Assembly: GCA_025455015.1 (NCBI GenBank)
Contig: JALONI010000023.1
Span: 1-39,302, forward strand
Origin: Cyclobacteriaceae bacterium
Lineage (GTDB): Bacteria; Bacteroidota; Bacteroidia; Cytophagales; Cyclobacteriaceae
Length of the DNA stretch: 39,302 nucleotides
Direction of reading: 5' to 3'
Numbering within the stretch: the stretch's first letter is position 1; each line of letters opens with the position of its first letter. The notes beneath the pieces are model-generated. The model was not told the origin of the DNA and made no database searches. It saw nothing but the letters and a program-made list of their open reading frames with translations. Of this stretch, positions 1 through 39,302 are shown piece after piece. A program made the position numbers and the translations under genes.

Positions 1-181
1 CCAACTCAAAGATATACGAAACCTCCGTCCCTCAAACCGTATTTTTTTAGCTGAAAATCAGGCTCTTGCCTTTATTTGACTGCTCGGAAACATTCGTCTA
101 TCCACCGCAGCATCACCACCCCCTTCGGGTAAGGGGCGTAGCCAAAAGGTATTTCTTTTGCCTGCGCCTGGCGGTGGGCGT
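1..181. other. Window-edge non-coding stretch with repeat copy
   Basis: No convincing gene. Bases 2-23 form one copy of a 22-bp sequence that recurs in opposite orientation at 39169-39190; read on the minus strand it contains a TATCTTTG box, with a TTTG 18 bp upstream, so it resembles a Bacteroidota promoter firing out of the window. A small GC-rich hairpin (CCCCTT/AAGGGG, about 121-138) lies downstream of the AsmA-like gene but has no T tract and is not called as a terminator. Confidence 0.5.
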
Positions 182-2659
182 TTAGTTGTCCCAGTCGAAC
201 TCCTCGGTGGTTAGTTCCAGCTCCTTTTTTTTCTGTTGGCCCTTGAGCTTAAAGGCGTCTTTTAGTTCCTGCACTTCTTTTTTCAAATCGGCACCAATCT
301 TCTTTCGCACGGCTTGTTTATCGTAGCTTACCTCGTACCGGTCGGTGGTGCCAACAATTTTTAAGAACAGTTTGGCTTGCCCGGTTTTGTCTTCTTCAAT
401 GGCACCAAAGGCCTCATCGGGATCAATTTTGCGTTTGCTTCGCAGGGGCGCCACAATGCGATAGTCAATGTTCTGATCAAACGTGTGCGTGCCGCTGAGT
501 TGGATGGCCGTCACGTTGCTCTTGATTTCCATTTGAGGGATGTAGAGGGTGCGATTTTCGATGTGGATGTCGTTTTTCAGGTCGGCAAACCGGAGGCGGG
601 CCAGGCCCTCGTCATCGAGGTATTTGCTGAGCGCCTGCAGGGGTTGAAAGTTATTGAGTTCACCGTTTTTGATCAGCGCGCTGATGTCGGCCACCAGTGT
701 TTCCGATTTTAGCGTAAGGTCACGGTTCAACGCCAAATCAAGGGCTACTTCGGCCGAAGCCTGGCCCCGCAGGTGTTTGTCCTGAATGAAGTCCTGGCGA
801 AAATTTTCGAACACGTAAAACACGCTGTCGATATGAATGTCTTTGAGCGTCCAGTGCGTGGTGATGCCGATCGTGTTGGGTGTTTGTGCATCCACCGCTC
901 CGTCCAGGGTGAGTGAGCCGCCCATGGCCCGCAGGTTTATTTTTTTGGACAGGGCGCGTTGATTTTTCACCAACAAATCGCCCTTTAATGCAGTAGCCCG
1001 AAAGCGTTTGTATGACAACTGTCGCACATCGCAGTTGAGATTCAGGTAAACAAGAGGTGAAATGCTAAACTGGAACGTCTCGGTGTCATTGTCGGCATAG
1101 CCCGAGGCAAGAAGCTCGTCTACGTCAAGGTAATTTGATACGATGTCCGTTTCGATGCCAAGGGGCTGGTTGTCGAAAAGGAAGTAGGTGATGATGTTTT
1201 TAAAATACCCGTTGAGCAAAAAGTCGGAACGGCCCACCTGGCCGCTCACGTTGCTCAGCGCCAGGTCGTTGTTGTTGAACTGGAGCGTGCCATTCAGGCC
1301 TTTGAAGGGTATCTTTTTCGTACCGTACAAGAAAGAGACATCGTTCAACACCACGCTTCCATCGGTGCGCACCTGCTGGGCCGTAGCTTTCTTTTTCAGT
1401 TTGTTGATGTCTCCTTCAAACAACACTCGGGCGGTAATCTCGCCTGTGCCCCCGGCCAGCGCAGGAACGGGGTAGAACGACTGAAGAGAGGCCACGTCCA
1501 GGTCCCCTTGAAAGAAAAATGAAATGCGAGGGTCTGCGAAATTCTGCAAGGAGAAGTTTGCTTCGAACGGGCGTTGGTTGAGTGAGCCACGGGCGTTTCT
1601 CAGAAACAGCTCGGCCTTGTCGAACTGTGAAAATGACGGGGTGGCAAACGATCCTTCCAGCGATACGTTTTCCAACCGGGTTTGGTAGTCAGGGTGGAAG
1701 ATGGTGGCATTTTGACAACCGAAAGAAATGGACAGCAGCGGGTCTTTTCGTTTCGACAGTTCGCCCCTCAGCGTCAGTCCTAAAAATACGTCACCCTGGC
1801 TTTGGTACTTGCGCAGCGGCTGTGCCGTTTCGGTTGGCAGTAACGACAACAGCGTTTGGATGTCGGTGTCGCGGCCGTTGACGGACAGGTCAATGCGATG
1901 GGTGTCCTTGAAGGCATAGGTTCCGGCCACTTCAAAAACCGATCCGCGTATGGCCAGCGTGGATGCGCCAATGGAAACCTGTTTGGCATAATCGTCATAC
2001 ACCACCTGGGCGTGAGCATCAAAGGTTTTGTTGGTCAGGAACAACGCATCCTTGATCCCAATTTGTCGGGTGGTGATGTCGCCCTCGGCATCGATTTGAT
2101 AAGTATCGCCCGCAATCTTTATCGAAGTAATCAACCGGTCGCTTTCAAATACGTGGTGTTGGCGAATGCTTTTGTCTTCATAGGATACCAGCGTGTTGAT
2201 CAGCCGTACGTTTCGCAAGTCAAACGCGATGGTCTTGCCGGCTCGGGTTGTGTCGGACTTTTTTTTGAGAATGACATAGTTTGACTTGCCAGCGGTATTG
2301 ACGCGCAAATAAGTTTGGCTGTTGTTGATCTGGAGTCCTTTGATGGTATAGTGGCCCTGCCACACATCCCACGGGTTTAGGTAGAAGGAGAGGCGCTCGG
2401 CTTCGAGCAGGGGAAACTCTTCGGGGTGACTGTCTTCCACATACACGTTGTGAAAAACCAGCGCCAGGTTGGGGAAATCACTCCACCAAACCACTTCTAT
2501 TTTTCCGATTTTGACGGGTGTGTTGAGTTGTTTGTTGGCTTCTTCAATAAACGAAGCGATGATCTTGTCTTTGAACAGAAACACGGACGCCACGCCAGCC
2601 GCCAGCGCAAAAATGGCGAGTATCAATAAACCTACCAGCGTCTTTTTAAGTGATTTCAC
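182..2659 (-). CDS. AsmA-like outer-membrane biogenesis protein
   Basis: An 825-residue protein with one N-terminal membrane anchor (about residues 9-30) followed directly by the AsmA-type opening, in which a helix with EEANKQLNTPVKIGKIEVVWW leads into a long repetitive beta-rich periplasmic region. The rest is built of repeated short beta-strand blocks (LSISFGCQNATI, GSVVLNDVSFLY), typical of AsmA/DUF3971-like bridge proteins. The C-terminus is basic and probably helical (KKEVQELKDAFKLKGQQKKK). Members of this superfamily sit in the inner membrane and are linked to outer-membrane assembly and lipid transport; the exact cargo here is unknown. It has no operon partner inside the window. The start at 2659 places the anchor at the very N-terminus, as expected. 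The family assignment is firm and the role is inferred. Confidence 0.82.
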   Translation of the reverse strand: MKSLKKTLVGLLILAIFALAAGVASVFLFKDKIIASFIEEANKQLNTPVKIGKIEVVWWSDFPNLALVFHNVYVEDSHPEEFPLLEAERLSFYLNPWDVWQGHYTIKGLQINNSQTYLRVNTAGKSNYVILKKKSDTTRAGKTIAFDLRNVRLINTLVSYEDKSIRQHHVFESDRLITSIKIAGDTYQIDAEGDITTRQIGIKDALFLTNKTFDAHAQVVYDDYAKQVSIGASTLAIRGSVFEVAGTYAFKDTHRIDLSVNGRDTDIQTLLSLLPTETAQPLRKYQSQGDVFLGLTLRGELSKRKDPLLSISFGCQNATIFHPDYQTRLENVSLEGSFATPSFSQFDKAELFLRNARGSLNQRPFEANFSLQNFADPRISFFFQGDLDVASLQSFYPVPALAGGTGEITARVLFEGDINKLKKKATAQQVRTDGSVVLNDVSFLYGTKKIPFKGLNGTLQFNNNDLALSNVSGQVGRSDFLLNGYFKNIITYFLFDNQPLGIETDIVSNYLDVDELLASGYADNDTETFQFSISPLVYLNLNCDVRQLSYKRFRATALKGDLLVKNQRALSKKINLRAMGGSLTLDGAVDAQTPNTIGITTHWTLKDIHIDSVFYVFENFRQDFIQDKHLRGQASAEVALDLALNRDLTLKSETLVADISALIKNGELNNFQPLQALSKYLDDEGLARLRFADLKNDIHIENRTLYIPQMEIKSNVTAIQLSGTHTFDQNIDYRIVAPLRSKRKIDPDEAFGAIEEDKTGQAKLFLKIVGTTDRYEVSYDKQAVRKKIGADLKKEVQELKDAFKLKGQQKKKELELTTEEFDWDN

Positions 2660-2726
2660 CGCCTTTGATCAGCGTAAAGTTCGCAACTAAGTTGACGCGG
2701 GCAAAAACCTGACCAAAACCTGCCGT

Positions 2727-2878
2727 CCCGATAGCCCATCGGGAGAACCCCCGATAGCCATCGGGAGAACCCCCGATAGTCATCGGGAGAACGCCCGATA
2801 GTCATCGGGAGAGCCCCCGATAGCCCATCGGGAGAGCGCCCGATAGTCATCGGGAGACCCCGCGGGTCGCCATCGGGA
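2727..2878. repeat. Tandem array of six 22-23 bp palindromes
   Basis: Six units start at 2727, 2750, 2772, 2794, 2816 and 2839, with a decayed seventh ending near 2876. Each holds the inverted repeat CCCGAT-AG(Y)C-ATCGGG followed by a spacer such as AGAACC, AGAACG or AGAGCC. Units come in two versions, AGCCCAT (23 bp) and AGTCAT/AGCCAT (22 bp). The period is close to two DNA helical turns. The array lies between the tRNA-Val terminator and the start of the AsmA-like gene. No coding role is evident. Confidence 0.9.
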
Positions 2879-2914
2879 TGGCAGTTGCGAGGGAACCAGT
2901 GATGAAGGCTTTGA

Positions 2915-2954
2915 TAAAAAAGAAAACGCCCCGGCCGTTTGTGCCGAGGCGTTT
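2915..2954 (-). terminator. Intrinsic terminator of tRNA-Val
   Basis: On the minus strand a 12-bp stem (AAACGCCTCGGC paired with GCCGGGGCGTTT, one G-T wobble, 7-nt loop) is followed by TTCTTTTTT. It begins one base after the tRNA discriminator base, so it ends a single-gene tRNA transcript. Confidence 0.85.
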
Positions 2955-2955
2955 G

Positions 2956-3030
2956 TGGGAGCTGAGGGGTTCGAACCCCCGACCCTCTGCTTGTAAGGCA
3001 GATGCTCTGAACCAGCTGAGCTAAGCTCCC
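2956..3030 (-). tRNA. tRNA-Val (anticodon TAC)
   Basis: The minus strand folds as a complete cloverleaf of 75 nt: acceptor GGGAGCT/AGCTCCC, D stem GCTC/GAGC, anticodon stem TCTGC/GCAGA with loop CTTACAA (anticodon TAC, reading GUA), T arm with TTCGAAC, and discriminator A at 2956. The 3' CCA is not encoded. It has its own promoter and terminator, so it is a single-gene unit. Confidence 0.95.
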
Positions 3031-3099
3031 CATCTCTGTACTTTTTACCCACGCATTTGGCTTTTTTTGTATGCCAAGCTGCTTTTTGATTAGGGACTG

Positions 3100-3130
3100 C
3101 AAAAGTAGTACAGATTTTTAATTCTCCAAA
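3100..3130 (-). promoter_or_regulatory. tRNA-Val promoter (TTTG-N19-TACTTTTG)
   Basis: On the minus strand TTTG (3127-3130) and TACTTTTG (3100-3107) are 19 bp apart, a perfect match to the Bacteroidota primary sigma consensus TTTG-N19-TAnnTTTG. Transcription should begin about 6-8 bp downstream, about 60 bp before the tRNA. The box and its flank (CTACTTTTGCA) match those of the initiator tRNA promoter in this window. Confidence 0.8.
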
Positions 3131-3149
3131 CCCGCGAAAACCAAGGACA

Positions 3150-3180
3150 TAAAAAAAGGCTTTAGAACTCCTAAAGCCTT
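3150..3180 (-). terminator. Intrinsic terminator after small lipoprotein
   Basis: On the minus strand a 10-bp perfect stem (AAGGCTTTAG/CTAAAGCCTT, 5-nt loop) is followed by a run of Ts. It lies 27 bp downstream of the stop codon of the small lipoprotein gene. Confidence 0.88.
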
Positions 3181-3206
3181 CCCGGGAATGGTGTTAACGT
3201 TAGTGA

Positions 3207-3422
3207 TTACTTCACTAAGTTAGCCAGCGAATCAGCTACGCGAGCTGAATCAGCCTTGAACTTGGCAAGGGCCGCTTCCGCTTCTACTTTAGCGATTGAG
3301 TCAACCTTGCGGATTGAATCTTCAACAGCTTTAGCCGCATCTTCTACCGATTTCTTGGCACCGCAAGAAACCACAGCCAATGCAAAGCCGCATACCAATA
3401 CAAATGCGAACAGTTTTTTCAT
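3207..3422 (-). CDS. Small Ala/Lys-rich lipoprotein
   Basis: A 71-residue precursor with a type II signal peptide (MKKLFAFVLVCGFALAVVSC) and lipobox VVSC, Cys20 being the expected lipidated residue. The mature part is a charged Ala/Lys/Glu/Asp-rich segment that looks like one amphipathic helix or coiled coil (DAAKAVEDSIRKVDSIAKVE). No enzymatic motif is present. It somewhat resembles Lpp-like or spacer lipoproteins in size and composition, but no homology is claimed. The gene is monocistronic: a TATATTTG -7 box lies 29 bp upstream of the start and a strong terminator lies 27 bp past the stop, so it may be well expressed. Function unknown. Confidence 0.82.
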   Translation of the reverse strand: MKKLFAFVLVCGFALAVVSCGAKKSVEDAAKAVEDSIRKVDSIAKVEAEAALAKFKADSARVADSLANLVK

Positions 3423-3450
3423 GGTTTACAGGTTATTTAAAATTTGGGTG

Positions 3451-3458
3451 CAAATATA
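3451..3458 (-). promoter_or_regulatory. -7 box of the small lipoprotein gene
   Basis: On the minus strand TATATTTG matches TAnnTTTG exactly. A TTTG lies only 12 bp further upstream, too close for the usual spacing, so only the -7 element is called. It implies a 5' UTR of about 20-25 nt. Confidence 0.55.
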
Positions 3459-3574
3459 GGCGTTTAGGTTCAAATTTCGGTAACCCCATGCCAAAAAACC
3501 CATCACTTCCCGAAAATTGGGCCTGATCTGACCCATTCCTACCGTTCATTAGGCTACAGCAATCGTTTGCCAAA

Positions 3575-4655
3575 TTATTTCTTGCGGAAGAACAGCCGTA
3601 TGGGCACCCCCTCAAAGTCAAACTTTTCGCGCAAGCGGTTTTCCAAAAAGCGGGTGTACGACTCCTGGATGTACTGGGGCAGGTTGCAGAAAAATGCGAT
3701 GGCCGGGCTGCGCGCCCCCACTTGCGTGATGTATTTGATCTGGATCATCTTGCCCTTGATGGCCGGGGGCGGGTAGTGTACGATCTCTGGCAGCAAGGCG
3801 TCATTGAGCTCGCTGGTGGGTATTTTCTTCGTTTTGTTGTGGTACACTTGAACGGCCTTTTCAATGACCTGAAAGATGCGCTGTTTTTCAATCACCGAAG
3901 CAAAGATGATAGGCACGTAGTCGATGGGTGCCATTAGTGACTTTGCTTTTTTTTCGGATACCGGCCGTATCGATCAGGATAAAATCATTGCCAAACATTT
4001 TGTACCGCGTGTGAATGGCATCGCGGGTGGTGCCGGCTTCGTCCGTCACAATGCTGCGTTCTTTGCCGATGAGCACGTTGAGAAACGATGACTTGCCCAC
4101 GTTGGGCCGCCCCAGGATAGCGATGCGGGGGATGCCGGCATCCGGATCTGCCACTCCCTCGTTAGGGAAAACGTTGATCAACTCGTCCAGCAGCTCGCCC
4201 GTGCCCCCGCCATTTTCGGCCGAAATCGGAAAAACTTCGCCCATACCCAATTCATAAAATTCAGAGGCCAGCATGGATTTGGCGGGCGTGTCGGCTTTGT
4301 TGGCGGCCAAAAACACGGGCTTCTTGCTTCTGCGGATCACCTTGGCGAATTCCTTGTCATATCCGGTGAGGCCATCGTGGCAATCGAGCATGAAGATGAC
4401 GGCCGTACATTCGTCCAATGCCAGTTCAACTTGTTTTCGGATTTGCGATTCAAACTTATCATCGGAGCCCGTCACGTAGCCGCCCGTGTCAATCACGGTG
4501 AAAAACTTGCCCGTCCACTGCGCGTAGCCGTAGTGACGATCGCGCGTAACGCCCGGCATGTCGTCCATGATGGCCTGGCGTTGCTCGATCAAACGGTTAA
4601 AAAAGGTGGATTTGCCCACATTGGGCCGGCCCACAATGGCCACTACATTTGCCAT
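3575..4655 (-). pseudogene. der: Disrupted ribosome-assembly GTPase Der (EngA)
   Basis: Der carries two tandem G domains and a KH-like C-terminal domain and acts in 50S ribosome assembly. Here the N-terminal frame (4655 down to 3888) encodes the whole first G domain (GRPNVGKST, residues 9-17; NKAD 119-122) and the second as far as DTAGIRKKSKV (to residue 239), then runs out of frame. The C-terminal frame (from about 3934 down to 3575) resumes at APIDYVPIIFASV and carries the intact KH-like domain ending in IRLFFRKK. The two parts total about 357 residues against about 435 in the family, so roughly 77 residues are missing, including the NKWD motif of the second G domain, and the frame has shifted. 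This is a deletion at about 3935-3940, not a simple one-base slip. Since der is essential in bacteria studied, an assembly error is likely. Both flanks are otherwise well conserved. Confidence 0.88.
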
Positions 4656-4714
4656 GATTCAAGAAAAAGATAGGCAAAGGTACGGATTAGTTGATGAACG
4701 CCCCCGCGGGCGCA

Positions 4715-5593
4715 TCAGCGGTCATAGCCAAACTGCCGTATTTTCAGTTGGTGCTTGCGCCAATCCTCGGCCACCTTTACGCGCGTTTCCAGAAATACTT
4801 TCTTTTGAAAGAATTTCTCCAGGTCGGCCCGCGCCTCGGTGCCCACCTTTTTCAAGGCAGCACCGCCCTTGCCAATCAAGATTCCTTTTTGGGAGTCGCG
4901 CTCTACGTAGATTACGGCACGGATGCGCAAAATCGCGGCTTCGTCCTTGAACTCTTCAATACCTACCTCGGTGCTGTAGGGGATTTCTTGGGAATAGTTG
5001 GTGAAGATTTTTTCGCGAATGATTTCGGAGGCAAAAAAGCGCTCGCTTCGGTCCGTCAGCTCCTCTTTGCCATAGTAGCCCGGGTGCACGGGCAGATGCT
5101 CGAGTATGAGGGGCAACAGCTTGGCCACGTTTTTCCCGGTTTGCGCACTGGTGCCGATAATGGCCTTGGGTTGGATGGCCTCCTGCCAATACGCTCGTTT
5201 GCTGTCCCATTCGCTGTCGCGGCCCAAGTCAATTTTGTTAATGACCAAAAGCAGCGGGGTTTGCGTGTGCACAATGGGTTTGTGCAGTTTTTCGTCAAAC
5301 TTTTCACCCCACTCCACCAGCATCAAAATCACATCGGCATCTTCCAATGAGACCTTCACGTAGTTCATCATGGCTTGGTGCAGTTGGTATTTGGGTTCCA
5401 GCACACCGGGCGTGTCCGAATACACAATTTGGAAATCGTGGCCGTTGAGTATGCCCATGATGCGGTGGCGGGTGGTTTGGGCTTTGGCGGTAATGATGGA
5501 CAGGTTTTCGCCCACCAGTTTATTCATCAAGGTGGACTTGCCCACGTTGGGCTTACCCACGATGCTGACGAAGCCGGCTTTGTGTTGATTCAT
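4715..5593 (-). CDS. era: GTPase Era
   Basis: A 292-residue protein with the Era pattern: G1 GKPNVGKS (residues 13-20), the TTRH motif of G2, G3 DTPG, G4 NKID, and a C-terminal KH RNA-binding domain with GKGGAALKK. Era binds the 3' end of 16S rRNA and helps mature the 30S subunit. The start at 5593 (MNQHKAGFVSIVGKPNVGKS) gives the family's usual length; a longer open frame to 5737 adds 48 residues with no similarity to Era and is rejected. It lies 59 bp upstream of der on the same strand, so two ribosome-assembly GTPases probably share a transcript. Confidence 0.96.
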   Translation of the reverse strand: MNQHKAGFVSIVGKPNVGKSTLMNKLVGENLSIITAKAQTTRHRIMGILNGHDFQIVYSDTPGVLEPKYQLHQAMMNYVKVSLEDADVILMLVEWGEKFDEKLHKPIVHTQTPLLLVINKIDLGRDSEWDSKRAYWQEAIQPKAIIGTSAQTGKNVAKLLPLILEHLPVHPGYYGKEELTDRSERFFASEIIREKIFTNYSQEIPYSTEVGIEEFKDEAAILRIRAVIYVERDSQKGILIGKGGAALKKVGTEARADLEKFFQKKVFLETRVKVAEDWRKHQLKIRQFGYDR

Positions 5594-5882
5594 AAACGCT
5601 ACGGTTGTAAATAGGTAGGGGCCGGCAGGCGGAAGGGAACCCCGAAATGTTGAAAGGCGGCCCATTACCGGTGGTTTGGGGGCCATGGCGTCCGATAACA
5701 TCCGCCCCGTGGGTTTCATTGACTTCCTCCGCCTCATGCGGTAAGCCCCGGCTGCCCATCAGGTTCTTGAATTTGGCTTCGTAGCTCGTCCGCTGCTGGT
5801 TTGGCAGGGAATTTTGCGAGGGCTGGGCCGGCAGGCGCGCAGCCGTGGCGAGAAAGCAGACCAAACAAAATGCGCGGAGCAT
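5553..5882 (-). CDS. Possible small secreted protein overlapping era
   Basis: A 109-codon open frame whose first 19-20 residues (MLRAFCLVCFLATAARLPAQ) look like a genuine signal peptide with an Ala-Gln type cleavage site. The rest is Pro/Gly/Asn-rich without a recognisable domain. It overlaps the first 41 bases of era in another frame, and the stretch 5594-5880 would otherwise be empty. The signal peptide is the only positive evidence; the 3' half may be chance. Function unknown. Confidence 0.4.
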   Translation of the reverse strand: MLRAFCLVCFLATAARLPAQPSQNSLPNQQRTSYEAKFKNLMGSRGLPHEAEEVNETHGADVIGRHGPQTTGNGPPFNISGFPSACRPLPIYNRSVYESTQSRLRQHRG

Positions 5883-5913
5883 GAGGCTATCGAAGACTGA
5901 AATTTAGGCATTA

Positions 5914-5945
5914 TTTGTTTTTTCTCTGCTCAACCGCTACTTTTG
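5914..5945 (+). promoter_or_regulatory. Initiator tRNA promoter (TTTG-N20-TACTTTTG)
   Basis: TTTG at 5914-5917 and TACTTTTG at 5938-5945 are 20 bp apart, fitting the Bacteroidota consensus. The tRNA begins 12 bp after the -7 box, so the 5' leader is only about 5 nt. The box and flank are nearly the same as in front of tRNA-Val. Confidence 0.8.
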
Positions 5946-5956
5946 CACTCACAAAT

Positions 5957-6029
5957 CGCGGGGTGGAGCAGTTGGTAGCTCGTTGGGCTCATAACCCAAA
6001 GGCCGCAAGTTCGAGTCTTGCCCCCGCTA
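5957..6029 (+). tRNA. Initiator tRNA-Met (anticodon CAT)
   Basis: A 73-nt cloverleaf with acceptor CGCGGGG/CCCCGCT, D stem GAGC/GCTC, anticodon stem TTGGG/CCCAA around CTCATAA (anticodon CAT), T arm GCAAG-TTCGAGT-CTTGC and discriminator A. Two initiator marks are present: the unpaired first base pair (C1 opposite T72) and the three G-C pairs next to the anticodon loop. CCA is not encoded. Confidence 0.95.
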
Positions 6030-6040
6030 CTGAAAGGAAA

Positions 6041-6075
6041 AAGGCTTTCTGGGTTCTCAGAAAGCTTTTTTTTTT
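6041..6075 (+). terminator. Intrinsic terminator after initiator tRNA
   Basis: A stem of AAGGCTTTCTG with CAGAAAGCTTTT around a short loop is followed by more than ten Ts. It ends the tRNA transcript 16 bp before the stop codon of the convergent CorC-like gene and could also serve that gene in reverse. Confidence 0.85.
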
Positions 6076-6090
6076 ACTGGCACGAAGCCG

Positions 6091-7374
6091 CTAACCACGC
6101 CTCACCAGCACCTTGTCGATTTTCACCCCGTCCATATCCATTACTTCGAATTGCAGATTTTGCCATTTCACTTTTTCGCCCGTGCGGGGGATGTGGCTTA
6201 ACTGGCGTAATATCAGTCCGCCTACCGTGTTCACACCTTCCAGTTCTTCGCAATTCCTGATTTCAAAATACAAGGCAAATTCAGCCATGGGGTATTGGCC
6301 ATCCACCAGCCATGATCCGTCTTCGCGTTGCACCAGCGGATACTCTTCGCGATAGAGTTCCGAGACATCCCCCACTAAGGCTTTCAAGACATCGTCCAGG
6401 GTAATGATGCCCAGCACGAGCCCGTACTCGTTGGTGATGAGTGAATAATGGATACCCGAGGCCTTGAACTGCTCCAAGGCCTTGTAGGCAGACGTATGTT
6501 GATCCAGATAGTTGGCCGGCTTGAGGTGGCTACGTATATCAAAATCGGCCCGTTGATTGCCCATGTACAAGTCTTTTAGCGTCACGATGCCAAGAATTTT
6601 GTCTTTGTCTTTTTCAAACACCGGATAGATGCGATGCAAGTCGATTATCACCGTCTCGCGAATGGCCGCAAAGCTGTCGTCCACGTTCAAAAAGACCAAT
6701 TCACTTCGGGGCGTCATCAGGGAGGTTATCTTCCGATCGCCCAACGCAAACACACGTTCTACGATTTCCTGTTCTATTTTTTGCACTTCGCCCCCTTGAG
6801 TCCCTTCCTGGATGATTGCCTTGATTTCTTCTTCGGTAATGTTGTTCTCTTTGTTCTGTTTCACGTTCAATAACCTCAGCAGGATATTCGAAGTATGGGT
6901 TAGAATCCACACAAACGGGAAAGTGATCTTGGACAGCAGCGTCATGAGGGGCGCCATTACGCGTGATATCCCTTCGGGGTTGGAGAGTCCAATACGCTTG
7001 GGTATCAGTTCGCCCAGTATCAACGAGCAAAAGGTGACCGACAGCAGCACGATGGCGATGGCAGCCTCATCGGCTGCGGGTGCCAGCAGCGGTATGGTTT
7101 CAAGGTAATGCTCCAAGTCATTGGTTAGATTTTCTCCGCTGAAAATCCCGGTTAGCAAGCCTATGACCGTAATGCCGATCTGAACAGTGGAAAGAAAGTA
7201 CGTGGGGGACCGATACAAACGCAGGGCTGCCTGGGCACCTTTTATCCCCGATTTGGCGGCTGCCTCCAACCGCACTTTTTTAGACGACACTAGGGCCATT
7301 TCCGACATCGAAAAGACGCCATTGATCAGGATCAATCCGAGGATGATCAGTATTTCGATAACATCGCTACTCAT
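6091..7374 (-). CDS. CNNM/CBS-domain CorC/HlyC-family membrane protein
   Basis: A 427-residue protein with the three parts of this family: an N-terminal CNNM (DUF21) membrane domain of about 170 residues with several helices (ILIILGLILINGVFSMSEMAL; GELIPKR motif), a pair of CBS domains (about 200-330; MTPRSELVFLNVDD, GIVTLKDLY, GIITLDDVLKALVGD) and a C-terminal CorC_HlyC domain. Relatives are tied to magnesium or other cation export, with CBS domains sensing nucleotides; older records call them hemolysins, for which there is no evidence here. It begins 47 bp after the end of the RND outer-membrane factor gene on the same strand, so read-through from the efflux operon is possible. The substrate is not predictable. 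Confidence 0.9.
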   Translation of the reverse strand: MSSDVIEILIILGLILINGVFSMSEMALVSSKKVRLEAAAKSGIKGAQAALRLYRSPTYFLSTVQIGITVIGLLTGIFSGENLTNDLEHYLETIPLLAPAADEAAIAIVLLSVTFCSLILGELIPKRIGLSNPEGISRVMAPLMTLLSKITFPFVWILTHTSNILLRLLNVKQNKENNITEEEIKAIIQEGTQGGEVQKIEQEIVERVFALGDRKITSLMTPRSELVFLNVDDSFAAIRETVIIDLHRIYPVFEKDKDKILGIVTLKDLYMGNQRADFDIRSHLKPANYLDQHTSAYKALEQFKASGIHYSLITNEYGLVLGIITLDDVLKALVGDVSELYREEYPLVQREDGSWLVDGQYPMAEFALYFEIRNCEELEGVNTVGGLILRQLSHIPRTGEKVKWQNLQFEVMDMDGVKIDKVLVRRG

Positions 7375-7420
7375 ACAATTTAACGTTCATTAACTAGTGT
7401 GAGTTGTGGGCTGATGGCCG

Positions 7421-8854
7421 TTACTGCCAACCACCGCCCAACACTTTGTAAAGTTGGATGGTGTTGATGAATTGGTTTTTTTTGGAAACCACCAGATCTA
7501 GGCGGGCATTCAACGCATTTTGTTGGGTCATTAATACTTCGAGGTAGGTGGCGCGGCCCCGCAGGTATAAGTCGTTAGCCACCTCAATGGCGCGTGTCAG
7601 CGCTTCTGCCTCTTGTTCTTTGTATTGCAACGCACGGCTGATATTCGTCATTCGGGTTAACTCATTGTACACCTCGGCATACGCCACCAACGTGGTTTTG
7701 TGGTAGTGGTGCAGCGCCTCCGTTTGGTAGGCATTGGAAGCATTGAACTGCGCTTTGATGGCCGATCGGTTTACCAGGGGCGCATACAGGCCTCCCACCA
7801 AGGTAAACACAAACGACTCAGGGCTGGAGAAAAGCAGGCGGGGCGCATAGGATTGGAACCCCACACTGGCACTAATGTTGAACGAAGGATAAAACGCGGC
7901 CCGGGCTGCACGGACATCTGCCTTTGAGGCGATGACTTCCCATTCGGCTTGCCGTATGTCGGGCCGGTTGCGCAACAACGCCACAGGCACGCCCGCCATG
8001 AGCGAGTCGACCAGCCTGGCATCGAAGGAAGCCGAGTTTCTCGGAATAGGCTGGGGCAGGCGGCCCAATAACAGGTTCAATCTATTTTCCGTTTCGGTGA
8101 TGGCCTGTCGCACGTCATACTCCAGCGCCCTCGTGTTGAGGACCTGTGCCGAGAATTGATTCACCACGAGTTCATTGGCACTTCCGTTTTCCTTTTGGAT
8201 TGTTACTACGTTCAGCGCGTTGTCTTGCAGTTGGATGGTAGACCAAATGATCTCAAGTTCGCGATCGAGCGAGAGCAGCTCGTAATAGGCCGTGGCCACC
8301 TCGGCCACCAAGTTGGAGACGAGCCAGTGGCGTACCTCCAAGCTGCCAAGCAGCCGGGCGGAGGCCGCGTTTTTCCGATTGCGTAGTTTGCCGGTGATGT
8401 CGGCCTCCCAACTGCTTTGGAACCCCACCAGAAAATCGGGCAGGTTTACCGGCACGATTTTGCCCGGCTCAATGTCGGTGGTCGCATTACCCGCACCATC
8501 CATCGTGTACAAACCGTACCTGCGTACGGCCGCCACACCGCCTGCCTGTACGGTCGGCAACAACAGGCCCTTGGCGAAGAGCACCGAAGCCCTGGCTTGC
8601 TCAATCCGTTGCCATGCGATTCGGGCATCATAATTCTGGGTTACAGCATTTTCAATCAAATTCGCTAACACGGTATCGGCAAAAAACTTTTGCCGGGGCC
8701 ATTCGGCCATGCTCACCGTATCGCTCAGGTCACCATACCGGGGTGGCAACCGGAGTTGTTCAGAGGGTCGGAGGTGTTTGGGAACTGCGCAGCCAATGAG
8801 AAAGCAGCCCAACAAGGCCGTGACGACCACGTGATGTAAGTGTATTCGTATCAT
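7421..8854 (-). CDS. RND efflux outer-membrane factor (TolC/OprM family lipoprotein)
   Basis: A 477-residue outer-membrane channel subunit. It has a lipoprotein signal (LLGCFLIGC, Cys22) and two outer-membrane efflux repeats with long helical stretches (AWQRIEQARASVLFAKGLLLPTV; EWEVIASKADVRAARAAFYPSFNIS), the NodT/OprM pattern. It would form the trimeric exit duct of the tripartite pump. Its start overlaps the permease stop by 4 bp (ATGA), so translation is probably coupled. Order in the operon: small protein, adaptor, permease, channel. The substrate is unknown. Confidence 0.94.
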   Translation of the reverse strand: MIRIHLHHVVVTALLGCFLIGCAVPKHLRPSEQLRLPPRYGDLSDTVSMAEWPRQKFFADTVLANLIENAVTQNYDARIAWQRIEQARASVLFAKGLLLPTVQAGGVAAVRRYGLYTMDGAGNATTDIEPGKIVPVNLPDFLVGFQSSWEADITGKLRNRKNAASARLLGSLEVRHWLVSNLVAEVATAYYELLSLDRELEIIWSTIQLQDNALNVVTIQKENGSANELVVNQFSAQVLNTRALEYDVRQAITETENRLNLLLGRLPQPIPRNSASFDARLVDSLMAGVPVALLRNRPDIRQAEWEVIASKADVRAARAAFYPSFNISASVGFQSYAPRLLFSSPESFVFTLVGGLYAPLVNRSAIKAQFNASNAYQTEALHHYHKTTLVAYAEVYNELTRMTNISRALQYKEQEAEALTRAIEVANDLYLRGRATYLEVLMTQQNALNARLDLVVSKKNQFINTIQLYKVLGGGWQ

Positions 8855-11800
8855 ATCAATTTCGTAGTTTGTGAGGGCGGCATCGTTTCATATTGCGTGG
8901 TTGTTGTGCGATGTTTGGACGCCCACGTAGCGAAAATCACATACAAGCCGGGAATGAGGATGACACCAAACACGGTGCCGAACAGCATACCCCCGGCAGC
9001 GGCTGTACCAATGGTGCGATTGCCGATGGCTCCCGCACCCGTAGCGATCGTTAAGGGTATCAGTCCGGCAATGAAGGCAAACGAAGTCATGAGAATGGGT
9101 CGCAGGCGCACCTTGGCGCCCTCCATCGCAGCTTGGATGGGTGTAAGCCCCTCGCGCTGCCGAAGCGAGGCAAACTCCACAATCAGAATCGCATTTTTGC
9201 CCAACAGCCCGATCAGCATGATCATGGCCACTTGCGCATAGATGTTGTTTTCCAGCCCCAGCAACGCGAGCAATAAAAAGGCGCCAAAAATACCTGTGGG
9301 TAATGAGAGGATCACGGGCATGGGCAGGAGAAAGCTTTCATACTGCGCGCTGAGAATCAGGTACACAAAGACCAAACAAATCAAGAAGATAAAAATGGCC
9401 TCGTTGCCCGTGTTCACCTCATCGCGCGAGATGCCGGCCCAGTCGATATCATAGCCACGCGGCAGTTTTTCGTCAGCCGTTTCGCGGATGGCGGCCAGTG
9501 CGCTGCCACTGCTATAGCCGGGGGCAGGCTCGCCCGTTACCTCGGCCGACAGGTACATATTGAACCGGGTGATTTGATCAACCCCGTAGACTTTTTCTAA
9601 TGTCAAAAACGAGGATACCGGCACCATTTCGCCCCGGTCGTTTTTGACGTGGAGTTTTAAAATGTCATCGGGTTTGGCGCGGTATTCAGGCGATGCCTGC
9701 ACCATCACTTTGTACATCTGCCCGAAGCGAATGAAGTTGGTGGCATATTCACTGCCCAGCAGTGTTTGAAGCGAGCCCATGGCATTTTCTACCGTTACCC
9801 CTTTTTGTGCAGCCTTATCCGAGTCTACATGCAGCAGGTATTGCGGAAAGCTGGCATCAAAAATGGTAAACGCATTTCCGATTTCGGGGCGTGCCTTCAG
9901 ATCTTCCACGAATTGGTCAACCACTTGTTCCATTTTTTTAAGATCGCCACTGCCCGTGCGATCGATGAGGCGTGCCTCAAACCCACTGGAGTTACCAAAG
10001 CCGGGCACCGCGGGAGGAGGCATAAACTCGATGCGTGCATCTTTGATGTGGCGCGTTTTTTCTTTGACCAACTCAATCACCTCTTGGACGGACTGATCGC
10101 GCGCGCTCCAGTTTTTTAGCTGTACGATGCAGGTACCGTAGTTGGCACCCGTGCCATCGGATAAGATATTCTGACCGGCCAGAGTGGCCACCGTTTCAAT
10201 GGCGTCAATACTTTTGCACGATTGACTGATTTCACCCACCACTTCCTTGGTACGTTCCAGCGTGGAACCCGTGGGCGTGGTAACGCTTGCATAAAACGAA
10301 CCTTGATCTTCATTGGGTATAAACCCCGATGGCAAAATGGAACCAACGATGCCCGATCCAAGCACAAAAATGGCGAGCGCACCCACGGTGATCGTTCGTC
10401 TGTTGACGATCAACCCCAATAGATTTTGATAGCGTACGGAGAGGCCGTTATACCAACTATTGAACTTGAAAAAAAAACGGGTGAGTACCGTGACTTTGCG
10501 AGAGTGCTCATGGGGACTTTTCAATAACAGAGCGCACAGCGCAGGGGTGAGCGTCAGCGCGGTAACCCCCGAGATCACAATGGACACGGCCATGGTAAGG
10601 GAAAACTGCTGATAGAAAATACCCGCGGGCCCGGTCATGAACGAGACGGGCAAGAACACAGCTGACATGACCAAGGTGATGGCCACAATCGCACCACTGA
10701 TTTCCAGCATGGCCTGCCGGGTAGCCTCGTACGGGCCGATGTTGGATTCCTCCATCTTCGCATGCACGGCCTCCACCACTACAATGGCGTTGTCCACCAC
10801 AATACCAATGGCCAATACGAGCGAAAACAACGTGATCAGATTGAGCGAAAAACCCAAGAACTGGATAAAGAAAAAGGTGCCCACCAATGAAACGGGCACG
10901 GCCAGTGCAGGAATCAGTGTGGAGCGCCAGTCTTGCAAGAATAGAAACACCACCAGCGACACCAGGATAAATGCTTCAATAAGTGTTTTGATTACGCTTT
11001 CTACCGAGGCATCCAGAAAGGCCGACACGTCATAGCTGATATAGTAGTCCATGCCATCCAAAAATGTTTTTTCCTTTAACTCTTTAACTTTTGCTTTGAT
11101 GTTGCGAATCACCTCTTTAGCGTTTGAGCCAGGCAACTGTTTGATCATAAAGGCGGCTGTGGGGCGGCCATCCAGTTTGGCTTCTACGTCATAGTAAGTC
11201 GTTCCAAACTCCACCTCGGCAATGTCGCGTATGCGCAAGATTTCACCGTCATCGGTGTAGCGGATGGGGATGTTTTCATATTGCTCGTTGGTGAAAAACT
11301 TTCCGGTGTAACGAACCACATATTGCAGTGCTTCGCTTGTCTTGTCTGAATTTTCGCCCACCTTACCCGGGGCCGCTTCAATGTTTTGCGCGCTGAGGGC
11401 TTGCAGCACCTCATCGGTAGAGATGTTGTACGACAGCATTTTGTCGGGCTTTAGCCAGATGCGCATCGCGTATTCTTTCACCCCCATGATGTCGATGAAG
11501 CCGATGCCGTATATACGTTTAAGCTCGGCCATCATATTGATGTCTGCGAAATTGTATAGGAATTTTTCGTTCAGGGAAGTGTCAGAGCTGAAAACGTTTA
11601 GATACATGAGCATGCTGTGTTCCAGCTTGCCAATTTTCACACCGCTTTTAATAACCTCCGCGGGTAATTCAGCAATTACGGCATTGACGCGGTTTTGCAC
11701 ATTCACCGCGGCTACATCCACATCGGTGCCCGTTTCGAAAATAATTTTTACCAGCCCTACTCCGTCATTGCCGGAGTAGGATGCGATGTACTTCATGCCG

Positions 11801-12018
11801 GGCACCCCGTTGATGGCGCGTTCCAGCGGCACAATAGCGGCTTTGGTCACCGCCTCCGCATTTGCACCCGGGTACTCAATGGTCACGTTTACTTCGGGCG
11901 GGGCGATGCTGGGGAATTGAGTCATCGGCAACCGTGTGAGCGCCAGCGCGCCCAGCAGTGTGATCATGATGGCAATAACAACCGAGAGAATCGGCCGTTC
12001 GATAAAAGTGGATCCCAT
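8851..12018 (-). CDS. RND efflux permease, HAE-1 (AcrB) type
   Basis: A 1055-residue inner-membrane proton-driven exporter. It opens with the family's MGSTFIERPILSVVIAIMIT, has two sets of transmembrane segments separated by large periplasmic loops, and carries the relay residues of TM4 (VLAIGIVVDNAIVVVE, Asp409) and TM10 (GLLGKNAILIVEFA). The second acidic residue of the E. coli AcrB pair (Asp408) is Asn410 here, a variant I believe occurs in other RND proteins. The sequence fits multidrug (HAE-1) rather than heavy-metal (HME) permeases. It lies 4 bp after the adaptor gene and overlaps the channel gene by 4 bp. The full length shows it is intact. Confidence 0.95.
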   Translation of the reverse strand: MGSTFIERPILSVVIAIMITLLGALALTRLPMTQFPSIAPPEVNVTIEYPGANAEAVTKAAIVPLERAINGVPGMKYIASYSGNDGVGLVKIIFETGTDVDVAAVNVQNRVNAVIAELPAEVIKSGVKIGKLEHSMLMYLNVFSSDTSLNEKFLYNFADINMMAELKRIYGIGFIDIMGVKEYAMRIWLKPDKMLSYNISTDEVLQALSAQNIEAAPGKVGENSDKTSEALQYVVRYTGKFFTNEQYENIPIRYTDDGEILRIRDIAEVEFGTTYYDVEAKLDGRPTAAFMIKQLPGSNAKEVIRNIKAKVKELKEKTFLDGMDYYISYDVSAFLDASVESVIKTLIEAFILVSLVVFLFLQDWRSTLIPALAVPVSLVGTFFFIQFLGFSLNLITLFSLVLAIGIVVDNAIVVVEAVHAKMEESNIGPYEATRQAMLEISGAIVAITLVMSAVFLPVSFMTGPAGIFYQQFSLTMAVSIVISGVTALTLTPALCALLLKSPHEHSRKVTVLTRFFFKFNSWYNGLSVRYQNLLGLIVNRRTITVGALAIFVLGSGIVGSILPSGFIPNEDQGSFYASVTTPTGSTLERTKEVVGEISQSCKSIDAIETVATLAGQNILSDGTGANYGTCIVQLKNWSARDQSVQEVIELVKEKTRHIKDARIEFMPPPAVPGFGNSSGFEARLIDRTGSGDLKKMEQVVDQFVEDLKARPEIGNAFTIFDASFPQYLLHVDSDKAAQKGVTVENAMGSLQTLLGSEYATNFIRFGQMYKVMVQASPEYRAKPDDILKLHVKNDRGEMVPVSSFLTLEKVYGVDQITRFNMYLSAEVTGEPAPGYSSGSALAAIRETADEKLPRGYDIDWAGISRDEVNTGNEAIFIFLICLVFVYLILSAQYESFLLPMPVILSLPTGIFGAFLLLALLGLENNIYAQVAMIMLIGLLGKNAILIVEFASLRQREGLTPIQAAMEGAKVRLRPILMTSFAFIAGLIPLTIATGAGAIGNRTIGTAAAGGMLFGTVFGVILIPGLYVIFATWASKHRTTTTQYETMPPSQTTKLI

Positions 12019-12022
12019 ACCG

Positions 12023-13153
12023 TTAGTTGTTTACCAGTTCTTTCATGGGAACCACCTGCGCCACCACCTGATCGCCTGCGCGCACCAGTTGCACGCCCTC
12101 ATAAATGATCTGGTCGGTTTTTGCCAGGCCGCCATCGACCACATACAATTCGGGTAGCCGGTAGCCGGGAACAATGCTTTGCATGTCAACACGACCCTCG
12201 CTGGTGACCCGGTAGACAAAAAACTTGTCCTGGATTTCCACTACGCACTTTTGCGGAATCAACACCGCTTGTTGGATGGGCGTAGCCACGCGTATCTTGC
12301 CGGTGCTGCCGTGCTTTAGCACCTGCTCGGGGTTTGGAAAGCGGGCGCGAAAAGCAATGTTTCCGGTGCCTTTATCAAACTCGCTTTCGGCTGTTTCGAC
12401 CTGGCCACGGTATGCATAGCGCTGCCCGTTGGCCAGCACCAATTCTACTTCGTGCGGTTGTTGACTCTTGGCCGCGGCCATGTAGTCCAGGTACTCGCGC
12501 TCCGATACGTTGAAGTATACGAGCATTTCCTGATTGTTGGAGAGCGTGGTGAGCAACTCACCCTCGTCAATCAGGCTACCCACTTTATTGGGGATGCGAT
12601 TTATGTAGCCCGAAAACGGAGCCCGCACCTGGGTGTAGGAGAAAAGCAGTTGTGCGCTGGACAGATGGGCGCGAGCCTCTTCGGTTTTGGCCTGCAAGGC
12701 CTCGGCTCGTGCTTGGGCTAGATCCAGCTCACTGTCCGAGACGATTTTTTTTTCGAGTAATGCCTTGACATTGCGTAGTTCTACCTCGGCTGCCTTGGTT
12801 TCGGCAATGGCGCTGGCGAGAGCCGCCTCCGCTTTGAGCACTTCCTGTTGGTATTGCAACCGGCTGATGGTGAACAGAACCTGTCCTGTTTTTACAAAAT
12901 CGCCTTCATCGGCATGGATCGTCTCTAGGTAGCCATCGGCCTTGGCCCGGAGTTCCGTGTTTTGTACCGACTGGATGTCGGCTACATATTCGCGCAGGTA
13001 CAAGGTATCTCTTACAACCGGATTTATCACCGGAAAGACTTCTGCTTTTGCCGACTCGCTCTTGGAATCAGAGCAGGAGAAGGCCAATCCCATGGGTGAC
13101 AACAGACTTGCCAACAGGATGGCGCGTCTGATGTCAGATGTCATCAGTATCAT
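12023..13153 (-). CDS. RND efflux periplasmic adaptor (membrane fusion lipoprotein)
   Basis: A 376-residue HlyD/AcrA-like adaptor with a lipoprotein signal (LLSPMGLAFSC, Cys27), a biotinyl-lipoyl half domain (LRAKADGYLETIHADEGDFVKTGQ), a long Ala/Glu-rich coiled-coil hairpin (about 100-165), the second lipoyl half (VRAPFSGYINRI) and the beta-barrel and membrane-proximal parts. It links permease and channel across the periplasm. Met4 is an alternative start, and both leave the signal intact. It is the second gene of the operon, 70 bp after the small His/Asp-rich protein gene. Confidence 0.94.
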   Translation of the reverse strand: MILMTSDIRRAILLASLLSPMGLAFSCSDSKSESAKAEVFPVINPVVRDTLYLREYVADIQSVQNTELRAKADGYLETIHADEGDFVKTGQVLFTISRLQYQQEVLKAEAALASAIAETKAAEVELRNVKALLEKKIVSDSELDLAQARAEALQAKTEEARAHLSSAQLLFSYTQVRAPFSGYINRIPNKVGSLIDEGELLTTLSNNQEMLVYFNVSEREYLDYMAAAKSQQPHEVELVLANGQRYAYRGQVETAESEFDKGTGNIAFRARFPNPEQVLKHGSTGKIRVATPIQQAVLIPQKCVVEIQDKFFVYRVTSEGRVDMQSIVPGYRLPELYVVDGGLAKTDQIIYEGVQLVRAGDQVVAQVVPMKELVNN

Positions 13154-13223
13154 AAATGTTACGTTTAAAAAATTAAAAATTCGACACTACACGCTGCACA
13201 CGCAGGTTGCTAAAAAGCGATGT

Positions 13224-13598
13224 TTAGCCGCGCGGAGGCGGGCCGTCTATGTCGAGCGAGAGTGAGGAAAGGTGTTGCAGGTGGTGGTGGCGATGGTAGG
13301 TATCGCTGACGAACGCAACCACCGGTTGGTAGCTCAACTGTGGATTGAGGTATACTTTTTCCCATTCCAAGGTGCTTCCACCATCATGGTCGCATTCGTC
13401 ATGCTCTTCTACCGCGTTTTCGAACCCCAAAACGGCTTCTGCGATGAACTCATATGCGCTTTCGATGTCGTTAAAAGAAAGGTCCTCTGCAACATCATCC
13501 GCAGACGCATCACGGCTGTCGACACTGAAGTTTAGAATATGCATCGCCAGCAGTAGGGAGAGTATTTTTGGAAACAGTGAAGAGCGAAGCAATTCCAT
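13224..13598 (-). CDS. Small exported His/Asp-rich protein of the efflux operon
   Basis: A 124-residue protein of unknown function. The start at 13598 (MELLRSSLFPKILSLLLAMHI) puts a hydrophobic signal or anchor at the N-terminus; an open frame continues upstream to 13694 but adds an unlikely 32 residues. The mature part is acidic (DSRDASADDVAEDLSFNDIE), with a central acidic/His cluster (EEHDECDHDGG) and a His-rich tail (YHRHHHLQHL). Such clusters often bind metal ions, but no family motif proves it. It lies directly upstream of the RND adaptor on the same strand, so a role in sensing or handling the pump's substrate is an inference. I recall similar conserved hypothetical proteins in Cytophagales, without a known function. 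Confidence 0.7.
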   Translation of the reverse strand: MELLRSSLFPKILSLLLAMHILNFSVDSRDASADDVAEDLSFNDIESAYEFIAEAVLGFENAVEEHDECDHDGGSTLEWEKVYLNPQLSYQPVVAFVSDTYHRHHHLQHLSSLSLDIDGPPPRG

Positions 13599-13710
13599 AA
13601 GCGGAGCGCAAGATAGCCAAACAGGGTCACTTGCCAATTTCGCCCTGATGAAAGTAACAATTTTTTTGTGATCCGACCGGGCGTGCGAACTCACCCGGGG
13701 GGGCGAACGG

Positions 13711-14130
13711 CTATTTCAAACTCATCTGAACAAAATTCGGATGCTCCGGATTGACGATCAGTTCCTGCCGCAGGGGGTGGATGATCACATCCATGTCTTC
13801 CATGGGGATGGCACCCAACAACGGCTCGGCCTGCCCCGGCAATACCAAAGCACTGCCCGAACTCCTTCGGTTTTTGAATCGGATTTCGATGGGCGACACC
13901 ACATCGCACTCCACCACATGGCCATTGGCCAACAGGGCCTTGCGTTTTTCCACCACAGGTAACTGCAGTTGTGCTTGTATAACTTCGTTGATGGCCAGCA
14001 TATAGGATCCTGAGTCAACCAGGGCGTTTACGGTGATGCGCTTGACGCCCTCCGGACGAATAAAGCCATTTCGAGCCAGCCCGAGGTCTTCCCCGTTTAT
14101 CAATTCAATTTGTGCATGTACAAGTCCCAT
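13711..14130 (-). CDS. Clan AA (retropepsin-like) aspartic protease
   Basis: A 139-residue protein with the single-domain retropepsin fold signature: the catalytic motif VNALVDSGS (Asp39-Ser40-Gly41) after a beta-hairpin, and the second hydrophobic LLGAIPMEDMDVIIHP block near the C-terminus, where such proteins carry the flap-proximal strand. Enzymes of this kind act as homodimers, each chain giving one Asp. There is no signal peptide, so it should be cytoplasmic. The usual DTG is DSG here, which is compatible with activity. Its substrate is unknown. It stands between the efflux operon and the M14 peptidase gene, with a terminator before it. Confidence 0.85.
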   Translation of the reverse strand: MGLVHAQIELINGEDLGLARNGFIRPEGVKRITVNALVDSGSYMLAINEVIQAQLQLPVVEKRKALLANGHVVECDVVSPIEIRFKNRRSSGSALVLPGQAEPLLGAIPMEDMDVIIHPLRQELIVNPEHPNFVQMSLK

Positions 14131-14161
14131 AGTCGTTACAAATTAATCGAAATGACATCCA

Positions 14162-14202
14162 AAATCAAGCGAGGTGCCCAGGCCAGGCGACCTCGCTGAT
14201 TT
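14162..14202 (-). terminator. Hairpin terminator after the M14 peptidase gene
   Basis: On the minus strand AAATCAGCGAGGT pairs with ACCTCGCTTGATTT (one bulged base), with further pairing in the GC-rich centre, followed by TTTT then GG. It lies 18 bp past the stop codon of the peptidase gene and 32 bp before the aspartic protease start. The T tract is short, so termination may be partial. Confidence 0.65.
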
Positions 14203-14219
14203 CGAAAATGACAAGCCGT

Positions 14220-16772
14220 CTATCGGCATGCCTCGGCACTCACCAGAGGGCCATAGAAGATCGCATTCATCACCATTTTGTTCGAGCCCAACCAGAACCC
14301 GCGGAAGGCCAAATTTTCGGTAAAGCCGATCACACGTCCCCGGCCCAGGGCGCTCACACCCACCAGGGCGGTATTCTTCATGCGCTCGTAGTTAGGCTTT
14401 GAGATATAGCCGCTGATCAGAGGATTGGCTCCATAAACCAACGGATTGGAAAAAGCACCCACGGCCTTTTCCATGAACAGGTTGTTGGGTTTGAACATCG
14501 GAAGTTTTGCGCTGGTATATCCGTATAGCAGTGGGTGGGTCAGATCCGCTTGCGCTTCAAAGATGGCCCCGCTTGTCACTTGGGCACCTCGCGTTTCTTC
14601 TATGTCGGCATAAGGCTTGGGTTTGGCGGGTTCTTTCTTTTCTTTGTCGCCTCCGGTGCCTTTCACGTCAAACTTGGCTAAGCCGGCTGTGTGCAACCAA
14701 CTCACGGCACCTTCAAAGCCGATGATTACGCCCCCGGCCTGCACCCACGCTTTGAGTTTTTCTTTGGTGGCCTCGGGCAGCGCGTAGTACGATCCTTCGG
14801 CCATCAACAACGTATTGTAGCGGCTGATCGAACTCGCGTTTAGTACGCTGAGGGGCATGAGCGCAACAGGGATGCCATAACGCACATCCAGCAGGTGCCA
14901 CAATTCGCCTACATCCGTGGCGGAAACACCGCCTTCTACCAACATCGCGATTTCGGGTTTGCGCACGGGCAAAAATGAGCCACTGCCCAAACTCACCCCC
15001 ACGTAGTCCAGTCCGGTGGCGGTGGCGTACACATCCAGGCCGTCTTCGGTTGTTATTTGGTGGAGCGCCTGTTGAAGTTCTTCCTGCGTCTTGGTTTGGT
15101 TGGCCTTGGCGATGAGCAGCGTGCCGCGGGCAAATGTGCGGCCCTCCGACACAAACGGTTCCGTTGCCACCTTCACCTTGTAGCCCTGGTGCAACAACCG
15201 GTACATGGCCCGCGGGGCATAGTAGCCGTACGGCTCGATCAGGTATGCATACGTGCCGTTGCCGATTTTTTTACCGGTCGGAAAGGGTAAGGCAGATACT
15301 TTTTCACCCAACACAGGCAATGTTTTTACCTCCTCGTATTCCAAGCCAAAGGCCAGCGGCAATGTCCAACTGGAGATGTCATAAAAAAGACTGTCTTTGA
15401 ACACCGTGCGCTTGTCAAACATGCCTTTGAGCAGCCGGTATTGAGGTTGGTTGAGGGGAATGGTGTAGGCCACCTCTACGGGTTTGCCGTTGACGGAGGC
15501 GGTTTGGTTGGCGTACACCTCCACCTGATGCCGCCTCACCATCTCAACAAAGTGATGGGTGGCCGCCTTGTCTTTGCTGCCGATCACATAGGCTTTAACC
15601 GGATCCTTGGCTGCGTCTGTCACGCTGTTTTTGTAGAAGTCGCGCTGGTAGGCCAGCAACTCGGCCCGCATGTCTACCACGGCCCGGAGCGAACTGAGCG
15701 AGGTGACGAATTGGTTGCGGATGGTAAAGGCAAACGTCACGGGGCCGTTGATGCTCTCTTGTAGATGGCCGCGCGAGCTTCCCTGTTCAAATAAGATACC
15801 GATGGCACCCTGCACATCCGGAAAGGTGGAGCCTTTGCCATAGTAGAAATCATCAAATCCTTCTTGTGTGTAGTACAGCGAGCCGATCTGATCCAGCGCT
15901 TTGGCATGGTAGGTTCCGATTTTTCGGGTCAGTTCTAAGTTTTTTTCAGGCGTGAGCGGATGCATGCGCGAGGGCACACCGGGTTGAAAAAAGAAGGTGG
16001 CGTTGGTGCCCATTTCGTGGTGGTCGGTGAGCACGTTCGGTTTCCATTGGTGGAAGCTGGTGGCGCGTGCTTGTGACTCCGGGTGTTGCGCCACGAGCCA
16101 GTCGCGGTTCAGGTCAAACCAGTAGTGGTTGAAGCGGCCGCCCGGCCAGGGTTCATGGTGTTCATTGTCGTTGGGGTCGGCCGATACTACTCTGCTTTTG
16201 CGCGAATTAACCCAGCCGGAGAAGCGCTGAACGCCATCGGGATTGTAACAGGGGTCCAGCAGGATAATCGTGTTTGCCAGCGCTTCATCCATTTCTTTTC
16301 CTTGGGCCGCAGCCAGGTGATACGCGGTGAGCAGGCCTGCATTGACACCGCTGGCTTCATTGCCGTGAATGCTAAAACCCACATAAAATACCGCGGGCAT
16401 GTTGGCGATGTCCACGCTGGCCGATTGGGCCGGATCGGTGAGTTTGAGGTGCTCGGCCCGTAGCTTTTCAATATTTTGATGGTTGGCCGGTGCGGTGACG
16501 GTGAGCAGCAGCAGGGGCCGCCCCTCGTGTGTTTTACCGGTTTCGGTGATGGTGATGCGGTCGCTGGCGCGATCAAGCGCATACATGTAGTTGACGAGGC
16601 GGTCGTGTGTCACGTGCCATTCGCCTACTTCATGCCCGATCACTGCGGCCGGGGTGGGGATGGCAGGGTCGTACGAGGTGCCTGTCGGGAGGTAATAGGA
16701 GAGGGGTTGTCCTTGCGCTCCGGCCAAAAGGCTCATGAGGCTGAGCACCAGAACAGTTGTTAGGTTTTTCAT
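14220..16772 (-). CDS. Secreted M14-family zinc carboxypeptidase-like protein
   Basis: An 850-residue protein with a signal peptide (MKNLTTVLVLSLMSLLAGAQ). The M14 peptidase domain (about 50-400) shows zinc ligands His136 and Glu139 in IHGNEASG, NPDG (177-180), an Arg in DLNRDW, a later His in TDHHEMG (251-252) and the catalytic Glu in GILFEQGSSRG (Glu329). The C-terminal half (about 600-850) resembles a class I glutamine amidotransferase-like/ThuA-type fold (LKAWVQAGGVIIGFEGAVSWL) without a clear catalytic triad. It should degrade peptides in the periplasm or outside the cell. It is divergent from the TonB receptor gene, across 201 bp. Confidence 0.9.
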   Translation of the reverse strand: MKNLTTVLVLSLMSLLAGAQGQPLSYYLPTGTSYDPAIPTPAAVIGHEVGEWHVTHDRLVNYMYALDRASDRITITETGKTHEGRPLLLLTVTAPANHQNIEKLRAEHLKLTDPAQSASVDIANMPAVFYVGFSIHGNEASGVNAGLLTAYHLAAAQGKEMDEALANTIILLDPCYNPDGVQRFSGWVNSRKSRVVSADPNDNEHHEPWPGGRFNHYWFDLNRDWLVAQHPESQARATSFHQWKPNVLTDHHEMGTNATFFFQPGVPSRMHPLTPEKNLELTRKIGTYHAKALDQIGSLYYTQEGFDDFYYGKGSTFPDVQGAIGILFEQGSSRGHLQESINGPVTFAFTIRNQFVTSLSSLRAVVDMRAELLAYQRDFYKNSVTDAAKDPVKAYVIGSKDKAATHHFVEMVRRHQVEVYANQTASVNGKPVEVAYTIPLNQPQYRLLKGMFDKRTVFKDSLFYDISSWTLPLAFGLEYEEVKTLPVLGEKVSALPFPTGKKIGNGTYAYLIEPYGYYAPRAMYRLLHQGYKVKVATEPFVSEGRTFARGTLLIAKANQTKTQEELQQALHQITTEDGLDVYATATGLDYVGVSLGSGSFLPVRKPEIAMLVEGGVSATDVGELWHLLDVRYGIPVALMPLSVLNASSISRYNTLLMAEGSYYALPEATKEKLKAWVQAGGVIIGFEGAVSWLHTAGLAKFDVKGTGGDKEKKEPAKPKPYADIEETRGAQVTSGAIFEAQADLTHPLLYGYTSAKLPMFKPNNLFMEKAVGAFSNPLVYGANPLISGYISKPNYERMKNTALVGVSALGRGRVIGFTENLAFRGFWLGSNKMVMNAIFYGPLVSAEACR

Positions 16773-16934
16773 GGATGTATTTTAAAGTAACATTTTTATG
16801 AACGTGGGTAAGTAATTGATTTTTAGAACAAGGGACAAAAAGGAAATGATCAGCGGCAAGGGGGTTATCTTATTGTTAACAAAATGTGCGAAAGAATTAA
16901 AAGAACGGGGGGATAAGCACGGGAAAAAAAGGGA

Positions 16935-16942
16935 TATTTTTG
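16935..16942 (+). promoter_or_regulatory. -7 box upstream of the TonB receptor gene
   Basis: TATTTTTG matches TAnnTTTG and lies 31 bp before the start codon. No TTTG or TTG is found at the expected -33 distance, so the promoter may be weak or need an activator. The rest of the divergent 16773-16973 region is AT-rich and shows no other clear signal. Confidence 0.5.
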
Positions 16943-16973
16943 TGGGTCAATTTCCAAACTAAACATTTACATT

Positions 16974-19900
16974 ATGAGGAAAATTTTACTTATCGCGGCT
17001 GCCTTCGGCCTCACGATCAGCGGATTGTGGGCGCAGGGGGTAACGACCTCGAGTATGAGCGGGTTTGTCACAGACAAAAATGGCGAAAGTCTGCCCGGAG
17101 CAAATGTGGTAGCGGTGCATTTACCTACCGGTACCAAGTACGGCAGTTCCACACGCGGTGACGGTAACTTTAACATTGCCAACATGCGTTCGGGCGGCCC
17201 TTACGAAGTGACGGTTACTTTCGTAGGCTACACAGAGCAAAAGGTATCAGGTATTCAATTGGGTTTGGGGCAAAATCTGAGTTTGAAGTTTCAACTTGAA
17301 GATGAGGCAACCCAGATAGGCGAGGTAGTGGTAACCGCAGCCAAAGACCAAGTGTTTAACGCGGAGAAAACAGGTGCAGCTACCAACATCGGGCTGAGTC
17401 AAATTCAACGACTCCCCACTCTTAACCGTAGTTTGAATGACTTTACGCGACTGACCCCCCAAAGCAACGGAAGCAGTTTTGGAGGTCGCGACAATCGCTT
17501 CAATAACCTAACAATTGATGGCGCGGTGAACAATGACGTGTTTGGTCTCACCGGAACTCCGGGTGGACAAACCAACACCCAGCCAATCAGCTTGGATGCC
17601 GTTCAGGAAATTCAAGTGAATTTGGCGCCCTATGATGTTCGTCAGGGAAGCTTCACGGGTGCCGGTATCAATGCCATCACGCGCAGTGGGACAAACGAGT
17701 TCTCCGCCTCGGCATATTTCTTCACCCGGAATGAAAGCCTGGCTGGCGAAGAGGTTCGGGGGGTTAAGGTTCCCAACAGTGATTTTTCTCAAAATACCTA
17801 TGGCTTCAGAGCCGGTGGTTCTATCATTAAAGACAAGCTGTTCTACTTTGTGAATGCCGAAAGGGAAGTGCGCACAGCACCTCCGGTAGCATTCCGTGCC
17901 CGTGTGGGTACCGAACCTGTGCAAGGTGTGGTTTCGCGTGTGACTGAGGCCGATATAAATACATTTCGAGATCATTTGATCAATGAGTACAGCTTCGATC
18001 CTGGGCCGCATCAAGGGTATGCTTTTGACCAGCAAAATGACAAAGTATTTGCGCGCCTGGACTACAACATTAATGACAATCATCGATTGACGGTTCGTCA
18101 CAATTGGGTAAAGGCTTTTCGTGATATACCTCCGAGTCAGTCGGGTGCACAAGGGGGTCGGCAGAACTCGAATACATCCCTTCCTTTTCAAAGTGCCAAC
18201 TATTCACAGAATAACCAAACAAACTCAACCGTTATTGAGCTTAACAGCACATTTGGGAACAAGTATTCAAATAACTTGATTTTAACGCGCACCACGGTGC
18301 GAGATTTCAGAGATGCACAAACAGGAACAAGGCCGTTCCCTTTTATCGATATAGAATCGGGGGGTACAACTTACATGTCTGCCGGGTTTGAATTGTTTAG
18401 TCCCAATAACAGGCTGGATCAGGACTTGTATCAGTTGACCAATAACTTCTCTATTTATTCTGGTAAGCACGTGTATACGATTGGGACGCACAACGAGTTT
18501 TATAAGTTTGTGAATGGATTTACTCCTCGTTTCTACGGAAACTACATATACAACTCGCTGAGCGACTTTATCAATGATAATGCACCGCGGGAATATCAAC
18601 TTACGTTCTCTAAGCTCCCCAACCAAGCAATTCCCTTTGCTGAATTTAGCGCATTTCAGTTAGGTTTCTATGCGCAAGATGAATGGCAGATCAATAGCAA
18701 GTTCAAGTTAACATCGGGCATCCGTATTGATATTCCTCGTGTATACAAAAACAACGCACCTTTGAATCAAGCTTTTTTGGAGAGCTTCGGGTTGCGGACA
18801 AACGAAATGCCGGACGCTAAGGTGTTGTTTTCTCCGCGCGTAGGTTTCAATTGGGATGTTACCGGTGATGCCAAAACACAAGTACGAGGCGGTGTAGGCG
18901 TATTTACAGGTCGTCCTCCGTTCGTTTGGTTGTCAAACCAAGTTGGTAATAACGGTATTAGTACAGGATCGCTTTTGCTGAGGGATGCGGCCGCTTCGGC
19001 CATACGGTTCAACCCCAATCAGCCGCAATTTGCGTTGAATACCGAGGGCCAATTGGTTGATACAAATGGCGTTCCTGTCCCAGGCGTGGCATCAACCGCC
19101 AACATTGCGGTGGTAAGTCCTGACTTTAAGTTTCCGCAATTGTTTAGAGCCAATTTGGCAGTGGATAAGAAATTGGCAGGAGATGTAGTAGTTTCGCTTG
19201 AGGCCATTTATTCAAAAGACATCAACGCAATCATTTATCGCGATCTGAATCTCAACACACCCATTGGGCGCAGAGATGGAGATGGGCGCGAGGTGTTCTC
19301 AACCAGCCAGGCTGCAGGTGGACGTTTAGTGGATACTCGTTTTACTGATGTTTCCTTGTTGGATAATACCAGCAGAGCGTATCAATACAGCTTGACGGGA
19401 CAGATCATGAAATCCTTCCCGATGGGTTTGGATTTGATGGCGGCCTACAACTACGGAACGGCCCGAGATGTGACCAGTGCCAGCAGCTCCATCGCCCGGT
19501 CGAGTTTCACTGCCAACTCGGTAGTCGGTAATCCGAATCAATTCGTATTGGGTATTTCGGACAACCAATTACAACACCGCATCATTGGAAGTGCCTCGTA
19601 CTTCAAAAAGTATGCGAAGTTTTTCGGTACATCCATATCGTTGTTTTACACGGTTCGCTCTGGCAATTATTTCTCTTATACCTATGCCGGAGATTTCAAC
19701 AACGATGGTATCAATGGCAACGACTTGATCTACATCCCTCGCACCCAAAACGAAGTGATTCTGGTGCCGTCAAATGCGTCCGATACGCGCACACCCGCCC
19801 AGATTTGGACGGAATTGAATAATTATATCAATAATGACGAGTACCTTTCCGGTCGCAAAGGACAATTTGCTGAACGTAACGGAGCCGTTACCCCCTGGTC

Positions 19901-20198
19901 GTCTCGCCTGGATTTGAGCATCCGCCAGGACTTCTACATCGAGGTTAATGGAAAGGTAAATACACTCCAGTTGTCGTTTGATGTCTTCAATTTTGGAAAC
20001 ATGCTTAATTCGGATTGGGGTATTGTACAAGTAATAAACCGTTCACAATTGCTGAACTTCCGTGGATCTGCTGACGGTACCGCTACCGGTCGTCCTGTGT
20101 TAAGTTTTGATAATCTGAACTCAACCTTCCGTGATAACATCGATCCATTTGTTTCCAAGTGGGAAGCTCAGTTGGGTATTCGTTACATCTTTAATTAA
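16974..20198 (+). CDS. TonB-dependent outer-membrane receptor (Oar/SusC-like)
   Basis: A 1074-residue receptor with a signal peptide (MRKILLIAAAFGLTISGLWAQG), a carboxypeptidase-regulatory-like beta-sandwich (about 24-105; GFVTDKNGESLPGANVV), a TonB plug (about 110-235; NLTIDGAVNNDVFGLTGTPGG, VQEIQVNLAPYDVRQG) and a 22-strand type beta-barrel ending in QLGIRYIFN. It imports a large ligand across the outer membrane using TonB energy. The plug and length fit the Oar-like group; no SusD gene follows, so classic polysaccharide uptake is not supported. A DUF4397 lipoprotein gene starts 7 bp after its stop and is probably co-transcribed. Confidence 0.94.
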   Translation: MRKILLIAAAFGLTISGLWAQGVTTSSMSGFVTDKNGESLPGANVVAVHLPTGTKYGSSTRGDGNFNIANMRSGGPYEVTVTFVGYTEQKVSGIQLGLGQNLSLKFQLEDEATQIGEVVVTAAKDQVFNAEKTGAATNIGLSQIQRLPTLNRSLNDFTRLTPQSNGSSFGGRDNRFNNLTIDGAVNNDVFGLTGTPGGQTNTQPISLDAVQEIQVNLAPYDVRQGSFTGAGINAITRSGTNEFSASAYFFTRNESLAGEEVRGVKVPNSDFSQNTYGFRAGGSIIKDKLFYFVNAEREVRTAPPVAFRARVGTEPVQGVVSRVTEADINTFRDHLINEYSFDPGPHQGYAFDQQNDKVFARLDYNINDNHRLTVRHNWVKAFRDIPPSQSGAQGGRQNSNTSLPFQSANYSQNNQTNSTVIELNSTFGNKYSNNLILTRTTVRDFRDAQTGTRPFPFIDIESGGTTYMSAGFELFSPNNRLDQDLYQLTNNFSIYSGKHVYTIGTHNEFYKFVNGFTPRFYGNYIYNSLSDFINDNAPREYQLTFSKLPNQAIPFAEFSAFQLGFYAQDEWQINSKFKLTSGIRIDIPRVYKNNAPLNQAFLESFGLRTNEMPDAKVLFSPRVGFNWDVTGDAKTQVRGGVGVFTGRPPFVWLSNQVGNNGISTGSLLLRDAAASAIRFNPNQPQFALNTEGQLVDTNGVPVPGVASTANIAVVSPDFKFPQLFRANLAVDKKLAGDVVVSLEAIYSKDINAIIYRDLNLNTPIGRRDGDGREVFSTSQAAGGRLVDTRFTDVSLLDNTSRAYQYSLTGQIMKSFPMGLDLMAAYNYGTARDVTSASSSIARSSFTANSVVGNPNQFVLGISDNQLQHRIIGSASYFKKYAKFFGTSISLFYTVRSGNYFSYTYAGDFNNDGINGNDLIYIPRTQNEVILVPSNASDTRTPAQIWTELNNYINNDEYLSGRKGQFAERNGAVTPWSSRLDLSIRQDFYIEVNGKVNTLQLSFDVFNFGNMLNSDWGIVQVINRSQLLNFRGSADGTATGRPVLSFDNLNSTFRDNIDPFVSKWEAQLGIRYIFN

Positions 20199-20205
20199 AT
20201 CGAAT

Positions 20206-21015
20206 ATGAAAAATATTTTTAATACGATGAAAACTTCGCGGCTTTTCCTACTGGCGGGTTTGTTCGTGGCCTTTTCGGCTTGTGAGCAGGAGGAAGACTA
20301 CTTGACGGGCGATCCCAGGCCATCCGTTTCGCCTTACGCAGTCAATTCAAATGTAATGATTGTTAATGCATCTCCCGGTGCGAAACTGTCGGCAGCGGCT
20401 GCCCCGGTGGCCAACCTGCAAGTTAACAACGTGCTGGTTACCAACACGGCAACCCCTCCGGTGGCGCTCGACTTTGCGTATTTGAGTGCACCTACGTATC
20501 GGGGTGTGGTGGCTACGCCCCAAACACAGATTCGATTTGTTAACAAAGAAGGAGGTGCTTCGTTGGGGTCGGCCAGTTTTTCGATTGCGCAAAACTCGAA
20601 TTCTACTGTTTTTCTAATCGATTCAACCACGCGGGTGGGTGGTCAGCGAGTGGTTCGCGTAACGGAAACGCTTACTCCTGCCCCTCCTACGGGCAAAGCG
20701 CGCGTTCGCTTTTTGCACTTTTCGCCAAATGCACCGGAAGTTCAAGTGGTAAACGTCACGGGGGCACCTACCACGTTGTTTCCTGCCAGACGGTATAATG
20801 AGTTGAGCAGAGGGTCGGCCAACTTTGCCAACTTCACAGAAATTGACGCTGGCACCTTTAATTTAGAAGTTCGTTTAGCGTCCAATAATACACCGGTGCT
20901 CACGTTGAATGGTGTTAATTTCGCCTCAGGGAAGTTTTATACAGTGTATGCTCGCGGACTTGTGGGTGGAGCGGCCGGACAAGAGCTTGGCGCAAGTATC
21001 ATTTTGCATAACTAG
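20206..21015 (+). CDS. DUF4397-domain lipoprotein
   Basis: A 269-residue lipoprotein: Met at 20206 (7 bp after the TonB receptor stop) or 20227 gives the signal ending LFVAFSAC, with the lipidated Cys followed by EQEED, an acidic stretch of the kind seen in surface-exposed Bacteroidota lipoproteins. The rest carries one or two DUF4397 beta-domains; the block ARVRFLHFSPNAPEVQVVN and the ending VNFASGKFYTVYARG are typical. The frame is open upstream to 20131 inside the receptor gene, but that start would hide the signal peptide. It probably sits on the cell surface as a partner of the receptor. The molecular function of DUF4397 is unknown. Confidence 0.85.
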   Translation: MKNIFNTMKTSRLFLLAGLFVAFSACEQEEDYLTGDPRPSVSPYAVNSNVMIVNASPGAKLSAAAAPVANLQVNNVLVTNTATPPVALDFAYLSAPTYRGVVATPQTQIRFVNKEGGASLGSASFSIAQNSNSTVFLIDSTTRVGGQRVVRVTETLTPAPPTGKARVRFLHFSPNAPEVQVVNVTGAPTTLFPARRYNELSRGSANFANFTEIDAGTFNLEVRLASNNTPVLTLNGVNFASGKFYTVYARGLVGGAAGQELGASIILHN

Positions 21016-21079
21016 CCGCCTTTCGAATGATTCGGCTTAACTTTTGTTGACTTTACGTTGACGCGATAAGCACTGCGGG

Positions 21080-21114
21080 AAAGGCCGCCATCAAAGGCGG
21101 CCTTTTTCGTTTTA
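21080..21114 (+). terminator. Intrinsic terminator of the TonB receptor operon
   Basis: AAAGGCCGCC and GGCGGCCTTT form a 10-bp perfect stem around ATCAAA, followed by TTCGTTTT. It lies about 65 bp past the DUF4397 lipoprotein stop. Confidence 0.88.
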
Positions 21115-21241
21115 TCGATCTCGGGGTCATTTGCTGATTTTCGTTGATGATATCGTATGAGGATAGCCTACCTGTAGCCCTCGAACTTCAACCGGCTCAA
21201 AGATGATCAGGACCGTTAAAAGTGTGTAGTCTTATCTTAGT

Positions 21242-21273
21242 AAAAAAACCCCGCCCCGTGCGGGGTTTTTTAA
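21242..21273. terminator. Second, bidirectional hairpin terminator before the MltF-like gene
   Basis: AAAAAACCCCGC and GCGGGGTTTTTT form a 12-bp perfect stem with a 5-nt loop; both sides have A/T tracts, so it can act in either direction. Its 3' edge is only about 29 bp before the MltF-like start codon, an odd place for a terminator. It either insulates that gene from upstream read-through or forms the 5' end of its leader. Confidence 0.75.
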
Positions 21274-21301
21274 TTCCGGCCTTTCTGTCTACTTTCAATT
21301 C

Positions 21302-22741
21302 GTGGCTGGTCATCGTTTTCGGTTTTTCCTGCTCGGGAGCTTCCTTTTTCTGGCTCACTGCAACCCCGCGGGCTCGGGCAGCCCTTCGTTTGCCACCGAA
21401 CCGCAGGTGGAAATCGACCTGGAGGCCATCCAAAAACGTGGCTACCTGCAGGCCTTGGTGGACAACAACTCCGTCAGCTACTTCATTTTGAAGGGCAGCC
21501 CCATGGGCTATGAGTATGAACTGCTCAAACGCCTGGCCGATCACCTCCGGGTGGAACTGAAAATCAAAATCATCACCGGTATCGAACAGGCCATAGACCA
21601 GCTCAACAAAGGCGAAGGTGATGTGTTGGCCTTCCCGCTCACCATCACCACCGACCGCCAGCAATACGTGGCCTTTAGCGAAGCCCATTTCACCACGCAT
21701 CAGGTATTGGTGCAAAAAAAGCCCGCCAACTGGCGCATGCAGCCACCCGCAGTGGTCGAGAAAAAACTGATTCGCAACCCGGTTGGGTTGATTGGGCAGC
21801 CCGTGCACGTTATGAAGGGGTCTTCCTTTGAGCAACGCATGCGCAACCTCTCGCAGGAGGTAGGCGGGCCCATTGACATTATTCCCGATTCGGCTTCGGC
21901 CGAGACAGAATCCCTGATCCGCAAGGTGGCCATGGGCGAAATCAAATACACGGTTACTGACCAAACGCTGGCCATGGTCAACGCGCTGTATTTTCCCAAC
22001 CTGGACATCAACACCGTGGTGAGCTTGCCTCAGCAAATCGGATGGGCCGTGCGCAAAAACTCACCCGCTCTGCTGGGCGCCATTGACCGGTGGATGCAGG
22101 GCATCAAAAAATCAGGGGTGTATCAAGTAATCTTCAACAAGTATTTTGACAGTCCTCGCTTCTCGCTGACACGCATCCACAGCGACTATTCCTCCCTGGC
22201 GGGCAAAAGCCTGTCGCCCTACGACAACCAGATCAAGGCCGGTGCCGAAGCGCTGGGCTGGGATTGGAGGCTATTGGCTTCCGTGGTGTACCAGGAATCA
22301 AACTTTGATCCGAACGTCAAGTCGTGGGCCGGAGCCATTGGCCTGATGCAGGTTATGCCCGAGACGGGAAAGTATTTTGGTGTTGAGAATTTGTGGAACC
22401 CCGAAATGAACATCCGCGTAGGCGTCAGGTTTCTGAAGTTTTTGGACAACCAATGGTCTAAATCCATCAACAACCCCGAGGAGCGCATCAAGTTTGTGCT
22501 CGCCTCGTACAACGTAGGTCTCACGCACGTGCTGGACGCCCGCAACCTGACCCGAAAGTATGGCCAAGACCCTACGTTGTGGGCCGATGTTGAATCTTTT
22601 CTGTTGAAGAAGTCTGATCCCAAATACTATCGCGATCCCGTGGCCGCGGCCGGTTATTGCCGATGCACAGGGCCGGTGGAGTATGTGAAGGAAGTGCTGA
22701 GTCGATTCGAAGAGTACAAACTTCACATCGACCCCGCGTAG
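21302..22741 (+). CDS. MltF-like membrane-bound lytic murein transglycosylase
   Basis: A 479-residue lipoprotein that cuts peptidoglycan glycan strands. The start is GTG at 21302: it gives a signal peptide ending in LFLAHC (Cys20), and no other start in this frame lies between it and the upstream hairpin. An extracellular solute-binding-like (SBP_bac_3) domain spans about 40-285, and an SLT lysozyme-like domain about 305-450 with the catalytic Glu332 in VVYQESNFDP and the AIGLMQVMPETGKYFG motif. The domain order is that of MltF. The last part has a CRCTGPVEYVKEVL stretch with two Cys. It stands alone between two terminators and converges, 9 bp apart, with the DUF4097 operon. Confidence 0.92.
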   Translation: MAGHRFRFFLLGSFLFLAHCNPAGSGSPSFATEPQVEIDLEAIQKRGYLQALVDNNSVSYFILKGSPMGYEYELLKRLADHLRVELKIKIITGIEQAIDQLNKGEGDVLAFPLTITTDRQQYVAFSEAHFTTHQVLVQKKPANWRMQPPAVVEKKLIRNPVGLIGQPVHVMKGSSFEQRMRNLSQEVGGPIDIIPDSASAETESLIRKVAMGEIKYTVTDQTLAMVNALYFPNLDINTVVSLPQQIGWAVRKNSPALLGAIDRWMQGIKKSGVYQVIFNKYFDSPRFSLTRIHSDYSSLAGKSLSPYDNQIKAGAEALGWDWRLLASVVYQESNFDPNVKSWAGAIGLMQVMPETGKYFGVENLWNPEMNIRVGVRFLKFLDNQWSKSINNPEERIKFVLASYNVGLTHVLDARNLTRKYGQDPTLWADVESFLLKKSDPKYYRDPVAAAGYCRCTGPVEYVKEVLSRFEEYKLHIDPA

Positions 22742-22750
22742 CGGAAGGGG

Positions 22751-23485
22751 CTACCCGATTTTTCGCAGGTAAACGTTTCCATATTTCGATTCGAACCGAT
22801 AGGTCACACCTTTTCCGGGCCGGGCCGTTACCTCGGTGTGAGGGTTTTCCTCGCGTATGTTGCCGCTCTCAAATTGGGTGGAGAGGTTGGAAAAAATCTG
22901 CCCGTAGTCGGTTTCGGCTGTGAGTTCACCGGTGGCGGCTTCCCGGATCGAGGCGTCCACACCCCCGTAGGTTGCGTCTACTGCCAAGGGCGCAGCGAAG
23001 TCAACTACCTCCACCATGCCGTAGACCGAAGTGATTTGGGTGCGTACGCCTCTCGGCACCTTGATCTCCAACGCAATGTCCATATCCACACCCCACGACT
23101 GGAAGTCGTATTCGTTGCCGTGCTCACGCACATATTCGCGAAGAGCCTCCCGGCTTTTGAACTGCACCTTTTGTCCTCCCTGGCTAAGGGTCATCCGTTG
23201 CGGCAGTTGCGTAAAATTTTTGATGCGTGAGGAAACGAGTACGCGGGTGTCTTCGCGGGTGGTCTCCAACTCAAAAGCGTCATCGTTTTCGCCTCCGTTG
23301 ATGGTCACGCGGCCGGTGATTTCAAGGTCGCTTTTGTCCCACGTGGTAATGCGAATTTGTTGGGGATAATCGAAGTGCATTTGAATGGCCTGGCCGGGTT
23401 TTACGGGCACCGAGCGCTGAACCGCTGTTTGCGCGCGCCCTTCGCACACAACTAAACTAACGAGGAGAAGAATGGGTAGTTTCAT
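22751..23485 (-). CDS. Secreted DUF4097 protein
   Basis: A 244-residue secreted protein. The start at 23485 (MKLPILLLVSLVVCEGRAQ) gives a clean signal peptide, whereas the open frame to 23551 adds an unlikely 22 residues. The mature part is a right-handed beta-type repeat typical of DUF4097 proteins, with short blocks such as ITSVYGMVEVVDF, VDATYGGVDASI, LTAETDYGQIFSNL and YRFESKYGNVYLRK, each holding a Y-G turn. Members are often annotated as putative adhesins, without proof. It is the last gene of the sigma/anti-sigma operon and related to its upstream neighbour, probably by duplication. Confidence 0.82.
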   Translation of the reverse strand: MKLPILLLVSLVVCEGRAQTAVQRSVPVKPGQAIQMHFDYPQQIRITTWDKSDLEITGRVTINGGENDDAFELETTREDTRVLVSSRIKNFTQLPQRMTLSQGGQKVQFKSREALREYVREHGNEYDFQSWGVDMDIALEIKVPRGVRTQITSVYGMVEVVDFAAPLAVDATYGGVDASIREAATGELTAETDYGQIFSNLSTQFESGNIREENPHTEVTARPGKGVTYRFESKYGNVYLRKIG

Positions 23486-23516
23486 ATTCCGGGGAGTGAA
23501 CGAGAAGTTGTTTTTT

Positions 23517-23550
23517 AAAGCTGCCGTAGGGTGAGGCGGTCTCATCCGCA
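23517..23550. other. Imperfect hairpin between the two DUF4097 genes
   Basis: AAAGCTGCCGT pairs imperfectly with ACGACAGCTTT, with a second internal stem (GTGAGGCGG/CTCATCCGC). On the minus strand, the direction of the operon, no T tract follows, so it is more likely a processing or stability element than a terminator. On the plus strand a T run follows but there is no gene for it to end. Confidence 0.35.
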
Positions 23551-23572
23551 CGACAGCTTTTTCAATGGCCTG

Positions 23573-24334
23573 CTATTTTTTTCGCAGGTAGATTTTGCCG
23601 TAGCTGGAGTTCAGCGAAATATCGGTGCCTCCTCCGTTGATCTTCCCCGTTACGCGGTCGTCATAGCGCACCATTTCTCCCTGGCGTTCGTTTTCGATTT
23701 TGAACTCGGGGGCGGCATAGAGCTCGCCATACGAAGTGCTCATCTTTAAATTGGCCTTCACTGACAAGGGCAGCGTCACATCGGCATAGCCATAAACCGA
23801 CACGATCGAAATAGGGCCTTTCAGGTTGGTAGAAAAATCAGCCTCCACGTGGCCGTACACGCTTTTGGCGGTGAGCGGGCCACTCACGTTTTCCAGGTTG
23901 ATGGAAGCATACGTGACGTTGGCTTCAATTTCATTTTCGATGTTTTTTAAGTTGATTTCAGAACCATAGTTGGACTGATGGGAGACATGAATCGTAAATC
24001 CTTTGGGCACCTGGATGCGTATTTCCGGGCCACCCATTTTTTTGAGTTGATAGACTTCCACTACGCCTTGTTTTTCTTGCACCGAAATGCCCAGGCCGGT
24101 GTTGTCTACCAGGCCCATGCTGTTGATGGCCTGCAGGCCTTTGGCGCGGTCGTCCGATTTTTTGTCGCTATCGCGCGAGCTAAAGACCAACTCTGAGCCG
24201 CCATAGCCTTCGATGGTCACGTTGTTCAAGCCGTTTACTTCCAGCTTGCCGCTGTTTTTGGTCACTTTGAATTCCTGTCCGGTTGCCCAGTACGTCAAGG
24301 CAAAAAGACACACGGTTACGAGAGATGCTTTCAT
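23573..24334 (-). CDS. Secreted DUF4097 protein (paralogue)
   Basis: A 253-residue protein; the start at 24334 (MKASLVTVCLFALTYWATGQ) gives a signal peptide directly at the N-terminus. A longer reading from 24412 overlaps the stop codon of the anti-sigma gene by 4 bp, but puts 26 residues before the signal. The mature part is a DUF4097-type beta solenoid with Y-G turns (SNYGSEINLKNIENEIEANVTYASINLENVSG; SVYGYADVTLPL; SSYGKIYLRKK). It shares the terminal YGK/NI/VYLRK motif with its downstream neighbour. It is the third gene of the operon and presumably a target of its ECF sigma factor. Confidence 0.83.
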   Translation of the reverse strand: MKASLVTVCLFALTYWATGQEFKVTKNSGKLEVNGLNNVTIEGYGGSELVFSSRDSDKKSDDRAKGLQAINSMGLVDNTGLGISVQEKQGVVEVYQLKKMGGPEIRIQVPKGFTIHVSHQSNYGSEINLKNIENEIEANVTYASINLENVSGPLTAKSVYGHVEADFSTNLKGPISIVSVYGYADVTLPLSVKANLKMSTSYGELYAAPEFKIENERQGEMVRYDDRVTGKINGGGTDISLNSSYGKIYLRKK

Positions 24335-24408
24335 GGTTGTTTTTTTGTTTTTGAGTTTGTGCGATAGGGCCCCTCCGGAATGCGGCCCCTCCGCTTTTTT
24401 TGCTATCG

Positions 24409-25185
24409 TCATGACAGTCGTAAAATGCCCACATGGGCTTCGGTTTTCACAGCCGGGAGGGCCGCTTCATCCGTGGTTATCTTTTGGAGTCCTTGCAGGG
24501 CCTCGGTTTCCTTGATTTGCACCAGGATGCGAATCAAGGCAATCTGTACGGCCGGGTCGTTCTGTATCGCGAGGGATTCTACCAGCGCTTGGCGCACGTG
24601 ATCTTGTTCGTGAAATCGGCATAGTGCCTCCAGGGCGGCCAGCCGCACATTGCCGTTGGTGTCGTTGTTCATGGTTTTGACCAGCGCCTCCACGATGTCA
24701 TCGTCTACTTTTTCAAGTGAATAGGCCGCGTTGGTGGCGGTCATTCGCTTGCTGGCCGGCTGGTCGGCTGCCAACATCGCCAACATAAGCTGTTTCGTTT
24801 TGGCCATCTCTTCGCGCAAGGCAGCCATTTCTTGGTGCTGCTCATGGCTTCGCTTGGCCCAATATCCCATGGCCCCTGCGCCCAGCGTCAAGGCCAGGGC
24901 TGCGGCCACGCGCAGCATCCACCCTGAGAGGAAAACCTGCCTGCCGTTTTTCGGTGGCTGTTTCATTTCAATTGCGAGCATGCTATCGAACGAGTGTTTG
25001 AGCGAAGCGGGTACCGTGCTGTCTTTTGATTGGCGGATGGCCTCCAGCACCTCGCGCAAGGCGGCTTCCATTTGGCGGACCTCCGCGTTGGCAGCGATGA
25101 GTGCGCGCACTTCTGCCTGTCTGGCATCGGGCAGTGTGCCATCCAGGTAGTCAATCAGGAGGCTTTCCCATTCGTCACGTGTCAT
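24409..25185 (-). CDS. Anti-sigma-like membrane protein with C-terminal HEAT repeats
   Basis: A 258-residue protein. The N-terminal part (residues 1-60; WESLLIDYLDGTLPDARQAEVRALIAANAEVR) has the helical layout of anti-sigma domains but lacks the zinc-binding HxxxCxxC motif. One transmembrane segment follows (about 88-108; MLRVAAALALTLGAGAMGYW), then a coiled stretch (EEMAKTKQLMLAML) and at least two HEAT-like repeats (155-258; VEALVKTMNNDTNGNVRLAALEALCRF, VRQALVESLAIQNDPAVQIALIRILVQI). Its ATG overlaps the stop of the sigma gene by 4 bp. It probably holds the sigma factor at the membrane, while the HEAT part, on the outer side, may sense a protein signal. The latter is inference. Confidence 0.8.
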   Translation of the reverse strand: MTRDEWESLLIDYLDGTLPDARQAEVRALIAANAEVRQMEAALREVLEAIRQSKDSTVPASLKHSFDSMLAIEMKQPPKNGRQVFLSGWMLRVAAALALTLGAGAMGYWAKRSHEQHQEMAALREEMAKTKQLMLAMLAADQPASKRMTATNAAYSLEKVDDDIVEALVKTMNNDTNGNVRLAALEALCRFHEQDHVRQALVESLAIQNDPAVQIALIRILVQIKETEALQGLQKITTDEAALPAVKTEAHVGILRLS

Positions 25186-25721
25186 GCGTTCTGTTTTTCA
25201 AGTTGGAAATAGTTTTCGCGCAGGTGCCCGATGGCGCGGTGTACTTTCACTTTGACGTTGGCAACGGTCATATTCAGCAAGTCGGCCACCTCTTCGTATT
25301 TCAAGTGTTGAAATCGCGTAAGCACCAAAAGCTCGCGGTAGTCGTCCGGTACGCGGGCCAGCGCGCGTATCAGTTGCTTTTCGCTCTCCTCGGCCAGCCA
25401 GGCTTCCTCCAATTCGGGTATATTTTCCATCGGGTGTGCCAAGGCCTCTTTTCGGTTTCGTTTTTCGTGTTGATAGTGGTCGGCAAACGCGTTGCGCGCC
25501 AGTTGGTAAATCCACGACTGAAATTTCATTTCGGGGTTGTAGGTATGACGATACTTGAGCAACCGCCAGAACACGTTTTGTGTCAGGTCTTCGGCTGCCG
25601 CGGTGCCAGTCGTCATCCGCGCCAGAAAATGAAAAATGCGCCCGTGGTACCGATCAAAAAGGAGGGACGCCTGCCGAAGGTCACCGTTTCTTACGGCCTC
25701 CATGAGTTGTTCGTCAGTCAT
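25182..25721 (-). CDS. ECF-type RNA polymerase sigma factor
   Basis: A 179-residue sigma-70 family protein with region 2 (LFDRYHGRIFHFLARMTTG; EDLTQNVFWRLLKYRHTY) and region 4 (VPDDYRELLVLTRFQHLKYEEVADLLNMTVANVKVKVHRAIGHLRE) and no regions 1 or 3. The start at 25721 (MTDEQLMEAVRNGD) is preferred; an upstream Met at 25769 adds 16 unrelated residues. It redirects transcription to a small regulon, almost surely including its own operon, and is followed, with a 4-bp overlap, by its presumed membrane anti-sigma factor and then two DUF4097 genes. No promoter for the operon could be identified. Confidence 0.93.
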   Translation of the reverse strand: MTDEQLMEAVRNGDLRQASLLFDRYHGRIFHFLARMTTGTAAAEDLTQNVFWRLLKYRHTYNPEMKFQSWIYQLARNAFADHYQHEKRNRKEALAHPMENIPELEEAWLAEESEKQLIRALARVPDDYRELLVLTRFQHLKYEEVADLLNMTVANVKVKVHRAIGHLRENYFQLEKQNA

Positions 25722-25782
25722 CCGTCTGTTTTTGTTCGCGTTTGTATAGGGTACAGGCGCGCGTACCAAAGGTTACACCCAC

Positions 25783-26985
25783 TCAGAAAAAAATAAATCC
25801 TGCCGCCAGCCCTCCCAAGATCAGGGCCCAGGCAGGCACGCGGGTGAACGAGAGCAGCGCCAGGGTGACCAACACCGTGCCCGTGTTGAGCGCCACGGAT
25901 GGGGCCGCCTGCCCCCTGACCAGTGGAGTAAAAAGTAAAATGGCTGCGGCCACCACCAGGCCCGTACTGGCGGCATGGATGCCATCCAGCGATGCGCGTA
26001 TCGGCCGGAATTTCTTCAGGCTTTGCCAGATGTGAAACATGAAAAAGATAAGAAACGTACCGGGCAGGAAAATTCCGGCCACAGACATGAGCGCGCCCAG
26101 TATTTCGCCACCCGGCCCAAACTCGCGCATAGAAAGAGCCCCGATGTAAGCGCTGTATGAGAAGACCGGCCCGGGCAGTGCCTGCACAAAACCTATCCCC
26201 GACAGAAACTCTTCGTGCGTCAGGTACTGCTTGGGCGCGTATTGCACAAACTCGGTATACAAGAGCGGTGTCAGCACCTGCCCGCCACCAAAAATCAGGC
26301 TGCCGTTGCGGTAAAAGTTTTCAAACAAACGTATCGGTAAGGCTTTCGTGTAGGCGCCCAGCAAAGCCGCGGCTATCAGCACACCCGCCCACAAGAAGAA
26401 ATTGGACCATTGGATGTCAAACTTCTTTTTCTCCTCTTTGGGAAACACTTTGTAGTTGAAGGCGGTGATGCAACCCGCGGCTATGAGCACGGCCGGAAAC
26501 ACAAAAGGCGTGGGGAAGAAAAAGCAGATACCGGCCGCGCCCACCATAATGAAAAAACTGCGCGGGGCCACCAGCGTTTTCTGGGCCATGCCATAGGCCG
26601 AGTAGGCGATGATGGCTACGGCCATCGGCTGGATAAAACGGGTGAACGAAAGCGAGATGGACTTGTCGCCAAAGGAGGCGATGAGCATGCCCGCGGCCGT
26701 CATGATGACAACCGAAGGCAACAGCCAGATCAGCAGCGTGAGGTAGGCCAGGTTGGGCCCGCCCAACTTGTAGCCAATGGCGGTCAGTGTTTGGGTGGAC
26801 GAGGGGCCGGGCAGCACTTGGCACAAGGCATGCAACTCCAGCAATTCGTTTTCCGTCAGGTAGTTTCGCTGCCCTACCAGCAACTGCTGAAAGTGTGCAA
26901 TGTGTGCTTGCGGCCCGCCAAAGCTTGACACGGACAAGTAGAAAACATCGCGGAGGAAGATGATATAGCGGACCCGCTGTACCAC
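25783..26985 (-). CDS. chrA: Chromate transporter ChrA (two-domain CHR family)
   Basis: A 400-residue membrane protein with two homologous CHR halves. The first has SFGGPQAHIAHF and LPGPSSTQTLTAIG; the second has FGGGQVLTPLLYTEF and LPGPVFSYSAYIGAL. About ten to twelve membrane helices are expected. Long-chain CHR proteins export chromate, or act as anion transporters whose normal substrate may be sulfate-like. No chrB regulator is nearby. It follows the 2-oxoglutarate oxygenase gene by 4 bp, so the two are surely co-transcribed. Whether chromate is the real substrate cannot be told. Confidence 0.92.
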   Translation of the reverse strand: MVQRVRYIIFLRDVFYLSVSSFGGPQAHIAHFQQLLVGQRNYLTENELLELHALCQVLPGPSSTQTLTAIGYKLGGPNLAYLTLLIWLLPSVVIMTAAGMLIASFGDKSISLSFTRFIQPMAVAIIAYSAYGMAQKTLVAPRSFFIMVGAAGICFFFPTPFVFPAVLIAAGCITAFNYKVFPKEEKKKFDIQWSNFFLWAGVLIAAALLGAYTKALPIRLFENFYRNGSLIFGGGQVLTPLLYTEFVQYAPKQYLTHEEFLSGIGFVQALPGPVFSYSAYIGALSMREFGPGGEILGALMSVAGIFLPGTFLIFFMFHIWQSLKKFRPIRASLDGIHAASTGLVVAAAILLFTPLVRGQAAPSVALNTGTVLVTLALLSFTRVPAWALILGGLAAGFIFF

Positions 26986-26989
26986 GGGG

Positions 26990-27961
26990 CTATTTTTTGA
27001 GTCCGATCTCGCGCAAGCGTTGATTCAAAAACTCACCCGCGGTAATGTCGTCCCACAGTTTGGGATGCTGGGCGTCCACGCAACCGGGCAAGGCGGCCAG
27101 GCTCATCTCTGAGCGCGGGTGCATGAAGAACGGAATGGAGTAGCGGGGCGTGTTCATCAACGCACGCGGGGGATTTACCACACGGTGAATGGTGGACTTT
27201 AATTTTTTGTTGGTCAGGCGCTCCAGCATGTCGCCCACGTTTACCACCAGTTGCTCGGGTAAGGCGGTGATGGGTATCCATTTGCCATCCCTTCGCAGCA
27301 CTTGCAAACCATCGGCACTGGCGCCCATGAGTAAGGTGATGAGGTTGATGTCTCCATGTTCGGCTGCGCGCACGGCATCGGCCGGCACCGAGTCAGGGTC
27401 TTCGATGGGAAAGTAATGAATGGGGCGAAGGATGCTGTTGCCATGTTTGACTTTGCCGTCAAAGTAGTTTTCGGGCAGCTCCAAGTATAGCGCAAGGGCC
27501 CGCAGCATTTGCACCCCGGTGGCTTCCAACCTCCGGTACACCTCCAGGCCTACTTCTTTCAGTTCCGGCACTTCGGTGGGCCACACGTTATCGGGGTATT
27601 CGCGTTTGATCGGATCGTTGTCCAGCACCTCCTGGCCAATGTGGTAGAATTCTTTTAGGTCGCCTGTGTTGCGTCCCTTGGCGTGTTCTTTCCCCTTGCC
27701 GATGTAGCCGCGCTGGCCTGCCAAGCCCGGTATTTCATATTTCTGTTTCACCGCATCCGGCAAGCCATAAAACCGTTTGATGGTGGCATACAGCTGGGCC
27801 GAGAGATCGTCCGTGAGGTAGTGATTGCGGATGGCCACAAAGCCAATGGTGTTGTAGGCCGCGCCTAAGTCGGCCACAAACTTTTTCTTTTGGGCAGGAT
27901 CATGGCCGGTAAAGTCGGCAAGATCCAGCGAAGGGATCGTATCATGCAACATCTCGCTCAT
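26990..27961 (-). CDS. 2-oxoglutarate/Fe(II)-dependent oxygenase (IPNS-like)
   Basis: A 323-residue enzyme of the isopenicillin N synthase/DIOX_N family. It starts with the family's PSLDLADF...GFVAIRNHYL opening, and has the iron-binding triad His202-x-Asp204 (AAEHGDINLITLL) and His259 (STIHRVVNPP), with Arg273-Tyr-Ser (RYSIPFF) for 2-oxoglutarate. Relatives hydroxylate or desaturate small molecules; the substrate cannot be told. It is the first gene of a two-gene unit with chrA and is divergent from the superoxide dismutase gene across 112 bp. Met4 is an alternative start. Confidence 0.9.
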   Translation of the reverse strand: MSEMLHDTIPSLDLADFTGHDPAQKKKFVADLGAAYNTIGFVAIRNHYLTDDLSAQLYATIKRFYGLPDAVKQKYEIPGLAGQRGYIGKGKEHAKGRNTGDLKEFYHIGQEVLDNDPIKREYPDNVWPTEVPELKEVGLEVYRRLEATGVQMLRALALYLELPENYFDGKVKHGNSILRPIHYFPIEDPDSVPADAVRAAEHGDINLITLLMGASADGLQVLRRDGKWIPITALPEQLVVNVGDMLERLTNKKLKSTIHRVVNPPRALMNTPRYSIPFFMHPRSEMSLAALPGCVDAQHPKLWDDITAGEFLNQRLREIGLKK

Positions 27962-27989
27962 AGGGCATGGATTGGTCGGTGCAAGCTAC

Positions 27990-27997
27990 TAATTTTG
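27990..27997 (+). promoter_or_regulatory. -7 box of the superoxide dismutase gene
   Basis: TAATTTTG matches TAnnTTTG. The nearest TTG is 15 bp upstream, shorter than usual. It would give a 5' UTR of about 70 nt containing the hairpin at 28032-28058. Confidence 0.5.
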
Positions 27998-28031
27998 ACT
28001 AAATTTACAGGCTGTCAAAACCACAGGGTAT

Positions 28032-28058
28032 CTGCGGTTGTTGACGGTAAAACCGCAG
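28032..28058 (+). other. 5' UTR hairpin of the superoxide dismutase gene
   Basis: CTGCGGTT and AACCGCAG form an 8-bp perfect stem around an 11-nt loop, 15 bp before the start codon. No T tract follows, so it is not a terminator; it could influence translation or mRNA stability. Confidence 0.45.
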
Positions 28059-28073
28059 CTAAATTCAACCCGT

Positions 28074-28778
28074 ATGAGCATCACCCGCAGGAAATTTTTG
28101 GCCGATACATCCAAGGTAGCAGTGGCCGCTACGATAGGCAATACGTTGCTGGCTACGGTGGCCAAAGGTCAAACCACCGGTTTAGTGTTTTCGCAGGTGC
28201 CGTTGCCGTATGCGCTCAATGCCTTAGAGCCCTACATTGATGCGCAAACGATGGACATCCACTACCATAAACACCATGTTGCGTACGTCAAAAACGTGAA
28301 TGACGAAATAGCGGCCGCCAAAATTACCGCGCCCACCGAGCATGCTTTTTTTGCGATGATCTCGAAACTATCCGCGAAAGCGCGCAACAATGGCGGGGGT
28401 GCCTGGAACCACAACTTTTTTTGGCAAAGCATGACGCCCGGCAGTGCCGCGCCCACGGGCAAAGTAGCAGAGGCGTTGAGCGGGGCCTTTGGTTCGGTGG
28501 ATGCCTTCAAAGAGCAATTCGGCAAGGTGGCCACGGGGCAGTTTGGCTCGGGGTGGGCCTGGTTGGTGAAAGACGGTGCCAAGCTGAGCATTGCCGGTAC
28601 ACCCAATCAAGATAATCCCCTGATGGAAGGCATCGGTCTGGTTAAGGGCACGCCCTTGCTGGCATTGGATGTGTGGGAGCATGCCTATTATTTGAAGTAC
28701 CAAAACAAGCGAGCCGATTACATTACTGCCTGGTGGAACGTGGTAAACTGGGATGAAGTGGCAAAGCGCTTGGGATAA
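28074..28778 (+). CDS. sodA: Tat-exported Fe/Mn superoxide dismutase
   Basis: A 234-residue precursor. The start at 28074 gives a twin-arginine signal (SITRRKFLAD, then a hydrophobic stretch to residue 30), so the enzyme should be exported folded with its metal. The enzyme part keeps the metal ligands His63 (MDIHYHKHH), His113 (WNHNFFW), Asp199 and His203 (DVWEHAYYLKY). Gly in the GGGAWNH position and Gln179 (TPNQDNPLM) match the manganese rather than the iron type, so Mn or dual-metal use is likely. It removes superoxide in the periplasm or at the cell surface. The gene converges with a glycosidase-like lipoprotein gene. Confidence 0.92.
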   Translation: MSITRRKFLADTSKVAVAATIGNTLLATVAKGQTTGLVFSQVPLPYALNALEPYIDAQTMDIHYHKHHVAYVKNVNDEIAAAKITAPTEHAFFAMISKLSAKARNNGGGAWNHNFFWQSMTPGSAAPTGKVAEALSGAFGSVDAFKEQFGKVATGQFGSGWAWLVKDGAKLSIAGTPNQDNPLMEGIGLVKGTPLLALDVWEHAYYLKYQNKRADYITAWWNVVNWDEVAKRLG

Positions 28779-28831
28779 GCGCAAGCCAACTCACCATCGC
28801 GCCTCAATTGATCATCTTCTTCGAACCACAA

Positions 28832-29884
28832 TCAGGGAGTCTTTCGCGGCAGGGCAAACAGCTCATCCCAACGGGCTAAGGCAGGCTTGGCGCGAAAGTT
28901 CACATCTACCAGGCCGATGCTGGTAAACAACGGAAGATTTTCCGGTATGGGCGGTGGCCACCGGTCAATGTCGATATCGGTAAACAACAACTGGAATACA
29001 GCCGAACAGTTTCCTTCGCGCAATAACACATCGTGCCGCAGCAGGTAGGCGGCTTGCTCCTCTTCCGAACTCACCACGGGTCCGGCTGTAGCCGATGCCC
29101 AGCCCCCCTCGCTCACAAACCGCGGCAACGTTCGTCCCTCCACCAGGCGGGCGTAGTAGTTGGCAGGAATGTCAGCGGGGCTGTTGAAGGCAAAATAAGG
29201 ATAGGAAGAAATGCCGAGTTCTTCGATGAACGGAAAGTCGATAAAGTCCTGGTCTATTCCTTTGTAGATGCCGTCTCCCAGTTTTCCCCAGGCGTCTTCT
29301 GCCTGGATGCTGACGCTGAGAAGGGCGCTGCGTGGGCGTGCTTTTAGCTCCGAAGCCAACTGATTGGCCGCTCGCTTCACACTTTGATACAGGGCCGGGG
29401 GTGCCGCGGTTCGCATCAGATTGGTTTCCAGCGCCAGGCCCAGATGCTCCGGTTGCAAGAGACTGTCCATCACGAGCGTGAACCTGCGATAGATCGACTG
29501 TATTTCAGGCTCCGTCATACTGCGCCCGCGGTTGACGAGCTCGGTGGCATCGCTTGTGCGGTCGAGCCCGTTTTGCGGGTCGATGTACACCCACAGTTCA
29601 AATCCCAGGCTGCGATAGCGCTCGGCCAGCGCTCCGTAGTTGTTCTTGACGTAGTCCACCGCGGGTTGGCCATCGAGCAGTTCTTTCCAGGGCACTTCGG
29701 TGGTGATGATGGCGGCATCGGCCCGGGTTGTCCACAGTTCCAGGCTTCGTTGAAAGTCTTCCAGCGTAATGCGCGGCCCCGAGTTTTGAAAACCCATGCG
29801 GTAGGGGCGCGCAGGCACCGGGTCGTCTTCCCCGCAGGCCGTTGCCAACAAAAGAACAAGGATCCATCGTTTCATGTGCTTCAA
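28832..29884 (-). CDS. Putative glycosidase-like (TIM-barrel) lipoprotein
   Basis: A 350-residue lipoprotein (signal MKRWILVLLLATAC, Cys17, followed by acidic GEDD). The fold seems to be a TIM barrel of the clan A glycosidase type: LGFELWVYIDP, HLGLALETNL (Glu153 as possible acid/base), LSVSIQAEDAWG, LGISSYPYFAF and PRFVSEGGWAS (Glu259 as possible nucleophile) fall on successive strand ends, as in GH53-like proteins. The two Glu residues are 106 apart, which suits a retaining enzyme. It has no close family name and may have lost activity. The acidic residues after the Cys suggest surface display. The gene stands alone, divergent from the HAD phosphatase gene. Confidence 0.65.
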   Translation of the reverse strand: MKHMKRWILVLLLATACGEDDPVPARPYRMGFQNSGPRITLEDFQRSLELWTTRADAAIITTEVPWKELLDGQPAVDYVKNNYGALAERYRSLGFELWVYIDPQNGLDRTSDATELVNRGRSMTEPEIQSIYRRFTLVMDSLLQPEHLGLALETNLMRTAAPPALYQSVKRAANQLASELKARPRSALLSVSIQAEDAWGKLGDGIYKGIDQDFIDFPFIEELGISSYPYFAFNSPADIPANYYARLVEGRTLPRFVSEGGWASATAGPVVSSEEEQAAYLLRHDVLLREGNCSAVFQLLFTDIDIDRWPPPIPENLPLFTSIGLVDVNFRAKPALARWDELFALPRKTP

Positions 29885-29960
29885 TCGGTTGTTGCGTTAA
29901 GAACACAGGAATATAACAAAACCCTGATCCGGCAATGAAAAAAAATCAACACCTTTGACC

Positions 29961-30734
29961 ATGGCACAAGGACTACTGATTGATATGGACGGAGTGGTAT
30001 ACGGGGGCGACACGATGATCCCCGGAGCCGACAAATTCATTACGCACCTGCTCAAAAATGACATTCCGTTCATGTTTATGACCAACAACAGCCAACGCAC
30101 GCGCCTGGAAGCCGTGCGCAAGCTGGCGCGATTGGGCATAAACGTAACCGAAAACCACGTGTACACCAGTGCCATGGCCACCGGCAAATTCTTAGCCGGC
30201 CAGATACCGCAAGGCACCGCCTATGTGCTGGGCGAGGGCGGTTTGCTCTCCAGCCTTCATGAAAATGGAATTACGCTGGTCAACACCGATCCGGACTTTG
30301 TGGTGCTGGGCGAGGGTCGCAACTTTACGCTGGAGATGGTGCAGCGTGCCGTGGATATGATTCTGGCCGGGGCCAAGTTTGTAATCACCAACCGCGATCC
30401 CTCGCCCAAGAAAAAAGGGTGGGACAACCTGGGTATTGCCGCCACCAGTGCCATGATTGAAGAAGCCACGGGCATCAAAGGATTTGTGGTGGGCAAGCCA
30501 AGCCCGGTGATGATGCGCTCCGCCCGCAAGGCGCTGGGGCTGGAAACCGCTGAGACCACCATCATCGGAGACACCATGGACACGGACATCCGCGGAGGCG
30601 TGCAGATGGGTTACAAAACCATTCTCGTCCTGAGCGGCATTACCAAACGCGAGCATTTGACGCGCTATGCCTTCAAGCCTGACGTGGTGGTGGAGTCAGC
30701 CGGGGAAATTGAATTCCCGCTGCCGTGGTGGTAG
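29961..30734 (+). CDS. HAD-IIA phosphatase, NagD-like
   Basis: A 257-residue HAD phosphatase with motif I LIDMDGVVYGG (Asp8, Asp10), motif II (MTNNSQRT), Lys in KPSPVMM and motif IV IIGDTMDTDIRGG. The cap is of type C2A, as in NagD/AraL, which dephosphorylate nucleotide or sugar phosphates; the substrate is not known. ATG at 29961 is preferred over TTG at 29955. The OsmC gene starts 46 bp downstream on the same strand, so both may be expressed together. Confidence 0.9.
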   Translation: MAQGLLIDMDGVVYGGDTMIPGADKFITHLLKNDIPFMFMTNNSQRTRLEAVRKLARLGINVTENHVYTSAMATGKFLAGQIPQGTAYVLGEGGLLSSLHENGITLVNTDPDFVVLGEGRNFTLEMVQRAVDMILAGAKFVITNRDPSPKKKGWDNLGIAATSAMIEEATGIKGFVVGKPSPVMMRSARKALGLETAETTIIGDTMDTDIRGGVQMGYKTILVLSGITKREHLTRYAFKPDVVVESAGEIEFPLPWW

Positions 30735-30780
30735 TGTACGGCTCGATTTAGAATTTACTAGATAACCAAAAAACACACGT

Positions 30781-31194
30781 ATGAAACGCACGGCATCCGC
30801 CCACTGGGAGGGCGATCTGAAAACAGGAAAGGGAACCCTCTCCACGCAAAGCACGGTGCTTAACCAGCATCCGTATTCATTTAACACGCGCTTTGAAGAA
30901 GGCATCGGCACCAACCCTGAAGAATTGCTGGCCGCTTCGCACGCAGGCTGTTTTACGATGGCCATCAGTGCGACCTTGTCGCAGGCGGGCTTTAAGGCCA
31001 CTGCGCTGGACACCGTGGCCACCCTGCAACTGGAAGGATTGGCCATCACGCACATTCACCTGAGCGTGAAGGGCCGCGTGCCGGGCCTTTCGGCCGAGCA
31101 GTTTCAAGAGATTGCTAAAGGCGCAGAAAAAAATTGCATCATCAGCAAAGCATTAAGCGTATCCATTGGCTCAGATGCAACATTGTTGAGTTAA
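30781..31194 (+). CDS. OsmC-family peroxiredoxin
   Basis: A 137-residue protein of the OsmC type, which reduces organic hydroperoxides. It has the family pattern: an N-terminal beta-sheet (HWEGDLKTGKGTLS), the peroxidatic Cys57 in LLAASHAGCFTMA, the resolving Cys119 in AEKNCIISKAL, and Glu48 in NPEELL. It has no signal peptide and should act in the cytoplasm as a homodimer. The start is the first ATG after a 46-bp gap from the HAD gene. Confidence 0.93.
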   Translation: MKRTASAHWEGDLKTGKGTLSTQSTVLNQHPYSFNTRFEEGIGTNPEELLAASHAGCFTMAISATLSQAGFKATALDTVATLQLEGLAITHIHLSVKGRVPGLSAEQFQEIAKGAEKNCIISKALSVSIGSDATLLS

Positions 31195-31207
31195 CGCTAC
31201 CAAACAC

Positions 31208-31240
31208 TTGTAAGTGGAAAGTAAAAAAATGATAAGTTTG
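31208..31240 (+). promoter_or_regulatory. Promoter of the leucine operon leader
   Basis: TTG at 31208-31210 and TAAGTTTG at 31233-31240 are 22 bp apart. The -7 box is an exact match to TAnnTTTG; the spacing is at the long end of what is known in Bacteroidota. The transcript should start near 31246, giving a leader of about 150 nt before leuC. Confidence 0.65.
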
Positions 31241-31271
31241 TTTGGACGGTACAGGCCGAAGGCAGATATTC

Positions 31272-31328
31272 GTGCTGTTGTTCATCGTTTACCTAGATGA
31301 CGAACAACTTCTAAACCTAAACCTGTAG
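31272..31328 (+). CDS. Leucine-rich leader peptide of leuCDBA (leuL-like)
   Basis: A short frame starting with GTG at 31272 encodes [18 protein letters not shown] and stops with TAG at 31326-31328. Seven of 18 codons are leucine (CTG, TTG, CTA, CTT, CTA, CTA, CTG), three of them CTA; isoleucine and valine codons are also present. An AAGG stretch lies 9 bp upstream. The stop codon touches the 5' arm of the terminator hairpin at 31329-31369. Analogous leader peptides regulate leu operons of Proteobacteria by ribosome stalling when leucine is scarce; homology by descent is not claimed. Within the leader a second, 7-bp hairpin (GTTGTTC 31277-31283 with GAACAAC 31302-31308) covers most of the frame and could act as a pause hairpin. 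The start codon is the least certain point. Confidence 0.6.
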
Positions 31329-31369
31329 AAATCGCCTCGTTCCTCCCGTGAACGGGGCGATTTTGTTTT
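31329..31369 (+). terminator. Attenuator-type terminator in the leuC leader
   Basis: AAATCGCCTCGTTC (31329-31342) pairs over 14 bp with GAACGGGGCGATTT (31350-31363), with a single T-G wobble and a 7-nt loop, followed by TGTTTT. It lies between the leader peptide stop and leuC, so unless it is prevented from folding it should stop transcription before leuC. Confidence 0.8.
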
Positions 31370-31398
31370 ATCAGGGCCGTAACAAACTAACGATTGTT

Positions 31399-32817
31399 GT
31401 GAGTCGACAAAAACCAAAAACGATCTTCGAAAAAATCTGGGACGCGCATGTAGTAACACAACGCGATGGCTATCCCGATGCGGTATTTATTGACCGTCAT
31501 TTCATTCATGAAGTAACCAGCCCCCAGGCATTTGACGGATTGCGCAAACGCGGCATACCTGTGTTTAACACCAAGCGCACCACCGCCACGGCCGATCACA
31601 ACGTGCCCACCAAAGACCAACATCTCCCCATCAAAGAGGCGCTAAGCCGCCATCAGGTCGAAACCTTACGCAAGAACTGTCAGGAATTTGGGATCGAGTT
31701 ATTTGATCTGGGTCATCCCTATCAGGGCATTGTGCATATCATCGGGCCCGAGCTGGGCCTCACGTTGCCCGGCATGACCATTGTGTGTGGCGATAGTCAT
31801 ACCTCCACCCACGGAGCCTTTGGCACAGTAGCCTTTGGCATAGGCACCAGCGAAGTAGAGCAAGTGCTGGCTACGCAATGTATTTTACAGTACAAGCCCA
31901 AAACCATGAAGATTGAAATCAATGGCGCACTGGGCAAAGGAGTGGTCAGCAAAGACATTATTTTGTACATCATCTCCCAACTATCCGCCAGCGGAGCCAC
32001 CGGGTATTTTGTGGAGTATGCGGGCGATGCCATCCGTTCATTGTCGATGGAGGCACGCATGACCATTTGCAACATGAGCATTGAAATGGGTGCACGCGGG
32101 GGGTTGATTGCTCCGGATGAAACTACTTTTGCGTACCTCCGCGGCCGGAAATTTGCCCCCTCCGGTGCCGCGCTGGAGCGCGCCATCGCCCAGTGGCGAA
32201 AGCTGCCCTCGGATGACGGAGCCGCGTACGATGCGGTGCTCACGTTTGATGCATCAGCCATCGCCCCCATGATTACCTACGGCACCAACCCCGGCATGGG
32301 CATGCGCGTCACGGACCGCATACCAACAGCCGAAGAGCTCAACGAACTCAACGAGCGGGTATCGTTCAAAAAATCACTCGAGTACATGGGGCTGGAGGCG
32401 GGCTCGCGGTTATTGGGCAAGCCGGTCGACTATGTGTTTATCGGCAGTTGTACCAACGCGCGGATTGAAGACCTGCGCCAAGTGGCTTCGCTGGTGAAAG
32501 GAAAAAAGAAGGCGGAAGGGGTGGAAGTATGGGTGATACCCGGAAGCAAACAAGTGGAAGCACAAGCGCGGCAGGAGGGGCTCGATAAAATTTTTGAAGC
32601 GGCCGGCTTTGAGTTGCGCAGCCCGGGGTGCTCGGCTTGCCTGGGCATGAACGAGGACAAGGTGCCCCCCGGCAAGTACTGCATCAGCACCAGCAACCGA
32701 AATTTTGAAGGACGACAAGGGCCTAAGAGCCGCACGTTTTTGGCCAGTCCGCTGAGCGCGGCCGCAGCCGCCATCACCGGCAAGGTGACGGATGTGCGGC
32801 AATGGATGGATAATTGA
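31399..32817 (+). CDS. leuC: 3-isopropylmalate dehydratase large subunit
   Basis: A 472-residue subunit of isopropylmalate isomerase, which turns 2- into 3-isopropylmalate in leucine synthesis. It is of the aconitase family, with a 4Fe-4S cluster held by the Cys of [13 protein letters not shown] and the two of [11 protein letters not shown]; also present are [18 protein letters not shown] and [12 protein letters not shown]. Start: GTG at 31399 gives [19 protein letters not shown], matching the family's N-terminus and length. An upstream GTG at 31348 lies inside the terminator hairpin and is unlikely. First gene of leuC-leuD-leuB-leuA, downstream of a leader with an attenuator. Confidence 0.95.
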
Positions 32818-32861
32818 CGTGGGAGCGATACGGGTACCCATCAGGAAAACGAATGCACAGC

Positions 32862-33470
32862 ATGAAAGAGAAATTTAATGTGTTGACATCTACGGCTGTT
32901 CCGCTGCCCATCGAAAACATCGATACGGATCAGATCATCCCTGCGCGGTTCTTGAAGGCCACCACGCGTGAAGGGTTTGGCGACAACTTGTTTCGCGATT
33001 GGCGATACGATGCGAACAACACGCCCATCCCCGGCTTTGTGTTGAACGGGGGCACGTACGGAGGCCAGATTCTGGTGGCCGGTAAAAACTTTGGCTGTGG
33101 TAGCAGCCGCGAGCATGCGGCCTGGGCCATTTACGACTATGGTTTTCGCGCGGTGGTGTCCAGCTTCTTTGCCGACATTTTCAAAAACAACGCCTTGAAT
33201 AACGGCCTGCTACCGGTAGTCGTGTCAGATGATTTTTTGCGACACCTGATTGCGGTGGTCGAAAAATCGCCCGCCACGTCACTCACAATCGATTTGCCCC
33301 GCCAGGCGATTTCTGCCGGTAGCCGATCGGAGTCATTTGAGATCAACGCGTACAAGAAAGAGTGCCTGTTAAATGGCTATGATGATATTGACTATTTGCT
33401 AAGCCTGCATACAGCGATACGGGCCTTTGACTTGGTGCAGGCAGAAACCGGGAGTAGCCAACACGGATAG
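32862..33470 (+). CDS. leuD: 3-isopropylmalate dehydratase small subunit
   Basis: A 202-residue swivel domain partner of LeuC. It shows [16 protein letters not shown] near the N-terminus and the [21 protein letters not shown] motif, which lines the active site. The start [16 protein letters not shown] at 32862 gives the standard length; a Met three codons earlier (32853) is possible, and a TTG overlapping the leuC stop is less so. The gap from leuC is about 44 bp. Confidence 0.94.
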
Positions 33471-33483
33471 GAGGTATTGAATC

Positions 33484-34581
33484 ATGAATAAAAAAATTGT
33501 CATTCTGCCCGGAGACGGCATCGGCAAGGAAGTAACGGCCGAGGGAAAGCGTGTGCTGCAAAAAGTAGCTGACGTCTTTGATCACTCTTTTGTGTTTGAG
33601 GAAGCCCAAATCGGGCACGAAGCCATTGAGGCTACCGGCAACCCGCTACCGGATGAGTCGCTCATGAAGTTGAAAGACTGCGATGCCATTTTATTTGGTG
33701 CCGTGGGCCATCCAAAATACGATAACGACCCGACCTTGAAGGTACGGCCCGAACAAGGCCTGCTGAAAATGCGCAAAGAACTCGGGCTGTACGCCAATCT
33801 GCGCCCCATCAAACTGTTTGATGAACTGCTGGGAGCCTCCAGCATCAAACCGGAGATTTTGAAGGGATCGGACATCTTGTTTTTTCGGGAGCTTACCGGG
33901 GATGTGTACTTTGGGGAGAAAGGAAAGAAAGACGATGGCAACACGGCCTATGATCTGATGATCTACCAGCGGTTTGAGATTGAGCGCATCGCCCACAAGG
34001 CGTTTGCGGCCGCCCGCACACGAAAGAAGAAAGTGGTGAGTGTAGATAAAGCCAACGTGCTGGAGAGCTCGCGCCTGTGGCGCCAGGTGGTTACCGAAGT
34101 GGGACAACACTACCCGGATGTGCAACTGGAGCATCAGTTTGTGGATGCAGCCGCCATGAAACTCATTCAAAACCCGCGCAGCTTCGATGTGGTGCTCACC
34201 GGCAATCTTTTTGGTGACATCCTCACAGACGAGGCCTCGCAGATCGCAGGGTCCATGGGCATGCTGGCCTCGGCCTCGGTGGGCGATACGGTGGGGTTGT
34301 ACGAGCCCATCCACGGAAGTGCCCATGACATCACCGGCCAGGGCATTGCCAATCCGTTGGCCTCCATTCTGTCGGCTGCCCTCTTGCTTGATATTTCGTT
34401 TGGATGGAAGGAAGAAAGTGAGATGATCATCCGTGCCGTGGAACAGGCATTGAAAAAGGGATATCGCACGCGCGACATCCGAGATGCGGCCACGGACGAA
34501 AAGAAAATTTTGAGCACGAGCGAGATGGGGCGAGTGGTGCGGGACGAAATGGAACGCATCGCCAAAACCCAATGGGCATAA
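33484..34581 (+). CDS. leuB: 3-isopropylmalate dehydrogenase
   Basis: A 365-residue NAD-dependent enzyme that oxidises and decarboxylates 3-isopropylmalate to 2-oxoisocaproate. Family signatures include the N-terminal LPGDGIGKEVT, substrate-binding RPEQGLLKMRKELGLYANLRP, RELTGDVYFG, VDKANVLESSRLWR, and the metal site NLFGDILTDEASQIAGSMGMLASAS with the NAD-binding GSAHDITGQGIANPLA. It starts 13 bp after leuD and ends 32 bp before leuA. The protein is complete and acts in the cytoplasm. Confidence 0.96.
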   Translation: MNKKIVILPGDGIGKEVTAEGKRVLQKVADVFDHSFVFEEAQIGHEAIEATGNPLPDESLMKLKDCDAILFGAVGHPKYDNDPTLKVRPEQGLLKMRKELGLYANLRPIKLFDELLGASSIKPEILKGSDILFFRELTGDVYFGEKGKKDDGNTAYDLMIYQRFEIERIAHKAFAAARTRKKKVVSVDKANVLESSRLWRQVVTEVGQHYPDVQLEHQFVDAAAMKLIQNPRSFDVVLTGNLFGDILTDEASQIAGSMGMLASASVGDTVGLYEPIHGSAHDITGQGIANPLASILSAALLLDISFGWKEESEMIIRAVEQALKKGYRTRDIRDAATDEKKILSTSEMGRVVRDEMERIAKTQWA

Positions 34582-34613
34582 AAACAACGGAAGCAAGCTA
34601 AAACCCGCAACGT

Positions 34614-35777
34614 ATGAGCAACAAGGTTCAGATATTTGACACCACCCTGCGCGATGGCGAACAAGTGCCGGGCTGCCAGTTGAAGACGGAAGACAAAGTG
34701 ATTATTGCACGCGAGCTGGAGGCATTGGGCGTAGATGTAATCGAGGCGGGGTTCCCCATCTCAAGCCCCGGTGATTTTTTGTCGGTCGTAGAAATATCCA
34801 AGGCAGTGAAGGAACCGGTGGTTTGCGGATTGACACGCGCCAAAAAAGAAGACATTGACGTAGCGGCCGAGGCCTTGCACCACGCCAAACGCGGGCGCAT
34901 ACACACGGGCATAGGCGCTTCGGATGTTCACATCAAACACAAATTCAGAAGCTCGCGCGAACAAGTACTGGAGCAGGGCGTATGGGCGGTGAAGTATGCC
35001 AAAGCCAAAGGCTATGAGGTGGAGTTTTATGCCGAAGATGCAGGCCGCGCAGACCTGACCTTTCTGGCGCAACTGACCGAAGCCGTCATTGCGGCCGGGG
35101 CCGATGTGGTCAACATTCCGGATACTACCGGTTACTGCCTGCCGCACTTGTATGGCAAGCGCATCCAATACCTGATGGAAAATGTCAAAAACATCGATCG
35201 GGCTATTTTGTCGGTGCACTGCCACAACGACTTGGGCCTGGCCACGGCCAACACGGTTGCAGGGTTGATCCACGGGGCGCGGCAAGCCGAGGTGACCATC
35301 AACGGCATTGGCGAACGGGCCGGCAATACCTCATTGGAAGAAGTGGCCATGATTTTGAAAACCCACCAAGACCTGGGGCTGTATACCGATATCAAGTCCG
35401 AGCGTCTGTACGAAGTGAGTTTGCTGGTGCGCGATCTGATGCACATGCCCGTGCAACCCAACAAGGCCATCGTGGGCAAAAATGCGTTTGCACACTCGTC
35501 CGGAATTCATCAAGACGGATTCTTGAAGCATGCCGAAAACTACGAAATCATCAACCCGGCCGATGTGGGGGTTTCCGCTTCGTCCATTGTGCTCACGGCC
35601 CGCAGCGGACGGGCGGCTTTGCGCCACCGCCTGTCGTTGCTCGGCTTTCAGGTATCGGGTGAAGAGCTGAATACGGTGTACGAGAATTTTCTGCTGTTGG
35701 CGGACGAGAAAGGGAATGTGGAAGATGATGATCTCATTGTACTGATGGCCAACCAACCCGTGTTGGTGAGGCCATGA
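34614..35777 (+). CDS. leuA: 2-isopropylmalate synthase, short form without allosteric domain
   Basis: A 387-residue enzyme joining acetyl-CoA and 2-oxoisovalerate in the first committed step of leucine synthesis. The TIM-barrel has [13 protein letters not shown] (metal/substrate site), [18 protein letters not shown] (metal His-x-His) and [17 protein letters not shown]. After linker subdomains containing [12 protein letters not shown] the protein ends at about residue 387, where long LeuA proteins (about 510) continue with the leucine-binding regulatory domain. The operon context favours leuA over the related citramalate synthase, though that cannot be excluded. The stop lies 3 bp from the stop of the convergent ATPase gene, and no terminator was seen. 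Confidence 0.9.
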
Positions 35778-35780
35778 ACC

Positions 35781-37064
35781 CTATATGATCGTTTCGATGG
35801 CGTAGAGGGGTATGTTGGTCAGCCAGTCCTGCTCGCGGTACGGACTCATCGATGTGCGCAGTGCGCAACTGACATGAAACCGTTCGTGAAAGACCTTTAA
35901 ACTTTTTGACTTTAAGTTCTCTTCTGCTTTTACCTCCAACGGAACGATCTGATCATTTGATTGGAATACGAAATCTACTTCGGCTGTGTGGTTACTCGAC
36001 CAGTAGTATAGCTTAGTTTTGTGGCAAAGCTGTTGGCATACAAACTGCTCAGTCAGCGCGCCTTTAAACTCCAGCAATAGTTTGTTTTTTTCCAGAAGGA
36101 TTCGCGCGTCAACATTTCCCATGGCATTCAATAGTCCGATGTCCACGAAAAACAATTTAAAGGCATCAAGATCGGCATAGGCCGTCATGGGCAGCGTGGG
36201 TTTTTCAACGCGATTGACCTTTACCACCAGCCCGGCATCCACCAGCCACTGGATGGCCGCTTCAAATTCCTTGGCACGTGCCCCCTTTTTTAGTTGTCCA
36301 TAAATGAATTTCCGATTTTCCTTGGCCAACTGACCCAGCAAGTGATTCCATACCAACCTGATTTTGGGTAGTAGATTACCTGGCACATGTTTGCCAAAGT
36401 CGTTTTCATAGCCTCTCATAATTTGCGCTTGCCGTTGGCGGCAGAGGGCCAGGTCTTTTTGGTGCAGATACGTAGCCACCACTTCCGGCATGCCGCCAAC
36501 AAAGTAATAGGTGCGTAAAAGCTCGGTCAATCGCTCGTGAAAAAGAGAGATCACGGGCCAATTCCGCTGGCGCAGTTCCGCGACCAGCCTTTCTTCTCCC
36601 ACACTGGAAAGAAATTCGAGGAAGGAGAGGGGCTTCATCTCCAGCAAATCCACTTTGCCCACCGGAAAAGAGCTTCCGTTTTGTAGCGCAATACCCAACA
36701 GCGAGCCCGCTGCGATGACATGGTATTCGGGGGCTTGTTCAAAAAAATACTTTAAGGCTGTGAGTCCCCCATCGGCTTCCTGGATCTCGTCAAGGATCAG
36801 GAGGGTATTGGAAGGCAGGATCTTTTGATTGGTTTCTATTTCAAGTGCCGCAAGGATACGATTGACATTGAAATCGGCCTTGAACAGACTTTTGAGGGGT
36901 GAGGCACTTTCGAAGTTGACATAGGCGGTATGGGTATAGCTTCGCTTGCCAAATTCCTTCATCAACCAGGTTTTGCCCACTTGCCTGGCGCCCTGCAAGA
37001 TCAAAGGCTTTCGCCCGGGCGTTGCCTTCCAGGCCAACAGTGAATCCATGAGAAAGCGCTCCAT
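35781..37064 (-). CDS. AAA ATPase with DUF4143 nuclease-like C-terminus
   Basis: A 427-residue protein with Walker A GARQVGKT (residues 25-32), Walker B LLILDEIQ (88-95), the sensor-like AAGSLLG, a winged-helix-like middle with GGMPEVV and a DUF4143 C-terminal part (ALTEQFVCQQL; YYWSSNHTAEVDFVFQ; VPLEVKAEENLKSKSLKVF), whose E-x-D-F and E-V-K residues resemble the active site of restriction-endonuclease-like folds. Such ATPases are very common, patchily distributed, and of unknown role. It is a single gene with a palindrome just upstream, and may well have been acquired by transfer. Confidence 0.88.
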   Translation of the reverse strand: MERFLMDSLLAWKATPGRKPLILQGARQVGKTWLMKEFGKRSYTHTAYVNFESASPLKSLFKADFNVNRILAALEIETNQKILPSNTLLILDEIQEADGGLTALKYFFEQAPEYHVIAAGSLLGIALQNGSSFPVGKVDLLEMKPLSFLEFLSSVGEERLVAELRQRNWPVISLFHERLTELLRTYYFVGGMPEVVATYLHQKDLALCRQRQAQIMRGYENDFGKHVPGNLLPKIRLVWNHLLGQLAKENRKFIYGQLKKGARAKEFEAAIQWLVDAGLVVKVNRVEKPTLPMTAYADLDAFKLFFVDIGLLNAMGNVDARILLEKNKLLLEFKGALTEQFVCQQLCHKTKLYYWSSNHTAEVDFVFQSNDQIVPLEVKAEENLKSKSLKVFHERFHVSCALRTSMSPYREQDWLTNIPLYAIETII

Positions 37065-37377
37065 ATCTACTTTTTTTCGTCCACAAAAGTGTAAATTTAT
37101 ACACTTTTATATACGAAAAAATGTAATAATCGCCAGAAACGCCCAAACGACCGTTCTTTAACCTTTTGGCACGGCTGAAGAAAAAGGAACCGCCATGTGC
37201 TTTAGTAACGGTCAAAAAAGCGTGGTGTCGTTGAGCCGGGGCACGTTCTGGCGGCAGTTACTTCTTATTCATGTTGGACTCTTGGTGCCCATTCGTGGGT
37301 CTTTGTGAAACGCTGCGGAACAGCGATTACGTCACGAACACAAACAAGCAACGAGATAAGGCGTCTGCCACGGTTGA
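37065..37377. other. Intergenic region upstream of the DUF4143 ATPase
   Basis: The first 70 bp (next to the ATPase start) are AT-rich and contain the inverted repeat at 37085-37108. From about 37130 to 37377 no gene, RNA or terminator could be supported; a minus-strand open frame running from the ATPase gene to 37215 is a shadow. Confidence 0.5.
37085..37108. promoter_or_regulatory. Perfect 9-bp inverted repeat, possible operator
   Basis: AAAAGTGTA and TACACTTTT are separated by AATTTA, 21 bp upstream of the ATPase start codon. On the minus strand its edge reads CACTTTTG, one base from the TAnnTTTG box, so a bound protein would cover the promoter. No T tract or other terminator sign. Operator function is inference. 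Confidence 0.5.
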
Positions 37378-38886
37378 CTATTTCTTATCTACCTTCAACC
37401 GCTCCTCGCGGTTGGCTACCTCCCAGGCTGTGTAGAAGGCCGCCCGTGCGCGCTTGGCCAGAATCTCAAAATCAATTTTGGACACTTCATCCGTCACCTT
37501 GTGGTAGTCCTCATGGATGCCGTCAAAATAGAACACGATGGGAATGCCCAGCTTGGCGAAGTTCCAGTGGTCGGAGCGCTTGTATAAGTTTGTGGGGTGG
37601 TTTTCGTCATTGTAGGTGTAATCAAAGGCCAGTTGGGTGTAGGTGGCATTGTTGCGCTCGTTGATTTCGTGCAGCTCGCTCGAAAGTTTGTCGGCACCGA
37701 TCACATACACGTAGTCGGATTTGCCGGCATGCTCGGGGTCGTTGCGGCCAATCATGTCAATGTTGATATCCACCACCGTTTTTTCAATCGGGAAGATTGG
37801 GTTGGCCGCATAGTATTCCGAGCCCAGCAGCCCTATTTCTTCGGCCGTTACGGTCATAAACAAGATGCTTCTGCGCGGCCCTTTGCCGTCTTTTTTGGCG
37901 CGGGCAAATTCGCTGGCCATCTCCATCACGGCTACCGTGCCCGAGCCATCATCGTCAGCGCCATTATTGATCACATCGCCCGTGGTGCCGGGGTTTTTGC
38001 CAACGTGGTCATAATGCGAGGTGATGACGACTACTTCGTCTTTTTTGTCGGTGCCCTCCAAATAGCCCAGTACGTTTTCGGAAGCGACCACCCGCGTATT
38101 CACTTTTGTGCTGTAGGCTACGCTGCCGGGCTTTAGTTTTTTCAGCGGCAGTTTGGCCGCCTCGCCATTCATGGCTTTGGTTAGTTTTTCCATCGACTGG
38201 CCCATGATCTTTTCGGCCACCGTCCGGTCGAGAATAAACATGCCCTTGTTGGGATTATTCGGATCGGGACGTTTCAAGCCCAGGTTGCCCTGGCTCAAAA
38301 ACCCCTGCAGTTGGTCCACTAGTTTGCGGAAGTCGTCCGTAGGCTGGTTGGAGGTGAGAAACACCATGCTGGCGCCCTTGTTGCGCAGCAGGTCGGCCGT
38401 GGTGCGCCACGTGCGCATGGACATCAGCGACTCCATCATTACCAAGGCCGCTTTGCCGGTCAGGTCTACCTGCGCCAGCTCTGCTTCCGAAGCTTTGCCC
38501 ACAAAAACAACTGCGCTTTTTTGTTCCCCGCGGCTGTCGGCCGAGCCGAGGTAGAGCACGTCTGTAAAGTTGTTGACGCGCACACCGCCCGCGGTCACAT
38601 AAATCTCGGCCGGGGTGGTGGCGTACAGTTCTACGGGCTGGTAGTAGCTGCCGTTAACGGGGCCTTTGAGGCCGAGGCTTTCGAAGTGATGGCGGATGAA
38701 GGCAGCGGCCATCTTTTGGCCGCGCGAGCCCGTGGCCCGCCCCTCCATGGCATCGGAGGCGAGGATGGAGAGGTTTTCTTTCAGGTCTGCGGGCGTGATG
38801 CCCTCGGCATAGGTTTTTACGTCTTGTGCGAGGGTGGTGCCGAGGGCCACCAGCAGGGTGAGGCTGAGCGGTTTCAATGATTTCAT
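37378..38886 (-). CDS. Secreted M28-family zinc aminopeptidase
   Basis: A 502-residue protein with a signal peptide (MKSLKPLSLTLLVALGTTLAQ) and a PA-like inserted domain (about 95-250; LTGKAALVMMESLM) in front of the catalytic M28 core. The core has the two-zinc site: His291 and Asp293 in SHYDHVG, Asp311 in NGADDDGSG, catalytic Glu349/Glu350 in TAEEIGLLGS, Asp377 in DMIGR, and a C-terminal His in HEDYHK. It should remove N-terminal residues from peptides in the periplasm or outside the cell. The gene is alone, and no clear promoter was found (TATATTTA, one base off, about 80 bp upstream). Confidence 0.93.
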   Translation of the reverse strand: MKSLKPLSLTLLVALGTTLAQDVKTYAEGITPADLKENLSILASDAMEGRATGSRGQKMAAAFIRHHFESLGLKGPVNGSYYQPVELYATTPAEIYVTAGGVRVNNFTDVLYLGSADSRGEQKSAVVFVGKASEAELAQVDLTGKAALVMMESLMSMRTWRTTADLLRNKGASMVFLTSNQPTDDFRKLVDQLQGFLSQGNLGLKRPDPNNPNKGMFILDRTVAEKIMGQSMEKLTKAMNGEAAKLPLKKLKPGSVAYSTKVNTRVVASENVLGYLEGTDKKDEVVVITSHYDHVGKNPGTTGDVINNGADDDGSGTVAVMEMASEFARAKKDGKGPRRSILFMTVTAEEIGLLGSEYYAANPIFPIEKTVVDINIDMIGRNDPEHAGKSDYVYVIGADKLSSELHEINERNNATYTQLAFDYTYNDENHPTNLYKRSDHWNFAKLGIPIVFYFDGIHEDYHKVTDEVSKIDFEILAKRARAAFYTAWEVANREERLKVDKK

Positions 38887-39302
38887 GGGTGAATAAAATG
38901 GTTGGGTGTGGTTTAGTGCCGCACCGGATGGCGGCCGCGGTTGGGAGTATGGCGATGTGCCGTAAATATACGAGTGCCAGGATAATACCGCGCAGGCCTT
39001 TTACACGACCGGGGCATGTGGTTTTGGTGCGTGGGCCGGCCGAGCAGGGGGTTCAAAAGCCGGGTGGGCAAAGGGATACCAGACCGTGGATAGACGCAAG
39101 CCTGCACGGGGGGCGGGAATCACAACGGGCAGACCGCCAGGCACCTGCATTTTCTTTTATGAAAGAGGGGTTTCGTATATCTTTGAGTTGCCAGCAATGG
39201 CGTGCCTCCGTGGACAGTGACGTTTGAATTTATAAGTTTGCCGACAGGTAAGAAATAGAACACCGGAACAGTTTTTATCAAGCAGGACGACTCCTCTACA
39301 AC
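38887..39302. other. Window-edge non-coding stretch with repeat copy
   Basis: No supportable gene; a plus-strand open frame (38877-39227) lacks any recognisable domain and overlaps the M28 gene start. The second copy of the 22-bp end repeat lies at 39169-39190. A TAAGTTTG box at 39233-39240 points out of the window, without a -33 partner at the right distance; a gene may begin beyond the edge. Confidence 0.45.
39169..39190 (+). repeat. 22-bp repeat, inverted with respect to bases 2-23
   Basis: All 22 bases match the reverse complement of 2-23. The sequence contains TATCTTTG, a TAnnTTTG box. To the right the match ends within two bases, because the other copy reaches the window edge; to the left the flanks differ. 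Confidence 0.85.

Follow-up and report, generated by a model that had tools for sequence, protein, structure and literature searches.

Genes and leader elements upstream of leuC

The window, i.e., the whole stretch of 39,302 nucleotides that was analyzed, originates from a Chryseolinea-like bacterium and carries the genes leuC, leuD, leuB and leuA, which were confirmed by NCBIfam profiles and are listed together with the leader elements in Table 1. The encoded LeuA apparently lacks its C-terminal part, which we take to be the regulatory part; feedback control may rest on transcription. Two tRNAs were the only hits in the window when it was scanned with Rfam at gathering thresholds.

Table 1. 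Genes and leader features at leuCDBA and two further loci of the same genome. Positions refer to the window unless a locus is named.
Feature	Position	Strand	Remarks
Upstream palindromic box copy, CAAACACTTGTAAG	31201..31214	+	Centre at -69.5 from predicted start
TTG of -33 element	31242..31244	+	20 bp 5' of -7 box
Conserved -7 box, GATATTCG	31265..31272	+	CATCTTCG and CATATTTG in relatives; consensus TAnnTTTG
Leu-rich frame, GTG 31272 to TAG 31326-31328	31272..31328	+	Start codon begins inside -7 box; not conserved
Predicted transcription start (+1)	31277	+	Inferred from position of -7 box
5'-terminal stem-loop from predicted +1	31277..31308	+	Fold prediction
Linker, TTCTAAACCTAAACCTG	31309..31325	+	Three of the seven Leu codons; CTAAACCTAAACC-like repeats in some relatives
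Terminator stem-loop, 14 bp	31329..31363	+	Arms 31329-31342/31350-31363; read directly, fold, covariation
T tract, TTTTGTTTT	31361..31369	+	Read directly
17-bp spacer, T tract to box	31370..31386	+	Near-constant length and variable sequence in relatives
Downstream box copy, CTAACGATTGTTGT	31387..31400	+	Overlaps leuC start codon
leuC, 3-isopropylmalate dehydratase large subunit	31399..32817	+	TIGR00170; start GTG 31399
leuD (start inferred)	32859..33470	+	TIGR00171
leuB	33484..34581	+	TIGR00169
leuA, 387 aa	34614..35777	+	NF002086; profile matched to position 384 of 516
ilvE operon leader: Ile/Val/Leu leader peptide, terminator, box	L181:2218-2014	-	Same genome, contig C17
Perfect box, CTAACAATTGTTAG	L183:2019-2032		Same genome, contig C115; about 50-65 bp before bcat2

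For the comparison with related bacteria, LeuC searches gave matches in 76 of 77 genomes and, at 1e-150, in 53 of the 62 genomes from the window's genus. Contigs of named genomes were searched as well, and the nearest records included Cyclobacteriaceae MAGs, Chryseolinea lacunae and Chryseosolibacter indicus. From 64 close leuC leaders eight duplicates were dropped, leaving 56 distinct leaders: 51 derive from the window's genus and five from named relatives (L101-L105) which perhaps belong to other genera. Promoter-based counts refer to the 46 of 55 leaders with a promoter score of at least 16, with automatic calls that are visibly wrong in some leaders (e.g., L016, L022, L030, L177 and perhaps L008). 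The automatic hairpin finder chose wrong hairpins in L031, L033 and L064, and the spacing figures were derived separately.

The 14-bp stem, the T tract and the leuC start codon can be read directly from the sequence as originally predicted. A terminator was found in 55 of the 56 distinct leu leaders; the sole exception, L037 from genome G016, has neither terminator nor box. Chryseolinea lacunae (L102), a culturable relative, is among the carriers of terminator and box. Folding of positions 31233-31401 yielded a z-score of -4.5 and that of positions 31277-31376 a z-score of -6.95, and in both cases none of 200 shuffles was as stable. The stems of 52 of the 55 leaders were usable and comprise 26 distinct leu sequences; of the eight core pairs, six are formed by every one of these 26 and the outer two by 24. 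Covariation, which had been proposed as a check of the stem, was found among the relatives; it is two-sided, and GC, CG and TA pairs replace one another at a given position. At least six T within 10 nt past the GGGC landmark of the 3' arm are present in 53 of 55 leu and in all 30 ilv leaders (see below). These comparisons indicate that the terminator before leuCDBA is real and conserved and that its stem is under selection; with an intrinsic terminator conserved between promoter and leuC, premature termination of leuCDBA is plausible. Among leuC leaders further away, any terminator-like hairpin was seen in 12 of 86.

The original prediction had also pointed to a TAAGTTTG box, which is present at 31233-31240, but the conserved promoter lies elsewhere, with its -7 box at 31265-31272. 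A -7 box of the pattern [CTG]AT[CA]TT[CT]G is common to many leu leaders, and a TTG is located 19-21 bp 5' of it in 27 of 55 leaders (26 at 20 bp, one at 19 bp) and in none of the other 28. This -7 box agrees with TAnnTTTG, the consensus for Bacteroidota, which is located at -12 to -5 according to PMC9723704; in the window, transcription is therefore predicted to start at about 31277. The GTG at 31272 (position -5) would consequently not be transcribed. In 24 of the 46 leu leaders with a clear promoter the terminator stem begins at most 20 nt from the predicted start. At positions 31277-31325, a stem-loop that begins with the predicted +1 precedes CTAAACCTAAACC repeats, and by eye 14 other leaders are arranged similarly. 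Individual folds give the 5' stem, though a consensus fold across 15 leaders gave none.

The leucine-rich frame and the leader peptide at ilvE

A leader-peptide attenuator had been proposed for this locus on the basis of a frame of 18 codons with seven Leu codons. This frame is present in the window, but is not conserved in the relatives. Among the 55 leaders with the hairpin, the window alone has a frame with at least five Leu codons in the predicted transcript, and this frame needs a TTG start; in the frame originally described only the TTG at 31278 remains. Relatives that keep the hairpin but no Leu-rich frame are what the original prediction had named as its refutation. Predicted-transcript frames of at least five codons that end near the stem occur in 16 of the 55 leu leaders, and two of the 16 comprise at least four Leu codons (six in the window, four in L101). 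With any start within 110 nt, at least four Leu codons are reached in 11 of 55 leaders and seven in the window only. For a shuffle test any start codon in 31233-31328 was admitted, whereby the window's best frame contains eight Leu codons; at least seven were reached by 13 and eight by two of 3000 dinucleotide shuffles, for a frame that was chosen post hoc. Three of the seven Leu codons derive from CTAAAC repeats, which are kept in the relatives as sequence, not as reading frame.

Pairing of the leader with the 5' arm of the terminator, as required of an antiterminator, reached -9 kcal/mol or better in none of 46 leu leaders, and its median was -1.9 kcal/mol versus -2.7 kcal/mol for shuffled sequences. 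A pause hairpin at 31277-31308, suggested originally as an alternative, is predicted by folding. What endures of the proposed attenuator is the conserved terminator, with no sign of control by ribosomes stalling at Leu codons in the leaders compared; judged from these comparisons, the leuCDBA terminator does not appear to be under the control of a leucine-rich mini-peptide.

The ilvE operon, the leader of which served as positive control, came to light because the same palindromic box precedes it. Loci from 30 of 56 matching genomes constituted the ilv set. A frame with at least seven Ile/Val/Leu codons was detected in 29 of the 30 ilv leaders; an example from the genome of the window is MKFFSESFLNTSLISISRVLVIISVILLPHKRGW. 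As these tests of leu and ilv frames were unlike in span and codon set, a single rule (within 170 nt) was applied to both: 29 of 30 ilv versus two of 55 leu leaders have at least ten Ile/Val/Leu codons, 29 of 30 versus 19 of 55 at least seven, and ten of 30 versus two of 55 at least seven codons of Leu alone. Pairing of the ilv leaders with the 5' arm, determined on a fixed stretch of 75 nt that is often longer than the leu stretch, has a median of -12.5 kcal/mol versus -7.9 kcal/mol for shuffled sequences and reaches -9 kcal/mol or better in 27 of 30 leaders. Frame and pairing together suggest that the own genome uses leader-peptide attenuation, and that this attenuator seems to be located at ilvE, not at leu. 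The ilvE of genome G016, from which the exceptional leader L037 derives, is the most diverged full-length ilvE (52% identity).

The palindromic box and its spacing from the terminator

The leu and ilv leaders share a palindromic box of about CTAAC-N4-GTTAG. With a searched range of about 20-44 nt, the downstream box was located 28 nt past the 3'-arm GGGC in 47 of the 55 leu leaders and 26-29 nt past it in 54, the landmark being absent in one. At ilv the distance is 28 nt in 28 of 30 leaders and 27 nt in the other two. The middle 13 nt of the spacer have a mean pairwise identity of 34% among 47 distinct leu and of 42% among 27 distinct ilv sequences. This combination of near-constant spacing and drifting sequence points to a spacer which is kept in length, not in sequence. 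The distance from box to start codon at leu extends from 3 to 61 nt.

For the copy upstream of the promoter, 42 leaders were scored: its start precedes that of the -7 box by 58-65 bp in 39 of them and by 85-138 bp in the other three. In all five divergent ilvE-leuC regions examined, each of the two genes has a box and another lies in between, and one further box match of equal score was found in region L177. Distances between boxes range from 139 to 218 bp, and no clear helical phase indicative of DNA looping was seen (vector length 0.29 for 51 leaders at 10.5 bp, 0.26 for 29 distinct values). The downstream leu boxes are imperfect palindromes, the right half of which is usually GTTGT. A function of the box as RNA stem was set aside, because copies occur 5' of promoters. 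The box displays features of roadblock operators, namely a palindrome 3' of the predicted start and a site common to leu, ilv and bcat2 (described below), and is likely a protein-binding DNA site.

With the pattern TTTTN11-19AACTAACNNTTGTT, 55 of 62 genomes of the genus were matched, and the reversed control gave 23 matches in 15 genomes. By coordinates, most of the matches belong to leuC or ilvE; the match G004:C544 belongs to an ilvE-like gene (L313), and the matches G079:C265, G090:C83 and G090:C310 were left without an assigned gene. Twelve other matches contain AACTAAC followed by CC, TC or CT and then TTGTT. The two of these twelve that were inspected (L314 and L315) precede a small lipoprotein-like gene and have no such hairpin in the stretch inspected. 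The sequence AACTAACCCTTGTTAG is located before the small lipoprotein-like gene in L314, L315, L251, L255 and L259, and in some genomes a pheA-like gene (named by eye) lies on the opposite side. Within genomes of other genera of the same family, the pattern matched in five of 37; three of these five (G092, G138 and G292, representing two sister genera) carry the unit in front of leuC as well as of ilvE, and the usual spacing is kept within 1 nt by eye. In leuC leaders further away the box CTAACNNTTGTT was found in 0 of 86. By these numbers the unit is lineage-specific.

A further gene preceded by the box encodes a second branched-chain aminotransferase (bcat2, NF009897). Of 30 loci 28 were used, two partial ones being omitted, and one was too short, so that 27 were scored; genomes having only a paralogue of about 50% identity are outside this set. 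The box was found upstream of bcat2 in all 27 scored genomes, in 26 as perfect CTAAC-N4-GTTAG, and in 0 of 27 control stretches. By eye it is located just 5' of a -7-like element, which suggests repression. Single box-like sites in the own genome are not enriched over the reversed control (55 versus 105 and 38 versus 115 matches), and only recurrent, positioned sites were therefore taken into account. Neighbors of such single sites, named by eye, include serine-pathway-like, MntR-like and gltB-like (one mismatch) genes as well as a gene for a small lipoprotein, opposite which lies a pheA-like gene.

With respect to the putative regulator, two genes for Lrp/AsnC regulators in the own genome were considered and rejected, since no convincing box was found at their starts. 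The seven PF00440 matches of the own genome were compared with those of G016, G292 and G092. For two of the TetR genes, L317 and L320, the counterparts in both sister genera are 53-63% identical and those in G016 46-47%. Because these weaker counterparts occur in a genome that has no unit at leuC, L317 and L320 are weak candidates for TetR regulators of leu and ilv. According to the accessible portion of PMC6651687, PaaR of Thermus thermophilus (TTHA0973, TetR family) has the site CNAACGNNCGTTNG, which, compared by eye, is similar to the leu/ilv box, not identical with it. This likeness makes a TetR-like type our best guess for the putative regulator; PaaR itself regulates phenylacetate genes, and a link to branched-chain amino acids was not found in this analysis. 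A TetR gene beside paaA (TIGR02156) in the own genome (L318:917-1790) has boxes related to the leu/ilv box, and at its counterparts in G092 and G292 paaA is immediately preceded by a perfect box. In another family (L302, L303, L304, L307 and L308), AACTAAC-N4-GTTAG lies before a paaA relative.

A model of leuCDBA control and its relation to known systems

The related sequences have in common a conserved terminator, boxes at near-fixed spacing from it and a box before bcat2, and have no conserved Leu frame. From these data we infer an operator-gated terminator at leuCDBA, with a protein that would bind the boxes, repress, stall the polymerase and sense a signal. We regard it as the best explanation, with belief and doubt in about equal balance. 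Transcription would start at about 31277 and run into the intrinsic terminator some 90 nt further on at most. The boxes near -70 and past the terminator would be bound by a regulator that acts as a dimer and governs the synthesis of branched-chain amino acids. On an occupied downstream box, presumably under an ample supply of these amino acids, the bound protein would act as a roadblock and hold the active site of RNA polymerase on the T tract, whereupon the hairpin would form and the transcript would be released; with an empty box the polymerase would pass more often. The box begins 17 bp ahead of an active site at the end of the T tract, and the front edge of the polymerase would reach about as far. 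By this general geometry, a bound dimer would probably hold the polymerase on the termination site. The leu operon would then need neither a leader peptide nor an alternative RNA fold, and at ilvE the terminator-box unit would be combined with the Ile/Val/Leu leader peptide.

The coupling of terminator and operator, our main claim, is deduced from conservation, and start, termination and binding are predictions. Slightly more tentative still is the full formulation as protein-gated attenuation, in which a repressor parks the polymerase on the termination site with no leader peptide or RNA switch and a leader-peptide attenuator is stacked onto the unit at ilvE. The box near -70 is not typical for a repressor and counts against the operator-gated terminator, as do the imperfect downstream palindromes, the missing enrichment of single sites and the restriction of the unit to its lineage. 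Moreover, the leu and ilv units are alike in stem sequence too, and part of the fixed spacing may thus reflect shared descent.

This shared likeness also favors a reasonable rival, plain repression plus an ordinary terminator, in which the boxes act on initiation by steric hindrance or looping, the terminator is constitutive and partial, and the spacing reflects inheritance, not function. In its favor, the promoter has a box on either side, and the bcat2 box lies just 5' of a -7-like element where no such hairpin was noted by eye. This rival leaves unexplained, however, that the spacer length is kept despite a mean identity of 34-42% while neighboring distances vary, and distances of 139-218 bp between boxes without clear helical phase do not suit looping; we consider this rival rather unlikely. 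A further possibility is that the hairpin serves mainly as a 5' stem stabilizing the leu mRNA, the box being an unrelated operator. The short distance of at most 20 nt between predicted start and stem in 24 of 46 leaders and the further stem at +1 in the window would agree with such a function, but the T tract is kept (53 of 55 leu, 30 of 30 ilv), and at ilv the terminator-box unit stands behind a long leader, which makes a stabilizing stem improbable.

The downstream box might also act in the mRNA, either as the site of an RNA-binding protein or in translation. In both operons it is part of the 5' UTR, and in the window it overlaps the start codon of leuC; its copies 5' of promoters, in the middle of divergent operon pairs and ahead of bcat2, together with a varying distance to the start codon, render this a shade more improbable than the stabilizing stem. 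Ribosome-mediated leucine attenuation as first proposed, perhaps newly evolved in the lineage of the window, would be in line with the seven Leu codons in 18, which are rare in shuffles, with the clear leader peptide at ilvE in the own genome, and with clues to leader-peptide attenuation reported in the accessible portion of a study on Flavobacterium psychrophilum (PMC9723704). A start codon at -5 of the conserved promoter, a frame kept in one of 55 leaders and the lack of a good antiterminator speak against it, so that we regard it as the least probable of these explanations and very improbable indeed. Instead of such attenuation we favor the operator-gated terminator, and it is this reading that is compared with known systems in the following.

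Leader-peptide attenuators with an intrinsic terminator between promoter and genes are known from leuL and ilv of Escherichia coli. The leu operon described here has in common with E. coli leuL an intrinsic terminator between promoter and leu genes, but differs from leuL and ilv in having no conserved leader peptide and no good antiterminator, both of which are found at the own ilvE. Roadblocking and intrinsic termination are usually treated apart. If our model is true, the unit is a natural example of how a repressor can stall the polymerase and thereby bring about its release, and it explains one regulator for leu and ilv in a lineage of Bacteroidota with a leader peptide at ilv only. The findings also suggest that promoter position and conservation should be checked before a Leu-rich frame before a leu terminator is called an attenuator.

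The attenuation in F. psychrophilum concerns amino acid operons of the same phylum, and the accessible portion of the report (PMC9723704) names no leu operon. Among the titles and abstract openings of the roadblock literature, in which few subscription journals are represented, a terminator at fixed distance from an operator was not found. The DNA-bound repressors CodY, CcpA, PurR and LacI stop elongating polymerase (PMC10310618, PMC4132739), and as in the leu model, where this is predicted, a DNA-bound regulator 3' of the start halts the polymerase. Unlike the leu unit, these roadblocks are described, in the available parts of both articles, without an intrinsic terminator at fixed distance before the operator. 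At trpRBA of Chlamydia trachomatis, binding of YtgR to its operator promotes the termination of transcripts from upstream (PMC6504234). As far as the available part of that article extends, this system differs from the leu unit in being iron-dependent and intergenic, with no fixed terminator-operator unit described, and resembles the leu model in that a regulator promotes termination at an operator of an amino acid operon.
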